A stretch of DNA of 64,000 nt, taken from Halohasta litchfieldiae. GTDB taxonomy: Archaea; Halobacteriota; Halobacteria; Halobacteriales; Haloferacaceae. The translations under genes and the position numbers were made by a program. The notes beneath the pieces were generated by a model. It saw only the letters and a program-made list of their open reading frames with translations, did no database searches and was not told the DNA's origin. Shown piece by piece: positions 1 through 64,000 of this stretch (its first letter is position 1; every line of letters starts with the position of its first letter). Where the stretch lies: the NCBI RefSeq assembly GCF_002788215.1, contig NZ_CP024845.1, forward strand, positions 62,001-126,000, given 5' to 3'.

Positions 1-632
1 GCTCGTGTTCCTTTACGTTGGACTCAAGCTGCCTGCATCCGATATCGAACCGCAACACTATCCGCATATTGTCGCCTGGTTTCTCGGCGGCATCGGTGTG
101 ATGTTCGGCTTTCTCGTCCTCCGTGAGCTCCATCCGGCAGTCGACGCCGACTGGACGATTGGCACACAGGCAATCGCCTTTACGATCGGCTCAGTCGGTG
201 GGCTGCTGATCGGCATCCAGCGAACGCGAGCGATCACCCGGACCCAACAGCTCCAAGAGCGCAACCGAGAACTCGATGCTCGCAACCGGGAACTGGATGA
301 TCGCAAACGGGAACTCGACCACCAGAACCGTCGACTGGAGAACGTCATCGGCATTATCTCCCACGACCTTCGGAGTCCGCTGTCGGCGACAAGTGGCTGG
401 ATTATGTTGGCCGAAACGGAACACAGTAGCCAGTACTTGCCGAAGGCAACCGGCGCGCTCGACCGGATGGGTGAGATCATCGAGAACACGCTGGCGCTGG
501 CCCACCACGGGGAGGCGGTCGTCGAGACCGAACCGTTCTCGCTGGCAGATATCGCCACCGAGTGCTGGGCAATCGCCGGCTCGTCGACCGCCGAGCTGAC
601 CGTTGTCGATGACGCCCTGTTGTGGGGAGATC
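1..632 (+). pseudogene. Sensor histidine kinase, 5' part (interrupted by IS)
   Basis: This is the front part of a membrane-bound histidine kinase; the reading frame is already open at the window edge, so the true start lies outside. Seen: two hydrophobic segments, then a linker made of four 7-residue heptad-like repeats of the type RNRELDA (about residues 86-113 of the visible frame), then the H-box IISHDLRSP with the phospho-acceptor His at about residue 120. The frame runs into the IS at 633 and stops at 643 with foreign codons. Removing the IS plus one target copy joins ...LLWGD to RDRVKHVFEN in frame, so the gene was intact before insertion. The kinase is probably inactive now, because the ATP-binding domain is separated from the H-box. 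Confidence 0.9.
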
Positions 633-718
633 GGCTTTGTTGAAATCCTATTGAACTAACACTTTTAGCAGTGACACAGCTGCTACGTAGATGTGGGAAT
701 TGGCTGTTTCTTGAGCGA

Positions 719-892
719 TTACTCACTTACAACCCGTTTTTTATAGACTAGATATGCTAATGGAAGCATTAGAACATAGATGACGGTAGTCATGGCTAAA
801 AATAGCTCACTAGAATCTACTGCTAAACTGTAGAATAGACCGAGTCCAACGAGACCATATGCTACAGCAAGTGTCCAAATTACTTTTGACAT
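719..892 (-). CDS. Small two-helix membrane protein, IS passenger gene
   Basis: A 57-residue ORF starting MSKVIW, lying inside the IS between the transposase stop and the left terminal repeat, in the same direction as the transposase. Two hydrophobic segments are visible (about residues 4-25 and 31-50), followed by a basic YKKR end, so both ends are probably cytoplasmic. The longer frame up to 985 overlaps the transposase gene and has an unlikely N-terminus; the internal ATG at 892 is the better start. No family recognised. Its base composition is more AT-rich than the surrounding chromosome. Confidence 0.55.
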   Translation of the reverse strand: MSKVIWTLAVAYGLVGLGLFYSLAVDSSELFLAMTTVIYVLMLPLAYLVYKKRVVSE

Positions 893-951
893 ACATAATG
901 GGTTAATGCCTGATGAGATAACGATTGTGGGACCTTTGCTCTGTACTGATC

Positions 952-1773
952 TTAGAGGGCTCGGTCGATATTGTGGACAAGACATCTAAGAACGAGTTCA
1001 CGGAACTGTTTCCACCATTGTCGGGAGCGAACGAAGGCACCGTACTTTCGTTTGAGCGTTGAGTTGACCGTCTCTGATTGACTTCTCTGTCCGTAGAGAT
1101 CAGCGTCTAAGCGTGCGTTCCATGCCTTGTGGAGAGATGTGAACTCACGATGCTTAATCAGTGGCCGAACCTCGTGGTGACGGGCAAGTCGTCTGATCTT
1201 CTGGTCGTCGTAGCCTTTGTCACCGAGCAGAATGTCGATGGTCTCGGGGTTGCGTTTGATCAACGATGGAGCGATCTGACTATCGTGTTTTCGTGTCGTC
1301 GTCACGTGCAGATCGAGAATTGCGTTCACTTTCGTATCTACCAACAGCGTCACTTTGAGCTGCTGAATCGTGAGTTCAGCCCGTTTCGTGTAATGTTTTG
1401 AGGCGTGACTGCGGTCGAACCCTGACGCATCAACTCCAACGATTCCACTCGTCGGAAGTAGCGTCGCTGAGAGAGTCAATACAACACGCCATACAGCCAT
1501 ATCAAGCCGATTGAACGCCTTACAGAGCGTTGATGGCGTAGGTAGTTCAGTTAATCCAAGAGCTTGACGAATGCGTGGCATCTCGATCAGTTCGTCAAGC
1601 AGACCACGATAGGTCGTGTTCTTCCGAACTTTGAGACACAGTAGAACAACGTGCTGCGGGAGTGTATAGCGGTGTTTAGAAAACTTCGAGGAGTATCGAG
1701 AGACTGCTCGGCGTGCTAGGTGGATCGCCTTCTCAGTAAAACGGAGAATCTGCGACTTCGGGAGGGTCTTCAT
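952..1773 (-). CDS. IS5-family DDE transposase
   Basis: Catalyses excision and integration of the element at 633-1825. The 273-residue protein has the DDE triad in context: GVDASGFD (first Asp), LLGDKGYDD (second Asp), and YGQRSQSETVNSTLK, which matches the Y-(2)-R-(3)-E-(6)-K signature of IS4/IS5 transposases. The length is normal for ISH1-type enzymes and there is no frameshift, so it should be functional. Its start lies 37 bp inside the right-hand inverted repeat. Confidence 0.92.
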   Translation of the reverse strand: MKTLPKSQILRFTEKAIHLARRAVSRYSSKFSKHRYTLPQHVVLLCLKVRKNTTYRGLLDELIEMPRIRQALGLTELPTPSTLCKAFNRLDMAVWRVVLTLSATLLPTSGIVGVDASGFDRSHASKHYTKRAELTIQQLKVTLLVDTKVNAILDLHVTTTRKHDSQIAPSLIKRNPETIDILLGDKGYDDQKIRRLARHHEVRPLIKHREFTSLHKAWNARLDADLYGQRSQSETVNSTLKRKYGAFVRSRQWWKQFRELVLRCLVHNIDRAL

Positions 1774-1825
1774 CTCATGGAATTACACGACAAACATGTA
1801 AATCTTCAAGGATTTCAACAGAGCC

Positions 1826-2192
1826 GGGAGATCGAGACCGAGTCAAACACGTCTTTGAGAACATCTTCCGCAATAGCGTTGAACATGGTGGACCCAGTGT
1901 TTCGGTTCGTACTGGACTCGTCGGGACGGAGGGGATCTATATCCAAGACGATGGCCCGGGCATCCCGGCAGCCATTCGACCCGATATCTTCACTTCCGGC
2001 TATACGACCACGAAGGGCGGCACCGGGTTCGGATTGGCAATCGTCGCAAAAATCGTCGACGCCCACGATTGGTCGATCCGGCTGGCCGAGGGCGGGGGCG
2101 GCGCGCGGTTCGAGATCACCGGAATATCGCTCACACCCAGTCAGGAGATAGACGATGCGATGGCTGCATCCGACCACCGGAGCGCAGTATAA
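1826..2192 (+). pseudogene. Sensor histidine kinase, 3' part (ATPase domain)
   Basis: The back half of the kinase cut by the IS. The frame is open from the target-duplication copy at 1826 to TAA at 2190-2192. HATPase_c motifs are all present: N-box FRNSVEHG, G1 box DDGPGIP, F-box FTSGYTTTKGG and G2 box GTGFGLAIV. No start codon or promoter is obvious for this half, so it is probably not made as a separate protein. Confidence 0.9.
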
Positions 2193-2285
2193 GGCACGAT
2201 GCAGACAGTGATCCACCCATCCCTGTTGTATCGGTATCCTCATCACTTGGTATCTGCAAGCATTCCCACTAGCAGTCATCTCAAT

Positions 2286-3080
2286 ATGGTTCGCGGTATC
2301 TTCAATCGAGTCGGCTTCTTACTCCGTGACCGGCAGACGCGAGCCGGCCGCGCGACGAACGCGGTGCTGTACGTGCTCAACACGGCGTTCATTCTCCTGT
2401 ATATTCTGTCGACCTACGACTTCCCTGCGCCCACGCTTGTGATGATCCGAGCGCTTGAACTCGGACTCGGTGTCGTCTTCCTCGGGGAGTACGCCGTCCG
2501 GGTCGAATCCGCCGACGACAGATGGGCCGAAGTCACCAACCCCTACACGATCATCGATCTGGTCGCCGTCCTCCCGCTGTTCGTGTTTCCGGGACTCGGT
2601 GCGGAGTTTCTCCGAGGGTTCTCGACGCTCCGTATTTTCCGATTTTTGCGGCTGGTTGTCAACGAACAGCAACTGTTCGGGAAATCGATCCGCATCCAGA
2701 CGATCCGCAGGCTGGAGCTGTCGATGACGATTTTTCTCATTTTCTTCATTACGACCGGCTTCGTCTACGCCGCCGAATCGGTGGCGAACTCCGAAATCTC
2801 GAACTTCGGTGATGCGTTCTACTACACGGTTATTGCCGTCTCGACGGTTGGCTTTGGTGATATCATCCCAGTCACCGCGTTTGGACGCTGGATCACGGTC
2901 ATCGCGGTGCTGGTCGGGTTCGTGTTGATCCCGTGGCAGGCGACCCGGCTCCGCACGCTGTCGACCACGACTGACACAGGGTGTCCGCACTGCGGCGAAC
3001 CGGTCGCTACTGCTGACCGCTACTGTCGACACTGTGGCGACGCGCTGGTCGACGAGAGCCGCTACGAGAACCAGTACTAA
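2286..3080 (+). CDS. Voltage-gated-type K+ channel with C-terminal zinc ribbon
   Basis: Ion channel subunit in the cytoplasmic membrane. Six-helix Kv-like layout: S1-S3, an S4-like helix with regularly spaced Arg (RGFSTLRIFRFLRLV), S5, a pore with selectivity filter STVGFGD, and S6. After S6 and a short TTTDTG linker comes a compact double-CxxC zinc ribbon (CPHCGE...CRHCGD) at the extreme C-terminus, in place of the usual RCK/TrkA-C domain. ATG 2286 was chosen over the in-frame ATG at 2199 because the stretch between them is poor in acidic residues and does not look like protein. It lies 93 bp after the broken kinase gene. TVGFG predicts K+ selectivity; the ribbon's role is unknown. Confidence 0.85.
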   Translation: MVRGIFNRVGFLLRDRQTRAGRATNAVLYVLNTAFILLYILSTYDFPAPTLVMIRALELGLGVVFLGEYAVRVESADDRWAEVTNPYTIIDLVAVLPLFVFPGLGAEFLRGFSTLRIFRFLRLVVNEQQLFGKSIRIQTIRRLELSMTIFLIFFITTGFVYAAESVANSEISNFGDAFYYTVIAVSTVGFGDIIPVTAFGRWITVIAVLVGFVLIPWQATRLRTLSTTTDTGCPHCGEPVATADRYCRHCGDALVDESRYENQY

Positions 3081-3133
3081 AAACCGATCTCCGCAGTCCA
3101 AATCCATTTGCACAGCGACCGCCAACAGTCGGT

Positions 3134-3697
3134 ATGGTACTCAAAGAGTCAGACTCCGAACTCAGCCGTGGCGACGCGGCCCCCGCGTTCGAACTCGACG
3201 GAACCGATGGCGACACCTACAGTCTCGATTCGTTCGTCGACAACGAGGCCCTGCTGTTGATCTTTACTTGCAACCACTGTCCGTACGCCAAAGCCAAGTT
3301 CGACCATCTCAACGAGTTGGCCGACGAGTTCGACGACGCCGCGGTCGTCGGTATCAACTCCAACGCCAACCCCGAGTACCCCGACGATGACTTCGAAAGC
3401 ATGGTCGACCTCGTCGACGAGGGTACCGTCGACTACGACGCCTACCTCTACGACGAAACCCAGACCGTCGCCCACGAGTACGGCGCGGTCTGTACACCCG
3501 ACCCATTCCTCTTCGCCCACGAAGACGGCGAGTGGACGCTTGCGTACCACGGTCGACTCGACAACGCACTGAATCCAGACGACGAGCCAACCGAGTTCTA
3601 CGCTCGGGAGGCAATCGAGTCCGTGCTGGCCGGTGAATCGGTCGACCACGACGACCTGCCGTCGCGTGGCTGTTCGATCAAGTGGGTCGACGAGTAA
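3134..3697 (+). CDS. Thioredoxin-fold redoxin (AhpC/TlpA-like)
   Basis: A 187-residue thiol-redox protein of the AhpC/TSA-thioredoxin superfamily, probably cytoplasmic, since no signal peptide is seen. The active site is FTCNHCPYAKAKF (CNHC, CxxC type) at about residue 45, followed by a region resembling the GINSNANPEYPDD stretch seen in bacterial redoxins of the CNHCPYV group. The second half carries the thioredoxin cis-Pro context (VCTPDPFLF). It ends with GCSIKW, adding a third Cys. It follows the channel gene by 53 bp in the same direction. Substrate unknown. Confidence 0.85.
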   Translation: MVLKESDSELSRGDAAPAFELDGTDGDTYSLDSFVDNEALLLIFTCNHCPYAKAKFDHLNELADEFDDAAVVGINSNANPEYPDDDFESMVDLVDEGTVDYDAYLYDETQTVAHEYGAVCTPDPFLFAHEDGEWTLAYHGRLDNALNPDDEPTEFYAREAIESVLAGESVDHDDLPSRGCSIKWVDE

Positions 3698-3716
3698 CGA
3701 GATGCGTACTGCTCGC

Positions 3717-4148
3717 CTACGACCGCGACTGTTCTAAGGCTTCACGCGCGTTTTCGACCGCCGCCTCGTGTTTGGCAGGGTAGGCTTCGACTTTCGCCCG
3801 GAGAGTGATCCCTTTGCCGAGTTCGACCTCGTCTTGGAAGGCGGCCTGTTTGTCGAGTCGGAGGAAAAACGAGCAGTTGTCGTCGACGCGCTCGTCGAGT
3901 TCGTCCATGATCCGGTCGATTTCGTCGAGTTCGGCCAGCCGATCAAGGATCAGTCGCATGTCGTCGGCGTTCTCGACGCGGGCCGAGAGCACCACGATCC
4001 GGTCGCCGTGGTGGCCGGCGTTCTCCATGCGGTCGAGTTCGAACTCCTCGGGCAGGAAGGCGCGAATCGCCTCCTCGACCCGCTTTTCGTCCTCAGTTGC
4101 ATAACAGAAGGTCCGGAGATCGATGTAATGAAACGGCACTCTCGGCAT
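3717..4148 (-). CDS. Predicted RNA-binding protein (COG1325, exosome-associated type)
   Basis: A 143-residue protein of the archaeal RNA-binding family COG1325, predicted to work with RNA-processing complexes. Seen: an N-terminal VPFHYIDLRTFCYATED segment typical of the family, a charged alpha/beta core, and LGKGITLRAKVEAYPAKHE near the C-terminus. There are no catalytic motifs. The gene follows the small protein gene at 4203-4406 by 54 bp on the same strand and converges with the redoxin gene. The function is inferred from family membership only. Confidence 0.75.
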   Translation of the reverse strand: MPRVPFHYIDLRTFCYATEDEKRVEEAIRAFLPEEFELDRMENAGHHGDRIVVLSARVENADDMRLILDRLAELDEIDRIMDELDERVDDNCSFFLRLDKQAAFQDEVELGKGITLRAKVEAYPAKHEAAVENAREALEQSRS

Positions 4149-4202
4149 TGGTCGCTTCTTGGTGACTGGAGGGAAAAAGCACTCGGCTTGCCGCCGGGAG
4201 CG

Positions 4203-4406
4203 TTACTCTTCGTCTTCGTCAGCGTCGCCGTCGACGGCTTCGAGATCGTCATCCGGCACACCGGTCTCTTGGCCCTCATCGAAACTGATCGTGTAGGTCG
4301 CATCGCCGAACATGTTCTCGATGACCTGCGTGATCGTCCCCGTCTCACCGTCGTAATCGCTGTGTTTGTCATGCAGCACGGCCTGATCGTCTTTCTCGAA
4401 GCTCAT
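4203..4406 (-). CDS. Small acidic beta-barrel protein (DUF1918-like)
   Basis: A 67-residue protein with an SH3/KOW-like pattern (MSFEKDDQAVLHDK, GETGTITQV, ATYTISFDEGQETGVP) and a very acidic tail ending DEDEE. Such small barrels in haloarchaea are often annotated DUF1918-like; I am not certain of the family. It lies upstream of the COG1325 gene and may share its transcript. The IS at 4535 landed 129 bp upstream of its start, so its promoter context may have changed. Confidence 0.65.
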   Translation of the reverse strand: MSFEKDDQAVLHDKHSDYDGETGTITQVIENMFGDATYTISFDEGQETGVPDDDLEAVDGDADEDEE

Positions 4407-4534
4407 GGCTACTCATTCCGGAACCACAGATAAAAGCGCGTGGATTTGTCGCCCTGTCGACGCCTGATACGGTCTGTTGTAGACGGTTCCCGTCTCGACT
4501 ACCCACCGGCGGCGGTCGAGCGGTAACTTCCTAC

Positions 4535-5603
4535 GAGGGTGTCATAGAATAGTTCTCATAGCGTGATGACGGTGCTTCCTGGATTGTCTCCGCGTTCGTC
4601 GTTGGTGATCGCAATAACGAGACGAAGGCACAGCGCGAGGAACACTTGTGCTCGTGCGTGGACGCGGCCTCGGGCGCGAACGTGCCCGAGGCCGCAGTCC
4701 TTGACGGCGTCGTTGGTTCGTTCGACTCCACTCCGGCGGTTGTACGTCTCGTCTAGCGTCGATTGCTTCAGCTGAACGTCCTCGCTGTGTTCGTCGATGC
4801 GGGCTTCGACCCTGTACTCGATGTCTTTCGGATCGTCGGTGTTTCGTGCGTTGTACGGAGCGACTGGCACGACCCCTGCGGCCAGCAGGTGGTCGTGCCA
4901 GCCGAGCGTGTCGTAGGCGCTGTCTCCAAGCATCCAGATCGGTTTCTCGACGGCGAGCGCGTCACACGTGACGCGCATCGCCGTCTCCTCTGGCGCTTGC
5001 TTGCTCTCGGTGAACTCCGCGGCAATCGGGATCTTTTGCCCGGTCGAGACGATCGTACAGCCGTAGCCGTGGTAGTACTCTTCGGCGGTTGGATCGTAGC
5101 CTTTCGACGCGTCTTGGTCGGCGGGCATCGTCCTCACGTCGGTGGAATCGATGGAGTAGGTCAAGTCGAGCAGGCCGCGGCAGGCGGCCTGCTCGACGAG
5201 GCGGTCGAAGACCTCGTCGACGACGTGTTCGAGGTCGGTGAGGAAGCGATCGACCGCGTCTCTCGACGGCGGTCGATCGAAGCCACAGCTGAGCCAGACG
5301 ACCGTGTTCTGGAGTTCTCGCGTGACTGGACGGATGCCGTAGACGTTCTTGTAGTAGCAGTGCAGGAACGCTCGGAAGAGTGCTGGTGGGTGATGATCTC
5401 GTGTTCGCCCCCGGCGAGCGGGGGCGAACACATCGAATTCTTCGAGAAAGTCGAACTCAAGATGCTCGAACAACGCGAGCGTCTCGGTCGCCATTACATT
5501 GAAGAACTCGTCGATAGAAGTCTCCTCTTGCAGGATGCTGGCGCTCGTAGACACAGTTCCAACATCCTGCGTCTTCGTGTGTGACGCTTTCTATGACACC
5601 CTC
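4535..5603 (-). mobile_element. Intact IS4/IS5-superfamily insertion sequence
   Basis: A complete 1069-bp element. The ends are perfect 15-bp inverted repeats, GAGGGTGTCATAGAA at 4535-4549 and its complement at 5589-5603. It is flanked by a 6-bp direct repeat TCCTAC (4529-4534 and 5604-5609). It contains a single transposase gene. It landed in the intergenic space between the small acidic gene and squalene synthase, without breaking a gene. Perfect ends and target duplication point to recent movement. Confidence 0.92.
4556..5554 (-). CDS. DDE transposase of the second IS
   Basis: A 332-residue transposase filling nearly the whole element. Triad context: YSIDSTDVRTM (first Asp), MLGDSAYDTL (second Asp), and YNRRSGVERTNDAVK, matching Y-(2)-R-(3)-E-(6)-K. 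A long N-terminal helical domain precedes the catalytic core. It is not related in sequence to the transposase at 952-1773 beyond the fold. Full length, no frameshift. The exact IS subgroup was not determined. Confidence 0.9.
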   Translation of the reverse strand: MSTSASILQEETSIDEFFNVMATETLALFEHLEFDFLEEFDVFAPARRGRTRDHHPPALFRAFLHCYYKNVYGIRPVTRELQNTVVWLSCGFDRPPSRDAVDRFLTDLEHVVDEVFDRLVEQAACRGLLDLTYSIDSTDVRTMPADQDASKGYDPTAEEYYHGYGCTIVSTGQKIPIAAEFTESKQAPEETAMRVTCDALAVEKPIWMLGDSAYDTLGWHDHLLAAGVVPVAPYNARNTDDPKDIEYRVEARIDEHSEDVQLKQSTLDETYNRRSGVERTNDAVKDCGLGHVRARGRVHARAQVFLALCLRLVIAITNDERGDNPGSTVITL

Positions 5604-5658
5604 TCCTACAACAAACCATCTGACGGGACACACGTCGACGGGCTTCTGTCGTCGATAG

Positions 5659-6738
5659 CTAGTCGGCGTTTTTCGCGACGAGATGGTAGGGTCGCTTCGA
5701 AATCGTCTTCCGGAGTTCGCTCAGCGACTCTGAACCGCCACTTCGCATTGCACTCATCACCGCAAAGACCTCCTGTCGAGAGATTTTCACGCCGCGTTCG
5801 GTGAGCGCATCCTCTGGGTTTGCAGTGAGTTCCCGGAGCGTGCCGACCGCCAGCAGGAACGGGACGCCCCACGCGGCCAGCGTGTTACCGTGCCGAAGCG
5901 GCATCGCCTTCAGATACCCCTCGGCATCGCCCAAGAACGACTGGGCGTGGCTTGCGGTCCGACTGACGACTTCGGCGGCCGCCTCGCGGTTCTCGGGGTC
6001 GACAACGTTCTCCTGTTCGATCCCGGCTTCGTCGAGCCATTCAGCAGGAAGATAGACGTTGTTCTCCTCGGTGTAGTCGTCGTAGACATCTTTCGAGATG
6101 TTGACCAACTGCAGCAGCAGGCCGAACTCGACGGCCGTATCGTACAGCTGTTGTCGACGGTCGGCCGCGATATCGCCCCGCGTCAGGAGGTTCGTGATGA
6201 GGTTGCCGACGGTGCCGGCGGCGTAGTAGCAGTACTCTTCGAGTTCGTCGCGGCTGTCGATGCGGAGGCCGCCGTCGCTGGCGTGGCGGTCGACAAACAT
6301 CGCCATCCCGTCGACGAGTTCACGGACTGGTGGAACGATTGCGGCTTGGACATCGTCCGGCAGTTCCTCGAACGTCGACACCACTCGTGGGGCTTCGGCG
6401 ACGACTGTCCAATCGGCCGACCGCTCGTCGACCGGGGGAAGCCACTGATCAGCCGCAGCTCTGAACGCCTCGATATCCGTGTCGACCGTTGGATCGAGCG
6501 CCTCGTCGTACAGACGGAGCAGCTCTGCCTGTGGTTCCGGCGGGATGTGGCCCGCATCCTCGATGGTGTCGGCGACCCGGCAAAGCAGATAGCCCAGACA
6601 GATGTGTGTCGACATCGGGTCGTCCAACACGTCGATAGTCAGCGCAAACGTCCGAGAAACCCCCTGAACGGTCTCGTGGCACCACTCCACGTCGGCTTCA
6701 TGGTCCACACCGGGAGGTCGAGATTCGTGTCCCGTCAT
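5659..6738 (-). CDS. Squalene synthase (farnesyl-diphosphate farnesyltransferase type)
   Basis: Condenses two farnesyl diphosphates to squalene, the precursor of the squalenes and related lipids in haloarchaeal membranes. A 359-residue trans-isoprenyl synthase with VSRTFALTI near residue 28, the first Asp-rich motif DTIEDA after YLLCRVA, the YCYYAAGTVG helix, and the second motif NISKDVYDDY. The motif set matches squalene synthase better than CrtB-type phytoene synthase. The IS at 4535-5603 lies 55 bp beyond its stop codon. A TATA-like TTTTTATG on the minus strand lies about 30 bp upstream of the ATG. Confidence 0.82.
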   Translation of the reverse strand: MTGHESRPPGVDHEADVEWCHETVQGVSRTFALTIDVLDDPMSTHICLGYLLCRVADTIEDAGHIPPEPQAELLRLYDEALDPTVDTDIEAFRAAADQWLPPVDERSADWTVVAEAPRVVSTFEELPDDVQAAIVPPVRELVDGMAMFVDRHASDGGLRIDSRDELEEYCYYAAGTVGNLITNLLTRGDIAADRRQQLYDTAVEFGLLLQLVNISKDVYDDYTEENNVYLPAEWLDEAGIEQENVVDPENREAAAEVVSRTASHAQSFLGDAEGYLKAMPLRHGNTLAAWGVPFLLAVGTLRELTANPEDALTERGVKISRQEVFAVMSAMRSGGSESLSELRKTISKRPYHLVAKNAD

Positions 6739-6832
6739 TCAAGTATAGCTCTATAGGGTATGGGGCATAAAAAGTCTCTTGGGGTAAACCGACCAACTGA
6801 GGGGGTCAGAAGTCTTGCTCGCCGTATTCTGC

Positions 6833-6853
6833 ATTATTTATTATTTATTATTT
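6833..6853. repeat. Three tandem copies of ATTATTT
   Basis: Three perfect tandem 7-mers at 6833-6839, 6840-6846 and 6847-6853. They lie at the very 3' end of the RNA-ligase-like gene and supply its last codons (INNK) and stop. On the plus strand it is a T/A tract, on the minus strand an A-rich tract, so it is not an obvious terminator for the minus-strand gene. Confidence 0.9.
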
Positions 6854-7686
6854 ATATACGCTTGTATCCGGGCGGCGAGTGCTGACCGAAACGTGCCCAT
6901 GTCGACGCCCCGATCTCCGAACGTCCGCGCGGGGAGTCCACGAGTGATCTCCTCTACGGCGCGCTCGACGAGGGCCTCAACGGTCACTGGCCGACCCTGC
7001 TCGGCCAACCGCTTGCTGAGCCGCCGAAACCGCTGGTCTGTCCCGTACGTTGCGACGAGGTCTTCGGCGGTCGTCTCGGTTGGTTCGTTCGCTTCCGTCG
7101 ACTCGGTCGCGTGGGTATCGGGACTGGTGAGCCTTCCACGGTGGCCCTGTTTGTCTCGGATGACGACGCCTGCGGCCGGGCCGTCATACCACGCTGACTG
7201 CGGCATCGTATACGCCTCGGGGTTGAAATCCCGGGCACGAACCTCCTGTTCGATGGCGTTGACTGCCTGCAAGCCGAGTCGACCGAAGATACCGTCGACG
7301 GCATCCGGCGGCCGGAACGCTTCGGCCTCGGCCGACCAGATATCGTACCCTAAAAACGACGGCAGCCGGTCCCACTCGTAGTCGATGCCCTGATACTGCG
7401 TTGCAATCCCGAAAAAGACGATTGCCTCGACGTCGTCGACCGCCGCGCGGAGCGCCTCGCGGTCGAGGTGCGTCTGGACGTGTCGAACCGCATGCTGATA
7501 CTGAGCTGGAAGCCCATCGGGGCTGTCGTAGACGTGGTCGGCGTCACCGAACTGGATCATGCCGGAGTCTCTGAGCCGAAATCGAAACGGCGCGCCCGCC
7601 ACGTGCTCAAGAATCCAGAGGTGACCCGAGTCCAGTAGCTCGGCGGGGGCGTCGTCGACGTGCGGAGTAGATGGGTGAAATTTCAT
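6841..7686 (-). CDS. RNA-ligase-fold protein lacking catalytic residues
   Basis: A 281-residue member of the Rnl2-like RNA ligase / nucleotidyltransferase family by overall pattern: an N-terminal HLWILE-V-G-PFRF block (motif I), FFG-AT-Y-DYEWD-PSFLGYDIW (motifs III/IIIa), WYDGPA-GVVIR (motif IV), a basic stretch (motif V) and a helical C-terminal domain. The residues needed for chemistry are changed: His28 where the adenylated Lys of KxDG should be, Ala30 for the Asp, Ile94 for the motif III Glu, Ala172 for the motif IV Glu, and Arg185 in motif V. The frame is otherwise full length and haloarchaeal in codon use. Probably a non-catalytic RNA-binding or regulatory protein, or a decaying gene. 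The family assignment comes from remembered motifs. Confidence 0.65.
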   Translation of the reverse strand: MKFHPSTPHVDDAPAELLDSGHLWILEHVAGAPFRFRLRDSGMIQFGDADHVYDSPDGLPAQYQHAVRHVQTHLDREALRAAVDDVEAIVFFGIATQYQGIDYEWDRLPSFLGYDIWSAEAEAFRPPDAVDGIFGRLGLQAVNAIEQEVRARDFNPEAYTMPQSAWYDGPAAGVVIRDKQGHRGRLTSPDTHATESTEANEPTETTAEDLVATYGTDQRFRRLSKRLAEQGRPVTVEALVERAVEEITRGLPARTFGDRGVDMGTFRSALAARIQAYINNK

Positions 7687-7759
7687 CGGGAAGCCGTGCT
7701 GTATGGATTGTCCGAGGTATCGCAGCCCATTATGTATTGTGCGCCTCAGTGGTAGTTAC

Positions 7760-8662
7760 ATGCCACTCCACGTTCCAGATACCGAACTGGACCCTTCGCT
7801 CCGAGACGAGGTCGACGCTCTGCCAGCCGACGAAACACCGCCTGCAATCATCTCCATCAGTGATATCCACGGCTATCTCGATGCCGCTCGTAGTGCGCTG
7901 TTGACACTCACAGATCACCCAGAGACCGAGCCAGTTGTCGTCGCTGACGAGGATGGGCGGCTCCACTGGGCCGACGAGAACTACGTCCTCGTGTTCAACG
8001 GCGACCTCGTCGACCGCGGCCCGGCCAACGACGAGGTCCTCGCCCTCGTCGCCCGACTCATCGAAGAGGCCCCACCCGGCCGCGTCCGGGTTACACTTGG
8101 CAACCACGAGGCACTCATGCTGTCGCGGGACCAGTTTAGCTTCGACAACTGGTTTTCGGGACAGGTCGACGACGAAGCCCGGCGTCGACTCTGTGAGGCG
8201 ATCATCGCTGGCCACGTCGTGGCAGCCTACCGGGGCCACAACGTCACCTACGCGCATGCTGGCTCGGACGAGTCCTACGACGTCTCGGCAGTCAACGAGT
8301 CGCTAGTGTCGGCCGCCGAGGAACTGCTGGCCGCCATCGGCACTGACGATGATCTGGCGGTGCAGGGGCGAATCATCGAGGCGTATCCGGAGGTACTCGG
8401 TGTCGGGGCGACCCACCTCAAAGGGCCCGACGCGGGACTGATCTGGGTCGACTTCGAGCATCTGTCGACCGATGCACCCCCGCAGGTCGTCGGCCACACT
8501 CGCCACGACGAACCACGGACGAACGGAGCGGTACACTGTCAGAACGTGATTCGAGAGACTCTCGACTCCCGGGGCGGCGAAACGGTGTTCGTCGAAACAC
8601 CGGAGGCGATTTCGGCGCTTATCCGGCAGCCGGACGGCGGCGTCGAGCAACGACCCCTGTGA
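7760..8662 (+). CDS. PPP-family metallophosphoesterase
   Basis: A two-metal phosphatase of the serine/threonine-type PPP family. All signature blocks are present: SDIHG, GDLVDRG, GNHE, YAHAG and a late GHTRHD. The product is 300 residues from ATG 7760; an in-frame start at 7703 would add a stretch unlike the rest. It is divergently transcribed from the RNA-ligase-like gene, with 73 bp between starts. PPP enzymes act on phosphoproteins, dinucleoside polyphosphates or RNA ends, and nothing here decides the substrate. Confidence 0.88.
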   Translation: MPLHVPDTELDPSLRDEVDALPADETPPAIISISDIHGYLDAARSALLTLTDHPETEPVVVADEDGRLHWADENYVLVFNGDLVDRGPANDEVLALVARLIEEAPPGRVRVTLGNHEALMLSRDQFSFDNWFSGQVDDEARRRLCEAIIAGHVVAAYRGHNVTYAHAGSDESYDVSAVNESLVSAAEELLAAIGTDDDLAVQGRIIEAYPEVLGVGATHLKGPDAGLIWVDFEHLSTDAPPQVVGHTRHDEPRTNGAVHCQNVIRETLDSRGGETVFVETPEAISALIRQPDGGVEQRPL

Positions 8663-8724
8663 CTATATAAAAAGACCGAATATGTTCGTCTCACGCTATC
8701 AAAACTGAGGATCTCTGCAACAGG

Positions 8725-8732
8725 TATAAATA
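8725..8732 (+). promoter_or_regulatory. TATA box of hemAT
   Basis: TATAAATA centred about 27 bp upstream of the ATG at 8755. This spacing puts the transcription start at or next to the ATG, so the mRNA is expected to be leaderless. Confidence 0.7.
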
Positions 8733-8754
8733 CGGACTCCGGCTCTGTGGACGT

Positions 8755-10293
8755 ATGACTGAGTACGCGGCAATGTTAGGGCGTGGAGGGCTCAACGATC
8801 AGGTCGACGTCGACTCACTGATGAGAGAGAACGAGCTCGACCGGGAGGAAATCGAGTGGCGAAAGGAGTTCATCAACTTCGACCAGCATGATGTCGATCG
8901 ACTCAACAGCCTCCGACCGCTGTTTGAGCAAAATGCCGAGGAAATCGGCGAGCTGTTCTACGAGAACCTTACCCAGTACGACCAGACTGTCGAGGTGATC
9001 AGTCGTTCGCCGAAGGCCGTCGACGCGCTGAAACAGACCCAAGAAGCCTACTTTGCGACACTTGCCGAGGGCGAGTACGGCCCCGAGTACTTCGCAGACC
9101 GCGCGCGGATCGGCAAACTTCACGACATCCTCGAAATGCCGATGAAGCAGTACATCGGCCAGTACGGCGTCTACTACGACCTGATTTTGCCGCTTCTGAC
9201 CGAGCGTGCCAGCGACCACCTCACCGACCGACTGCAGTCGAAGCTGACCGACAGCGACGCCCAGAGCGATACACTCGCCGATTCGGTCGACACGATTGTC
9301 GAAGACGAACTCAGCGAACTTCGGAAGGATATCACCGCCGTACTTCGGATCATCAATCTCGATATGCAGGTCGTCGCCGACACCTACATCCACTCCTACA
9401 GCCAGAAGCTGGCCGCCGAGGTCGAACAACGCGAGCAGTTGGCCGCCGAGGTCGAAGACGATCTTGAAGCCCCGATGACGGAGCTTCAGCGCTCTTCGGA
9501 TGGTGTTGCCGACTCCTCTCAAGAGATCTCGACGCTCGCCGACGAGCAGTCCGGGCGGGTCGAATCGATTGCCAGCGAGGTCTCGAACATGAGCGCGACC
9601 GTCGAGGAGATCGCCTCCAGTGCCACCGAAGTCGAAAACAACAGCCAGCGCGCCCAGACGCTGGCCGAAGACGGCCAAGCCGCCGCCCACGACGCGATGG
9701 ACGTCATGGACGACGTCGGCGATGCTGTCGACGACGTCTCGACCGACGTCGACGAACTCCAAGATCGCGTGGGTGAGATCAACTCCGTCGTCGAGGTAAT
9801 CAACGATATCGCCGAGCAAACCAACATTCTCGCACTGAATGCCTCCATCGAGGCCGCTCGCGCGGGCGAAGCTGGCTCGGGGTTCGCTGTTGTTGCCGAC
9901 GAGGTGAAATCGCTGGCCAGCGATTCCCAAGAACGCGCCCAAGAGATCGAGGATCTCGTTGCGGCCATCGAGAGCGACACCGAACAAACCGTCGACAGTC
10001 TCGATGCAACAACCGAACAGATCGAACGCGGCGTCGAGCGCGTCGACGAGGCGATGGAGCTGCTGGACGATATCACCAACGCGGTCGAGGAGACCGCCCA
10101 CGGGATCAGAGAGGTGTCGGATGCCACCGACCAACAGGCCGCCAGCTCCGAGGAGGTCGCCAGTATGCTCGATGAACTCGTCGACCGAGCCGACACCGTC
10201 GCCGACGAGGCCGAGGAGATCGCCTCCGCCAACGAACAGCAGGCCGCGACCATCGAGGACATCTCACAGACAGTCCAGCGGCTCACCGAGTGA
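8755..10293 (+). CDS. hemAT: HemAT, globin-coupled aerotaxis transducer
   Basis: A soluble oxygen sensor that signals to CheA for aerotaxis. 512 residues: an N-terminal globin domain (about 30-190) with proximal His123 in [20 protein letters not shown], the globin-coupled-sensor signature; a helical linker; and a C-terminal methyl-accepting signalling domain with the conserved hairpin tip ([29 protein letters not shown]). No membrane helices. Methylation-type Glu/Gln-rich helices flank the tip. It is a single gene with its own TATA box and no chemotaxis genes next to it. Confidence 0.93.
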
Positions 10294-10524
10294 TCCCCGT
10301 ATAAAAACAACGACCCGCACCAATGGCGGATCGAACGTCCATTCCCAATTCCCTTTGAGGAGGACGAATGCCGCACCTCAATCGCAGCAACCACTCCACA
10401 CGAGAGTGGTCTCTTGCATCTATGGCTAACTATAGAGACATATAAAAACCCTCGCTATAGTAACGTATTTATACATCATGCAGTCGTTCCCACAACACAA
10501 CCGAATCGCGGCGGGGGCTGCGGT

Positions 10525-11541
10525 ATGACGACCGTCAGTGCGCCGGGGAAGGTCTACCTGTTCGGCGAACACGCGGTCGTCTACGGCGAGCCAGCGGTGC
10601 CGTGTGCCATCGAGAAACGGGCGACAGTCACCGCCGAACTCCGTGAAGACGACCACGTTCGGGTGGAGGCGGCGGATCTCTCGCTGAATGGGTTCGTCGT
10701 CGAGTACGCCGGAACCACCGACCACCGGCCGGACGTCGACGTCCCCCAACCACTGCTCGATGCCGCGATGGGATATATCGATGCCGCCGTCCAGCAGGCC
10801 CGCGAGGCTGCCGACGCACCCGATGCGGGATTCGATATTACGGTCGAAAGCGAGATTCCACTGGGCGCTGGGCTGGGCTCCTCGGCGGCAGTCGTCGTCG
10901 CCGGGATCGACGCCGCAACACGGGTCCTCGGCGAGCCGCTCGACCTCCGGGAACTCGCCGACCGCGCTTATAACGCGGAGTACGAGGTTCAGGATGGTCA
11001 GGCCTCACGCGCAGACACCTTCTGTTCGACAATGGGCGGTGCGGTCCGAGTCGCTGGCGACGACTGTACCAAACTGTCGACGCCCACGCTCCCCTTTGTG
11101 GTCGGCTTCGACGGCGGTGCTGGCGACACCGGGAAACTGGTGGCCAGCGTGCGCGAACTGCGGGATACCTACGAATTCGCCGCCGACACGGTCGAAGCAA
11201 TCGGCGATATCGTGTCGACCGGCGAATCGTTGCTTGCCGAAGCCGACCCTAACAGCGAGCCGAGCGACGAACTCATTTCCGAACTCGGGGATTTGATCAA
11301 CATCAACCACGGCCTGCTGTCGGCGCTTGGGGTCTCCTCGCGGTCGCTGGATACGATGGTGTGGGCCGCCAGAGAGGCAGGAGCCGAAGGAGCAAAACTC
11401 ACCGGCGCGGGCGGTGGTGGCTGTATCGTCGCCCTCGACCGCACCGCCGAAACACAGACCAGCCTCCGGTACACGCCGGGCTGTGAGGACAGCTTCCGGG
11501 CCGAACTCGCAACCGAAGGCGTCCGCGTCGAGGACGAATAG
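10525..11541 (+). CDS. mvk: Mevalonate kinase
   Basis: Phosphorylates mevalonate to 5-phosphomevalonate in isoprenoid synthesis. A 338-residue GHMP kinase: N-terminal PGKVYLFGEHAVVYGEPA, the GHMP ATP loop PLGAGLGSSAA, and C-terminal LTGAGGGGC. The ATG at 10525 starts MTTVSAPGKV, the normal family N-terminus; the upstream in-frame ATG at 10414 adds unrelated residues. A TATA-like TATTTATAC lies at 10466-10474. The isopentenyl phosphate kinase gene starts at the base after its stop, so the two are one operon. Confidence 0.95.
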   Translation: MTTVSAPGKVYLFGEHAVVYGEPAVPCAIEKRATVTAELREDDHVRVEAADLSLNGFVVEYAGTTDHRPDVDVPQPLLDAAMGYIDAAVQQAREAADAPDAGFDITVESEIPLGAGLGSSAAVVVAGIDAATRVLGEPLDLRELADRAYNAEYEVQDGQASRADTFCSTMGGAVRVAGDDCTKLSTPTLPFVVGFDGGAGDTGKLVASVRELRDTYEFAADTVEAIGDIVSTGESLLAEADPNSEPSDELISELGDLININHGLLSALGVSSRSLDTMVWAAREAGAEGAKLTGAGGGGCIVALDRTAETQTSLRYTPGCEDSFRAELATEGVRVEDE

Positions 11542-12318
11542 ATGGTCGACGAACCGACCGAACCCGATGAACTGGTCGTGCTCAAACTCGGCGGCAGCGT
11601 CATCACTAATAAAGACAGCCCCGAGACGGTCGACGACGAGGCTTTAAATAGCGTTCTCGACGCAGTCGCGGCGGCATTTAGGAACGACGGCGCTCGCCTC
11701 GTCGTCGTCCACGGTGGCGGCAGCTTCGGTCACGTTCACGCCGCCGAGCATGGCGTGTCGACGACCGAGGGAACTGCGGATGCGGCCGCAGCGAACGCGA
11801 TTCACAGTGCGATGAAGCGACTCAACGGGGTGGTGGTCGACCGGCTCCAACAGCGCGAGGTGGCTGCACTGCCGGTCCATCCCCTTTCGGTTGCGGCCCG
11901 CGACGAGGGCGGGACACTCTCACTACCAGCGACGGCCACCGAGGGCCTACTGGACGAGGGATTCGTGCCGGTGCTCCATGGCGACGTGATCGCCCATGCA
12001 GGCGAGGGCGTGACGGTACTCAGCGGCGACGAAATCGTCACCAGTCTCGCCGAGTCGCTCGGCGCGAGTCGTGTTGGCCTCTGTTCGACGGTGCCGGGTG
12101 TGCTCGATGCGGACGACACGGTTATCGAGACGATCAGCAGCTTCAGCGATGTCGAGTCGGTGCTCGGTGGCAGCGAGTCGACCGACGTCAGCGGCGGGAT
12201 GGCGGCGAAAGTTCGGGAACTGCTCGACCTCGGTGCGCCTGCCCAGATCTTCGGTCCCAACGCTGTCGTGGCGTTTCTTCAGGGAGAGAATCCAGGGACA
12301 CTGATCGACGGCCAGTAA
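11542..12318 (+). CDS. ipk: Isopentenyl phosphate kinase
   Basis: Converts isopentenyl phosphate to isopentenyl diphosphate, the last step of the archaeal mevalonate route; haloarchaea make isopentenyl phosphate with phosphomevalonate decarboxylase. A 258-residue amino-acid-kinase fold: N-terminal LKLGGSVITNKD, VVHGGGSFGH with the catalytic His of IPK in the GSFGH context, HGDVIAHAG, and the C-terminal SGGMAAKV loop. It begins directly after the mvk stop codon, and the two consecutive pathway enzymes are probably translated from one message. Confidence 0.95.
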   Translation: MVDEPTEPDELVVLKLGGSVITNKDSPETVDDEALNSVLDAVAAAFRNDGARLVVVHGGGSFGHVHAAEHGVSTTEGTADAAAANAIHSAMKRLNGVVVDRLQQREVAALPVHPLSVAARDEGGTLSLPATATEGLLDEGFVPVLHGDVIAHAGEGVTVLSGDEIVTSLAESLGASRVGLCSTVPGVLDADDTVIETISSFSDVESVLGGSESTDVSGGMAAKVRELLDLGAPAQIFGPNAVVAFLQGENPGTLIDGQ

Positions 12319-12373
12319 GCTGTCAGCGTGCGCGGACCAAATCCTTATTCAGCGCTCGCGCCGAGTGACAGGT

Positions 12374-13438
12374 ATGAACGAGGATGCCGTTTTCGAACTG
12401 CTGTCGACGGTCGAGGATCCGGATCTGGGTGACGATATCGTCTCGCTCGGCCTCGTCAACGCGGTCGACACAGCTGACGACCACGTCAAAGTCTCACTCG
12501 CTCTCGGGGCCCCCTACGCACCACACGAATCCCAGATCGCCAACGACGTCCGCGAGGTCTTCGCCGCGGAGGCTCCGGATGTCGACCTCTCGATCAGTGC
12601 CGGACTCCCCGCTTCCCTCGGCTCCGACGACGAGGTCATGCCCAACGTCAAAAACATCATCGCGGTCGCCTCCGGCAAGGGTGGCGTCGGCAAGTCGACG
12701 GTCGCAGTCAATCTCGCGGCTGGCCTCTCACAACTCGGCGCTCGCGTCGGCCTGTTCGACGCCGATATCTATGGCCCGAACGTTCCCCGGATGGTCAAAA
12801 GCGACGAGGGACCCGAGGCCACCGAGGATAAGCAACTCATTCCGCCGGAGCGCTACGGTATGAAACTGATGAGCATGGACTTTCTGGTTGGTGAGGACGA
12901 CCCCGTCATCTGGCGCGGTCCGATGGTCCACAAGATCCTCACCCAACTCGTCGACGACGTCGAGTGGGGCGAACTCGACTATCTCGTCCTTGACCTGCCG
13001 CCGGGCACCGGCGACACACAGCTTACCATCCTCCAGACGCTCCCCCTGACCGGTGCAGTGATCGTCACGACGCCACAGCAGGTCGCCCTCGACGATGCGA
13101 TCAAAGGCTTGCGGATGTTTGGCCAACACGAGACGCCAGTCCTCGGCATTGCCGAGAACATGTCGGAGTTCCGGTGTCCCGACTGCGGCGGTCGACACGA
13201 CATCTTCGGCAGCGGTGGCGGCCAGTCACTCGCCGACGAGGAGAACCTCCCGTTCCTCGGCTCGATCCCACTCGATCCCGCGGTTCGAGCCGGCGGCGAC
13301 GGTGGCGAACCGGTCGTCCTCGACGAGGGCGACACTGCCGAGGCGTTTCAGGAACTCACCGAAAACGTCGCGAACAATGTCGGCGTGATTCGCCGTCGAC
13401 ACGTCCAAGCGACGCAGTCGACGCCGGACTCGACGTAG
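12374..13438 (+). CDS. Mrp/Nbp35-type Fe-S cluster carrier ATPase
   Basis: A cytoplasmic P-loop ATPase that carries Fe-S clusters to target proteins. 354 residues: an N-terminal MIP18/DUF59 domain (about 1-80, VEDPDLGDDIVSLGLV), then a deviant Walker A SGKGGVGKST, the Mrp signature DLPPGTGD, and a CPDCGG motif for bridging a cluster between two subunits. The ATG at 12374 fits the DUF59 N-terminus; the GTG nine bases upstream is less likely. It is 55 bp downstream of ipk in the same direction, but with a possible own TATA (CTTATTC) in the gap. Confidence 0.92.
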   Translation: MNEDAVFELLSTVEDPDLGDDIVSLGLVNAVDTADDHVKVSLALGAPYAPHESQIANDVREVFAAEAPDVDLSISAGLPASLGSDDEVMPNVKNIIAVASGKGGVGKSTVAVNLAAGLSQLGARVGLFDADIYGPNVPRMVKSDEGPEATEDKQLIPPERYGMKLMSMDFLVGEDDPVIWRGPMVHKILTQLVDDVEWGELDYLVLDLPPGTGDTQLTILQTLPLTGAVIVTTPQQVALDDAIKGLRMFGQHETPVLGIAENMSEFRCPDCGGRHDIFGSGGGQSLADEENLPFLGSIPLDPAVRAGGDGGEPVVLDEGDTAEAFQELTENVANNVGVIRRRHVQATQSTPDST

Positions 13439-13528
13439 CTCGCTGTTCGGGTCACTGGTGGCGCTCGGGACAAACTATCGGCTATCGAGTCGTCGACAGG
13501 CAAAAAAGGGTTGTCGCGGATTCGTCGT

Positions 13529-14098
13529 CTACAGTTTGACAGCCGACTTTCCAATAAGTGAGTCAGGAACGCGAAGTTCCGTCACCGTTGAGGCTCCCGG
13601 AGCAGTCGTCAGCGTTACCGTAACCTGCTCGCCACCTTGGAGGTTCCCATTGAGATCACTACTGGCATCGAACGTGAGTTTGTACCGATCACTCCGATCA
13701 GTAATCACGTTATCGTTCGTCTGGGCCGTAATGTTGGAAATTTTGCCCTCTTCCAACACACCGGTGATAACGCTATCACTGGTGACGAACTCGTAGGTCA
13801 CGTTTTCGAGTTGGATATCGTCAGCACCCGGCGCCTTCGTCACTGTGAGATTGATCTCTGTGAGGTTGTAGTTCTCCTTGCCGTCTGCATTGTAGACTAC
13901 GGCACCTGTTGCACTCTGGATCTGAATGCGGTCGCTCACTTGCTGTGAGGACTCTTCACCGGTTGCCTCCGCCTGCGTCTGGAGCAGTCCGGCTGTGTTA
14001 ATCAGTACGCCTGCTGCAATCGCTGCCACAAGCACCATCGCAATGAAGACGATGAGTGTTCCAATACCGACCTGACCTCTGTCACTATGTTCAAACAT
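13529..14098 (-). CDS. arlB: Archaellin (archaeal flagellin)
   Basis: Filament subunit of the archaellum. 189 residues starting [18 protein letters not shown]: a class III (type IV pilin-like) signal peptide cut by the prepilin peptidase between Gly and Gln, then the long hydrophobic helix [14 protein letters not shown]. Four N-glycosylation sequons are visible (two NLT, one NVT, one NIT). The frame extends 20 codons upstream, but only the ATG at 14098 gives the signal peptide. No archaellum assembly genes are nearby. It is convergent with the Mrp gene. Confidence 0.92.
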
Positions 14099-14201
14099 TG
14101 TGTGAGTACTGCCTGCAGGATACACTCCTGCAAACGTTGTTCCTCCTGAAACAATCATTTTAATTAAAACTTATCTTCTGAATATCAGTTCTAATAATAC
14201 A

Positions 14202-14209
14202 TATTTAAA
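14202..14209 (-). promoter_or_regulatory. AT-rich promoter region of archaellin gene
   Basis: TATTTAAA on the plus strand reads TTTAAATA on the minus strand, about 105 bp upstream of the archaellin ATG, in a notably AT-rich stretch (14155-14230). A strong AGGAGGA Shine-Dalgarno-like stretch lies further down the leader, 30-odd bases before the start. Confidence 0.5.
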
Positions 14210-14309
14210 CGCTAACAAGAGTGTTATACTGAAAACAGTGTCCGTATCACGTTTGCAGACACAGTGGTGTCTCTCAGGGCCGTTAGAAATCGGAAAGATA
14301 GTCTCGGAA

Positions 14310-14382
14310 GCTAGGACAGGGATTTGAACCCCGGAAGTCTCGATTACAAGTCGAGTGCATGAACCCCCCATGCTCTCCTAGC
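14310..14382 (-). tRNA. tRNA-Thr (anticodon UGU)
   Basis: A 73-nt cloverleaf on the minus strand. The acceptor arms GCTAGGA / TCCTAGC pair fully; the D stem is GCAT/ATGC around a GGGGGGTTC loop; the anticodon stem is CTCGA/TCGAG with loop CTTGTAA, giving anticodon UGU; and the T arm carries TTCAAAT. No intron. CCA is not encoded. It begins 11 bp after the stop of the GNAT gene on the same strand, so it may be co-transcribed with it. Confidence 0.95.
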
Positions 14383-14393
14383 GCATCTGTCGA

Positions 14394-14903
14394 TTATGGG
14401 TCCCCCTTTGAGTGTGTATCGTTTTCGATCCGCTTTGCGAGTTCGATGCGATGGCTCTCGTAGCCGTGTCGACTGTAGAATCGCCGGGCGTCACTGTTGG
14501 CTGCCAATACCTCCAAGGAGACCGTATCAGCGCCCGCTTCGGCGAGTTCCGTCTCCGCGGCATCAAGCAGATCGGTCCCGATACTGTTGCCTCTCGCCGC
14601 GGGGCGGACATAGAGGTTGACGATGACGCCGGTCGACTGATCCTGCTGGTAGTGGCCGTCTTCGACGTGGTACATCACGAACCCTAGAATCCCTTTTTCC
14701 GCGTCGGTCTCCGCGTTCTCGTTTTCCTCACGAGCAATCAACACCCCCTCGGTGACGACGTGGCGGGCGACAACATCGGTCACTGCCTCGCGGTTGGGTT
14801 CGGTCAGGAGCCGCGAGCCGTGCTGCCGTTGGTCGGCCGCCAGCTCCACCCAGCAGTCGACGAGAGTCTCGACGTCTGAGATCGTTGGCCGAACGACCTC
14901 CAT
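14394..14903 (-). CDS. GNAT-family N-acetyltransferase
   Basis: Transfers an acetyl group from acetyl-CoA to an unknown amine. 169 residues with the GNAT core: VNLYVRPAARGNSIGTDLL (motif A, R-x-x-G-x-G/S type), SLEVLAANSDARRFYSRHGY (motif B). The start at 14903 overlaps the stop of the CBS gene as TGATG, a sign of translational coupling; longer starts are unlikely. Substrate not predictable. Confidence 0.85.
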   Translation of the reverse strand: MEVVRPTISDVETLVDCWVELAADQRQHGSRLLTEPNREAVTDVVARHVVTEGVLIAREENENAETDAEKGILGFVMYHVEDGHYQQDQSTGVIVNLYVRPAARGNSIGTDLLDAAETELAEAGADTVSLEVLAANSDARRFYSRHGYESHRIELAKRIENDTHSKGDP

Positions 14904-15463
14904 CAGTAGGCCCGGCAGGCTGGACAGACCAGCTGTCCGTTCATCGTTGCGAGCTCCGGCGTCAGCGAGCCACAACCCTCACAGATCCCCTGAACCGACT
15001 GCTCAGTGGCGGCCTCCGACTCGATGGTCTCTGTAGCCTCGCCGGTGTCGCCTGCGGTCGTGGACGTAGCGACAGCCGAGGCTTCGACAGTCTCGGTGGC
15101 AGCCAACACGTCATGTTCGGTCAGCAGCCCAACCACCTCGTCATCATCAACCACCAAGAGGTGTGTCGTCGACCGGCTGACCAACTGTTGGGTAGCATCC
15201 GACAGCGCGGTGTCGGGAGCGACCGTCGACACCGGTGGCTCCATGACCTCTCCGACCGACTGCTCGTGGGGGTCGCCCTCCAACATTGCCGCCAACGCCG
15301 TCGCCGTCGAGACACTCCCAATCGGCTCTGGGCCGCGAAGCACGACAACAGCCTCGGCTGTCTCGGCCGTCATCAGTTCGGCGGCCTCGTCGAGTCGATC
15401 CGACTCACTGACGCCAACGAACTCCCGATTCATCACGTCACGAACGGTGATACCATTGCGCAT
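14903..15463 (-). CDS. CBS-domain protein with C-terminal zinc ribbon
   Basis: A 186-residue predicted nucleotide-sensing regulator. A tandem CBS pair spans about residues 7-120 (VRDVMNREFVGV, VGEVMEPPVSTV, LLVVDDDEVVGLLTEHDVL), followed by a Ser/Thr/Ala/Glu-rich linker and a C-terminal four-cysteine ribbon CEGCG...CPAC. CBS pairs bind adenine nucleotides; the ribbon suggests contact with nucleic acid or protein. It is translationally coupled to the GNAT gene, suggesting that the acetyltransferase and this regulator work together. Confidence 0.85.
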   Translation of the reverse strand: MRNGITVRDVMNREFVGVSESDRLDEAAELMTAETAEAVVVLRGPEPIGSVSTATALAAMLEGDPHEQSVGEVMEPPVSTVAPDTALSDATQQLVSRSTTHLLVVDDDEVVGLLTEHDVLAATETVEASAVATSTTAGDTGEATETIESEAATEQSVQGICEGCGSLTPELATMNGQLVCPACRAY

Positions 15464-15549
15464 ACATCTCTGTTTGCCTCAGTCAGCTAAAAGCCACCTG
15501 CAGAACGGTTAAGTTCCGGTCTGTCGTATACCCACGGTTAGAACAGCAC

Positions 15550-15864
15550 TCAGCGCGTCCGGCTGAACTTGTCAGCACCCTCGTAGAACCACAGGCCACC
15601 ACGGCGCATCCCTTTGCCGACCGCTTGGTGCATGTCGACGATGGTCTCGAAGGAGGACTCTTCGACGTGATCGAAGATCTCTTCGAGCGGGACGACCGTT
15701 TCGGAATCGATCCGGATCGGGTCGTCGCCGTACTCCGCGACGAACGAATCGCGGTCGAGCGGGAAGTCGCCCTCTTCGTCGACCTTCTTTGCGATGATCG
15801 CATGGCCGTACTGGCGTCTGCCCTCGCTCCCCTGTTCGCCATCGGGATCGTGTGGCCAATCCAT
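15550..15864 (-). CDS. Conserved haloarchaeal protein, unknown function
   Basis: A 104-residue acidic protein starting MDWPHDPDGEQGSEG, with the patterns YGHAIIAKKVDEEGDFPL and FDHVEESSFETIVDMHQAVGKGMR. It resembles a family found throughout haloarchaea (possibly DUF5785; I am not certain). No membrane segment or catalytic motif. The internal ATG at 15864 is preferred over 15879. It lies 45 bp downstream of the RND transporter gene on the same strand. Confidence 0.65.
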   Translation of the reverse strand: MDWPHDPDGEQGSEGRRQYGHAIIAKKVDEEGDFPLDRDSFVAEYGDDPIRIDSETVVPLEEIFDHVEESSFETIVDMHQAVGKGMRRGGLWFYEGADKFSRTR

Positions 15865-15909
15865 ACAGAGTGATACCAACGGTGGATGGTTAGTCTTACG
15901 CTCTGGGTG

Positions 15910-18405
15910 TTACTCGTTGCCTCGGGACGGGACTGTCGACCCTCGGTTGCGAATCGCCGTCTCGATGGTCCCGATAATCGGAATATCCGCGTCGGTGTCG
16001 CCGCGGAGACGCGCCCAGACGACGATCACGCTCGGCAACACCACGAGTGAGGCGAGATAGGCGTACAGCACGCTCAGCGAGATCAGGGCCCCGAACGCGC
16101 CGAGAGCCGGGTTGAGCGCCAACACGAGCACGCCGATGCCGAAGACGGTCGTCAGCATACTGCCTGTTAGCGCGCCACCGGTTCCGACAACGGTCTTCCG
16201 GAGTGCGGGATACAGCTCCGTGTTGTGGTACTCGTCGGCAAACCGGTGGACGACGTGGACCGAGTAGTCGATCCCAATGCCGACCGCAATCGCCAAGATC
16301 GTGCCGTTGATCGCGTTGAACTTGAGTCCGACCACTCGCATGGAGGCGACCAGTGCGACCACCGTCACCACGATTGGAATCATGTTGACGATCCCCAGCG
16401 AGGGCGAGCCTTCGATGACCCAGTAGGCCGCCACGAGGAACAGCGCCGCTCCGATGAGCGTCAAGACGAGACTCACGATCACCGACTGGAACACGAGCGA
16501 GATCGCCTCGTCGAAGATGATCACGCTCCCGGTCGGCTGGGCGCTGTCCCGGAACTCTCCGGAGAGACTGTAGGCGTCCTGAGTGACGACCTCGTCTTCG
16601 GCATCCCCGTCGACAGTGTACAGCACGCGAGTACTCCCACGTCCCTCAGTGAGGAACCCGTCAGCATTCTCACCGAGTTCATCGTAGATTCGGGGGAGAT
16701 TGCTGTCGGGAATCCCGTTGTCGTCTCTGTCGTTGCGGTCGACGAGCGCCCGGAACTCGGGGTCCCGTTCGGCCCGGGACTCGATGAGCGTCACGATGCT
16801 CTGGGAGTCGGCTTGGCGTCGATCCGACCGGAATGTCGACGGTGGGTCAGCGGCTCCCCGGTGTAGCTCTTCGAGGGCCGTATCCCGCTCCATGTTCCCC
16901 TCGATATACATCTGGACCTGGCCGTCCTGCTCGAAGTTCTCGTCGAGATAGTCGTTGAGTCGGACGTACTCGAACTCTGCCGGAGGCCGGATCGATTCGG
17001 GGAGATACTGGAGATACTCCGGTGTCTCGGCATCCGGGTTGAAGTCGTCGGGACTGAACCCGGTGTCGACGCCAGTCGCATACACGCCGCTTCCAGCCGT
17101 AATAACCAACACGAGCAGGAGGAAAACTAGTGGCCCGCGTTTCGAGACGGTGACGCCGACCGACAGTAGTCGACCCAGCACCGAGTCGTCCGAGCCGAGT
17201 GGGGCCTCCGAAAACGTCGGAATTGGGTACTTTTCGCGGGCGCGGTCGACGGTCACCTTCAGCGCCGGCACGAAGATCCCGAAGATGAGGAACGTAAAGA
17301 CGATGCCAGCCGCGGCAGTGATTCCGAAATCACGAGTTGGGGGGAACGAACTGGCGACGTTTGAGAGAAAGCCAATCGCCGAGGTGCCGACGACAATGAA
17401 GAAGGCGACAGTCACTTGATCGGTGGTAATGGTCATCGATTCGGAGATACCCGTCCCTTTGACCCGCTCTTCGCGGTAGCGATTGATCGAGTGAATCCCG
17501 AAATCGATCCCGATAGCGATCAGTATCGGCGGCACCGCGATCAAAAGCACCGCAAACGGAATGCCAACGAGCCCGATGAAACCGAACGTCCACACCAACA
17601 TCAGTACGATTGCAAACAGCCCGATCAGGACGTCGACGACATCCCGGTAGGCAACGGTCAAAAACAGCATAATCAACACGAGTGCCGACGGCAGCACCAC
17701 GCTGGTCGTAATACCGGTGGTGTTCGGCGGCGTCCCTTGGACCCAGATCGACGAGCTATCGTCTTGAACGAGTCGCTCGATTCGGTCTTCTTTGTTCGGT
17801 GGGAACTCCGAGGCACCGCCCGGACCAGTTGCGGCTCCCTCGCCGGGTCCGGCTCGATGACTCACGCTGCCCTGCGTTGCGGTGGCCGAGGCCGACTGGC
17901 GATTGAAATCATCGCTCAATTGCGAGCTGAAGCCGGGATTCGTCTCGTCGGCCTCACGCACCGCGGCGTCGATCTCGCTCGGCGTCGCTCGTTCGACCGC
18001 CCGCAACTGCTCGTCGGGCGTCGTCGCATTGGCGTCGAGTGTCGTGGCGATAGTCTCGGCAGTCGTCGACGTATCGCTGACGCGCAACGACCCCGTCTCG
18101 ACGATCCGATTGCGCGTCTCCAACATGTCGATCAGCGCGCCCCTCGACAACACGTTGGTCGACTCTTGGATCAGCGTTGTACTCGTGGTCTCCTCGGAGA
18201 AACTGTCGCCGAAGTTCTCGTTGATGTCCTCGATAGCCTGAAACGAGGGGAGATCCTCGATGAACTGCTGTTGGCCGCTCTCGGAGGAGATGCTGCCGAG
18301 GCCGCCAACAAACACGACAGTCACGAGCAGGAAGACGACAACGACCGTCTTCGAGTGGTTGACGATGAGATCGTCGACACGATCTATGAGCCATTGATAT
18401 TCCAT
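15910..18405 (-). CDS. RND/MMPL-superfamily membrane transporter
   Basis: An 831-residue integral membrane protein with the RND duplication: an N-terminal helix (about 20-38), a large extracytoplasmic loop, a block of helices (about 230-400), a second single helix and large loop, and a second block (about 640-810). The core resembles the sterol-sensing / MMPL type (VAYRDVVDVLIGL, PPILIAIGIDFGIHSINRYREE, and the paralogous AVGIGIDYSVHVVHRFADEY). The intramembrane GIDFG/GIDYS Asp pair is the expected proton-relay site. No periplasmic adaptor gene is near, as usual for archaeal members. Substrate unknown; hydrophobic molecules are likely. Confidence 0.88.
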   Translation of the reverse strand: MEYQWLIDRVDDLIVNHSKTVVVVFLLVTVVFVGGLGSISSESGQQQFIEDLPSFQAIEDINENFGDSFSEETTSTTLIQESTNVLSRGALIDMLETRNRIVETGSLRVSDTSTTAETIATTLDANATTPDEQLRAVERATPSEIDAAVREADETNPGFSSQLSDDFNRQSASATATQGSVSHRAGPGEGAATGPGGASEFPPNKEDRIERLVQDDSSSIWVQGTPPNTTGITTSVVLPSALVLIMLFLTVAYRDVVDVLIGLFAIVLMLVWTFGFIGLVGIPFAVLLIAVPPILIAIGIDFGIHSINRYREERVKGTGISESMTITTDQVTVAFFIVVGTSAIGFLSNVASSFPPTRDFGITAAAGIVFTFLIFGIFVPALKVTVDRAREKYPIPTFSEAPLGSDDSVLGRLLSVGVTVSKRGPLVFLLLVLVITAGSGVYATGVDTGFSPDDFNPDAETPEYLQYLPESIRPPAEFEYVRLNDYLDENFEQDGQVQMYIEGNMERDTALEELHRGAADPPSTFRSDRRQADSQSIVTLIESRAERDPEFRALVDRNDRDDNGIPDSNLPRIYDELGENADGFLTEGRGSTRVLYTVDGDAEDEVVTQDAYSLSGEFRDSAQPTGSVIIFDEAISLVFQSVIVSLVLTLIGAALFLVAAYWVIEGSPSLGIVNMIPIVVTVVALVASMRVVGLKFNAINGTILAIAVGIGIDYSVHVVHRFADEYHNTELYPALRKTVVGTGGALTGSMLTTVFGIGVLVLALNPALGAFGALISLSVLYAYLASLVVLPSVIVVWARLRGDTDADIPIIGTIETAIRNRGSTVPSRGNE

Positions 18406-18543
18406 CGTCTAGATATCCGTCCCTTCCGGGCGAGTGAGTAAAAGGATGCGTACATCATAATAAACGGAAAACAAGTTGATCGATGGCAGTGGGTCCCCGA
18501 GTTGAGTGGCTCCCGCCGCGTGACCGCGGGCTATCGGCCCGTC

Positions 18544-19053
18544 TTAGCCCATCAGTCGACCGGCAAGCTGCTGAATCTTCGATCCCTCGGCAACGCCTTT
18601 GAGTTCCCGGAGCGTGGCCTTCTCCTCGTCGAGCGTGTCGTCGAGTGGATCGGTAACATCGTTGCCGAGATCGAGTCTGTCGGCGTGGGTCAGGAGCCCC
18701 TCGTAGGTAGTGACCTCCAACCGTTCGACCTTCATCCCTGCGCCGACGTTGTAGAGGTCGACCAGATCCGCGTCGTCGGCTGCGTTGTCGAGGAACTCCT
18801 CGCGGTCTTCGATCAGTCCGTCCAGCATGTGGCACTGCCGGATCTCCGGCTCCTCGCCGATGGCGTTGAACACGGTTTTGAGCCGCCGGGCGTGATCCCC
18901 GGTCTCACGCTGGTGTGTCTCGAACCCCTCGCTGATCTCCTCGTCGCTCGTGGACTCGACCATTTTTCCGAGTGCGTCGACCAGTTCGGTCTCGATGTAG
19001 TACGCCTGCTGCAGTTCGTAGACGAATTTGTCGTGGAGGGTTGTGACGGTCAT
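18544..19053 (-). CDS. YciE/DUF892-type ferritin-like protein
   Basis: A 169-residue all-helical protein of the DUF892 (YciE/YciF) ferritin-like group: LHDKFVYELQQAYYIETEL, HQRETGDHARRL, and a DEEKATLREL final helix. Glu and His residues are spaced for a di-iron four-helix bundle. Members are linked to stress in bacteria, but the biochemical role is unknown. Start at ATG 19053 (MTVTTLHDKF); the 43-residue upstream extension lacks the family pattern. It stands alone, divergent from priS. Confidence 0.82.
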   Translation of the reverse strand: MTVTTLHDKFVYELQQAYYIETELVDALGKMVESTSDEEISEGFETHQRETGDHARRLKTVFNAIGEEPEIRQCHMLDGLIEDREEFLDNAADDADLVDLYNVGAGMKVERLEVTTYEGLLTHADRLDLGNDVTDPLDDTLDEEKATLRELKGVAEGSKIQQLAGRLMG

Positions 19054-19249
19054 GGTACCACAGTCGACCGTCCACAACCGACTCCCTAAGTGTTCATTCG
19101 GCTTTCCCACGGGCGGTTTTCGGCTACCGGCAGTTGGTTGCCAGTCGGTAGCATCTGCGACCTCAAACGCTGGTGTCGACATCTGGACTCTTCGGACACC
19201 CGAACGATAACGACTTTAGTCGCTCCGGCAAAACCGACAGTCGACCGTA

Positions 19250-20410
19250 ATGGACGAACGTACCCGAGAGTATCTTCGCGGCCGGTTCGGCGACTACTAC
19301 CGACAGTCGAGCGTCGAACTGCCACCGGCCGCCAACGAGCGCGAGTGGGGCCACATCCCGTGGACGCCCGGCACAGGGACCACGATGGTTCGCCACCAGT
19401 CGCAGCTCGATCTCGGCGACGTCGACGACTTTCTCGCCCGCGAATCCCCCCGCCACGCTTACTTTTCGGCCGCCCGCTACACCGACCCCAGTGCGGGCAC
19501 GATGTCGAAAAAAGGATGGCAGGGCGCGGATCTCGTTTTCGATCTGGATGCCGATCACCTCCCAAGTATTGATCCCGACGAGTCGACCTACGCCGAGATG
19601 CTGTCGGCCTGCAAGGACGCCCTCTATCGGCTCCTGACGTTCGTCGAGGACGATTTCGGCTTCGACGACGTGAGCGTCGTCTTCTCCGGCGGCCGCGGCT
19701 ACCACGTTCACGTCCGCGATCCGGAGATTCAGGATCTCGATAGCGACGCCCGCCGAGAGATTGTCGACTACATTCGAGCCAACGAGCTGGACACTGACGG
19801 CCTCATCCGAATCGTCTCTCCGGGGGCCACAAACCAGCGCATGTTACAGACCGAGGGTGGGTGGGGACGCAGAGTCCACCGCGAGATGGTCGACATCGCC
19901 GAGGAACTCCGGGAGATGGACGACGACGACGCAGTCGACCGACTCACCGAGATAGACGGAATCGGTGACGGACGAGCAGAGACGATTTTGGGAGCGTTGA
20001 AAGCCAATCCCGATGCGATTGCCGAAGGCAATATGGAGGCAGGCGGTCCCGGTATTCGACTGCTGAAAGATACACTCGTCGAGCGCGTCGTCGAGAACCA
20101 GACCGCACCCATCGACGAGCCGGTGACGACCGACACACACCGACTAATCCGGCTGCCGAAAACGCTCCACGGCGGCAGCGGCCTCGTCGTCCAGCCCATC
20201 GACCGCGAGGATCTGGATGAGTTCGATCCACTGGTCGACGCGGTGCCCGAGGCGTTCGGTGGCCAAGAGATCACAATCGAGACCGACGAGCCACGGCGGG
20301 TTGATCTCGCGGGCGATATAACTAAGTTGGAGCCGGGTACACACACAGTAACTGAGTACGTCGGCGTCTTTCTCATGGCGCGCGGCGAGGCCGAAAAGGT
20401 ATCCACATGA
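19250..20410 (+). CDS. priS: DNA primase small (catalytic) subunit PriS
   Basis: Catalytic subunit of archaeal/eukaryotic-type primase, making primers at the replication fork. 386 residues: WQGADLVFDLDADHL with the metal-binding acidic residues, SGGRGYHVHV nucleotide-binding loop, and LIRLPKTLHGGSGL near the C-terminal third. ATG at 19250. The stop overlaps the start of the GINS gene (ATGA), a classic archaeal priS-gins operon that couples primase with the helicase accessory complex. Confidence 0.96.
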   Translation: MDERTREYLRGRFGDYYRQSSVELPPAANEREWGHIPWTPGTGTTMVRHQSQLDLGDVDDFLARESPRHAYFSAARYTDPSAGTMSKKGWQGADLVFDLDADHLPSIDPDESTYAEMLSACKDALYRLLTFVEDDFGFDDVSVVFSGGRGYHVHVRDPEIQDLDSDARREIVDYIRANELDTDGLIRIVSPGATNQRMLQTEGGWGRRVHREMVDIAEELREMDDDDAVDRLTEIDGIGDGRAETILGALKANPDAIAEGNMEAGGPGIRLLKDTLVERVVENQTAPIDEPVTTDTHRLIRLPKTLHGGSGLVVQPIDREDLDEFDPLVDAVPEAFGGQEITIETDEPRRVDLAGDITKLEPGTHTVTEYVGVFLMARGEAEKVST

Positions 20411-21447
20411 AACTCGACGAGCTTCGCACGGTCCAATCGAAGGAACGCCGCAAGGACAGCCTCCAGCAGCTGCGGGATTCCTTCTACGGAGACGTCGCGG
20501 CCTACATTCAAGATTTGAAAGCAAGCCGGGACCGACGCGCCGAACAGGTCGACGATCCCTTTTCGGACAACGAGGTCCGCCAGCTCTCGGACGAACTCGA
20601 CACCGCCAAGGAGGTCGCAGAGGCGGTCTACGAACGTCGGGTCGGCAAGGTCGTCAAACTCGCCAGTTTTGCGGCGGCGGACATGCCGGTCGACGACGAG
20701 GGGATGACCACCGAGGAACGGGAGCTGTTCGATGATCTGGTCGCCCGCATCAGCCAGAACAAACAGACCGTGCTCGACGTACTGTCCGGCAACGGCGAGT
20801 CGGCTGAGACCAGCCAGACCAACACGCCAACCGACTCGCAGCCGACAGCGCCGACTCCGCCAACGGAGCGGGCCGCCGAGTCGGAGGCGACTGAACCGGG
20901 GGCCACCGAGCCGTCCGACAGCATGCTCGCCGACGCGATGGGGTCGACCGAAGACACCGAACCGTCGACTGACGCCGAGCCACCAATCGAATCGACGGCT
21001 CAGCCGGAACCACCAGCCGAGTCGGAACCTGCGGCGGATCACGCTCCGCCAATAGAGTCGACTGAGACGTCGGCCGATGAGGTTCCGGCACCCGAGGCAG
21101 AGTCGGAGACGGATGTCGTGCTCGGAACGTCGACCGATGGCGGGACTGCCACCGACACGGCCAACCAGTCAGCGACATCGACAGCCAGCGAGGCGGCAGC
21201 CGAAGCGCCGAAAGCGGTCGCCGGAACGACTGCGGAAGCGACCGAATCGGGGGCTGACACCACCGACGCGATGGGTAGTGCGGGCGACGACAGCGACCGA
21301 ACGACGCTTCGTATCACGAAAGATGTGGGCGAGATCTTCGGCGTCGACGGCCGGGAGTACACCCTCCGGTCGGAGGATGTCGTTACCCTGCCGACCGCCA
21401 ATGCCGACCCACTCGTGGATCGGGATGCGGCGATGCGACTTGAGTGA
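20407..21447 (+). CDS. GINS complex subunit (Gins51/Gins15 type)
   Basis: Subunit of GINS, which joins MCM and Cdc45/GAN in the replicative helicase. 346 residues: an alpha-helical A domain (about 1-130: KLDELRTVQSKERRKDSLQQL, DSFYGDVAAYIQDL), a long Pro/Thr/Ser/Glu/Ala-rich linker (about 135-295) expected to be disordered, and a small beta B domain at the end (TLRITKDVGEIFGVDGREYTL). Linker length is variable in haloarchaea. Overlaps priS by 4 bp (ATGA). Confidence 0.92.
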   Translation: MKLDELRTVQSKERRKDSLQQLRDSFYGDVAAYIQDLKASRDRRAEQVDDPFSDNEVRQLSDELDTAKEVAEAVYERRVGKVVKLASFAAADMPVDDEGMTTEERELFDDLVARISQNKQTVLDVLSGNGESAETSQTNTPTDSQPTAPTPPTERAAESEATEPGATEPSDSMLADAMGSTEDTEPSTDAEPPIESTAQPEPPAESEPAADHAPPIESTETSADEVPAPEAESETDVVLGTSTDGGTATDTANQSATSTASEAAAEAPKAVAGTTAEATESGADTTDAMGSAGDDSDRTTLRITKDVGEIFGVDGREYTLRSEDVVTLPTANADPLVDRDAAMRLE

Positions 21448-21491
21448 ACGGCCACCCAACGTCTTATTAGTCGGATATCTCCGCCGTCGAG

Positions 21492-21944
21492 CTACGGCTC
21501 TGTGTGTCGAACGATATGAACATCGTACTGTGGGTCCTTCGAAAGCGGACTTCCAACGCTCGTGACGGGCGTCGAAATCCGACCCGCGTTCTCGGTGCCG
21601 ATGAAGATCACCGAGACATCGAGTTCCCCAGCGACCTGTCGAATCGTTCGTGTGATGTCGTCTGTCGCCGTTGCGGTCAACACATCGGAGTCTGTGGGTA
21701 TTTCACATCGAAACGTCGCATCTTCCACAATCGACGTGACTGTCCGTTCGAACTGTTGACACACCCTGTCGATATCGTAGGTTGCTCCCGATTCGATCCA
21801 TCCGCGCTCGACAGCGAACGATTTGTCGTCCGGAACCACGGTCAGCACGACGAGCTCCTCGTCGCGGCTGTCAGCGAACGTCTCGGCGCGTTTCAGCGCG
21901 GTTCGAGCGAGCTCTGAGCCGTCAAACGGAACGAGTATCGTCAT
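21492..21944 (-). CDS. Universal stress protein (UspA family)
   Basis: A 150-residue single Usp domain: MTILVPFDGSELARTALKRA at the N-terminus and a late segment in the place of the ATP-binding GxxG(S/T) loop (GTENAGRISTPVTSVGSPLS). The consensus G-2x-G-9x-G-S/T is only partly kept, so ATP binding is uncertain. Monocistronic, 44 bp beyond the gins stop, convergent. Confidence 0.85.
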   Translation of the reverse strand: MTILVPFDGSELARTALKRAETFADSRDEELVVLTVVPDDKSFAVERGWIESGATYDIDRVCQQFERTVTSIVEDATFRCEIPTDSDVLTATATDDITRTIRQVAGELDVSVIFIGTENAGRISTPVTSVGSPLSKDPQYDVHIVRHTEP

Positions 21945-22043
21945 ATATCGTGGTTTGGTGAGTGATCGTTTATATACGTCGTCGACTCTCAGCAGTTGGG
22001 AACGCAGTCGACGAGCGTCTCCAATCGGCTGTCGGGCCCGTCT

Positions 22044-23549
22044 CTATCGTGAACTCAGTCGACAGCTGTTGTCAGCCGCACCGACGTAGAACGACTGGAG
22101 TTGGTGTGGGACGGCCGTTTCGTCGACGACGTTCACCACGAGATCGTCGTCGCTCAGCGTCTCGCCGTCGTTGTCGTAGGTGTTTTCGCGAACGGCCTGT
22201 TCGCCCATCAGATCGAGTTCGCCCGCGATGTTGCCGATCACCACACAGGGGCGGTCGCGCTTGGCGTCGACCTGTCCGTTGGCCCGTGAGAGCCCCGTTG
22301 TCGTGACGTCGATCACGTTCTCTTCGGGTCGCCACGAGCCGTACAGATCCAATACGAACAGCCGATTGCCCGCGAGCGCGTCGGTGAGTGTGATCCCCGC
22401 CTCCCGCTGGAGAACTGTTTGGAGCGTCGACCGGTCAAGAGTGGCTGTCGGCGACAGCGAGACCGCCCACCCGGCGTCGATAGCTGCCGCGCAGAACCCC
22501 GCGACGGCCTCGTCGACGGTGGTTTGGGCTCGCTGTGAGTCCGGCTCAGTCAGGAGCACGTCTCGGGAGCCAGCCGGGAGGCCCCCGTCGGTATCGAACG
22601 CATCGATGCCCGTTGGGACCGTTTCGGCCGTCTCAAGGCGCTGGTCTCGGTGCTGTCTTGCGGTCGACAGCGCCTCGTCGATCTCACCGAGCAGGTCGGT
22701 CGTCTGGGCGCGTTCCTCGTGAATCTCACCCACCGAGCGTTCGATCTCGCCTGCGGCCTCCGAGGTGTTCCGCGTCACGTTCGCCACGCGAGTGCTCGCT
22801 TCTGCCCCCTCCGAGACAGCCTCGCTTACCTCGTCGACGCCAGCGGCTGCCGACGCCATCTCCTCGTCGACGATATCCAACTGCGCCTCGGCGGTTTCGA
22901 CCTCCTCGGCCCCGGTTTCGACCGCCTCGACCGCGGAGTCGAGCGCACCGGTCACCTCCTCGGTCACTGCCTGGATCTCGCTGACTGAGCCCTCTATCTC
23001 CTCGGTGCGTGCCTGTGACTCTTCGGCCAGCGATTTCACCTCGTCGGCGACCACTGCAAAGCCCGCCCCCTCCTCGCCGGCGCGAGCAGCCTCGATAGAC
23101 GCATTGAGCGCCAAGAGGTTCGTTTTGTCCGCGATTTCGTCGATCACGTCGACGATTTCGTCGATCCGGTCGATATGTTCCTCTAAGGTGTCGACCTGCT
23201 CGGCGACCTGCTGGGTCGCCGTCGAGGCCGTGGTCATCGCCTCGGTTGCCTCGCTGGTCGCCTCCCGGCCGTCAGTTGCGGCCGTCGCCGCCCGATCTGT
23301 CGTCTCGCTTACCTCGTCGGCACTGGCCGCAACTTCCTGAATCGTCGCACTCAACTCCGAAACATCGTCGGCGACGGTCTCCATATCTTCGACCTGCGTG
23401 CTTGCCGCCTCACGGATCAACGAGAGCCGCTCGTCGACCGACTCCGAGGTGGCGTGAACCACGCCGACGGCTCCCTGTGCGTTGGCTATCAGCCCGTCTT
23501 CGATACCGCGTTCGGTCCCTTCTGTCACTGTAGAATGGTCTGTCGACAT
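22044..23549 (-). CDS. Soluble MCP-type transducer fused to a KaiC-like domain
   Basis: A 501-residue cytoplasmic protein. The N-terminal two thirds is a methyl-accepting signalling domain with the CheA/CheW-binding tip ([34 protein letters not shown]); no membrane helix, HAMP or PAS is present. The last ~190 residues resemble a RecA/KaiC-like module ([18 protein letters not shown], then [23 protein letters not shown]), but the P-loop position reads [12 protein letters not shown], with no GxxxxGK. The order is reversed from normal receptors, which have the sensor first. A TATA-like box lies around 23585-23592. Probably feeds an internal signal to CheA. Confidence 0.8.
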
Positions 23550-23844
23550 TGGATGTTTTGGTAACTAGTCACAGGGCACTAAAGGATTTATACAGCATAT
23601 AAATAATGACTAATTATACCAATCTAAACTACATTTTATTTCAGTAGTATAGATATATTTTGGACCAGTGTTTTATATTCTCACTAATTATAAAAAATCT
23701 GTTCTTCAGCTACAATAGTACGTATTATCGAACAGTCGACTCATTGGTTCGGTCGAGTTCACGGCTCTTTCGGATACTAAACAGGGTGCCGAACAGTCGA
23801 TTTGGGGTTACATACTTTTGGAGGGGCATCGCAAATAGAGTTCT
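23550..23844. other. AT-rich intergenic region between divergent genes
   Basis: About 295 bp between the divergent MCP-KaiC and dehydrogenase genes, much richer in A/T than its surroundings, especially 23580-23710. It should hold both promoters. I find no convincing ORF, RNA gene or long inverted repeat in it. Confidence 0.6.
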
Positions 23845-24822
23845 ATGTCCGACCAGTGGCAAATACTGCTCCCCCCGCAGATCGATCCAGCAGGACCAGA
23901 GTCGATCAGTGACTTCGCAACCTGTACCGGGATGGACGAGTACGACAGCGTCGACGACGCCCTCGACGATATCGCCAAATACGACGCTGTCATCGTCAGT
24001 GTCGCCAAACTCGACCGCGAAGTGATCGAGCGCGGCGAGAACCTGAAGGTGATCGCCAAACACGGCAGCGGGCTGGACAACGTCGACATGGAGGCTGCCT
24101 CTGAGAACGGTGTCGTGGTCTGCAACACACCGGGCGTCAACTCACGGTCGGTGGCCGAACACGCAATCGCCCTCCAGTTCGGCGTCCGGCGCAACCTCGG
24201 GGCTGCCGACCGGCACGTCCGGGACGGCGGCTGGGACCGCTCGGCGTTCGTCGGTTATGAACTCCAAGACAGCACGCTCGGACTGATGGGCTTTGGCTCG
24301 ATTGCCCACGAAACAGCAACAATTGCACAGGGAATCGGCCTCAACGTCATTATTTACGATCCGGGCCACCCAGCAGATCAGCTTCCGGAGGGGATCGGCC
24401 GCGTCGACGACCTCACCACTCTCTTCGCGGAGTCCGACGCCGTGAGTCTGCACGTCCCGCTGGTCGACGGTACCTACCACGCCGTCTCGACCGACCAGTT
24501 CGAGGCCCTTGGCGAAGACGGCATCCTCATCAACACCTCACGCGGCGGGGTCGTCGACAAAGACGCTCTGCTTGAGGCACTCAACAACGACGTGATCGCC
24601 GGTGCCGGAGTCGACAACTTCGAAGAGGAGCCACCCGGCGCCAACCATCCGATCTACGACCACGACGAGGTGTTGATGACTCCACACATCGCCGGAGTCA
24701 CCTACGACTCGCTGGAACGCATGAGTCGCAGCGCGTCGACCAACGTTCGAACCGTCTACGAGGGTGATCTGCCGGAGTCGACAGTCAACCGCGAGGCCCT
24801 CGGTCGGGAGCAAAGCCAATGA
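23845..24822 (+). CDS. D-2-hydroxyacid dehydrogenase (SerA/GyaR-like)
   Basis: An NAD(P)-dependent oxidoreductase acting on a D-2-hydroxyacid or 2-oxoacid such as hydroxypyruvate or glyoxylate. 325 residues: substrate-side KHGSGLDNVDM, Rossmann loop LGLMGFGSIAHETA (G-x-G-x-x, third Gly replaced by Ala), catalytic Arg in ILINTSRGGVVD, Glu in DNFEEEPP and His in MTPHIAGVT. Overlaps the aldolase gene by 4 bp (ATGA), so the two enzymes are made together and probably act in one pathway. Confidence 0.9.
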   Translation: MSDQWQILLPPQIDPAGPESISDFATCTGMDEYDSVDDALDDIAKYDAVIVSVAKLDREVIERGENLKVIAKHGSGLDNVDMEAASENGVVVCNTPGVNSRSVAEHAIALQFGVRRNLGAADRHVRDGGWDRSAFVGYELQDSTLGLMGFGSIAHETATIAQGIGLNVIIYDPGHPADQLPEGIGRVDDLTTLFAESDAVSLHVPLVDGTYHAVSTDQFEALGEDGILINTSRGGVVDKDALLEALNNDVIAGAGVDNFEEEPPGANHPIYDHDEVLMTPHIAGVTYDSLERMSRSASTNVRTVYEGDLPESTVNREALGREQSQ

Positions 24823-25604
24823 GGACCCAAAACAGCTTCCGCCGAGCCATCGAAAACGACGAAACCGTCTTCGGGGCGGCCTGTGCGACCTTCTCGCCGA
24901 CAGTCATCGAGACACTCGGCAACATCGGGCTGGATTTCGTCTGGCTGGATTTCGAACACGGTGGCCCCAGTCCCTACGATAGCACCGTCTTCGAGGAGCT
25001 TACCCGCGCGGCGGAGGCCGGCGACATCGAACTCCTCGTTCGGATTCCGAAGCCCGAACCGGCGCTCGTCAGAAAGGTCCTCGATGCCGGTGTCAGGACG
25101 ATCCTCATCCCGCGAATCGAGACGGCCGACGACCTCCGCCCGGCAGTCGAGGCTGCCTTCTTCGGCTATGATGGCGATGTCGGCGACCGCGGGGTCGGCG
25201 TCGGCCGCACCAGCGAGTGGGAAGGCTACGTCGACAGCCACATCGGTGGCGAGGACAGCGAGGTGCTTGTCGGCACGATGATCGAAAACGAGCGGGCCGT
25301 CGACAACATCGAGGAAATTCTCTCGGTGCCTGAACTCGGCTTTGCCTTTGTCGGCCCGGCGGATCTCTCGATGTCGATGTCCGGCGGCGAGCCACTCGAC
25401 AAAAACCCCGACAAACTGCAGGCCGCCATCGACCGTACCCGTGAGGCCTGTCTGGACGCGGAGGTTCCCATTGGCCGGATTCAGAACGATCCCGCTGCTG
25501 CACGCGAAGCCGTCGACGAGGGGTACCAGATCGTTCGGATCGGCGGCGATACCGGCGCAATTCGGGCGAGCCTCTCCGAGCGGCTCGACGCCGTCGACAC
25601 GTAA
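24819..25604 (+). CDS. HpcH/HpaI-family class II aldolase
   Basis: A metal-dependent pyruvate aldolase of the HpcH/HpaI (TIM barrel) family. 261 residues: N-terminal AACATFSPTVIETL, WLDFEHGG with the catalytic-base His, VRIPKPE with the substrate-binding Arg, GTMIENERAVDNIEEI (metal Glu) and FVGPADLSMSMS (metal Asp). Overlaps the dehydrogenase by 4 bp. The pair could split a 2-keto-3-deoxy sugar acid or a similar compound and reduce the aldehyde or oxoacid; the substrate is not determined by the sequence. Confidence 0.9.
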   Translation: MRTQNSFRRAIENDETVFGAACATFSPTVIETLGNIGLDFVWLDFEHGGPSPYDSTVFEELTRAAEAGDIELLVRIPKPEPALVRKVLDAGVRTILIPRIETADDLRPAVEAAFFGYDGDVGDRGVGVGRTSEWEGYVDSHIGGEDSEVLVGTMIENERAVDNIEEILSVPELGFAFVGPADLSMSMSGGEPLDKNPDKLQAAIDRTREACLDAEVPIGRIQNDPAAAREAVDEGYQIVRIGGDTGAIRASLSERLDAVDT

Positions 25605-25665
25605 CTCAGCCCCAATCCATCAAGTGGGATTCATATTTGAGGCTTCGGCCTCAACGAGTGTACAG

Positions 25666-26163
25666 ATGCTCCAGACGATTCCCACCGCTGTCCCCATCGC
25701 AACGGGTGGGATTCTCGCCCTGTTGGGACTCTTTGTCCTCGCCAACGGGGTGCGAACCTACTGGCACCAGAGTAGGGCGATCAGGCGCTCGGAGCAGGCC
25801 AGCGGTACGATTGAGTCGGTCAGTGTGGAACCGGTGCTCGATGGCGGCAGTTCGACCACCTACGTCCCAACCGTCGACTACGAGTACCAGACGCCAACCC
25901 AGCGGCTCCGTGGCACCACTGTCTACCCCGGTGAGAGTCAGGTTACGAAGCTCTTCCATAGCGAATCGGCCGCCGAAACCGTCATTCAGGAGTACGAACC
26001 CGGTGGGTCGGCGATAGTTTACTACGATCCGGCGAACCCCGACCACTCGTTTCTCGAACCGGAGGTCCAACGCGGCCCAAATCTCAGCAAAATACTTCTC
26101 GGCATCGGACTCATAGGTCTCGGTGTGTTTATCATCGCCCAGATTGGGCTGGTGTACGCTTAG
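25666..26163 (+). CDS. DUF3592-type membrane protein
   Basis: A 165-residue membrane protein: an N-terminal helix (IATGGILALLGLFVLANGV), a central extracytoplasmic beta domain with the DUF3592 look (SGTIESVSVEP, YVPTVDYEYQ, GSAIVYYDPANPDHSFLEP), and a C-terminal helix (ILLGIGLIGLGVFIIAQIG). ATG 25666 gives the helix at the start; the longer frame reads through the aldolase gene out of phase. Its stop overlaps the stop of the convergent Mqo gene by 4 bp. Confidence 0.75.
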   Translation: MLQTIPTAVPIATGGILALLGLFVLANGVRTYWHQSRAIRRSEQASGTIESVSVEPVLDGGSSTTYVPTVDYEYQTPTQRLRGTTVYPGESQVTKLFHSESAAETVIQEYEPGGSAIVYYDPANPDHSFLEPEVQRGPNLSKILLGIGLIGLGVFIIAQIGLVYA

Positions 26164-27533
26164 TCGTCGGCTGCGGCTTTCTCTCGGTCGACCTCGCGTG
26201 GGAAATTGTCGATGGTTGCCCGGCGGAAGCCGTCCTCGTCGAACTCGTGTTCTTCGTCGAGGAACTCGATGACCTGTTTTGTGTCTCGCATCGCGTTTTT
26301 CAGACAGGTAGAGGCACCGGGCGAGGGCGTGATGTTGAAAATGATGTCCTCGCCGGTGATCTTGGCCTCACCCATGTCGAGGGATTTGGTCGACGTGTTG
26401 ACGATCTGTGGCCGGACGCCGCCGAACCCTTTGGCCCGCGAGATGTCGCCCTCCTCGACGGTCGGGACGACCTTCTGGACGTGTGGTAGGAATGACTTTC
26501 GGCCGACGACCGGCAGATCGTAGACCAGGTTTTCGAGGACGAACGGCAGCAGAATTCGGTCGGCCATGATGTTGCCGTAGCTCAACAGCGAATCGAGATT
26601 GAGCTGGAACACATCGAAGAAGTCCGCAACCGTCGACAGCTCGCCGCGTTCGAGTGCTGGGACGACTTTCGCCGTTGGGCCGAACCGTGTCACGTTCTTG
26701 TCGTGGACCTCGGCGTCGCCGTGGACTGCCGCGAACGGCAACTTCTTCATCTGGAGGGTGTAGACCTTGCCGTTCAACAGACCTTCGTTGGCAATAAAGA
26801 AGCTCCCCGCGACCGGCAACAGCGAGAGGTCCTCGCCGTAGCCCATTTTCTTGGCGATCTGGAGGCTGTGAGAGCCAGCGGCGACAACTGTCGTGTCGGC
26901 CCCAAACCAGCCTTCGTCGTCGGTCTCGATGAGGTACTCATCGTCGGTTTCGTTGACGCGCTTGACCTTGGTACCGGTGTAGACGTCGACGTTCGCGTGT
27001 TCGCGGACCTGATCGACGAACGCTTTGGCGAGTTCGCCGTAGTCGACGACGTAGCCGTCGGGTGTCTGGAGCGCCATGAGATCCTTGCTCGGATCGCGGC
27101 CCTCGACGACCTTCGGCTCGATTGCTTCGATCTCATCGCGGCCGATGGCTTCGAGTTTGGGGAACAGCTCGCCGAACCCTTCGTCGTACTGCCGGGATTC
27201 GAGCTTGTCGACCTCCTCGTCACCGACCGCCAGCACCATCTTGCTCCGCTTTGAGTGCATCTCGCGGTCTGGATCTTTGGCTTCGAGATAGCCCGCAACC
27301 ATCTCCGCGCCCTCTTTGACCTTCTCGGCTTTATCGAGCGTGTAGTTGGTCTCAATATCCCCGAAATGGAGCGTCTGAGAGTTATTCGTGTGATGGGAGT
27401 TGACCGCCGCAATTTCGTCTTCCTTCTCGATTAGGGCGACCCGTTCGATATCCGTGAACGTGGCGACCGTATAGAGCAACGATGCACCGCTTATTCCCCC
27501 GCCGACGATGACTAAGTCGTATTCTTTCGGCAT
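26160..27533 (-). CDS. Malate:quinone oxidoreductase-like FAD enzyme
   Basis: A 457-residue FAD-dependent dehydrogenase of the Mqo family, which oxidises malate to oxaloacetate and passes electrons to quinone at the membrane surface. N-terminal dinucleotide fold DLVIVGGGISGASLLY, NSHHTNNSQTLHFGDIETNY (family-conserved), TTVVAAGSHSLQIAKKMG and a late FNITPSPGASTCL FAD-contact segment. L-2-hydroxyglutarate oxidase is a related alternative. Monocistronic; the gap to the thermosome gene is 223 bp. Confidence 0.8.
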   Translation of the reverse strand: MPKEYDLVIVGGGISGASLLYTVATFTDIERVALIEKEDEIAAVNSHHTNNSQTLHFGDIETNYTLDKAEKVKEGAEMVAGYLEAKDPDREMHSKRSKMVLAVGDEEVDKLESRQYDEGFGELFPKLEAIGRDEIEAIEPKVVEGRDPSKDLMALQTPDGYVVDYGELAKAFVDQVREHANVDVYTGTKVKRVNETDDEYLIETDDEGWFGADTTVVAAGSHSLQIAKKMGYGEDLSLLPVAGSFFIANEGLLNGKVYTLQMKKLPFAAVHGDAEVHDKNVTRFGPTAKVVPALERGELSTVADFFDVFQLNLDSLLSYGNIMADRILLPFVLENLVYDLPVVGRKSFLPHVQKVVPTVEEGDISRAKGFGGVRPQIVNTSTKSLDMGEAKITGEDIIFNITPSPGASTCLKNAMRDTKQVIEFLDEEHEFDEDGFRRATIDNFPREVDREKAAADD

Positions 27534-27756
27534 ATGTAGTGTTTCCCTCGGTAACGCTTACTGTCTTCAATCATTCGTCGGCGTCGACGTACTAAGTATC
27601 TACTATCTTGACTGGCGCGTGTTAGCGTCTGTACAGACCGATAGCGTCGGCTGATTAGTCAGTGACTACTTAAATGGCGTTTGCAGATCGTGAGAACGCG
27701 GTCGACGTGACAGGCTCCCGACGAGAAAAAGCCGATTGACTGCAGTTAGCCGTCGA

Positions 27757-29322
27757 CTACTCCAACGTAATCACGTCGTCGATGCGGAGGATCATCGTCG
27801 CGGCCTCGGTTGCCGATTTGACGGCCTCGCGTTTGACTGCAGCGGGGTCGATGATACCGGCCTCGACCGGGTCACCGATCTCACCACTGCGACCGGTCGA
27901 GACGATGCCAGCGATCCCCTCGGAGTCGTGACGACCGCGGAGATCCACGAGCGCGTCGATGGCGTCCATCCCGGTGTTTTCCGCAAGCGTGCGCGGCAGG
28001 GCGTCGACGGCGGTCGCAAACGCCTCGATGGCGAGCTGTTTGCGGCCCTCGACGCTTGCGGCATGGTCCCGGACGTACGCCGAGATGGCGACCTCGGTGC
28101 CGCCTGCGCCGGCAACGACGCCACCCTTGTCGAGGGCGGCGATGACGACGTCGATGGCATCGTTGAGCGCGCGTTCGAGTTCGTCGATCACGTGGTCGGT
28201 GCTGCCGCGGACGAACAGCGTGACGTAGTTCGAGTCAGTGCCACCCTCGACGAACGCCGCCTCCTCGTCGCCGTAGCTCTCGATAGACACCGAGTCGACG
28301 CTGCCGAGGTCGGACGCTTCGAGATCGGATAGCGTGCCGAGATGTTTTGCACCGGTCGCCTTGGCGAGTGCCGTCGATTTCTCGGAAGAGACGTTCTCGA
28401 AGGCCAGGATTCCGGCGTCGGCCAGATAACCGGCAACGCGGTCGTCGATATCCTTCGTGCAGAACAGCACGTCGACGCCAGCCTCGGTCAGCGTCTCAGC
28501 GTAGCGCCGGAGTTCGCTGTCTTCGGCTTCGACGGCGTCGTTGAGTTGGTCGACGCTCGAAATATTGTACTCGGCGTTAGCCTCGCTTGTCCGGACATCG
28601 AGTTCGGCTTCGAGGATCGCGACCGAGCCGTTCTCGACGCTTCGGGGCATGTTGGCGTTGGCCGGCTCCTCGCTGAGGACGACGCCGTCGACGAGTTCGG
28701 TGGCGCTGGTGGCCGCGCCGGTCTGGGTGTGGATACGGATATCCTCGCGTTCGATCCGGTCGCCCGCGACCTGTCGGACGGCGCCGACGACGTGGCGAGC
28801 AAGCACGTCGGCGTTGACGTCGCCGGTTCCTTTGCCGGTCATGCTGGATTCGGCGACTGCTTCGAGGATGTCGTCGTCGAGATCAATGTCGAGAACGCCC
28901 TCGTCGATGGCCTCTTGGGCGAGGCGAGCGGCCTCATGATAGCCTTCGACGATGACCGTTGGGTGGAGATCCGAATCGAGGAGTTCCTCGGCCTCCGAGA
29001 GGAGTTCACCGGCGAGGACGGCGGCGGTCGTCGTGCCGTCGCCGACCTCTACCTCTTGGGTCTGGGAGACTTCGACGATCATCTGTGCGGCTGGATGCTC
29101 GATATCCATCGTGTTGAGGATGGTTGCTCCATCGTTGGTGATCGTGACATCACCCGAGGAGCCGACGAGCATCTTGTCCATTCCTTTCGGGCCCAGTGTC
29201 GTCCGTACCGCGTTGGCGACAGCCTTACCAGCGCGAATATTCGAGTCTTGGGCGGCCTGTCCCTTCGTCCGTTCGTTGTTTTCCGAGAGGATGAACAGTG
29301 GTTGTTGACCTCGTGATGACAT
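27757..29322 (-). CDS. Thermosome subunit (group II chaperonin)
   Basis: An ATP-driven protein-folding chamber subunit. 521 residues: [52 protein letters not shown] (ATPase Asp) and late [17 protein letters not shown]. It ends DDVITLE, without the acidic or GGM-rich tail seen in the main haloarchaeal subunits, suggesting a secondary Cct3-like paralogue. A clear TATA box (29357-29364) lies 35 bp upstream, giving a leader of about ten bases; promoters of this shape are typical of heat-shock-induced haloarchaeal genes. Confidence 0.93.
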
Positions 29323-29356
29323 TATGAATACCTCACTATCAGATGGTTTGCAGTTC

Positions 29357-29364
29357 TATATAAG
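29357..29364 (-). promoter_or_regulatory. TATA box of thermosome gene
   Basis: TATATAAG on the plus strand, CTTATATA in the direction of the thermosome gene, preceded by an A-run (GAAAAAG) where BRE/TFB contacts are expected. Predicted transcription start is about 10 nt before the ATG. Confidence 0.65.
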
Positions 29365-29493
29365 CTTTTTCATCCATGAATACAGAAACCACCAGAGGGA
29401 AAGCCGGTCGACACCGTTTTGTCGATATTCGAGCAACGGTGACAGTCTACTGTGCTGAAACAACTATATGTGACGCGGTTCCACGACTACACA

Positions 29494-30315
29494 ATGTTGG
29501 AGTTGGAACACGGGTTTCGTGTGGTCGACTGCCATGCGCATCTCGACCACAACGAGATGGCCGTGACGACCTACGGTCGGGATACCGGCCCCGACGAGTT
29601 GGAGCGGGAGTGCCATCAGGCGGGCATCGTCCGGGCAGCGATCTCACCCAGCCCCCACACCGAGGCCAAGGGCTACCTCCGGGCGAACAACGCCGTTGCT
29701 CGGCTCAGCGTCGACCGGCCGTTTCTCGCCTTTGCCCGACTCAACGGCGCGCTTGACGCGACTGGGGGACCAGTCGCGACAGTGCGAAACATGCGAGCCA
29801 CCCGCGCCAACTACCACACCCGCCCGGGAGATATCGAGCAGTACGCCTACGACAACCGGTTTCACGGCTTCGTCCTCGATCCTGCCCTCGATGGACTCCC
29901 CGACGAGGAAGTGGTCGCCGAACTGGCGGTAGTCGACCTGCCGGTGGTTGTCGACTGTCGAGAAGAGTTCCCCCCATCGGCGGCCGAACGGGCACTATTG
30001 GGGGAAGGATTCCCGGTGATTCTCTCAGGGTTCGGCGGCTACCCAATGGACCGCAATCGGATGGTCGACTCGCTCGCCCTGTTGGACTCCTACGACCGGC
30101 TGTATCTGGATACGTGGGCAGTGCGCTCCCGGGAGCTACTCGAACGTGGCCTGCTTGAGTATCCCGACCGTATTCTGTTCGGTAGCGGCACACCGGTAGT
30201 CCACCCGAACGTCGCAATTATGGAGATTCTCACACTCGATGTCTCCGAAGACGCGATGAACCGCGTGTTCAATAAAAATCCAATGCGTGTGATTCCCGGC
30301 TTTGCTCCCCAGTAG
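29494..30315 (+). CDS. Amidohydrolase-superfamily metal hydrolase
   Basis: A 273-residue TIM-barrel hydrolase. It opens with VVDCHAHLDHNEM, the HxH metal motif of amidohydrolase/TatD-like enzymes, and later has ILFGSGTPVVHPNVAI, which corresponds to the family's GSDxP segment with the metal Asp replaced (GSGTP). The C-terminal AMNRVFNKNPMRVI helix matches amidohydrolase_2 proteins. The ATG at 29494 places the metal motif at the usual distance. Substrate unknown. Divergent from the thermosome gene. Confidence 0.72.
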   Translation: MLELEHGFRVVDCHAHLDHNEMAVTTYGRDTGPDELERECHQAGIVRAAISPSPHTEAKGYLRANNAVARLSVDRPFLAFARLNGALDATGGPVATVRNMRATRANYHTRPGDIEQYAYDNRFHGFVLDPALDGLPDEEVVAELAVVDLPVVVDCREEFPPSAAERALLGEGFPVILSGFGGYPMDRNRMVDSLALLDSYDRLYLDTWAVRSRELLERGLLEYPDRILFGSGTPVVHPNVAIMEILTLDVSEDAMNRVFNKNPMRVIPGFAPQ

Positions 30316-30326
30316 TCGGTGACTAC
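30312..30326. repeat. Inverted repeat GTAGTC-N3-GACTAC
   Basis: A perfect 6-bp inverted repeat with a 3-base spacer (GGT). It contains the TAG stop of the amidohydrolase gene and lies just before the convergent GT2 stop. Similar structures occur at 27656-27668 and 60560-60576. Confidence 0.6.
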
Positions 30327-30343
30327 TACATCGCAGTCGACAA

Positions 30344-31246
30344 CTATCGCCAGTCGTATCGTGCAACTGCCCTATCGGCACGTTTCGAAATTCCGTGTGG
30401 GTTGCGTGAGGAATCTCGGTCCCGGGATCGAGCGACAAGCCCATCCGAGGTCCCGGTTGTAATACCCGAAACAACGTCTCGTCCCGTCCCGAACCACGCA
30501 GTCGGCTGGGCGTCACCGCCGATCACATCCCGAGCGGTGGTGGCGGCATCGCTCAGTGCGTGTGAGATCGTCCGCCGCAGCACCGTTGGACGGACACCGT
30601 AGTTTTTGACTAATCGGTAGGATAATGCCCGATACTTCCAGCCCCAGTCGCGCTGTGTCCGGCCGCCGTCGGCCTCGTACTCACACCGGACACTCATTTC
30701 GGGCTGCCACGCGACGTCGACAGTCATTCCTGCGAGTCTGTGGGCAGCATCACGCGAGCCACCGGTTTCGAGATACTCATCGAACCCATCCAAATCCCTC
30801 AGTACGTCGGCCTCAAAGGCCACGTTCCCGCCTGAAAAGTAGGTCACATCCCGTTGGGCAATTTCTCGCTGTTCGGCCGACTCGGTCGTCATTCCTCCCG
30901 GCACTGTCCGGTGGGTCGGTCCCGTCACAACAGAGGCCTCCGTGAGCCCATCGACCAACGCCTCTCGCCAACTGTCTTCGATCCGTAGGTCGTAACTAAT
31001 AAAGGCAATCACATCGCCGGTGGCGACCTCGATGCCCGCGTTGCGGGCGACGTTGACTGTTCGGGCAGAGACTTCGACTAATACGTCGACGTCGTCTCGG
31101 TCGCGTACCATCCCCGTCGTCCCGTCGGCCGATGGCCCGTTGACGACGATAATCTCGGCGTCGGGAGCCTCGGCTGTCAGCCTATCGAGACAAGACAATA
31201 GCTGATCTCGTCCGTTGAGAGTCGGTACAACGACCGAAAGCTGCAT
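30344..31246 (-). CDS. Family 2 glycosyltransferase
   Basis: A 300-residue GT-A transferase, probably for surface glycan or glycolipid synthesis. MQLSVVVPTLNGRDQL at the start, the nucleotide-binding DAEIIVVNGPSADGT, a divergent metal motif (AFISYDLRIEDSW in place of DxD), and GGNVAFEADVLRDLDGFDE (acceptor loop). No clear membrane helix. It has its own promoter: a TATATA-rich box at 31268-31276, about 26 bp upstream, implying a leaderless mRNA. Confidence 0.85.
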   Translation of the reverse strand: MQLSVVVPTLNGRDQLLSCLDRLTAEAPDAEIIVVNGPSADGTTGMVRDRDDVDVLVEVSARTVNVARNAGIEVATGDVIAFISYDLRIEDSWREALVDGLTEASVVTGPTHRTVPGGMTTESAEQREIAQRDVTYFSGGNVAFEADVLRDLDGFDEYLETGGSRDAAHRLAGMTVDVAWQPEMSVRCEYEADGGRTQRDWGWKYRALSYRLVKNYGVRPTVLRRTISHALSDAATTARDVIGGDAQPTAWFGTGRDVVSGITTGTSDGLVARSRDRDSSRNPHGISKRADRAVARYDWR

Positions 31247-31330
31247 AGTACACGTTTCGAGAGAGAATATATAAAATGGCTGTTCTCTAATTTCTACAGA
31301 AAAGACAGTGAAATATGTGGTACTGTTTCG

Positions 31331-31603
31331 TTAGGTGTTCAGATAGTAGACCTGTTTGCGTGCATCTTTGAAACTGTAGCGGGAGCCGACTAGCTCCGAC
31401 TCCTCCAGTCGGTTGAGTGCGTACCGCACCGTTCGGTCTGGAAGCAACGATTCGTCGGCGAGTTGACCCTGCGAGAGTGGCTGGTCGGTTTCAAGAACTT
31501 TGGCGACGAGCTTCGCGCTCGGCGGGAGCTCACGGAGTCGGTCGCGGAACTCCGTTTCTGACAGTTCCACATGATTGCTGGCCTCAACTGGACTAGTGCT
31601 CAT
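31331..31603 (-). CDS. Winged-helix (MarR/TrmB-like) transcriptional regulator
   Basis: A 90-residue DNA-binding protein: ELPPSAKLVAKVLETDQPLS, QGQLADESLLPDRTVRYALNRLEE (helix-turn-helix) and ELVGSRYSFKDARKQVYYL (wing). ATG 31603 was chosen because the 19 extra upstream residues do not fit. No ligand domain, so regulation is probably through dimerisation or partner proteins. It faces the methyltransferase gene across a 199-bp divergent region with a repeated CCGAAACA/TGTTTCGG motif. Confidence 0.82.
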   Translation of the reverse strand: MSTSPVEASNHVELSETEFRDRLRELPPSAKLVAKVLETDQPLSQGQLADESLLPDRTVRYALNRLEESELVGSRYSFKDARKQVYYLNT

Positions 31604-31609
31604 GATAAC

Positions 31610-31696
31610 CCGAAACAAACGGACGGATGGTAAAGGTTGGCTACATATCTCGCAAATCAATATGGATTGTATAAGGGGATACTAGTTCTGTTTCGG
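31610..31696. promoter_or_regulatory. Possible operator pair in divergent promoter region
   Basis: CCGAAACA at 31610-31617 and its complement TGTTTCGG at 31689-31696 sit next to the start of the winged-helix gene and directly upstream of the TATA-like ATTTATTG of the methyltransferase gene. A third copy of the core TGTTTCG is at 31324-31330. The arrangement would suit autoregulation plus control of the divergent gene; this is inference. Confidence 0.35.
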
Positions 31697-31802
31697 AAAT
31701 TTATTGGCCTTGACAGCTATTTCTGTGAGGCTGGGGGCCGGTGTGTGCAGGACGACCGTATCCAGTACGGTTTTAGTGCTTGAGTGTGCAGTTTCGCCAA
31801 CT

Positions 31803-32507
31803 GTGAAAGGCAAAGAGTGGTATCAGGCCGACGATGTCGCCGAGGAGTATGACGACAAGCGGTTTTCGGAAGGTGGGGCGTTCATTGATCGGCGAGAGAA
31901 GGAGGCGGTCCTCTCTGCGCTGGGTCCCGTCGACGACAAACGGATTCTCGAAGTCGCCTGCGGCACCGGCCGGTTTACGGTGATGATGGCCCAGCAAGGA
32001 GCCGACATCATCGGGCTCGATATTTCGCCTGCGATGCTCGCTCAGGGGCGAGAGAAAGCCAAGCAAGTGGGTGTCGACGACCACGTCGAGTTCATGCGCG
32101 GCGATGCCTCTCGGCTCCCGTTTCCCGACGACCATTTCGATTCAGTGTTCGCAATGCGGTTTTTCCATCTCGCAGATCGCCCCGTCACCTTCCTGCGTGA
32201 ACTCCGCCGTGTCTCGAAAGGACAGGTGTTTTTCGACACGTTCAATCTCGGTAGCACGCGCGTGATCTACAACTGGCTACTGCCGATGGGGTCGCGGCTC
32301 TACTCCCGGCGGGATGTCGAGAGCCTGCTTGCAGATTCGGAGCTCAAACTCGAGACGGAAGCCCACGATTTCGTCCTCCCGTATGGCTTCTACCGCCAAC
32401 TCCCCCAACAGGTCGCCCGCCCGTTCCGGCAGGTTGACACCGCTCTCGGCAAGACGCCGCTCGGAGACAAACTGGCGTCGGTCTCCTATTGGAACGTGAC
32501 CAAGTAG
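31803..32507 (+). CDS. Class I SAM-dependent methyltransferase
   Basis: A 234-residue Rossmann-fold methyltransferase: motif I ILEVACGTGRFTVMMAQQGA, motif II IIGLDISPAML, motif III FMRGDASRLPFPDDHFDSV, then FFHLADRPVTFLRELRRVSKG. The GTG at 31803 (KGKEWYQADDVAEEYD) gives the family's normal N-terminus; longer in-frame starts add 33 unlikely residues. Substrate unknown. It may be controlled with, or by, the divergent winged-helix regulator. Confidence 0.85.
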   Translation: MKGKEWYQADDVAEEYDDKRFSEGGAFIDRREKEAVLSALGPVDDKRILEVACGTGRFTVMMAQQGADIIGLDISPAMLAQGREKAKQVGVDDHVEFMRGDASRLPFPDDHFDSVFAMRFFHLADRPVTFLRELRRVSKGQVFFDTFNLGSTRVIYNWLLPMGSRLYSRRDVESLLADSELKLETEAHDFVLPYGFYRQLPQQVARPFRQVDTALGKTPLGDKLASVSYWNVTK

Positions 32508-32593
32508 TCACGGCCTACTATCATGTAGTGCCGAAGTATGGAGTGTTTATTGAAGAACATTGATTTGAAGCCCCCTGCGGTCGACGGCCAACT

Positions 32594-33019
32594 ATGAGAC
32601 GGGACGCAGCCGAAACGGTAACGGCCTACTACGACGCACTCAGGAACGGCGAGACGCTGTCGTCGTTTTTCACGGAGTCACCCGATATTATCAAAGTCGG
32701 GCTCAGCGAACGGCTGGTCGGCTACGCCGATGTCGCCGACGGGCTCTCCGAACAGACTGCGACCACCGATTCGTGGAGCATCGAGAGTCACGATCTGTCA
32801 GTCACAGTCGACGACGACATCGCGTGGTTCGGTGATCAGGTATCGATGGAGTGGACGGATATTCAGATGGACACTGACTATCGCTTCGAGACGCGGTGGA
32901 CGGGGCTGCTCAAACGACGTGAGGAAAGCGAGGAGTGGCAGTTCGTCAGTCTCCACGTTTCGACTCCCAACGAGGAACTGCAGCATGCGGAGGACGACCT
33001 CTTCAGTTGGGATGGCTAA
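32594..33019 (+). CDS. SnoaL-like / NTF2-fold protein
   Basis: A 141-residue single-domain protein of the NTF2-like superfamily (SnoaL_3 type): AETVTAYYDALRNG at the start, FTESPDIIKVGLSERLVGYADVADGL, and late ETRWTGLLKRREESEEWQFVSLHVS. Such domains bind small molecules or are ketosteroid-isomerase-like enzymes; no catalytic Asp/His set is certain. Its stop overlaps the next start (TAATG), so the two are co-translated. Confidence 0.78.
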   Translation: MRRDAAETVTAYYDALRNGETLSSFFTESPDIIKVGLSERLVGYADVADGLSEQTATTDSWSIESHDLSVTVDDDIAWFGDQVSMEWTDIQMDTDYRFETRWTGLLKRREESEEWQFVSLHVSTPNEELQHAEDDLFSWDG

Positions 33020-33243
33020 TGGTCGGTTCGAGCATCACTGAAGACGAAAAGACTGTCGCAAATAGGCGACTTAAAATCGGCTTCGTCCTGCTTGTGGCAG
33101 GGTCGACCGCTCTCATGTCGCTCCGTATCGATCCGACACTGCCACAGGTCGCAGCCGCTTTCGCCGTTGGTATTGGTGTGGGTGTCGTCCTGCTGTGGTT
33201 CGTTCTCCACAATCTCCGCGAGTTTCGGGAATCGCTCCGCTGA
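33019..33243 (+). CDS. Small two-helix membrane protein
   Basis: A 74-residue protein with a charged N-terminus (SSITEDEKTVANRRLK) and two membrane helices (IGFVLLVAGSTALMSL, and AAAFAVGIGVGVVLLWFVLHNL). Coupled to the SnoaL-like gene by a 1-base overlap. It ends flush against the stop of the convergent metallopeptidase gene. No family recognised. Confidence 0.7.
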   Translation: MVGSSITEDEKTVANRRLKIGFVLLVAGSTALMSLRIDPTLPQVAAAFAVGIGVGVVLLWFVLHNLREFRESLR

Positions 33244-34194
33244 CTACTTTTCGACGCGATGGAGCCACCGACCGGGACTGTCGAGTTCCTCGTCGGTCGG
33301 GAGGTTCTCTGGTTTCTCCCAGACCGCACTTGCGGCCGCGATGTCACGGGCGTCGGCCACCGCCTCAAAGAACTCCGCACCGCGTTCGTACTGTTGGCGT
33401 TTCATCCCCAAGCCGAGTAGTCGACGCATCAGTTGGACGAACGGGCCACCACCTTTCCGTCGGGCATCGAGTTTCGCGCGAAGGTCGACGTACTCCTCGT
33501 CGAAGGCCTGATCCATCAGGAGTTCGGCGTACCCCTCGACGGCGGTCATCGCAGTGTTGAGTTCTTTGTAGGCCTCACGGTTGAGCGATCCCTCCGTGAG
33601 GTCGGTGACCACAGCCTGCATGCGGTCTTCGAGATAGCCCGGGAGCCACGGGGCTGCACCGAACTCGGCGGCGTGGGCAACCTCATGAAAGGCGATCCAG
33701 CGGCGGAATCGCGGGTAGTCGACGGCTAACTGCTCGGCGACACGCTGAATGTTTGGCCGCACAAAGTACAGCGAGTGGCTGTCAGTGTCGGCGAGCAACA
33801 GCGGGTCGTACTGGCCCATGACGTTGCGGCCGAGAAAACCGAGAGTGACAGCCATCGTGCCGGTGTTCACCGCACGGGAAACGCCGGGGAACATCGTCGA
33901 CTGCTCTTCTAAGGGTTCGACGACACGGCGGAAGGTGGCGATGTTGGCGTCGATCCAGTGGTGACGGTTCTGGATTTCGATGGTTTCGGGCAGGTCAAAC
34001 TCGACTTCGCCGACCGACCGGAGCCGGTCGCGGGCCTCGCGGACATCGGTTCGGTAGCCCTGTTGCTCCTCAGTAGAGAGATCAAGGTCACCGCTCGGCG
34101 TTGCGGCTTTGGCGGCCGCAGCGACGGCGGTCCAGTCTACGATCCCGTCACCCTGTGAGCCCGCAACCGCTTGGGCGCTGCGAAAGAGATCCAT
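33244..34194 (-). CDS. Zincin-type metallopeptidase-like protein (DUF2342)
   Basis: A 316-residue soluble protein of the DUF2342 family, whose actinobacterial members are described as associated with coenzyme F420 biosynthesis. The zinc site is FHEVAHAAEFG (HExxH plus downstream Glu) near residue 170. Other family features: RHHWIDANIATFRRVVEPL, GTMAVTLGFLGRNVMGQYDPLL and LYFVRPNI. The protease activity is predicted, not proven for the family. No F420 gene is seen beside it. Confidence 0.8.
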   Translation of the reverse strand: MDLFRSAQAVAGSQGDGIVDWTAVAAAAKAATPSGDLDLSTEEQQGYRTDVREARDRLRSVGEVEFDLPETIEIQNRHHWIDANIATFRRVVEPLEEQSTMFPGVSRAVNTGTMAVTLGFLGRNVMGQYDPLLLADTDSHSLYFVRPNIQRVAEQLAVDYPRFRRWIAFHEVAHAAEFGAAPWLPGYLEDRMQAVVTDLTEGSLNREAYKELNTAMTAVEGYAELLMDQAFDEEYVDLRAKLDARRKGGGPFVQLMRRLLGLGMKRQQYERGAEFFEAVADARDIAAASAVWEKPENLPTDEELDSPGRWLHRVEK

Positions 34195-34251
34195 GCGCTA
34201 TGGTGGTTGTGCGTGAGTAAAGTCCTTGTGCGGACCGGTAGTGACGTCGCG

Positions 34252-34497
34252 CTAGTCGAAGCCAGCAATCTCCTCGTCGGCGTCCTCGCCGAGGAGTTTC
34301 GTTGCCATCACACCCACGGCTGCAAGGAACACGACGAGCAACAGTAGCGAGAGGAGCGACCGGCCACTGCCTGATTCGTCGGTGGGCTCCGATACCGGTT
34401 CCTCCTCGGAGTCGCTTTTGGAACTGCGGAGCGATTTGGGACCGAGCTGGATGTCGCCCTCCGGGACGTGGAGTTCGAGTAGCGTAATGTTACCCAT
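34252..34497 (-). CDS. Small single-helix membrane protein
   Basis: An 81-residue protein: an N-terminal MGNITLLELHVPEGDIQLGP segment, a Ser/Glu-rich linker, a single membrane helix (LLSLLLLVVFLAAVGVMATKLL) and a short acidic tail. Conserved-looking but no function recognised. It is 57 bp upstream of the DUF2342 gene on the same strand, possibly co-transcribed. Confidence 0.7.
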   Translation of the reverse strand: MGNITLLELHVPEGDIQLGPKSLRSSKSDSEEEPVSEPTDESGSGRSLLSLLLLVVFLAAVGVMATKLLGEDADEEIAGFD

Positions 34498-34625
34498 ACA
34501 ACACCATACGCCAAAGCGCCCTAAATCGGTTGTGGCGTCGACTGGTCACACGCCTCATCCATTGCACTCGGTCGACACTCACACGAAACGCTAGGTTGAT
34601 AGGTGTGGTGTCGTTTGCCACAGAT

Positions 34626-35690
34626 ATGAACAACGGACAACGCGAGTTTCTCGAATCGCTGCTGTCGACGGCCAGCCCCTCGGGCTACGAGGCCAGCGGC
34701 CAGCGCGTTTGGATCGACTACGTATCGGAGTTTGCTGACGAAGTGATGACCGACGACTACGGCAACGCGGTCGCGGTCCACGAGGGCTCCGGCGACGGTC
34801 CCGAGATCGCCTTCGGCGGCCACGGCGATGAGATCGGCTTCATCGTTCGGGATATCGACGACAACGGTTTCCTCCGAATCGGCCGCATCGGCGGCTCCGA
34901 CCGCACCGTCTCGCAGGGCCAACACGTCACGATTCACACCGACGACGAGCCAGTCCAAGGCGTCATCGGCCAGACGGCGATCCACCTCCGCGACGTCGGC
35001 AAGGAGGAGTACAACGACATCGCCGAGCAGTTCGTCGACATCGGCGCGACAGATAAGGAGAAAGCCGAAGAACTCGTTGAGGTCGGCGACCCGATCACGT
35101 TCTCGACAGAACTGTTCGAACTCAACGGGACACGCCTCTCTGCCCGCGGAATGGACAACCGCGTGGGGACCTGGAGCGCGGCCCAAGGACTCCGGCACGC
35201 AGTCGAACATGATGTCGACGCGACCATCTATGCGGTCAGCACCGTCCAAGAGGAAGTCGGTATCAAGGGCGCACAGATGGTCGGCTTCGACCTCGATCCC
35301 GACGCTGCCATCGCGGTCGACGTCACCCACGCGACCGACAACCCAGACGTGAAAGGCAAACACAAAGGCCCAGTCGAACTCGGCGCAGGGCCAGTTGTCT
35401 CACGCGGGAGCGCGAACCATCCACGCGTGGTCGACCTCGCTCGGCAGGCCGCGAAAGACGCGGATGTCGACATCCAACTGCAGGCGACTGGCACTCGGAC
35501 CGGCACCGATGCGGATGCCTTCTACACGAGTCGCGGTGGGATTCCCTCGCTCAATATCGGGATTCCGAACCGGTATATGCATACGCCGGTCGAGGTGATC
35601 GACACCGAGGACCTCGACGGTGTGGCAGCACTACTTGGAGGGATTGCCGAGGCCGCGGGCGAGGTCGACTCGTTTGCGGTCGAATTCTGA
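34626..35690 (+). CDS. M42-family metallo-aminopeptidase (tetrahedral TET type)
   Basis: A cytoplasmic di-metal aminopeptidase that forms dodecameric tetrahedra and trims peptides. 354 residues: GGHGDEIGF (metal His), SARGMDNRVGTW (bridging Asp), TVQEEVGIKGAQ (catalytic and metal Glu), AVDVTHATD (metal Asp) and RYMHTPVEV (metal His), so all five ligands are present. ATG 34626 gives NNGQREFLESLLSTASPSG, the family start. The last eight codons (DSFAVEF and stop) recur 520 bp downstream. Confidence 0.93.
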   Translation: MNNGQREFLESLLSTASPSGYEASGQRVWIDYVSEFADEVMTDDYGNAVAVHEGSGDGPEIAFGGHGDEIGFIVRDIDDNGFLRIGRIGGSDRTVSQGQHVTIHTDDEPVQGVIGQTAIHLRDVGKEEYNDIAEQFVDIGATDKEKAEELVEVGDPITFSTELFELNGTRLSARGMDNRVGTWSAAQGLRHAVEHDVDATIYAVSTVQEEVGIKGAQMVGFDLDPDAAIAVDVTHATDNPDVKGKHKGPVELGAGPVVSRGSANHPRVVDLARQAAKDADVDIQLQATGTRTGTDADAFYTSRGGIPSLNIGIPNRYMHTPVEVIDTEDLDGVAALLGGIAEAAGEVDSFAVEF

Positions 35691-36231
35691 GTCGACGTTC
35701 GTAGACTTATTTGCTAGTCGTACCCAATTACATCAGTCGACGGGCCCTCATCTGTGAGCGGGTTACTCCGTCTCGGATGGCATAAACCGGATACTACCGA
35801 GATAGACACCGACGAGAAGTACGCTGGTTAGGACGCCAATTGTGATACTGATGAGTATCGATTTAGATGGCGTAACGGCAATTGGTCTCGGTTGGATAAC
35901 ATAGTGATAGAAATACGAGATCTGCTTATTAAATACATACGGAACGAGAAACCCACAGAAGCTACTGATGCCGAAGAGAGCTACCAGTAGGAGACGAATA
36001 GACCCAGACAGGCTCCGTCGAGCAGTGTCAAAATAAATCATCCCGGAGATAAGTGGGGCCACGAGCAGCCCACTCACGACTAAGGCTCCTAAATATATCA
36101 TATGTGTATCTACAGTATTGTATCGTGTTAATAAATTGATTAATCTTGCTGAAGTCTCGTTGTGTTTTGAATATGGTCAACAGTCGAAGCAATCCAGTAG
36201 TTGGAATGATTCATTTGCAGTCGAGTTCTAA
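35667..36231. repeat. Direct repeat of the M42 gene 3' end flanking an AT-rich islet
   Basis: 35667-35690 (end of the M42 gene) and 36208-36231 match at 19 of 24 positions, and all five differences are synonymous: both encode DSFAVEF-stop. The segment between is AT-rich and holds one membrane-protein gene. The pattern resembles an element that entered at a gene's 3' end and brought its own copy of the last codons. Confidence 0.6.
35763..36101 (-). CDS. Small membrane protein in AT-rich islet
   Basis: A 112-residue protein with three hydrophobic segments: ALVVSGLLVAPLISGMIYF, LLLVALFGISSFCGFLV and SILISITIGVLTSVLLVGVY. Its codons are clearly more AT-rich than those of neighbours (Ile ATA, Lys AAA), it lacks the acidic bias, and it lies between two copies of the M42 gene end, so it was probably acquired horizontally. 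No family recognised. Confidence 0.6.
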   Translation of the reverse strand: MIYLGALVVSGLLVAPLISGMIYFDTARRSLSGSIRLLLVALFGISSFCGFLVPYVFNKQISYFYHYVIQPRPIAVTPSKSILISITIGVLTSVLLVGVYLGSIRFMPSETE

Positions 36232-36288
36232 AACGCAGCACTAACCACGCGTGTCACACTTTCGCGTGGAGACTGCCAAAGAACAACC

Positions 36289-36296
36289 GTTAAAAG
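36289..36296 (+). promoter_or_regulatory. TATA-like element of rpl11
   Basis: GTTAAAAG about 27 bp upstream of the L11 ATG; a leaderless L11 message is predicted. This separates L11 transcription from the L1-L10-L12 unit. Confidence 0.5.
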
Positions 36297-36318
36297 CCGA
36301 CAACGGTTCTGTCTGCAT

Positions 36319-36804
36319 ATGGCTGGAACTATCGAAGTACTCGTCCCTGGCGGGCAGGCCAACCCTGGCCCACCGCTCGGTCCGGAACTCGGCCCGACGC
36401 CGGTCGACGTCCAAGCAGTCGTACAGCAGATCAACGACGAGACCGATGCCTTCGACGGCATGGAGGTCCCCGTTACCATCGAATACGATGACGACGGTTC
36501 GTTCACCATCGAAGTCGGTGTCCCACCGACATCGGAACTGATCAAAGACGAGGCCGGATTCTCCTCGGGCAGCGGTGAACCCCACGAGAACTTCGTCGCC
36601 GACATGACCGTCGAACAGGTCAAAAAGGTCGCCGAGCAGAAGTCGACCGACCTGCTCTCGTACGACGTGAAAAACGCCGCCAAAGAGGTCAGCGGCACCT
36701 GTATGACCCTTGGCGTCACCATCGACGGCGAGGACGCCCGAACGTTCAAAAAGCGTGTCGACGCCGGCGACTACGACGACGTGCTCGTCGACGCCTCGGC
36801 CTAA
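36319..36804 (+). CDS. rpl11: 50S ribosomal protein L11
   Basis: Part of the GTPase-associated centre of the large ribosomal subunit, at the base of the stalk. 161 residues: TIEVLVPGGQANPGPPLG and GPELGPTPVDVQAVVQQIND (N-terminal domain), and the rRNA-binding C-terminal domain with VSGTCMTLGVTIDG. Acidic tail typical of haloarchaea. Followed by T-rich tracts that should end transcription before the opposite-strand cheC. Confidence 0.97.
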   Translation: MAGTIEVLVPGGQANPGPPLGPELGPTPVDVQAVVQQINDETDAFDGMEVPVTIEYDDDGSFTIEVGVPPTSELIKDEAGFSSGSGEPHENFVADMTVEQVKKVAEQKSTDLLSYDVKNAAKEVSGTCMTLGVTIDGEDARTFKKRVDAGDYDDVLVDASA

Positions 36805-36826
36805 CTCGGTTTTCGGTCGTTTTTCG
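36805..36826 (+). terminator. T-rich terminator after rpl11
   Basis: Two T tracts, T4 at 36810-36813 and T5 at 36820-36824, directly after the L11 stop codon, matching archaeal intrinsic termination at oligo-T. It fits monocistronic L11. Confidence 0.5.
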
Positions 36827-36888
36827 GTCAGTACAGAATCCCTGTAGCTTCGCCTGTGGCTCCGACTGAAGCCCTCTGAGACTGCGGT

Positions 36889-37500
36889 CTATATCTTCGT
36901 GTCGACGTCGATGCCTTGGACGAGTTCGACCAGCGAGTCAAGCTGTGGGAAGGTGTAGACTGTCAGATCGAGGTTGGTATCGTGGGTCGTGATCTCCGAA
37001 TCCAGAACGAACACCATCTCCTCGTCGGGCCAGCCGCCCATCTTGTCGATGATCTCCGCGGTCGACCCATAGGTAAAGGTCGGCGTCGTCATGTTGACAG
37101 TCGTGTTGAGGACGTTCGCCCAGCCGTCGATGTAGCTGGAGGTCATGATGTTACCGATCTCTTGGATCGCCGACTTCTCCATACTGCTGAACCCACTGGA
37201 GTCGTCACCGCCCATATCGCCCGGAATCATCGACTGCGCGAGCTGCTTGCTGTCGCTCGGATCGAGAAGAAACAGCACGTTGCCGTATGGCGACTCGGTC
37301 AGTTCGATACTGATCCCGACAGCGTTCCGGTTGCCGATGTGTTTTTTTACGTCGTCGATATGGAGGAAGTTGATCTTCGCCATCTCGATTTCGGCGTCCA
37401 TCCCCGACATCTGACTCAGGCTGTCGGCGACTTGGATCGATCCCTGTCGACAGATTTTATTGAAAAGCTCCAGTTTGCGAATGTCGACCTTCAGACTCAT
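36889..37500 (-). CDS. cheC: CheC-family chemotaxis phosphatase
   Basis: CheC proteins dephosphorylate CheY-P and, in archaea and Bacillus, interact with CheD. 203 residues with two half-repeats. The second has a good active-site helix EKSAIQEIGNIMTSSYIDGWANVL (Glu and Asn spaced as E-x2-N); the first (LFNKICRQGSIQVADSLSQMSG) is degenerate, so probably only one site is active. It sits alone between rpl11 and rpl1 on the opposite strand, far from any che operon in this window. Confidence 0.88.
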   Translation of the reverse strand: MSLKVDIRKLELFNKICRQGSIQVADSLSQMSGMDAEIEMAKINFLHIDDVKKHIGNRNAVGISIELTESPYGNVLFLLDPSDSKQLAQSMIPGDMGGDDSSGFSSMEKSAIQEIGNIMTSSYIDGWANVLNTTVNMTTPTFTYGSTAEIIDKMGGWPDEEMVFVLDSEITTHDTNLDLTVYTFPQLDSLVELVQGIDVDTKI

Positions 37501-37650
37501 TTCATATATCCTGCTGTCGCAGGGTTAAAACACTGTATGTACCGCTCTACCCACGGGCAATCGCCGGCCTACTGCCGACCAGACAGACAGTCACAAACGG
37601 CCGTGAGGTCGTGTGAAACACCCACAGGCGGTCGAATCGGGTTCGACGGC

Positions 37651-37743
37651 TTTTTAACGCTGATTCGCCACCTTCCGATGAGACAGGCGTAGCCTGTGTC
37701 ACTAACCCGTAGGAGCATATCCTGCGTACTACGGAGGTGAATA
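37651..37743 (+). promoter_or_regulatory. rpl1 promoter and structured leader (candidate L1 autoregulatory site)
   Basis: TATA-like TTTTTAAC at 37651-37658 places the transcription start near 37680. The leader then folds a hairpin, ACAGGC-GTA-GCCTGT, at 37683-37697, flanked by GATGAG and GTCACTAACCC, and ends with a strong Shine-Dalgarno GGAGGTGA at 37733-37740. L1 is known in archaea to repress its own operon by binding a leader copy of its rRNA site; this hairpin is the likely site, by inference. Confidence 0.55.
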
Positions 37744-38388
37744 ATGGCAGACGATACGATAGTACAAGCAGTTTCTCGCGCGCTCGACGAGTCGCCACCT
37801 CGGAATTTCCGAGAGACCGTCGACCTCGCGGTAAACCTGCGTGATCTAGACTTAAACGACCCAGCGAAACGTGTCGACGAGAGCATCGTGCTCCCGTCCG
37901 GAACCGGCCAGGAAACACAGATTATTGTGTTTGCCGAAGGTGAAACCGCCCTGCAGGCAGAAGACGTTGCCGACGAGGTACTTTCGGGAGACGATCTCGA
38001 AGACCTCGGCGACGACTCTGACGCCGCAAAGGACCTCGCCGACGAGACCGACTTCTTCGTCGCCGAGGCTGACCTGATGCAGGACATCGGCCGTTACCTC
38101 GGGACCGTTCTCGGTCCGCGCGGTAAGATGCCGACACCACTACAGCCCGACGACGACGACGTCGTCGAGACTGTCAACCGGATGAAAAACACCGTGCAGG
38201 TTCGTTCCCGGGACCGCCGGACGTTCCACACTCGCGTTGGTGCCGATGACATGCCCGAAGAGGACATTGCATCCAACATCGACGTGATCATCCGGCGACT
38301 CGAAGCGAACCTCGAAAAGGGTCCCCTCAATCTTGACTCGATCTACGTCAAGACGACGATGGGCCCCGCCGTCGAGGTGAACGCCTAA
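37744..38388 (+). CDS. rpl1: 50S ribosomal protein L1
   Basis: Forms the L1 stalk of the large subunit and, in archaea, represses its own operon. 214 residues: [20 protein letters not shown] at the N-terminus, [20 protein letters not shown] (rRNA-binding loop) and [16 protein letters not shown] at the end. A good GGAGGTGA ribosome-binding site precedes the ATG. Its stop overlaps the L10 start (TAATG). Confidence 0.97.
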
Positions 38389-39458
38389 TGAGCCAGAGCG
38401 AATCCGTCCGCAAGACCGAGACGATCCCACAGTGGAAACAGGACGAAGTCGACGAACTCGTCGACTTCATCACGAGCTACCAATCGGTCGGCATCGTCGG
38501 CGTCGAAGGCATTCCGAGCCGACAGCTCCAGGCCATGCGCCGGGATCTCCACGGCAGTGCCGCCGTCCGGATGAGCCGTAACACGCTCGTCGTTCGCGCA
38601 CTCGAAGAGGCAAACGAGGGCGTCGAGCAGCTTACCGACTTCGTCGCCGGACAGGTCGCCCTGATCGGCACGAACGACAACCCCTTTGGACTCTTTAAAC
38701 AGCTCGAAGCCTCGAAAACGCCCGCGCCGATCAGTGCGGGCGAGGTCGCGCCCAACGACATCGTCATCCCCGAGGGTGACACCGGCGTCGACCCCGGTCC
38801 ATTCGTTGGCGAACTCCAGCAGGCTGGAGCCGACGCCCGGATTCAAGAGGGCTCGATTCAGGTGCTCTCCGACAGCACCGTCCTCGACGAAGGCGAGGAA
38901 GTCGACCAGCAGCTCGCTGGCGTGCTCGGCGAGATGGGCATCGAGCCGAAAGAAGTCGGCCTCGATCTCAAGCGGGTCTATTCCGAAGGCGTGCTGTTCT
39001 CGCCGGACGAACTCGCAATCGATGTCGACGACTACCGCGCAGACATTCAGGCCGCCGCATCCGCGGCCCGGAACCTCTCGGTCAACGCGACCTACCCGAC
39101 GACCCAGACCGCGCCATCGCTCATCGCGAAGGCGACCGGCAACGCCAAATCGGTGGCCCTCTCCGGTGCCGTCGAGAGCCCGGACGTGCTGGGCGAACTC
39201 GTCGGCAAGGCCGATGGCCAAGTCCAGGCGCTTGTCGCTCAGATCGACGACCCGGAAGCGCTTCCTGAAGAACTCCGCGACATCGAAGCCGAAGCGGCCG
39301 AGGAAGCCGAGGCTGACGAAGCAGCCGAGGCCGACGAAACCGACGAGGCAGACGCAGACGCGGACACAGACGACGCACAGCCAGCAGCAGACGACACCGA
39401 AGAGGCCGAGGCAGACTCCGACGACGAGGACGACGATGCCCTCGGAACGCTCTTCTAA
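38388..39458 (+). CDS. rpl10: 50S ribosomal protein L10 (P0)
   Basis: Scaffold of the ribosomal stalk, holding L12 dimers that recruit translation GTPases. 356 residues: [20 protein letters not shown], the RNA-binding [16 protein letters not shown], a central archaeal/eukaryotic insertion domain, L12-binding helices, and a very acidic Ala/Asp/Glu tail ending DDALGTLF, the factor-binding end shared with L12. Overlaps rpl1 by one base. Confidence 0.97.
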
Positions 39459-39479
39459 CAACCCAAGGAACCTACAACA

Positions 39480-39833
39480 ATGGAATACGTTTACGCAGCA
39501 CTCATCCTGAACGAGACCGGCGCAGAGCTCAACGAAGACAACATCACCGCAGTCCTCGAAGGCGCAGGCGTCGACGTCGAGGAATCCCGAGTCAAGGCGC
39601 TCGTCGCCGCACTCGAGGACGTCGACATCGAAGAAGCCATCGAGACGGCCGCAGCCGTGCCCGCAGGCGGCTCGGCCGGCGGCGCAGCAGCTGACGCAGG
39701 CGCAGCCGACGATGAGGCAGACGCTGACGAGGCCGACGACGAGGCTGACGCAGCCGACGACGAAGCCGACGCAGCCGACGACGACGAAGACGAGGAAGCC
39801 GACGGCGAGGGCCTCGGTAACCTCTTCGGCTAA
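39480..39833 (+). CDS. rpl12: 50S ribosomal protein L12 (P1-type)
   Basis: The stalk protein that contacts elongation factors. 117 residues: a helical dimerisation domain ([41 protein letters not shown]), an Ala/Gly hinge ([12 protein letters not shown]), a long Asp/Glu/Ala repeat region, and the conserved factor-binding end EGLGNLFG. 21 bp after rpl10. Confidence 0.97.
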
Positions 39834-39850
39834 ACGCGCCAACACAGATC

Positions 39851-39863
39851 CGTTATTTTTTGC
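39851..39863 (+). terminator. Oligo-T terminator after rpl12
   Basis: A T6 run at 39856-39861 shortly after the L12 stop codon, in the position expected for the end of the L1-L10-L12 transcript and before the next gene's own promoter region (GATATTTAAAT just upstream of 39905). Confidence 0.5.
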
Positions 39864-39927
39864 GTACTACACGGCGAGCGACAGCACCACCCGATATTTA
39901 AATCAGAAGACGTGGCCAGCACCGCCA

Positions 39928-41133
39928 ATGGATCTCGGTGTCCTCTCGTTTTGTCTGTTTGCAGGGGGTGGCATCACCCTTGGCACCGCAAGCGGGCTGA
40001 TTCCCGGCCTCCACGCCAACAACTTCGCACTACTGCTCGCGGCGACCGCCGCCTCGATTCCGGGAGACCCACTCTTGATTGGCGTCGCAATGCTCACTGC
40101 TGGGGTGGTCCACACCTTCCTCGATATCGTCCCAATGCTGACACTCGGGGTCCCGGACGCGGCTATGGCAATCTCCGCACTCCCTGGTCACCGACTCGTT
40201 CTTGAAGGACGGGGGCGCGAGGCACTCCGGCTGTCGGCGGTTGGCAGTGGGCTTGCAGTCGTGATTGCGCTACCGCTGGCGGTCCCGATCACGTGGGCGA
40301 TGACCCACAGCTATCCCGTTATACGAGCCAATCTCTGGATCGTACTCAGCGCAGTCGTCTGCCTGCTCGTCGTTACCGAGTCGACGCCCGAAGCCATGGT
40401 TGGCGGCCTACTGTCGTTCGCCCTCGCCGCTGCACTGGGTTGGGTGACACTCAATGTCACGCCCAACGCGCCACTGGCCGCGGGGAGTATGCTCACACCC
40501 CTGTTGACCGGGTTGTTCGGTGCACCGATCCTGCTGGATGCGATGGGCGGTGGCGGTGTTCCACCGCAGGCCGACGCGAAACTCACGATGGGTCGACGTG
40601 ATCTCGGGCTGACTGCGGGAGCCGGATCAATCGCTGGCGCAATCGTTGGCTACCTCCCCGGCATCTCGGCGGCGATTGCCTCGGTTTTGGCGTTGCCTGC
40701 GGTTCCCAACCGGGACCCTGACCGTGGCTTCATTGTGGCGACCAGCGGTGCAAATACGGCCAACACGGTCTTTGCGCTGTTTGCCTTGGTTGCGCTTGGC
40801 ACGCCGCGAACGGGGGTGATGGTTGCGGTCGACGAAACCAACGTCCCGCTCGACATCCCAGTGCTCCTCGCGGCAGTCGTCGTGGGAGCGGCCTGCGGGA
40901 CGCTGCTGGTGGTTGCGGTTGGTGATCAGTATCTACAGACAGTAGGACAGATGGACTATACGAGTGTTTCGCTGGTCGTACTGGCGTTTCTCGGGGTGCT
41001 CGCGTTCGCGTTTACTGGCTGGTTTGGGGTGCTCGTCTTTGGGGTGTCGACGGTTATTGGCCTCGTCCCGCCGCGGTTCGACGCACGCCGAGTCCATCTG
41101 ATGGGCGTCCTTATCGGCCCACTACTAATTTAA
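39928..41133 (+). CDS. TctA-like (COG1784) membrane permease
   Basis: A 401-residue polytopic membrane protein of the archaeal branch of the tripartite tricarboxylate transporter TctA family: GGGITLGTASGLIPGLHANN near the start and the related internal repeat AIVGYLPGISAAIASVLALP later, the two family P-G-x-x loops. About ten hydrophobic segments. ATG 39928 is the correct start; the frame upstream runs through the end of rpl12. No substrate-binding protein or TctB gene is nearby, as is usual for archaeal members. Substrate unknown. Confidence 0.85.
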   Translation: MDLGVLSFCLFAGGGITLGTASGLIPGLHANNFALLLAATAASIPGDPLLIGVAMLTAGVVHTFLDIVPMLTLGVPDAAMAISALPGHRLVLEGRGREALRLSAVGSGLAVVIALPLAVPITWAMTHSYPVIRANLWIVLSAVVCLLVVTESTPEAMVGGLLSFALAAALGWVTLNVTPNAPLAAGSMLTPLLTGLFGAPILLDAMGGGGVPPQADAKLTMGRRDLGLTAGAGSIAGAIVGYLPGISAAIASVLALPAVPNRDPDRGFIVATSGANTANTVFALFALVALGTPRTGVMVAVDETNVPLDIPVLLAAVVVGAACGTLLVVAVGDQYLQTVGQMDYTSVSLVVLAFLGVLAFAFTGWFGVLVFGVSTVIGLVPPRFDARRVHLMGVLIGPLLI

Positions 41134-41162
41134 AAGAAAAGAGATCGCAGGGTAGTCGACGC

Positions 41163-41570
41163 CTACAGATCTTCTTCGATGATTTCGCCAACCGCGAAGT
41201 TGGATTTGACCTCGGAGACTTCGATCTTGACGCGCTCGCCGACATCCGCACCGGGAACGATGATCACGTAGCCGCGCTCGACACGAGCGATACCGTCGCC
41301 TTGCTTGCCGATGTCCTCGATTTCGACGTAGCGCAGTTCGCCCGCTTCGACGGGTGGCTGTGGCTCGCCAGAGGGTCGACTCGTGGTCGTCGGCTCGTCG
41401 ATTTCGGTCGACTCCGAAGCGTTCCGAGAGATAAGCGCGACGCGATAGGTGTCACCCGCCTCGACAGAGCCGGTGTCGATCTCCCGTTTCGGGACTTCGA
41501 CAACGTAGCGGTCGTCTTCTTCCGTAATTTCGGCGCTGAACAGACAGAGGAGTTTATCTGAGATTTCCAT
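41163..41570 (-). CDS. TRAM-domain RNA-binding protein
   Basis: 135 residues: an N-terminal small domain (MEISDKLLCLFSAEITEE), a Pro/Thr/Ser linker, and a C-terminal TRAM beta-barrel (VEIEDIGKQGDGIARVERG, YVIIVPGADVGERVKIEVSE). TRAM proteins in archaea bind RNA and act in translation or as cold-shock-like chaperones. Monocistronic. Confidence 0.9.
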   Translation of the reverse strand: MEISDKLLCLFSAEITEEDDRYVVEVPKREIDTGSVEAGDTYRVALISRNASESTEIDEPTTTSRPSGEPQPPVEAGELRYVEIEDIGKQGDGIARVERGYVIIVPGADVGERVKIEVSEVKSNFAVGEIIEEDL

Positions 41571-41636
41571 AATATACCTCTATGCCAGTGTTCTCATGGA
41601 CCATAATAAAGTGACAGGATGGCCAGTAGGCGGTGG

Positions 41637-42386
41637 CTACTGATCAACTGGTCGACCATCTACCGTTTTTGCACCCTCCGAGTCGTGCACCACGATCCCA
41701 TCCGACTCTGTCGGTTCGTAGTTGTCCCTGACACCGATTGCCTCCTCCAACTCTCGAATTGCTCGCTTTTTGAGCGCGCCCGCCAGCTCCTCGGCCTCGG
41801 CTCTGGACATATCGCGGCCGAGCCCTTCGCACTCGTGGGCCCGAACCATTCCCTCCTCGTCGCCGGTTTCACCGGCTTCCCGTTGTCCTTCCAGCGCAAC
41901 GCTGTCGACGGCCTCACCCATCGGCTGGCTCGTCCCGCCGAGGGCGACACTGAACGGATAGGTCTGACAGATCAGGGGCCGGTCCTCGTGGACGCCACAG
42001 CTTCCGGTGCCGTCGTCGCTTTCGGTATAAAAGGTACAGTCGCCACAAGAGTCCGTCTGGAGCGCCCATTCGAAGGTTTCGCCGGTGAGGCCATCCGCAC
42101 CCTCGCTGAGTCCGTACGGCATCGGCCGGGCGACATCCCGCCAGTCGTAGTCGCCTGCGTCCTGTAGCTCCCGGACTTCGTCGGGAAACACGGTCGCTGT
42201 GTGGGGTTCACGGTCGACTGCCTCCGTCTCGCTGTCGCTATCCGAGTCGGTGCCGTCGCCGGGATCGTACCCCTTACAGCAGGCCCCACAGCGAGTACAC
42301 TCGAAGCCGATGGTTTCGATGGCATCGGCGAGAGCCGTCTCGTCGAGGTCGCGGGCACGGTCGAGTTCGGTTTCGAGTGAGTTCAT
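41637..42386 (-). CDS. YkgJ-family cysteine-cluster protein
   Basis: A 249-residue putative Fe-S or zinc protein with the YkgJ pattern: CTRCGACCKGY at about residue 31, DSCGDCTFY in the middle and CGVHEDRPLICQTYPF, eight or so conserved cysteines in all. It is last in a three-gene set with the MBL hydrolase (7 bp upstream) and the radical SAM protein. Biochemical role unknown. Confidence 0.87.
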   Translation of the reverse strand: MNSLETELDRARDLDETALADAIETIGFECTRCGACCKGYDPGDGTDSDSDSETEAVDREPHTATVFPDEVRELQDAGDYDWRDVARPMPYGLSEGADGLTGETFEWALQTDSCGDCTFYTESDDGTGSCGVHEDRPLICQTYPFSVALGGTSQPMGEAVDSVALEGQREAGETGDEEGMVRAHECEGLGRDMSRAEAEELAGALKKRAIRELEEAIGVRDNYEPTESDGIVVHDSEGAKTVDGRPVDQ

Positions 42387-42393
42387 GTGTGTC

Positions 42394-43203
42394 TCAGTTA
42401 CTAAGCAGGGTTGCCTGTTCGGTTTCGGGGTCCCACCGCACTACGCCATCGTCGTCGAGTTTCCGAATATGGGCGATCACCGTCTTGCGCGCGAGGTCGT
42501 ACACCGCCAAAATATCCTTCTCGTAGGCTCTGTCGACGATTTCGTCGACCTCCTCGGCATTGTCGCCCATCGCGTCGAGAATCGCCTTCTCTCGGTCCTC
42601 GCGGTGGGCGATGAGTCGGTCGATGGCCTTCTCGGGCTCATCGATCACCGGACCGTGGCCGGGGTACAACACGTCGGGCTCGCGTTTCTTGACTCGTCGG
42701 AGGGAGTCCAGATAGTCGGCCATATCCGCGTCCAGCCCGCCAACGACGATGCTCCCTTCGGCGACGACCAGATCACCGGTGAAAATCGCGGTTCGACCGT
42801 CCGCGAGGTCGACCTCGAAGGCTGTGTGGTCGGTGGCGTGGCCGGGCGTTTCGATGACCCTCACGGGACCGACGCGGTGGCCATCCCGGAACGTGCGGGC
42901 GGGGTAGATCCCGGTCGACTGGGCGAATCGGTTTTCGTGGCCTACCGGTGACCAGACGGTCGCGTTCGTCTCAAAGGCGTAGGCGGTCAGTCCAGCGACG
43001 TGATCGGTGTGGCAGTGGGTGGCTACAATGTGACCGGGCTGGCAGTCGGCGATGGCGGCGTTGATCTCCTCGTGACGCCCAGCGGGGTCGAGGAGGAGCG
43101 ACTCCTCGCCGTCGACGAGATACACGTTCGTTTGGTTGGTTGTGGCGACTGTCTCTGTGGGGACCGAAATTCGGGTGACCGCTGCGGTGAGTTGCTGTGT
43201 CAT
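42394..43203 (-). CDS. Metallo-beta-lactamase-fold hydrolase
   Basis: A 269-residue glyoxalase-II-like MBL enzyme: HIVATHCHTDHVAGLT (HxHxDH metal motif), ETPGHATDHTAFEV, FTGDLVVAEGS and VLYPGHGPVI, so all metal-binding blocks are present. A C-terminal helical extension with a winged-helix look (TVIAHIRKLDDDGVVRWD) is typical of LACTB2-like MBL proteins. 20 bp downstream of the radical SAM gene. Confidence 0.9.
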   Translation of the reverse strand: MTQQLTAAVTRISVPTETVATTNQTNVYLVDGEESLLLDPAGRHEEINAAIADCQPGHIVATHCHTDHVAGLTAYAFETNATVWSPVGHENRFAQSTGIYPARTFRDGHRVGPVRVIETPGHATDHTAFEVDLADGRTAIFTGDLVVAEGSIVVGGLDADMADYLDSLRRVKKREPDVLYPGHGPVIDEPEKAIDRLIAHREDREKAILDAMGDNAEEVDEIVDRAYEKDILAVYDLARKTVIAHIRKLDDDGVVRWDPETEQATLLSN

Positions 43204-43223
43204 GGTGGGAGAGGGTAGTCCGC

Positions 43224-44945
43224 TTAGTCGGCCTGCTGTGGCGGTTTGGCGGTAATGTACTTCGTCAGATCGATTGTGTCGCCTGCGTCGGCCGCCGTCT
43301 CGTAGGGCCGGTCAACGATGATGTCGCCGGCTCGCTGTCGACCGATGCCGGGGAGGGCTTCGAGTTCGGTCATGCTTGCACTGTTGACATCCAGTGGGTA
43401 GGGCACGGCCGTGACCGAACGGTAGCCGTGGTCGACAACCACGGCGTCGATGGTCGTCTCAAGGGGGTGTTCGCCCGGAATCCCGACGAGTAGGGGATAG
43501 GTTCCAAGCTGTCGACCGAAGGTCCGACCGTCTTGGTGGTATTCGAGATGAACGTCCGGCAGCACGGTTCCCTTTGGCGTCACCCGCTCCAACATCGGCT
43601 GGTCGATCTCCTCGCGGATCTCCTTTTTGTAGGACTGGAACAGCTCCTTGTGGTCTTGGGCGATTTCGGCACCGGTTTCGGACATATCCGTGCCATCGAA
43701 CGCCATCACCTGCCGGATGTTGATTCGCCGGAGCATCAGCCCCTCATCGTAGACGCGCTGGAGGAATTCGCGGTTGTGATCGTATGTTTCCCTGCGTTCA
43801 GCTTTTAAACCGTGGAGGAGGTTGATCCCCGGTAGCAGTTTGGGGAGACGGTTGGTCGCGTCTGAGCCGTGGGTGGGTGCATCGGCTGGCTCCTCGCCGG
43901 GTCGCCAGCCAGCCTCCTCGTTAACGATTTTTACGGCTTCAAAACACTCCTCGGCAGTGACATTGAGGTTGTTCTCTTCCTGAACGAGTGGATCGGCCGA
44001 TTCGAGCCCGAAGGCGGCGGTGTCGCCGGGCGTATTGTGTTCGGCGATGATCCGGATACACTCCCGGCTGGCTTCGGGCCACTCGGTGATCGTGATCGGA
44101 TTCATATTGTCCAAGTGGAGCGTTTCGAGGTCGGGTGCGACCTCCCGAATGCCGCCGTACAGTCGACGCAGTGCGTCGGGGTTGGGGGCCTCGCCATCGC
44201 CGCCGAAGGCGAGGATATCTGCTTGTCGACCGAGCCGGAAATGCTTGACCCCGTAGTTCGAGAGTTCGTCGACTTCGTCGACAACTGCATCGGCGGTGCG
44301 GAACGCCGGATTCCCATACAGCGGTTCAGTACAGAACGAACAGCGATAGGCACAGCCCCGGGAGGTCTCCATCTCGCAGATCAGATAGTCAGGATGGTTG
44401 GGGTGTTGTTCGACGATGAACGCGCCGCCGGGGGCCCAGCGACTGAGTTCATCGTTGTCCCGCATTCGGTTGGTGAACCCTTCCATCCCGGAGTCGACCA
44501 GATCGTAGACGGCGGCCTCGATATCGCCTTTGGCAACGAAATCGTAGTCGAGATCCTTGCGTTCGGTTTCGGTCGCCCCGGCGTTTTCGTCGCCGACGCC
44601 GAACCGGACCGGGCCGCCAAGGACGGAGGTTCCTTCGGAAACCCAGGCCATCTCCTTGACCTCGTCAGGTTCCGCGGGGGTACCGCCGACGTAGCTTCCG
44701 GGGACAGTCATGCCGCCAACGTAGATGAAGAGATCGGCTTGAGAGACGGCCTGCCACTTCTGTTTGTCCTCGCGGAGTTCGTCAATCGTGTGGTAGGTGA
44801 TATTGGATTGGGGGACGCCGGCGTCGACGAGTGCGCCAGCAGTGAACCGCGGATACGTCGAAATGTACGGCGGGACGCCGAAATGCGCCGGCTCGTCGAC
44901 GTAGCCGTCGACGATGGTGACCGAGAGATCCGACGGATGAGTCAT
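43224..44945 (-). CDS. Radical SAM protein with C-terminal helix-hairpin-helix (COG1031)
   Basis: A 573-residue enzyme: an N-terminal B12-binding-like region (LSVTIVDGYVDEPAHFGVPP, FIYVGGMTVPGSYVGGTPA), the radical SAM cluster motif ETSRGCAYRCSFCTEP (CxxxCxxC) at about residue 205, and a C-terminal HhH DNA/RNA-binding motif (MTELEALPGIGRQRAGDII). This domain order defines COG1031, a mostly archaeal group of unknown reaction. First gene of an apparent operon with the MBL and YkgJ genes. Confidence 0.9.
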   Translation of the reverse strand: MTHPSDLSVTIVDGYVDEPAHFGVPPYISTYPRFTAGALVDAGVPQSNITYHTIDELREDKQKWQAVSQADLFIYVGGMTVPGSYVGGTPAEPDEVKEMAWVSEGTSVLGGPVRFGVGDENAGATETERKDLDYDFVAKGDIEAAVYDLVDSGMEGFTNRMRDNDELSRWAPGGAFIVEQHPNHPDYLICEMETSRGCAYRCSFCTEPLYGNPAFRTADAVVDEVDELSNYGVKHFRLGRQADILAFGGDGEAPNPDALRRLYGGIREVAPDLETLHLDNMNPITITEWPEASRECIRIIAEHNTPGDTAAFGLESADPLVQEENNLNVTAEECFEAVKIVNEEAGWRPGEEPADAPTHGSDATNRLPKLLPGINLLHGLKAERRETYDHNREFLQRVYDEGLMLRRINIRQVMAFDGTDMSETGAEIAQDHKELFQSYKKEIREEIDQPMLERVTPKGTVLPDVHLEYHQDGRTFGRQLGTYPLLVGIPGEHPLETTIDAVVVDHGYRSVTAVPYPLDVNSASMTELEALPGIGRQRAGDIIVDRPYETAADAGDTIDLTKYITAKPPQQAD

Positions 44946-45058
44946 ACCACGGGCTTCGGCGTCGACGCGCTAAAACTGTGCGGTCTGATACGGTCCGAGT
45001 ATCGGCTGAATTTCCGCGCTCCACGCCATTTATGCCGGTGGCGACCCATGTTTCGAGT

Positions 45059-45217
45059 ATGCCAGCTACTGTGGAAGTCATCTGTGAGAACGCGGACTGC
45101 GAACTCGATATGTTCGAAGTCCACTATACGTACGACGTTCCGGATGACCACGAGGTAGATGATTTAGTCTGTCCCTACTGCACTGACCACACACAGCTCG
45201 AGGAGATCGAACTATGA
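45059..45217 (+). CDS. Zinc-binding microprotein
   Basis: A 52-residue acidic protein, MPATVEVICENADCELDMF..., with two Cys pairs (CENADC, with four residues between the cysteines, and CPYC) that can bind one zinc ion. ATG 45059 preferred; the 27 upstream residues do not look coding. Its stop overlaps the Hsp20 start (ATGA), tying its synthesis to that chaperone. Confidence 0.75.
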   Translation: MPATVEVICENADCELDMFEVHYTYDVPDDHEVDDLVCPYCTDHTQLEEIEL

Positions 45218-45747
45218 CGAGGCTCAAAACCTACGGTCGAGAGGCGATCAACACGGTCCTCGAACGCGTTGGGCGAGGCATCGGACAGGTACAGGAGCGG
45301 AAACCGCTGGCCTACGATCTGTTGGAGACCGACGAGGAGTATCTCGTCGTCTTCGACGCTCCCGGCGCGACCAAAGACGACATTCAGGTCCGGTTTATGG
45401 ACAACGAACTCGAAGTCCGGATCGACCGCTTCCGGGAGTTCTACGAAGGATTCGAGATGCGGTTCCCCGGTCGCGGGCTAACGTTGTCGGGCACCGCGAG
45501 GTTCCCCGAGGACGCCAGTGTGACCGCCGAGAATGCCAATCCAACTGCAACCCTCACCCGGTCGGGAACCCTGCAGGTCCGCGTGCCGAAATCCGAGGCG
45601 GCCAAAACGGTCACCGTCACCGACGAAAACGACGTCGAGTCGCCCGACTCGCCCGAGCGGCCGGAAACCGGTGACGAGGATCACGACGACGACTCGACGC
45701 AGATCGATATTGCAGACGGCAACGACGACGACTCGAACTCGGCGTAA
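45214..45747 (+). CDS. Hsp20/alpha-crystallin small heat shock protein
   Basis: An ATP-independent holdase chaperone. 177 residues: a short N-terminal arm, alpha-crystallin domain (about 30-125: YDLLETDEEYLVVFDAPGA, DNELEVRIDRF, SGTLQVRVPKSEA) and a very acidic disordered tail. The C-terminal I-x-I anchor is not clearly present in its standard place. Translationally coupled to the zinc microprotein. Confidence 0.88.
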   Translation: MTRLKTYGREAINTVLERVGRGIGQVQERKPLAYDLLETDEEYLVVFDAPGATKDDIQVRFMDNELEVRIDRFREFYEGFEMRFPGRGLTLSGTARFPEDASVTAENANPTATLTRSGTLQVRVPKSEAAKTVTVTDENDVESPDSPERPETGDEDHDDDSTQIDIADGNDDDSNSA

Positions 45748-45777
45748 TCTCGCCGTTGCTCGGCACGGTGGTCGATT

Positions 45778-46377
45778 TTAAATCGGGAGTTCGGCGTCCG
45801 GTTCGACCTCTCGGTCGACCTCGGGTGGAATCTCCCAGTCGGTCGTGAGTTCCAACAATTGTGCTAGCATGCGGCCGGTCGCCCCCCAGACGGTGTAGCC
45901 GTCGACGTGGAAAAAGTGGATGCGGATCGGCCCATACTCGGGGTGGTCACGGTGTTCCGATTCGTAGTTGTCAAGATCGGTGAGATCGTCGACCGAAAGC
46001 CGGACGATCTCGGCGACCTCGTACTCGTCGGGCGTATACTCGCGGTCGGGGACGAGACCGACGAACGGGCGGACGATATACCGGGTGACGGTCTCGATGT
46101 CGTCGATGGCACCGATGATTTCGGTCTCGGTGGGGTTGAGGTCGATCTCCTCGTTGGCCTCACGGAGTGCGGTGGCTTCCAGATCACGGTCTTCCGGTTC
46201 GCGGCCACCGCCGGGGAAACTCATCTGGCCCGGATGCTCCCCGAGGTGTTCGGAGCGTTTGGTAAAGAGGATCTCGCAATGGTCGTCCTGCTGGATAATG
46301 GGTGCCAACACCGCCGCCTCACGGTCCGGGTCGGCCAGCACCGCTGGCGTATACCGACGAACGCCCGTCAGGTCCAT
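45778..46377 (-). CDS. Nudix hydrolase, CoA pyrophosphatase type
   Basis: A 199-residue Nudix protein. The Nudix box GGGREPEDRDLEATALREANEEIDL matches Gx5Ex7REUxEExGU. Upstream FTKRSEHLGEHPGQMSFPGG is the extended motif typical of NudL-type CoA diphosphatases, which cut CoA to phosphopantetheine and ADP. 24 bp downstream of the next minus-strand gene. Confidence 0.88.
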   Translation of the reverse strand: MDLTGVRRYTPAVLADPDREAAVLAPIIQQDDHCEILFTKRSEHLGEHPGQMSFPGGGREPEDRDLEATALREANEEIDLNPTETEIIGAIDDIETVTRYIVRPFVGLVPDREYTPDEYEVAEIVRLSVDDLTDLDNYESEHRDHPEYGPIRIHFFHVDGYTVWGATGRMLAQLLELTTDWEIPPEVDREVEPDAELPI

Positions 46378-46401
46378 ACGTCTCCCTTGGGCGGTATCCT
46401 C

Positions 46402-46893
46402 TTAATCTTGCGGGAGAAGCGGTTCCAGCGTCGACCGAACTTCTCCTGCCTCGACGGTCGCCCACACCTCGATATCGTAGCTCACATCCATCAGCTCGCC
46501 GGCTCGATCAGTGTCATCAGCGTCGACTGCGGCCTCAGCTTCGGCAGTTAGTCGCTCCCTAACTTGGGTAGCAAGCCGCTGTCGGTCGACCGACCGCCGC
46601 TCGTAGTCGAGTATGTGCGGTAGATCTTCCGCGTTCGACGGGAGTGTGGGAAACGCCGTTGGGCCGACTGTCAGTAGCGTCTCGGTGGTCGAATCCTCAC
46701 CAGTGGTCGCCGGCTCATACTCCACGAGCGCGTAGGCGTCGGTTGCTGTCTCGATTGCCGACTCCAGAGCCGCTTCGTTGACCGCCTCGCCCTGTTTAAA
46801 AGCAAGTTCGTCCAAAGCCCGTGTCAGTTCTGAGCGAGTAAGCGCGCCAAAGAGGTCGACGACGCCCGCCACCTCGTCGTGTGTGGTCGACAT
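46402..46893 (-). CDS. Conserved haloarchaeal protein, unknown function
   Basis: A 163-residue acidic soluble protein: GVVDLFGALTRSELTRALDE, ALESAIETATDAYALVEYE and TVGPTAFPTLPSNAEDLPHI. The N-terminal 60 residues could form a helix-turn-helix-like bundle, but no catalytic or metal motif is seen. Lies between the Nudix and glycosyltransferase genes in the same direction and may be one transcript with Nudix. Confidence 0.7.
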   Translation of the reverse strand: MSTTHDEVAGVVDLFGALTRSELTRALDELAFKQGEAVNEAALESAIETATDAYALVEYEPATTGEDSTTETLLTVGPTAFPTLPSNAEDLPHILDYERRSVDRQRLATQVRERLTAEAEAAVDADDTDRAGELMDVSYDIEVWATVEAGEVRSTLEPLLPQD

Positions 46894-46948
46894 ATACGAC
46901 AGTCTGGGACGGCCGAACGTATCGGTCTATCGGCGTGTGGATGGATAC

Positions 46949-48094
46949 TCAGTGGAGATCGTCGACCGTCTCGGCCGACTCCGGCGACATCGTGTTCGAT
47001 TCAGCAGTCGCTGCCGCTAAATCAGCCGCCGCGGCCTTGGCAACCGCCACCGGCGACAGGGTTGTCTCACACCACGCGGGAAGTCGCGTGTCGACGCCCG
47101 GCTGGCTGATCGTCTCGCTGTAGGCGGTGATCTGATCGCGCTCGTCGCTCGGATCGTAATCCAGCTCGTTGTAGGCCGCATCGACCGCATACTGGTCGAC
47201 GAACCGCTCGGCCACCGACCGGTAGCGACCGGCTAACGTGTCGTAGTCGGGGTCGACACCGTGGTCGCTGACGACTCGAAACAGGGCGTCGCCAACTGCG
47301 GTACACATCTCCGAGAGTCCCGCTGGACCACTGACCGCACGGTGGTCGTGTTCGTAGGCCCCGAGGTCGACTTGAGCAGTTCCGTCGAAGCCAGCATGGG
47401 CGTAGGCATCACCTAACGTGCCGATTTCGAGCCCCCACGAGCGTTGGACGCGAAGTTTTGAAATCAACTCGCCAGTCGCGGCGAACTCACCCGCCAGAGC
47501 GTAGCGGAACGCCGAGAGATAGTCGACAATCGGTGCGTCGGTCTCGTCGGCAAGCGTCCGGATCAAGGGGGCATAGAACAGTCGGAACAGTCGACCGTAC
47601 AGCTGGTTGTTTTCGACGCGGGCGTAGTACCCCTTCGTGAAGGAGTGGCCGTGTTGGAGCGGGAACAGTAGCCGCGGGACATACCACCGGTCGTAGGTTT
47701 TGGTGTCGGCGTCGTGGCAAACAACGTAGTCGGCGTCTAACACTTGCCCGAGTGCAAGCCAGACGTCCCGACCCTTCCCGGCCCCTCCATTGAGGTCATG
47801 ATCGGCCAGCAAACCGGTGACACGGGGACCGCTACACCAGATCACCTCCAAGGAGAGATCGAAGCTATCGAGCCACTCGCAGAAGGGACCGACAGCTTCT
47901 GGTGGGGCGCGAAGCGGGATCACGACGCGCGCGGGGTCGACGGCTTCCAGTTCCGAGAGCACGCCTTCGGCGGCGAGTCCGCCATACTCCCGTTCGGTCA
48001 TCGGGACGACGACCGCCGTCCGGTCGGTGGGGGCGGTCGGCTCTGGCTCCCGGAGTTCGTGGAGCGTCGTAATCCGCTCTTGGACGTACTCCAT
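46949..48094 (-). CDS. GpgS-like family 2/81 glycosyltransferase
   Basis: A 381-residue GT-A enzyme resembling glucosyl-3-phosphoglycerate and mannosyl-3-phosphoglycerate synthases. CHDADT at about residue 127-131 is the DxD sugar-nucleotide site; GGAGKGRDVWLALG, FTKGYYARV, YALAGEFAATGEL and SWGLEIGTLGDAY match the GpgS family. Such enzymes start synthesis of glucosylglycerate, an osmolyte. Whether this organism makes it is not shown; no matching phosphatase gene is adjacent. Confidence 0.7.
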   Translation of the reverse strand: MEYVQERITTLHELREPEPTAPTDRTAVVVPMTEREYGGLAAEGVLSELEAVDPARVVIPLRAPPEAVGPFCEWLDSFDLSLEVIWCSGPRVTGLLADHDLNGGAGKGRDVWLALGQVLDADYVVCHDADTKTYDRWYVPRLLFPLQHGHSFTKGYYARVENNQLYGRLFRLFYAPLIRTLADETDAPIVDYLSAFRYALAGEFAATGELISKLRVQRSWGLEIGTLGDAYAHAGFDGTAQVDLGAYEHDHRAVSGPAGLSEMCTAVGDALFRVVSDHGVDPDYDTLAGRYRSVAERFVDQYAVDAAYNELDYDPSDERDQITAYSETISQPGVDTRLPAWCETTLSPVAVAKAAAADLAAATAESNTMSPESAETVDDLH

Positions 48095-48311
48095 TCGTTG
48101 CTACCGCTTGGAATCCCGTGGTAATATGCCCCTCGGTTGTGCTCTCTCACGGGCGAAGACTGAGCCACACAGCGACCCAAACAGTCGACGGCGAGACACA
48201 GCTCGGGGTGGTGGCAGTAGAGCCAAAGCGGTTGGACTCCCGTTCCGTACTGTTTGTAAACAGATCAGAACAGGCAAGAGGTTTTTACCGTGGGGTTCCT
48301 AGTGGTTTGTA

Positions 48312-48482
48312 ATGAAGTCGACCCGCAAAGGACTCCGTGACGACGAGTTGGAGAAGGATAACTACGGCCGCATCGTCTGTGCAGAGTGCAACGAGACACT
48401 AAAAAAAGCGAACAACCCCGACGAAGTGTTTTCAGTGCGCACCTGTCCGGAGTGTGCCGTCGAGTGGAAGGAACTCCGCTGA
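48312..48482 (+). CDS. HVO_0758-type zinc finger microprotein
   Basis: A 56-residue protein, MKSTRKGLRDDELEKDNYGR..., with two CPxC-like knuckles (CAEC and CPEC) and a conserved EWKELR end. It matches the haloarchaeal zinc-finger microprotein family named after HVO_0758. It is followed, on the other strand, by the FttA gene, with 33 bp between stops. Zinc binding is expected from the four Cys; the function is unknown. Confidence 0.85.
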   Translation: MKSTRKGLRDDELEKDNYGRIVCAECNETLKKANNPDEVFSVRTCPECAVEWKELR

Positions 48483-48515
48483 ATCGACTCAGTCCCCCTG
48501 TTGCGGCGTCGACGA

Positions 48516-50441
48516 TTATCTGAAGCGGAACGTTTCGAGGTTTTTCGGCGCGAACGTTCGCATGTTGAACTCGTGGTAGAGTGCCGACGAGAGGTCTTGG
48601 ACCGAGCGTTCGTCGCCGTGGACACAGAGCACTTTCTCGGGCCGAGGATTCATCGTTTTGACGAAATCCATCAGCCCCTTGCGGTCGGCGTGGCCGGAGA
48701 AACCGTCGACGGTGGCGACATCCATATTGAGCGACAGCGTGTTCGACCGGCCGCCGCCGTAGCTATCGTTCATCGGAATTTCGTCCCAGCCGTTCTGGAT
48801 GCGTCGACCCATCGTTCCCTGTGCCTGATAGCCGACGAAAACGAGTCGGGAGTCCGGATCTGGACCGATGTGGCGAAGCCACGACATGATTGGGCCGCCG
48901 GTGACCATCCCGGATGTCGAAAGAATGACACACTGGTCGCCGTCGGCGACGTCCTGCCGTTCGTCCTCACCGGCGTCGATGTGGTTGAACTGATCGGCGA
49001 GGAATGGGTTTTTGTCTTCGTGGAAGATTCGATCTCTGAGGTCGTCACGCAGGTATTCGGGGTAGGTTGTGTGGATCGCGGTCGCCTCCCAGATCATCCC
49101 GTCGAGGTGGATCGGCATCTCCGGGATCTTCCCGGTCCGCATCGCCTCTTCGAGAACGAGCATAATCTCCTGTGAGCGGCCGACCGCGAACGCCGGAATC
49201 ACCACCTTCCCGCCCTCGTCGTAGGTCTCGTTGATTACTTCGAGCAGTTTCTCCTCGGAGTCTTCCTGATCGGTCTGGTAGTCGTTGCGACCGCCGTAGG
49301 TCGACTCCAAAACAAGCGTTTCGACTCGTGGGAAGTCGTTGACTGCCCCGTTGAACAGGCGCGTATCCTGATAATGAATATCGCCCGAGAAAGCAACGTT
49401 GTACAGTCCATCGCCGATGTGGAAGTGAGTGACCGCCGAGCCAAGAATGTGGCCCGCGTTGTGGAACGTGATTTTGACATCCGGGGCGATGTCAGTCACG
49501 TCGCCGTATTCGAGCGGGATGGTGTGTTTGATCGTCTCTCGGACCTGCTCGGAATCGTACGGTGGGGTCCGACCCTCTTTGGAAGCGACATCGAGATAGT
49601 CGAGCTGGAGCAGCCCCATCAGGTCCCGCGTCGGCTCCGTACAGTAGATCGGACCATCGTAGCCGTACTTGAACAGTAGTGGCATCAGCGCCGAGTGGTC
49701 GAGGTGGGCGTGGGTGAGGACAACCGCGTCAATCGAGTTTGGTCCTGAGCCAAGTGCCTCAGGGACTTGGAGATATGGAACTTCGCCCTCAGCGCCGGGT
49801 TTGTCACCGCAGTCGATCAGGATGCGCGTTTCGGCCGTCGACAGAATAAACGCGGCCCGACCGACCTCGCGGCAACAGCCGAGTGTGGTGATTCGAACCC
49901 ACTGATCGCGGCCCATCTCCTCGCGGTGGATCTGTCGACCCACGCGTTCGAGAATGTCGCGTCGCTCGTCGCGCTCCTGTTTGAGGAAGTTGCGGACATT
50001 GGAGACTGTCGAGGACTCGATTGGCGGGGTGCGGACGACCTCGGGGGTCCAGCCCACCTGTTTGGTGATATCCCGGAGCGTCGAGCCGTGTCGACCGATC
50101 ACCATGCCGGGCTTTTCGGCCTCGATGATGACTTCGCCGGTGTCTTGATGGAAGTCGAGGTCGCTGACGCCAGCCTCCTCTGGGACCACCGACATGATCT
50201 CGTTTTCGGCCTTTTTTGGGGCGGACAATGCTTCGGGGTCCGGCCGAACCGTGATGCGTTTTCGGAGTTTACTGGCGAGGTTGCGGACCAGATCACCGTT
50301 CTGCGCAAATCGTTTCGGATGCGGTGTGTATATCACCAACTCCGGCCCCTCGTAGGTGACATCGGAGACGGTGATATCGGCTGGAACCTCGGTATCTATC
50401 TCTGCTTTCAGATCGTCGAGCTGCTTGTCTACTGAACTCAT
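48516..50441 (-). CDS. Beta-CASP RNase aCPSF1 / FttA termination factor
   Basis: The archaeal CPSF73 homologue that cuts nascent RNA and ends transcription. 641 residues: two N-terminal KH domains (the second with VIGRHGSTLRDI), the MBL domain with HAHLDHSALM (HxHxDH), the beta-CASP insert, and C-terminal motifs SGHADRKGLMDF and LCVHGDE. All metal ligands are present. It reads divergently from the gene at 50687. Confidence 0.95.
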   Translation of the reverse strand: MSSVDKQLDDLKAEIDTEVPADITVSDVTYEGPELVIYTPHPKRFAQNGDLVRNLASKLRKRITVRPDPEALSAPKKAENEIMSVVPEEAGVSDLDFHQDTGEVIIEAEKPGMVIGRHGSTLRDITKQVGWTPEVVRTPPIESSTVSNVRNFLKQERDERRDILERVGRQIHREEMGRDQWVRITTLGCCREVGRAAFILSTAETRILIDCGDKPGAEGEVPYLQVPEALGSGPNSIDAVVLTHAHLDHSALMPLLFKYGYDGPIYCTEPTRDLMGLLQLDYLDVASKEGRTPPYDSEQVRETIKHTIPLEYGDVTDIAPDVKITFHNAGHILGSAVTHFHIGDGLYNVAFSGDIHYQDTRLFNGAVNDFPRVETLVLESTYGGRNDYQTDQEDSEEKLLEVINETYDEGGKVVIPAFAVGRSQEIMLVLEEAMRTGKIPEMPIHLDGMIWEATAIHTTYPEYLRDDLRDRIFHEDKNPFLADQFNHIDAGEDERQDVADGDQCVILSTSGMVTGGPIMSWLRHIGPDPDSRLVFVGYQAQGTMGRRIQNGWDEIPMNDSYGGGRSNTLSLNMDVATVDGFSGHADRKGLMDFVKTMNPRPEKVLCVHGDERSVQDLSSALYHEFNMRTFAPKNLETFRFR

Positions 50442-50635
50442 AAGTCGAAGAAATCGGGACCGCGTCTGGATCTACTGCCTATCGTCGACCGGGTGGCCAT
50501 CGCTGTCTGCACGTCTAACTGGGTAGCCGTCCGGAACTGTGGGTCGGTATGGAACATACTCGAAAGACTCTCCGATAGGTACGGATGCGGGAACAGACTG
50601 CGAAAACCCGCTTACTCGGGGTTATACGATCCGTG

Positions 50636-50643
50636 TTATAAAA
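50636..50643 (+). promoter_or_regulatory. TATA box upstream of 50687 gene
   Basis: TTATAAAA about 47 bp before the ATG at 50687, predicting a leader of about 20 nt. It drives the gene at 50687 and perhaps the two genes after it. Confidence 0.5.
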
Positions 50644-50686
50644 CCCTTCGCAAAGACGTAAGCAACTCGCCTGTGAGAGACGGCGT

Positions 50687-51169
50687 ATGCAGTTGACACC
50701 AGACCGCGTCGACGCCGAATACGAGTGGGTCCGCAACCGCGCGCCGGTCGTCGTCCCACTGCTCAACGACACCCGACGACAGCTTGGAACCCTCTTTGAG
50801 ACAGAGGTCGACAGCGTGAGCAGGGACGTTTATAAAGAGGAGGTCGACACCGTGTTCGCCGACGGCGAGGTGGCGGTCAACATCGCGGGGTATGTGGGAC
50901 TACTGCGGGAGTTGGATGTCGAAAACGACTATCCGGGCTTCATCGTCGACGAAATCTTAGGTCGAGAGTTGGCCGCGACCATTGCGGGCGGCCAACCGCT
51001 GGCGTTGTTAGCGCAGGCGACGTTCCACTTCGCGGATATTCACACGCACGGCGAGGATGGCGAGAATGCGGGTGTCGACGATCTGGATGCGGCGCTGGCG
51101 GCGGGGTTCCAGACGCGGTTGCCGGGGTGGGACTGGCGCGAACGGGACAGTCCGTTTTCCCGTGAGTAG
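50687..51169 (+). CDS. Conserved haloarchaeal protein, unknown function
   Basis: A 160-residue soluble protein: YEWVRNRAPVVVPLLNDTRRQL, VAVNIAGYVGLLRELDVENDY, and QATFHFADIHTHGEDGEN, which is His/Asp/Glu-rich and could bind a metal. C-terminal GFQTRLPGWDWRER. No recognised family. It is 35 bp before the macro-domain gene in the same direction. Confidence 0.7.
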   Translation: MQLTPDRVDAEYEWVRNRAPVVVPLLNDTRRQLGTLFETEVDSVSRDVYKEEVDTVFADGEVAVNIAGYVGLLRELDVENDYPGFIVDEILGRELAATIAGGQPLALLAQATFHFADIHTHGEDGENAGVDDLDAALAAGFQTRLPGWDWRERDSPFSRE

Positions 51170-51204
51170 CCAGTGTTTACGGGATAGTAGCCAGAGACTA
51201 CGGT

Positions 51205-51708
51205 ATGGAGTACTCAGTTATTCAGGGTGATATCGCCGCCCAGAGTGCGGACGCATTGGTCAACGCGGCCGGAACGAGTCTCGAAATGGGAAGCGGCGTC
51301 GCTGGCGCGCTCCGCCGCACCGCTGGCGAGGAACTCAACGAGGAAGCCACTGAAAAGGGACCCGTCGACCTCGGCGAGGTCGCGGTCACCGACGCCTACG
51401 ATCTTGATGCGGAGTACGTCATCCACGCGGCGGCGATGCCACACTACGGGGATGGGAAGGCAACCGAGGAGAGTATTCAGTCGGCGACAGAAAACGCGCT
51501 TAAAAAGGCCGACGAACTGGGCTGTAAATCAGTCGTTCTCCCAGTTCTCGGAACCGGTGCGGCTGGATTTAGTTTCGAGCGCGGGGCGGAACTCGTCTGT
51601 TCGACAGTCGACGACTATCAGCCGTCGACGCTGACCGATGTGCAAGTGATCGCTTACTCAGAAGTCGACTACGAGATGCTTCGGAAGGTCGCGGAACGTC
51701 TACGATGA
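51205..51708 (+). CDS. Macro-domain protein
   Basis: A 167-residue stand-alone macro domain, which binds or hydrolyses ADP-ribose and its derivatives. Key parts: VIQGDIAAQSADALVNAAGTSLEMGSGVAG (ADP-ribose loop 1 with the catalytic-type Asn and Gly), YVIHAAAMPHYG, and VLPVLGTGAAGF (loop 2). It could remove ADP-ribose from proteins or process ADP-ribose-1''-phosphate. Cytoplasmic. Confidence 0.92.
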   Translation: MEYSVIQGDIAAQSADALVNAAGTSLEMGSGVAGALRRTAGEELNEEATEKGPVDLGEVAVTDAYDLDAEYVIHAAAMPHYGDGKATEESIQSATENALKKADELGCKSVVLPVLGTGAAGFSFERGAELVCSTVDDYQPSTLTDVQVIAYSEVDYEMLRKVAERLR

Positions 51709-51783
51709 CACTGCTGTATGGATCGCTCCCCGTGTAGGTGACCAACAGACAACATTATCTGCTTGAACAGTATACGTCGGCTT

Positions 51784-52143
51784 ATGTCTGAGTCGGTGTA
51801 TGCTGCAATCGGCGGTCAGGAGACCATCGAGGCCGTCGTCACGGATTTCTACCAGATGGTGTGCTACGACCACCAGCTCAACCAGTACTTCGATGAGACT
51901 GATATGGATTCGCTCCGCGACCATCAGATCGAGTTTCTCAGTATGGTCACCGGTGGCCCGGTCGACTACTCCGGCGCGGAGATGCGCGAGGCCCACGCTG
52001 AGTTCGATATTATACAGGCCGAGTTCACGTTGATCACCGAGTACTTACAGCGAGCGCTTGCTCAAAACGGGGTCAGTGAGACGAATGTCGACAAAATTCT
52101 GTCGACCGTCGCCACTTTCGAAGCTGCAATCCTCGATCAGTAG
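51784..52143 (+). CDS. Truncated haemoglobin (group I-like)
   Basis: A 119-residue 2-on-2 globin: YAAIGGQETIEAVVTDFYQM with TyrB10 in FY, SMVTGGPVDYSGAEMREAHAEFDI with the proximal HisF8 in REAHAEF, and a glycine pair before the E-F region. ATG 51784. Truncated globins bind O2 or NO; together with HemAT in this window it shows haem-based gas handling. It ends a same-strand run with the macro-domain gene. Confidence 0.88.
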   Translation: MSESVYAAIGGQETIEAVVTDFYQMVCYDHQLNQYFDETDMDSLRDHQIEFLSMVTGGPVDYSGAEMREAHAEFDIIQAEFTLITEYLQRALAQNGVSETNVDKILSTVATFEAAILDQ

Positions 52144-52229
52144 GTCAGTTAGAGACTGTCGTCTCTGGGGCGCTGAGTACTCAAAAAATGAAGTGTAGAC
52201 AGTGTCGCCGGATGGCGACAGTCTGTAAT

Positions 52230-52427
52230 TTATTCGGTACGAACGACGTTGGTCGCTCGTGGGCCTTTGGGAGACTGCTCGATATCGAAATCGATCTCCT
52301 CGCCCTCTGTAAGATCCTCGCCGCCGACATCTTCCATGTGGAAGAATACATCGTCGTCAGAATCGTCAGTCGAAATGAAACCGTAGCCGCCTGTGTCGTT
52401 GAAGAAATCAACTTTACCGTGTGCCAT
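52230..52427 (-). CDS. cspA: Cold shock domain protein (CspA-like)
   Basis: A 65-residue single cold-shock domain that binds single-stranded RNA/DNA. RNP1-like GGYGFIST and RNP2-like VFFHMEDV are present: MAHGKVDFFNDTGGYGFI. The start at 52427 gives the usual MA-G-KVDFFN N-terminus. Monocistronic, divergent from proS. Confidence 0.94.
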   Translation of the reverse strand: MAHGKVDFFNDTGGYGFISTDDSDDDVFFHMEDVGGEDLTEGEEIDFDIEQSPKGPRATNVVRTE

Positions 52428-52531
52428 TGCAAACAAACGTATGGCCCCTTCAGGGATAAGACTTCTCTGAGTCGTGATACCACGACCGTCGACAGCCCTC
52501 GACAGTCGTCGTCGACCGCGAACACACCGAG

Positions 52532-52538
52532 TTTATTT
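52532..52538 (+). promoter_or_regulatory. TATA box of proS
   Basis: TTTATTT centred 27 bp upstream of the ATG at 52562; a leaderless mRNA is predicted. Confidence 0.55.
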
Positions 52539-52561
52539 GTCCCGCTTGCGGATTTCAGGTA

Positions 52562-54031
52562 ATGAGTAGCGATAGCGACCAAGACCTCGGTATTACCGAA
52601 CGCAAGCAGTACAACACCGGCGACTGGTACGCCGAAGTCGTCCAGAAGGCTGGCCTCGCAAACTACGGTCCCGAAGGCATGAGCGGATTCATTGTCACGC
52701 GCCCGCGTGGCTACGCCCTCTGGGAGTACATCCAGAACGCACTCGACAGTAAGTTCAAGTCGACGGGCGTCCAGAACGCCTACTTCCCGATGCTCATCCC
52801 CGAGAGCTATCTGGAACGCGAGAAGGATATCGTCGAAGGCTTCGATCCCGAAGTCGCGTGGGTCACCCACGGCGGCAACGAGGAACTCGAAGAACGCCTC
52901 GCTGTCCGCCCGACCAGCGAGTCCATTATCGCCCCGTACATGGCCCAGTGGGTCCGCAGCCACCGTGATCTCCCACTCCGCGTCAACCAGTGGTGTTCGG
53001 TCGTTCGGTGGGAAGCCACCGAGACGAAACCGTTCTTCCGAACCAAGGAGTTCCTCTGGCAGGAGGGCCACACCGCCCACGAGACCCACGACGAGGCGTG
53101 GAACGAAACAATGACTCGCCTCGATCAGTACGCCGAACTCTACGAAGATCTCCTTGCGATCCCCGTTCTTAAGGGCCAGAAGCCGGACCACGACAAGTTC
53201 CCCGGCGCGCACACGACAACGACCGTCGAGGCACTGATGCCGGACGGGAAATCCGTGCAGGCTGGAACTAGCCACCACCTCGGCACCTCCTTTGCCGAGG
53301 CCTTCGACATCACCTTCTCGGACGAAGACGAGGAGACTCAGCCAGCCCACACCACCTCGTGGGGCCTCTCGTGGCGCGCGATTGGCGCGCTGATCATGAC
53401 TCACTCCGACGATCAAGGGCTCGTCCTTCCGCCGACAGTCGCGCCCGAACAGGTCGCTATCGTCCCGATCTGGCAGGAAGACACCAAAGACGAGGTACTC
53501 GACTACGCCGAATCCGTCCGCGACGAACTCGCAGAGGCCGGCGTCCGCGTCGAACTCGACGACCGCGACGAACGCAACCCCGGCTTCAAATTCAACGAGT
53601 GGGAGCTCAAGGGCGTTCCCGTCCGGTTCGAGATCGGCCCTCACGAAGTAAAGGACGACGAAATCACAGTTGTCCATCGTCCTGACGGCGAGGAGACAGT
53701 CGAAGACCGCGAGGATATCGCCGAGACAGTCCACGATCATTTCGACGAAGTGTACGCCAAACTGTACGCCACTGCCGAAGAGAACCTCAACGAAAACGTC
53801 CGAGAGGCCGACTCCCGCGAGGAGATCCTCGGTACGCTCGGTCCCCACGGCGGCTACGTCGCCGTCCCGTGGTGTGGCGACGAGGACTGCGAGGACCCGA
53901 TCAAAGAACCGCTCTCCGCTGAGATCGTCATGTGTCCATTTGACGACGAAGAGACAGTAGACGAAGACGAAACATGTGCAATTTGTGGCGAGTCTGCAAC
54001 CCAGACAGCCTACTTTGCAAAGAATTACTAG
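52562..54031 (+). CDS. proS: Prolyl-tRNA synthetase, archaeal/eukaryotic type
   Basis: Charges tRNA-Pro. A 489-residue class II synthetase: motif 2 context LAVRPTSESIIAPYM and PLRVNQWCSVVRWE, FFRTKEFLWQEGHTAHET, motif 3 region AHTTSWGLSWRAIGALIMTH, the anticodon-binding domain, and the C-terminal zinc domain found only in the archaeal/eukaryotic form, with CGDEDC...CPFD...CAICG and a final FAKNY (Tyr end). No editing INS domain, as expected for this type. Confidence 0.96.
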   Translation: MSSDSDQDLGITERKQYNTGDWYAEVVQKAGLANYGPEGMSGFIVTRPRGYALWEYIQNALDSKFKSTGVQNAYFPMLIPESYLEREKDIVEGFDPEVAWVTHGGNEELEERLAVRPTSESIIAPYMAQWVRSHRDLPLRVNQWCSVVRWEATETKPFFRTKEFLWQEGHTAHETHDEAWNETMTRLDQYAELYEDLLAIPVLKGQKPDHDKFPGAHTTTTVEALMPDGKSVQAGTSHHLGTSFAEAFDITFSDEDEETQPAHTTSWGLSWRAIGALIMTHSDDQGLVLPPTVAPEQVAIVPIWQEDTKDEVLDYAESVRDELAEAGVRVELDDRDERNPGFKFNEWELKGVPVRFEIGPHEVKDDEITVVHRPDGEETVEDREDIAETVHDHFDEVYAKLYATAEENLNENVREADSREEILGTLGPHGGYVAVPWCGDEDCEDPIKEPLSAEIVMCPFDDEETVDEDETCAICGESATQTAYFAKNY

Positions 54032-54118
54032 CTGTCTGTAGCGTCCAGTAGCTTTATTTCATCCCGATCTAAACTAACTGCTAACAACAGAGTCGACAGG
54101 ACGTTTTGGGCCACAATC

Positions 54119-54203
54119 AGGTCATATGATTAAGATCAATGACCTTTGATGTCCTAATATGTGGCTAAGGAACCCTTATCCCTTCATCAGTAGGCATTTA
54201 TTT
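54119..54203 (+). promoter_or_regulatory. gltB promoter with upstream inverted repeat
   Basis: A TATA-like ATTTATTT at 54196-54203 lies 26 bp before the ATG at 54225, predicting a leaderless message and supporting that start. About 50 bp upstream of it is a perfect 7-bp inverted repeat, AGGTCAT (54119-54125) and ATGACCT (54139-54145), with 13 bases between: a possible activator or repressor site. Confidence 0.45.
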
Positions 54204-54224
54204 CACCCCTCGCTCTGTCCATGT

Positions 54225-57200
54225 ATGACCAAGCCACACAGTGATACCCATGCGCGTGAGGAACACGCGCAGGATGGGGCAGTCGGACTCGCGGACCCGA
54301 CTGACGAGCGGTCGAACTGCGGTGTCGGGGCAGTTGTAGACCTCGACGGCGGTGCATCGCACAGTGTCGTTCAAGACGGGATCGAACTCCTCTGTAACCT
54401 CGAACACCGAGGAACGACGGGCGCAGAGAAAGACACCGGTGACGGAGCCGGAATCACCGTCCAGCGACCCGACGAATTTTTCGAGGCTGTCGTCGACGAC
54501 CTGCCCGAAACGTACGCTGTTGGCTCGATTTTCATGCCACAGGACGACGATATTCGCGCGGAGATCGTCGACTTTGTCGAAGCGAAACTCGCCGAGTACG
54601 ATCTCGAAACCGTCGAGTGGCGGGACGTCCCGACCGACAACAGCGACCTCGGTAAGACCGCCGTCGACTCCGAACCGAACGTCCAGCAGGTCTTTGTCAC
54701 GCCGACTGAGGCAATGTCGAACGATGCGTTCGACCGTGCGCTCTACGTCTCGCGGAAGGCCATTGAAGCCGATATCGAGGACGTCGACGATTCGGGCCGG
54801 TTCTACGTTTGTTCGCTGGATCGCAAAACAGTCGTCTACAAAGGGTTGCTCAAAGGCGAACAACTCGAAGACTACTACCCAGATCTGAGTGACGACCGCG
54901 TCAAAAGCACGCTCGTGTTGGTCCACGCCCGATTCTCGACCAACACCCTCGGCGCGTGGCATCTCGCCCACCCCTACCGGAAGATCATCCACAACGGCGA
55001 AATCAACACGATCCGCGGCAACATCAACTGGATGCGCGCCCGTGAGTCGGCCCTCGAAGACGACAACTTCGGCGAGGAGATCGAGACGCTCAAACCGATC
55101 ACACAGGCCGGACAGTCCGACACCGCAAGCGTCGACAACGCGGTCGAACTCCTGCTTCATTCGGGACGGGATCTCCCGCACGTCCTGCGAATGTTGATCC
55201 CGGAGGCCCACGAGCGAGACGACGCGATGGACCCCGACCGAAAGGAGTGGTACGACTACCACGCCAGCCTGATCGAGCCGTGGGACGGCCCCGCGCTCGT
55301 CGCGGCCACCGACGGCGACAAGATCTCGGCGGTCCTCGACCGCAACGGGCTCCGTCCCTGCCGGTACGACATCACCGACGACAACCAGCTGATCGTCGCC
55401 AGCGAAGTCGGCGCAATCGAGACCGACCCCAGCGAGATTCAGGAACGCGGTCGACTGCAGCCCGGCCAGATTTTCGTTGCTGACCCCGAGGAAGGTAAAG
55501 TCATCCCCGACGCCGAAGTCTTCGACGACCTCGTCGACGACAAGTACGGCGAGTGGGTCGACGACCACCAGCAGCACCTCGAAGATATATCAGGTGATAG
55601 TCTCGAACCACGGGGCGACGTCTCGGAGCTTCGCGCCCATCAAGCGGCTTTCGGCTACACCACCGATCAGCTCAACCACCTGCTAGAACCGATGGCCAAC
55701 CAAGGGAAGGACCCAGTTGGCTCGATGGGTGACGACACGCCACTGTCGGTGCTCGGCGAGTTCAACCGCCCGCTGTTTACCTATTTCAAACAGCTCTTTG
55801 CCCAGGTTTCGAACCCGCCTATTGACTACATCCGGGAGGAACTCGTCACGAGCCTCCAGTCCAGACTCGGCAAACAGCGCAACCTGATGGATGAGTCGCC
55901 GGAACACGCCCATCAGCTGGTTCTGGAATCGCCGGTCCTCAGCGACGAGGAGACGGCGTCGATCAAAGGTCTCGACCGCGACGACGACGGCTTCGAGTCG
56001 ACCACCCTCGATATGACCTACGATCCGGAGACGGACCTCGAAACGGCTGTCGAGGAACTCCGAGACGACGCCCGCGAGGCGATCCACGCGGGCGCGGACA
56101 TCATCGTGCTTTCGGACCGCGGTGCCGGCGAAGATCGGATTCCGATCCCGAGCCTGCTGGCGACCGGTGGCGTCCATCACGACCTGGTCCGCCACGGGCT
56201 CCGAACCGACGTCGGTCTCGTCGTCGAATCCGGCGACCCACGCGAGGTCCACCACCTCGCGACGTTGGTCGGCTACGGCGCGGGCGCGGTCAACCCGTAT
56301 CTGGCCTACCAGACGATTTCGGACCTCTGTGCGGGTCCCGACGGCGTCGACGAAAGCGAAGCCATCGACGGCTACATTCACGCCCTCGAACACGGCCTGC
56401 TGAAGATCATGGCCAAGATGGGGATCTCGACGGTCGAATCCTATCAGGGAGCCCAGATCTTCGAAGCAGTGGGACTCAGTTCGGATCTCATTGCCGAATA
56501 CTTCGAAGGCACCGAGATTCGAACGGAAGGAATCGGTCTCGACGTGATCGAAGACGACGTTCGGACCCGCCACAAAGTCGGCTTCGGCACCGATCCGAAG
56601 CTCGAAACGCAGGGCGAGTACGAACACCGTTCCTCGGGGATCTACCATCAGTGGAACCCACAGACGGTCGGCACGCTCCAGCAGGCCGTTCGAAGCGGTG
56701 ACTACGACCGCTATCTGGAGTTCGCCGAACTCATCAACGAACAGACCGAGAACCTCCAGACGCTGCGCGGCCTGCTCGAATTCGATTCGGACCGCGAATC
56801 GGTCCCACTCGATGAAGTCGAGCCGATTCACGAAATCGTCGAGACGTTCTCGACGGCCGCGATGAGTTTGGGAAGCATCTCGCCGGAGGCCCACGAGACG
56901 AACTCGATGGCGATGAACCGTCTCGGTGGGAAATCCAACACGGGCGAGGGTGGCGAACCGCCCGAACGGTTCGACACCGAAAAGGAGTGTACCGTCAAGC
57001 AGGTCGCCTCCGGCCGCTTCGGGGTCACCTCCCACTACCTGAGTTCGGCCGACGAGATCCAGATCAAGATGGCACAGGGCTCGAAACCCGGCGAGGGTGG
57101 CCACCTGCCCGGCAGCAAGGTCAATGAGATGATCGCTCACGTCCGGTATGCGACTCCCGGCGTCGGCCTCATCTCGCCGCCACCGCTCCACGACATCTAC

Positions 57201-58772
57201 TCCATCGAGGATCTCAAACAGCTGATCCACGACCTCAAAGCCGCCAACCCCGAGGCCGACATCAACGTCAAACTGGTCTCGGAGGCCGGCATCGGCACCA
57301 TCGCAGCCGGTGTCGCCAAAGCAAATGCCGATGTCGTCCACATCTCCGGTGACTCCGGTGGGACCGGAGCCTCGCCGAAAACATCGATCAAAAACGCCGG
57401 TCTGCCGTGGGAACTCGGCCTCGCAGAGGCCAACCAGATGCTGTGCGGAACCGGTCTGCGCGACCGGATCAAGATCACCGCCGACGGTGGGATGAAAACC
57501 GGCCGCGACGTGGCTATCGCCGCGCTGCTCGGTGCCGAGGAGTACACCTTCGGGACCGCCGCACTGGTCAGCGGTGGCTGTGTGATGGCCCGCCAGTGTC
57601 ACGCCAACACCTGTCCGGTCGGCGTCGCTACGCAGGACGAGAACCTCAGAGAGCGGTTCCCCGGCCAGCCGGACCACGTCATCAACTACATGACGTTCAT
57701 GGCTCAGGAACTCCGGGAGATCATGGCCGACCTCGGCTTCCGCTCGCTCGACGAGATGATCGGTCGACCGGAACTCCTCGACCAGCGCGAGACCGACCAT
57801 CCGAAAGCCAAACACCTCGATCTCTCGACGGTCATCGCAGAGACGGCGGGCGACCAACGCCGCAAGACCCGTGAGCAGGACCACGAAGATATCGAGAACC
57901 AACTCGATTGGGAGCTGATCGACGAGGCCGAAGCCGCCCTTGAGGAGGGTCGACGCGTCCAACTCGATCACGAGATCAGCAATGTCGATCGTGCGGTCGG
58001 CGCGACGCTGTCGAACACCATCGCCAACGAGTACGGCGGCGAGGGGCTGGCCGACGACACGATCTCGATTGATTTCGACGGCATCGCGGGCCAGAGCTTC
58101 GGGGCGTTCCTTGCCTCTGGTGTGACGATGGACCTCACCGGTGCGGCAAACGACTACGTCGGCAAGGGGCTGTCGGGCGGAAAGCTGATCGTCCAGACGC
58201 CCGACTCGGCTGCCTACAAAGCCGACGAGAACATCCTGATCGGCAACGTCGCGCTGTACGGCGCAACGCAGGGGCAAGCCTACATCAACGGCGTCGCTGG
58301 CGAGCGCTTCGGGGTTCGGAACTCCGGCGTGAAGGCTGTCGTCGAAGGTGTCGGCGACCACGGCTGTGAGTATATGACCGGTGGCGTCGTCGCCGTGCTG
58401 GGCGAGACGGGCCGGAACTTCGCCGCCGGGATGTCCGGCGGTGTGGCCTACGTCTACGATGCCAACGACGAGTTCGAGTCCAAACTCAACACGGGGATGG
58501 CGTCGCTCTCGAAATCCCTGACTGAGAAGGACGAACGCATGCTGACCCGGATGGTCGAGAACCATGCCGAGTACACCGGCAGTGAGCGCGCGGCCGAACT
58601 GCTCGATGAGTGGGCGACCGAAATCGAGAACTTCGTCCGCGTCTTCCCGGACGCCTACGCCAACGTGATCGAAAACGAGGGCGCAGACGACGTCCGCGAG
58701 GAGCTTCCGGAAACTGCCTCGGCAGCAGCCGACGCTCGACTCGACGCCGAAGCCGTCTCAAGCGACGACTAA
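54225..58772 (+). CDS. gltB: Glutamate synthase large subunit
   Basis: Makes two glutamates from glutamine and 2-oxoglutarate. 1515 residues. N-terminal class II glutamine amidotransferase with nucleophile Cys32 in SNCGVGAVVDLDGG, which must be exposed by removing a 31-residue propeptide; FSTNTLGAWHLAHPYR; central FMN barrel with GTGASPKTSIKNAG; the 3Fe-4S ligands in CVMARQCHANTCPVG; and a C-terminal GXGXG beta-helix (GGKLIVQTPDSAAY). No NADPH-binding small subunit (GltD) gene is adjacent, so ferredoxin is the likely electron donor. Confidence 0.95.
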   Translation: MTKPHSDTHAREEHAQDGAVGLADPTDERSNCGVGAVVDLDGGASHSVVQDGIELLCNLEHRGTTGAEKDTGDGAGITVQRPDEFFEAVVDDLPETYAVGSIFMPQDDDIRAEIVDFVEAKLAEYDLETVEWRDVPTDNSDLGKTAVDSEPNVQQVFVTPTEAMSNDAFDRALYVSRKAIEADIEDVDDSGRFYVCSLDRKTVVYKGLLKGEQLEDYYPDLSDDRVKSTLVLVHARFSTNTLGAWHLAHPYRKIIHNGEINTIRGNINWMRARESALEDDNFGEEIETLKPITQAGQSDTASVDNAVELLLHSGRDLPHVLRMLIPEAHERDDAMDPDRKEWYDYHASLIEPWDGPALVAATDGDKISAVLDRNGLRPCRYDITDDNQLIVASEVGAIETDPSEIQERGRLQPGQIFVADPEEGKVIPDAEVFDDLVDDKYGEWVDDHQQHLEDISGDSLEPRGDVSELRAHQAAFGYTTDQLNHLLEPMANQGKDPVGSMGDDTPLSVLGEFNRPLFTYFKQLFAQVSNPPIDYIREELVTSLQSRLGKQRNLMDESPEHAHQLVLESPVLSDEETASIKGLDRDDDGFESTTLDMTYDPETDLETAVEELRDDAREAIHAGADIIVLSDRGAGEDRIPIPSLLATGGVHHDLVRHGLRTDVGLVVESGDPREVHHLATLVGYGAGAVNPYLAYQTISDLCAGPDGVDESEAIDGYIHALEHGLLKIMAKMGISTVESYQGAQIFEAVGLSSDLIAEYFEGTEIRTEGIGLDVIEDDVRTRHKVGFGTDPKLETQGEYEHRSSGIYHQWNPQTVGTLQQAVRSGDYDRYLEFAELINEQTENLQTLRGLLEFDSDRESVPLDEVEPIHEIVETFSTAAMSLGSISPEAHETNSMAMNRLGGKSNTGEGGEPPERFDTEKECTVKQVASGRFGVTSHYLSSADEIQIKMAQGSKPGEGGHLPGSKVNEMIAHVRYATPGVGLISPPPLHDIYSIEDLKQLIHDLKAANPEADINVKLVSEAGIGTIAAGVAKANADVVHISGDSGGTGASPKTSIKNAGLPWELGLAEANQMLCGTGLRDRIKITADGGMKTGRDVAIAALLGAEEYTFGTAALVSGGCVMARQCHANTCPVGVATQDENLRERFPGQPDHVINYMTFMAQELREIMADLGFRSLDEMIGRPELLDQRETDHPKAKHLDLSTVIAETAGDQRRKTREQDHEDIENQLDWELIDEAEAALEEGRRVQLDHEISNVDRAVGATLSNTIANEYGGEGLADDTISIDFDGIAGQSFGAFLASGVTMDLTGAANDYVGKGLSGGKLIVQTPDSAAYKADENILIGNVALYGATQGQAYINGVAGERFGVRNSGVKAVVEGVGDHGCEYMTGGVVAVLGETGRNFAAGMSGGVAYVYDANDEFESKLNTGMASLSKSLTEKDERMLTRMVENHAEYTGSERAAELLDEWATEIENFVRVFPDAYANVIENEGADDVREELPETASAAADARLDAEAVSSDD

Positions 58773-58810
58773 CGGTCGTCCGGCAGCCCCTGAAAAGTGG
58801 TAGTCGACTG

Positions 58811-59224
58811 TTATTTGCGGACTGAGTCTCCAGTAGCCACCAGCGTCGACCGACTGGTCGGCCCCCACAGATGACTCACGCAGTCACAGTCGGAGGCTCC
58901 AAACGAGTCGACGTGTCGACAGCCTGCCTCCGATAAGGCGGTCGCTAACGCACACTCGACATCGCGGTCGACGAACGTTTCGACAGCTACCAACCGAGTG
59001 GTGTCTGCACCGAGGAGATAATCAATGTGCCAGTGGCGCACATCGTGTTCACCAGCCGCAACCCGGCGGTGGCGGTCGACACGTGAGAGTCCGCCCGGAC
59101 CGAACGCGCTGCCGACATAGCCGTAGTAGCCCGCATCGAACGCGAGGGTTCCAAGCGCGCCGACCGCTATTTCGGTCGACTGCTCACACTCGATGATCAA
59201 CAGATAGGAGCCGGAGTCGGCCAT
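58811..59224 (-). CDS. GIY-YIG-related DUF123 nuclease-like protein
   Basis: A 137-residue DUF123 domain: GSYLLIIECEQSTEIAVGAL, FDAGYYGYVGSAFGPGGL, VDRHRRVAAGE and RHWHIDYLL. The YYxYVGSA segment is the family's variant of the GIY-YIG core. DUF123 occurs alone or fused to Nth endonuclease III in archaea, suggesting DNA repair. Its ATG overlaps the Ste24-like stop (TGATG). The C-terminal CDCVSHLWG carries two more cysteines. Confidence 0.85.
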   Translation of the reverse strand: MADSGSYLLIIECEQSTEIAVGALGTLAFDAGYYGYVGSAFGPGGLSRVDRHRRVAAGEHDVRHWHIDYLLGADTTRLVAVETFVDRDVECALATALSEAGCRHVDSFGASDCDCVSHLWGPTSRSTLVATGDSVRK

Positions 59225-60522
59225 CAGTCGTCGGCTGGGGTGGCTCCGTCGAGATCGGTCGCGGGCTCGTCGGCATCGCTTCGCTCTTGCAGGAGCCGAA
59301 TCCGCTCGGGAATCGGTGGATGGCTGTGGTGGAACGTCGCATACCACGGATGCGGGAAGGGATTGGCGAGGTTTTCGGTCGCCAAGCGTGCCAGTGCGTC
59401 GACCATTGGCTGCGGACCCATCACGTCGGCCGCAAACGAGTCAGCCTCCCGTTCGTGTTTCAGCGAGAGTTTGTTCGTCAGCGGCGCAGTGAACTGGAGG
59501 ATCGGGCCGACGATCAGCACCGCAAGCAGGAGGCCCGCGTAGGTCGCCGTTTCGGGAATTCCGAACGCGGTATATAAGGGGCCGAAGTCGACGAGCACGC
59601 CGAGCAGCCCGAAGACGATTCCCATGCGGACGGCGCTACTGGCGAACTGTTTCCAGATGTGGGCTTCCTTCCAGTGGGCGAGTTCGTGGGCCAGTACTCC
59701 TTGGAGTTCGGGAATCGCCATCGAGTCGACCAGCGTATCGAACAGTACAACCCGCTTGGTGCGGCCGAAGCCGATGAAGTAGGCGTTGAGTTGCGAGGAG
59801 CGTCGACTGGCGTCCATCGTGTAGATATCGCTCGTGGAGAACCCGGCCCGCTCAAAGACGTCCTCGACGACCTCCCGAAGCTCGCCGGAGTCGACGGGCT
59901 CGAACTCGTTGAACAGCGGCGCGATCACACGCGGGTAGAGAATCTGCATGACAAGTGAGAAGGCGACGAACAGCAGCCACGCAGCGACGGGCCACAGCGT
60001 CGGCAGCGCGTTGACAGCTGCGAGGACTGCCCCGCCGAGAACTGCTGTGAAACCGAGCGAAATCACGAGTGTGAGCAGCGTATCCCGGACGAAAAGCGAC
60101 GGTGTCTGCTGATTGAAGTCGAATATCTCCTCGATCCCGAACGTCGACACAATGCTAAAGAGGAGCGAGAAGAGCTGCGCGGCGACAACGAGCCCAGCAA
60201 AAAAGAGGATACCCTGACTGACGGTCGACAGCCCAGTCGATGCGAGGAGTCCCACCGCCCATTCGAGACCTCCGGCATACAGAACGACAAGGAGGACACC
60301 GAGACCAACCCACGACTGGAGTTCGGAAAACGCGGTGGTGAGTCGGTGGTAGTCGCTGAGTTCGGTCGGATCGTCGACACCCAACACATCGTCGAGCCAC
60401 GCGGTTTTACGGTCGACCAGCCGGTCGGCATGGCGGACGTTGAGCACCGACAGCGCGGTGAAAAACGCCTGTGTGCCAACCAGAATGGCGACGAACGCGA
60501 GATGTACTGTGAGATGCTGCAT
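59224..60522 (-). CDS. M48 (Ste24/HtpX-like) membrane metalloprotease
   Basis: A 432-residue zinc protease of the membrane. The motif VLAHELAHWKEAH (HExxH) is at about residue 283, with the third ligand Glu in LKHEREADSFAADVM. Six or seven hydrophobic segments, including four before the catalytic domain, match CAAX-protease-1/Ste24 topology rather than the shorter HtpX. DNAYF/TKRVVLFDTL blocks are typical of M48. It is followed by the DUF123 gene with a 1-base overlap. Confidence 0.9.
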   Translation of the reverse strand: MQHLTVHLAFVAILVGTQAFFTALSVLNVRHADRLVDRKTAWLDDVLGVDDPTELSDYHRLTTAFSELQSWVGLGVLLVVLYAGGLEWAVGLLASTGLSTVSQGILFFAGLVVAAQLFSLLFSIVSTFGIEEIFDFNQQTPSLFVRDTLLTLVISLGFTAVLGGAVLAAVNALPTLWPVAAWLLFVAFSLVMQILYPRVIAPLFNEFEPVDSGELREVVEDVFERAGFSTSDIYTMDASRRSSQLNAYFIGFGRTKRVVLFDTLVDSMAIPELQGVLAHELAHWKEAHIWKQFASSAVRMGIVFGLLGVLVDFGPLYTAFGIPETATYAGLLLAVLIVGPILQFTAPLTNKLSLKHEREADSFAADVMGPQPMVDALARLATENLANPFPHPWYATFHHSHPPIPERIRLLQERSDADEPATDLDGATPADD

Positions 60523-60559
60523 CCGTGTTCGACGCGAGGTGCTGGCTGGCCTAAACAGT

Positions 60560-60576
60560 GACTACCGACAGTAGTC
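60560..60576. repeat. Inverted repeat GACTAC-N5-GTAGTC
   Basis: A perfect 6-bp inverted repeat with 5-base spacer, between the HD-domain gene stop and the Ste24-like gene start. The arms are in the opposite order to the copy at 30312-30326. Confidence 0.6.
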
Positions 60577-60593
60577 GGGGCCTACCTGCGGGG

Positions 60594-61280
60594 TTAGAAC
60601 TCACAGTCCCGGTCCATCTCGCTTACTTCCTCTTCGAGCCACTCGCGGAACCATTTGACGCGTTTGAGCCGCTGGTGGGCAATCGAATCGGCGGTGTCGG
60701 ACTCCAGTCGGTCGACGTGGTCTTTGCCGCGCTGGAAGACCCGGTCGACCATCCGGGCGGAATCCATGTGCGTTCGGGATTCATAGCCCATTCGGAGGAG
60801 CATCAGCGCGGTGCCGTTGGCCCCGATTTTGTCGAGGATATCGGCTTCGATCAGACACTGGGTTTCCAGCGGGAGTTCGGCTAACGATCCTTGGTGGGAG
60901 TGGGCCTCGATGGCTGTACAGACCTCCTCGATGAACGACTGGGGGAACTCACACCGACTGGAGAGATACTCGCGGGCGACGCTTGCACCCTCCTCGGCGT
61001 GGACGTCTTGGGGGGCTTCGAGTTTCGAGATGTCGTGGAACAGCGCCGCAACCGTGATGACATCGAGGTCTGCACCCTCCTTTTTACCGATTTTTCTGGC
61101 GAGGTCGACGACGTTTTTGATGTGGTTGAACCGGTAGTCGGCGCTGTGCCACGGATACCATCGCATCCGGCCGCCGTCGTCTTCGGTCTGGACGCTCGCA
61201 GAGAGATAGTCGTAGACGAACTGCTCCATATCAGCGACCTCTTGGTCGGTGACTCCCGACTCCTTGATCTCAACACCCAT
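60594..61280 (-). CDS. HD-domain phosphohydrolase
   Basis: A 228-residue HD-superfamily protein, probably a metal-dependent phosphohydrolase: YRFNHIKNVVDLARKIGKKEG (first His), VAALFHDISKLEAPQD (HD pair) and IEADILDKIGANGTAL (final Asp). The acceptor may be a nucleotide. Its upstream region carries two adjacent perfect palindromes. It lies 71 bp upstream of the Ste24-like gene. Confidence 0.87.
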   Translation of the reverse strand: MGVEIKESGVTDQEVADMEQFVYDYLSASVQTEDDGGRMRWYPWHSADYRFNHIKNVVDLARKIGKKEGADLDVITVAALFHDISKLEAPQDVHAEEGASVAREYLSSRCEFPQSFIEEVCTAIEAHSHQGSLAELPLETQCLIEADILDKIGANGTALMLLRMGYESRTHMDSARMVDRVFQRGKDHVDRLESDTADSIAHQRLKRVKWFREWLEEEVSEMDRDCEF

Positions 61281-61315
61281 GGGACCACCACCAAAGAGAG
61301 CGAATCGATTGTTTC

Positions 61316-61338
61316 ATTACGTAATAAAACGGCCGTTT
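61316..61338. promoter_or_regulatory. Two adjacent perfect palindromes upstream of HD gene
   Basis: ATTACGTAAT (61316-61325) and AAACGGCCGTTT (61327-61338), separated by one base, lie 36-58 bp upstream of the HD-gene start. On the minus strand the first overlaps a TATA-like TTTATTAC. Two palindromes at a promoter suggest an operator for a dimeric regulator. Confidence 0.45.
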
Positions 61339-61488
61339 CACTCTTAGGCGTTACGACAACACTATTGGTCTGCCACAGCTGACAGATTCGGTCGACACAT
61401 CCACCAGAATGCTGATATTCTTCCGTGAGATACTGTTGTTCAGGGCACGACACGGACGACCATCCGGCGATAGCACGGCCCACAGACG

Positions 61489-61941
61489 ATGACAGTAAAC
61501 CCACGGGAGTACGATGCCGACGAACTGCGGGAGCTGGCTGGCGCGGAGCCGGTCGAGGACGGCTCACAAGCGACATCTCAGGCGATGAAGCCCGACGAGT
61601 CGGTCCGCGACGAGCAGTTTCGGCAGCTACTCGCACTCCAGTCCGAACGCCAACAGCTCGATCAGCTCTCGCGGCCGTTTCTGACGGCCCTCCCCGAGTC
61701 GGAACTCGGCAGGGGAGTCCGCGAGGAGTGGCTCGACTTTCTCGTCCACGTCGGCGGACACGACCGGACTGAACAGGCACTCGGCTACTACCGACGGCTC
61801 CAGTGGATCACCCCGGCAGTCGAAGCCGATCTCCGTGGCTCTGTCGACCGGTTTCCAGAGCCGACCCACGACCGGTCGCTGACCGCGGGGGATCATCGTC
61901 TCAGCCTGCTGTATATCGCCACGCTGGCGTCACTTGCGTGA
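61489..61941 (+). CDS. FlaD/E-domain protein (archaellum adaptor-like)
   Basis: 150 residues. The first 55 are charged and probably disordered; residues 60-120 match the FlaD/E (ArlD/E) domain: SRPFLTALPESELGRGVREE, WLDFLVHVGGHDRTEQALGYY, RRLQWITPAVEADL. In archaella this domain links the motor to the chemotaxis system. Here it is away from any arl genes and sits 15 bp before an actin-like ATPase gene in one apparent operon. It may be an adaptor for that protein; this is inference. Confidence 0.7.
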   Translation: MTVNPREYDADELRELAGAEPVEDGSQATSQAMKPDESVRDEQFRQLLALQSERQQLDQLSRPFLTALPESELGRGVREEWLDFLVHVGGHDRTEQALGYYRRLQWITPAVEADLRGSVDRFPEPTHDRSLTAGDHRLSLLYIATLASLA

Positions 61942-61956
61942 CCCACATCACTAACC

Positions 61957-63027
61957 ATGGCAGACGATACAGACGACGGCGCATTTGACGGTACGAGCGA
62001 CGCAAGCGAAATAACCCCTGTCGGCGTCAAACTCGGCAGCACACGAACAGTACTCCAGTACCCGAAGGACGGCGAGATCGAAACCGTCCGGACACTCACC
62101 TGTCTGGCGACCTACGAGGACGCCATTACCGGTGAGGAGAAGGTACTGTATGGCGAGCAGGCCGCCCAAGAGTTCCCCGACACCGTGGAGTTCATGCTCC
62201 GGTCGGGACTCCCCGAAGACGACGACCGAGCAGCCCTCGCGGGCAAGTTCTTCAACGAACTCGTCCGGGCCCAAGAAATCCCTGAAGACAGCGTTGTGGT
62301 GTATGCGATCCCGACCATCGACAACGACGAGGGACTCGAAAACCTCACCGAGGTCATCGAAGGCAGCCCCATCGGCAAGCGGCTCGTCCGGAGCTTCCCC
62401 GAATCGCTCTGTGGCTCGGTGCCGGCGATGGGCGACGAGCTTGAGGCTATCGACGAGGTATTCATCGCGGTCAACATGGGGTCGACCAACCTCGAAGCCT
62501 GTGCCTACCGCCACGCCGAACAGCTCGAACCGTTTTCAACGGGCGCGGTGACCGGCAGCGAGGTCGACCGCCGAATCGCCAACGCGGTCGAAGAAGAGAC
62601 CCAAGGCCGGGTCAACATCGATCTGACGACCGCCCGCGAGTACAAAGAACAGCACGGCGACTTCGTCGACTTCGAACCGTTCACCGACGTCATCCAGCAG
62701 CCCGGCGGCGGCTCCCACGAGTTCACCATCGAACGCAGCGTGATGGACGCGCTCAACGAGTACGTCGACGAGGCGGTCGACGAAATCGCCAACAACTTCC
62801 TCTCGGAGCTGGCCAACACCCACATGAAACCCTACCAGATTGCACTCGGGAAGCCGATTGCACTCACTGGTGGGATGGCCTGTATCCCGGGAATTGAAGA
62901 CGTCTTCGAGGAGCGACTCTCCGAGGAACTCGACCGCGATATCACCGTCGTTGCGGCCGACAGACCGGATCTAGCCGCCGCCCAAGGGGCCCAGCGAATC
63001 GCGCGACGACTCGCGGACAACCTGTAG
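61957..63027 (+). CDS. Actin/MreB-like ATPase (salactin-like)
   Basis: A 356-residue actin-fold ATPase. Phosphate loop 1 is VGVKLGSTRT (22-31), phosphate loop 2 is VFIAVNMGSTNLEA (168-181) and the adenosine loop is ALTGGMACIPG (302-312). The usual Asp of phosphate 1 (DxGT/S) is Lys, and that of phosphate 2 is Asn, as far as the alignment by eye allows. No membrane helix. It resembles salactin, the haloarchaeal filament that shows dynamic instability. Located 15 bp after the FlaD/E-domain gene. Confidence 0.75.
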   Translation: MADDTDDGAFDGTSDASEITPVGVKLGSTRTVLQYPKDGEIETVRTLTCLATYEDAITGEEKVLYGEQAAQEFPDTVEFMLRSGLPEDDDRAALAGKFFNELVRAQEIPEDSVVVYAIPTIDNDEGLENLTEVIEGSPIGKRLVRSFPESLCGSVPAMGDELEAIDEVFIAVNMGSTNLEACAYRHAEQLEPFSTGAVTGSEVDRRIANAVEEETQGRVNIDLTTAREYKEQHGDFVDFEPFTDVIQQPGGGSHEFTIERSVMDALNEYVDEAVDEIANNFLSELANTHMKPYQIALGKPIALTGGMACIPGIEDVFEERLSEELDRDITVVAADRPDLAAAQGAQRIARRLADNL

Positions 63028-63290
63028 CGATCACCGCCCGTAGTCGACCTTCGTTAGCGCGACATCAGCGTTGGATAGCATCGATAGCAGCTGACAATCA
63101 CGGTCCCAATCAGCAGTAGTTGGTAAGCAAACAGCAGTAGAGATAGATAGCTGATGGTAAAGATAGATTAGCGCTGACAGCGGTCGGTAATCAGCCGCTA
63201 ATTTCTACAAACGTCGATTTCGCTGCTGCCCGCGACCGGTGACACCGATGTTACTTTCAGTTTAAGACGGTCGGTCCCAATAACTTAGTC
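63028..63290. other. Intergenic region with short imperfect repeats
   Basis: 263 bp with no ORF I can support. It contains short repeated words (CAGCAGTAG twice and GATAGAT twice near 63111-63170) and, close to the esterase gene, a TATA-like AGTTTAAG. No tRNA or box C/D element is convincing. Confidence 0.5.
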
Positions 63291-63944
63291 ATGTCCGAGA
63301 TGCCACTCGAACACGTTCATATCGAGCCTGAAACGCCGAGCGATGGGGCGGCACCCGCGGTGTTCGTGCTCCACGGAAGAGGGGCCAACGAGCAGGATCT
63401 GCTTCCGATTGCCAAGGAGTTGCCCGACGAACTCCACATCGTGAGCTTCCGCGCACCTGACCGACTGCAGGGTGGCTACACGTGGTACGATCTCGATCTG
63501 TCGGCGGGTGGGCTCCACCAGAGCCAGCCCGACGCGGCCGATTTCGACCGGAGTCTGGGGCTCGTCGACGAAAGCGTCAAGGCCGCAGTCGACGCCTACG
63601 ACCTCGATAGCGACCGGCTGGGACTGCTTGGCTTCAGTCAGGGGGCGATTACCAGTATGTCGCTGCTGCTCGAAGCTCCCAGTGAGTATCAGTGGGTTGT
63701 CGGGCTCCACGGCTATCTGCCTGCCTCCCACCACGAGATCGAACCCGAGGGAATCGTCGACAAACCGGTCTTCATCGCCGCCGGGAACGCCGACGAGATC
63801 ATTCCGGCAGCGCGTTCGGAGGCCGCCGCCGAGCGGTTCAAAGAGCTGGGTGCAACGGTCACATACAACGTGTACGACGCTCCCCATGGCGTGAGTCCCC
63901 CCGAGCTTGAAGATCTGGTTGCGTTCGTCGAAAACCAGCTGTAG
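63291..63944 (+). CDS. Alpha/beta hydrolase, phospholipase/carboxylesterase family
   Basis: A 217-residue YpfH-type serine hydrolase (COG0400): FVLHGRGANEQDLLPIAKEL (oxyanion HGxG), GLLGFSQGAITSMSLL with nucleophile Ser, AAGNADEIIPAA (acid Asp) and VYDAPHGVSP (catalytic His). Likely a carboxylesterase of broad specificity; cytoplasmic. ATG 63291; the second Met four codons in is possible. Own promoter region. Confidence 0.9.
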   Translation: MSEMPLEHVHIEPETPSDGAAPAVFVLHGRGANEQDLLPIAKELPDELHIVSFRAPDRLQGGYTWYDLDLSAGGLHQSQPDAADFDRSLGLVDESVKAAVDAYDLDSDRLGLLGFSQGAITSMSLLLEAPSEYQWVVGLHGYLPASHHEIEPEGIVDKPVFIAAGNADEIIPAARSEAAAERFKELGATVTYNVYDAPHGVSPPELEDLVAFVENQL

Positions 63945-64000
63945 ACGGCCGGGATCAGGAGTGTAAGCTGTGCTTAGTCCGCTGTAGCCGAACTATACTT

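Follow-up and report, generated by a model that had tools for sequence, protein, structure and literature searches.

The window, i.e., the whole stretch of 64,000 nucleotides analyzed here, belongs to the genome of Halohasta litchfieldiae (3.33 Mb, a single contig). On its minus strand, positions 6841–7686 carry a complete frame of 281 amino acids, which starts with an ATG at 7686, ends with a TAA at 6841, and contains no internal stop; the plus strand across the same interval is interrupted by stops. An earlier note on this DNA had called the frame complete without naming its strand, and the minus-strand frame is indeed intact. The homologues of the product, its AlphaFold2 model (pLDDT 92.8), and the Foldseek matches of this model to RNA ligases designate it as a putative pseudoenzyme of the Rnl2 type. 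Two domains can be delimited, both on the minus strand: a nucleotidyltransferase domain (residues 1–190, positions 7117–7686), defined by the strand/helix pattern of the model and by the extent of PF09414 in intact relatives (residues 21–182); and a C-terminal helical domain (residues 207–281, positions 6844–7068), defined by the model and by alignment with the C-terminal domain of T4 Rnl2.

Within Halohasta genomes, the position of this locus is kept. The downstream gene, found in all four Halohasta genomes, encodes a squalene/phytoene synthase (PF00494; 5659–6738, minus strand) and is probably functionally unrelated. An AT-rich repeat, TTATTATTTATTATTTATATA, at 6836–6860, overlaps the end of the pseudoenzyme gene and might act as promoter for phytoene synthase. 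Two DDE transposase genes (PF01609) lie nearby, at 955–1773 and 4559–5554, both on the minus strand; the second adjoins the phytoene synthase gene, and no clustered counterpart is present there in the other Halohasta genomes. Directly upstream, a divergent gene encodes a calcineurin-like phosphoesterase (PF00149; 7703–8662, plus strand) in three Halohasta genomes. Phosphatases of this class are part of the bacterial Pnkp proteins of RNA repair, and a role of the phosphoesterase as an RNA-end phosphatase is conceivable; the two genes were seen paired in Halohasta only. No conserved gene partner was detected outside this genus among 40 loci, and Pfam and PADLOC scans of 138 neighboring proteins returned scattered families, with no enrichment in defense or RNA pathways. 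The pseudoenzyme itself has no PADLOC match.

In alignments with intact relatives and with T4 Rnl2, the residues that perform the ligase chemistry are all replaced. The catalytic Lys of motif I is a His (codon 28, CAC, 7603–7605), the Asp of the same motif an Ala (codon 30, GCG, 7597–7599), the Glu of motif III an Ile (codon 94, ATT, 7405–7407), the Glu of motif IV an Ala (codon 172, GCA, 7171–7173), and the Lys of motif V an Arg (codon 185, AGG, 7132–7134), all these codons being read on the minus strand. The earlier note had assigned each of these five residues correctly, and intact haloarchaeal homologues present K, D, E, E, and K at the positions of H28, A30, I94, A172, and R185. It had overlooked a sixth loss in the pocket, at codon 49 (7540–7542, minus strand), where an Ala replaces an Arg present in 97% of intact relatives. 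This conserved Arg is likely that of motif Ia, R55 of Rnl2 aligning one off, to position 48.

The Halohasta litchfieldiae protein matches no ligase family in Pfam or NCBIfam, PF09414 and TIGR01209 (Rnl3) both being unmatched. Relatives with intact motifs, 45–54% identical to it, match PF09414 RNA_ligase (E 5e-12 to 4e-17), as do 29 of the 41 aligned family members in total, and one tested intact member matches the PHROG 548 RNA ligase over residues 1–254. The protein shares with the T4 Rnl2 family its predicted fold, its motif spacing, and probably its C-terminal helical domain, but it differs by the replacement of all the catalytic positions and by a sequence that falls below a PF09414 match. 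Of 60 near genomes, 33 contain a relative; across the order (391 genomes, sampled at one per species), 211 do, mostly as a single copy with an open frame throughout, so that about half of these genomes have none. Because the gene is patchy across genomes and sometimes plasmid-borne, this haloarchaeal family is an accessory function. The plasmid-borne copies are named RNA ligase family protein or hypothetical protein by NCBI.

The closest viral relatives are gp217 of HGTV-1, a haloarchaeal tailed virus, and the ligases of Twort-like staphylococcal phages. Gp217 is 28% identical to an intact relative (L041) and colinear with it into the C-terminal domain; unlike the pseudoenzyme, this viral protein has an intact K-D-E-E-K set. 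The Kayvirus GH15 ligase has the same set and, since these phage outgroups (the two viral relatives whose motifs were read) are both K-D-E-E-K, the intact state is ancestral. Scans of genome contigs with a single protein, and of viral contigs with the family profile, gave no relatives.

As sequence searches of the PDB gave no relative of the pseudoenzyme, structures had to be compared. The AlphaFold2 model, built from an alignment of 41 haloarchaeal sequences, has a pLDDT of 92.8 and a pTM of 0.88, although this alignment contains intact ligases whose fold could be favored. Foldseek relates the model to archaeal Rnl (5d1o, 2vug) and to T4 Rnl2 (2hvq, 2hvr), with E values from 8e-8 to 1e-6, and further to the Naegleria ligase and T4 Rnl1. 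The nucleotidyltransferase fold of RNA ligases is thus confidently predicted for this protein. Its best structural matches are the archaeal Rnl3 enzymes (TIGR01209; PAB1020, MthRnl), which have the RNA ligase fold but constitute a separate family, of which an intact gene lies elsewhere in the same genome. A global profile alignment with T4 Rnl2 (hhalign, one template, E 2e-4) is colinear into the C-terminal domain and places K35, H37, E99, E204, and K225 of Rnl2 at positions 28, 30, 94, 172, and 185. R266 and D292 of Rnl2 have an essential role. The first corresponds to R219, present in the pseudoenzyme and an Arg in 75 of the 89 members that have neither the Lys of motif I nor the Glu of motif IV (the dead members, hereafter); the position of the second is a Glu in the pseudoenzyme and variable among the dead members. 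Moreover, identity to intact members is 37% in the C-terminal domain vs. 59% in the ligase domain, and this faster divergence suggests that the function of the C-terminal domain may have shifted.

The losses bear on the chemistry. Of the 39 columns that are invariant in 32 intact members, four are changed in the pseudoenzyme (K28, D30, E94, and E172), and all the 35 others are conserved. The concentration of changes on these four columns is significant (Fisher p about 1e-5), and although the four belong to the set by definition, the fact that nothing else was lost is informative. When the threshold is lowered to 96%, five further changes appear in the pseudoenzyme (R49A, R51H, H97Q, D155N, and A211V). 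The 89 dead members retain the other invariant positions at a median of 0.96, vs. 0, 0.53, 0.10, and 0 at columns 28, 30, 94, and 172, the zeros at 28 and 172 being a consequence of how this group was defined. Most dead members have a bulky residue (Leu, Trp, His, or Tyr) at position 28, which suggests that the pocket may be filled or plugged. On the side of the charges, the pseudoenzyme keeps 12 of 16 conserved basic positions, 28 and 49 being the pocket residues among the four lost.

The loss of the active site, which could not be seen from a single sequence, is genus-wide in Halohasta and recurs across the order. Halohasta litorea, Halohasta salina, and the window protein have all lost four of the residues (Lys and Asp of motif I, Glu of motif IV, and Lys of motif V), and position 94 is a Glu in litorea, a Gln in salina, and an Ile in the window protein. 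Of the 138 distinct haloarchaeal members, just 32 have the full K-D-E-E set, and in 89 the Lys of motif I and the Glu of motif IV are both missing. A tree was inferred with the motif columns removed; under unordered parsimony, it requires 12 changes at position 28, 15 at 94, and 9 at 172, and the set taken as a whole requires 10. When the tree is rooted with phage sequences and regain is disallowed, 16–19 losses per position and 18 for the set are obtained, this tree omitting very divergent long-branch members, such as L030–L035, whose placement is uncertain. We estimate from these reconstructions that the active site was lost roughly 10–18 times in haloarchaea, a range and not a count, since this is a quick tree with many weak forks. 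Independently of any tree, intact and lost states are both present within Halorussus, Halopenitus, Natronomonas, and Halogeometricum; for instance, Halopenitus malekzadehii is KDEE and Halopenitus persicus HDEA. The losses also seem to be ordered. Indeed, no member without Lys28 retains Glu172, and Glu172 is gone in 14 of the 48 members that keep Lys28, which indicates that the motif IV Glu was lost before the Lys. Several members (L061 and L102, both KDAEK, L084, L104, and others) present one catalytic loss with most else intact and are useful intermediates for probing this order.

Such a pattern could in principle reflect ordinary decay, i.e., the drift of a gene that no longer has a purpose. 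In Halohasta, the pseudoenzyme evolves faster than its neighbors (61–64% identity vs. 69–92%), and the absence of the family from about half of the haloarchaeal genomes would also fit such a drift. However, the frames are open throughout, the losses hit the chemistry, and the locus is unchanged across the genus. Moreover, a GY94-type pairwise fit between Halohasta salina and Halohasta litorea gives an omega of 0.128 (dN/dS of 0.13), which denotes purifying selection, omega = 1 being rejected. The other pairs without the Lys have dN/dS values of 0.08–0.43, mostly below 0.26, the highest being those of two close pairs from one genus (g28), and the pairs keeping the Lys range from 0.08 to 0.26; for the L001/L003 pair, synonymous sites are saturated and omega is meaningless. 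Omega = 1 was rejected for all the pairs fitted, with or without the Lys, and the similarity of the two groups argues against decay, which we therefore hold to be highly improbable. The earlier view of a pseudoenzyme rather than a randomly decaying gene is thus sustained by the predicted fold, the fact that the losses hit the chemistry, the kept locus, the purifying selection, and the parallel losses. A pseudoenzyme is homologous to enzymes, lacks their catalytic residues, and is maintained by selection, and all of this applies here, as judged from sequence.

Another possibility is that Rnl3 assumed the ligation function, so that the loss of the active site was tolerated. The Halohasta litchfieldiae genome does contain, outside the window, an intact archaeal Rnl3 (L167, motif I EEKLNG, at G000:C1:152569–153624). 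However, only 129 of the 391 sampled haloarchaeal genomes have an Rnl3, and 70 of the 79 genomes with a Lys-less member are without one, so that the family does not generally depend on Rnl3. Coexistence with Rnl3 is more frequent for intact members (12/31), a comparison that is only indicative, the genomes being related. As a family-wide cause, replacement by Rnl3 is hence disfavored, and we give it next to no credence. The same genome also carries, outside the window, RtcB (179825–181132).

Could the protein still catalyze part of the reaction? In MthRnl, the K97A mutant does not adenylate but performs step 3, and a double mutant of motifs I and V is dead in all steps; catalytic-Lys mutants keep step 3 partly in T4 Rnl2 and fully in MthRnl (PMC3514331). 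In T4 Rnl2, AMP is contacted by E99, R55, F119, and K227, and the counterparts of the residues lost in the pseudoenzyme hold it in place (PMC3149579). Taken together, these mutants and contacts make ATP-dependent ligation by the pseudoenzyme very unlikely and step-3 joining unlikely. A ligase restricted to step 3 on pre-adenylated RNA, or one with rewired chemistry as proposed for DpRNL, would find some basis in these Lys mutants, in the modeling of a deviant Rnl2 whose contacts with ATP are rewired (PMC4599027), and in R185, by which one basic charge remains in motif V. On the other hand, both Glu are gone too, the MthRnl double mutant of motifs I and V has no activity left in any step, and the dead members show no new conserved Lys, K179 being equally present in intact ones. 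DpRNL, the deviant RNA ligase 2 of Diplonema, is also an Rnl2 with substituted AMP-pocket residues, but its motif I Lys is present and activity has been proposed for it, whereas the pseudoenzyme has neither the nucleophile nor the two Glu (PMC4599027). We consequently see very little chance of residual catalysis.

We rather think it probable that this dead Rnl2-type ligase binds RNA ends or nicks and acts by occupancy, without catalysis. Judged from sequence and model, its ATP/AMP pocket is dismantled, having lost the nucleophile Lys and the Asp of motif I, the Arg of motif Ia, the Glu of motifs III and IV, and the Lys of motif V. The protein would not form the ligase–AMP intermediate, and ligation would almost certainly be impossible, even with pre-adenylated RNA. 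The basic residues and the C-terminal domain that remain point to RNA binding, and we propose on this basis that they would engage RNA ends or nicks in duplex RNA; the bound protein would protect, bridge, or mark broken RNA and possibly pass it on to a further repair enzyme (e.g., RtcB). The role of RNA-end sensor that the earlier note put forward as a possibility would agree with these same features. Against this reading stand the Rnl2 D292 position (a Glu here and variable in dead members), the faster divergence of the C-terminal domain, the basic charge left in motif V, the intact ligases in the alignment behind the model, and the finding that no conserved operon links the gene to an RNA pathway. 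A pseudoenzyme with a non-RNA function, i.e., a scaffold between proteins or a binder of another small ligand, must also be considered. Several residues (H22, W24, Y103, and E148 among them) hardly vary in either dead or intact members, and H22 and W24 are missing from phage ligases, which hints at a contact specific to haloarchaea. As their conservation is just as high in intact members, these residues do not necessarily signal a new function, and RNA agrees better with the basic residues and the C-terminal Arg that were retained; we regard a non-RNA function as unlikely, if still worth weighing. To return to RNA-end binding, its fuller version, in which an Rnl2-derived protein is mainly a noncatalytic binder of RNA ends or nicks and selection has repeatedly favored removal of the chemistry, the motif IV Glu before the Lys, is one that we advance tentatively.

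Our literature searches, which covered mostly journals outside subscription, found no description of RNA-ligase pseudoenzymes or of this haloarchaeal family; a related hypothesis paper in mBio concerns Rnl3 and HARP, and not the Rnl2-type haloarchaeal family (PMC12153264). An Rnl2-type fold has probably been turned into a pseudoenzyme many times over, and the annotation "RNA ligase family protein" covers many proteins that are probably unable to ligate. Sister species with and without the active site, together with losses that occurred in parallel about ten times or more, allow one to test what a ligase fold does without its chemistry and to ask whether the intact members still ligate. If the chemistry was indeed repeatedly removed from a noncatalytic binder, the family would offer a natural, replicated experiment in the conversion of an enzyme into a binder. 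At its margin, the very divergent members L030–L035 (about 29–35% identity) have a rewritten pocket and may form a separate subfamily, and L032–L035 carry an extra insert after residue 47.
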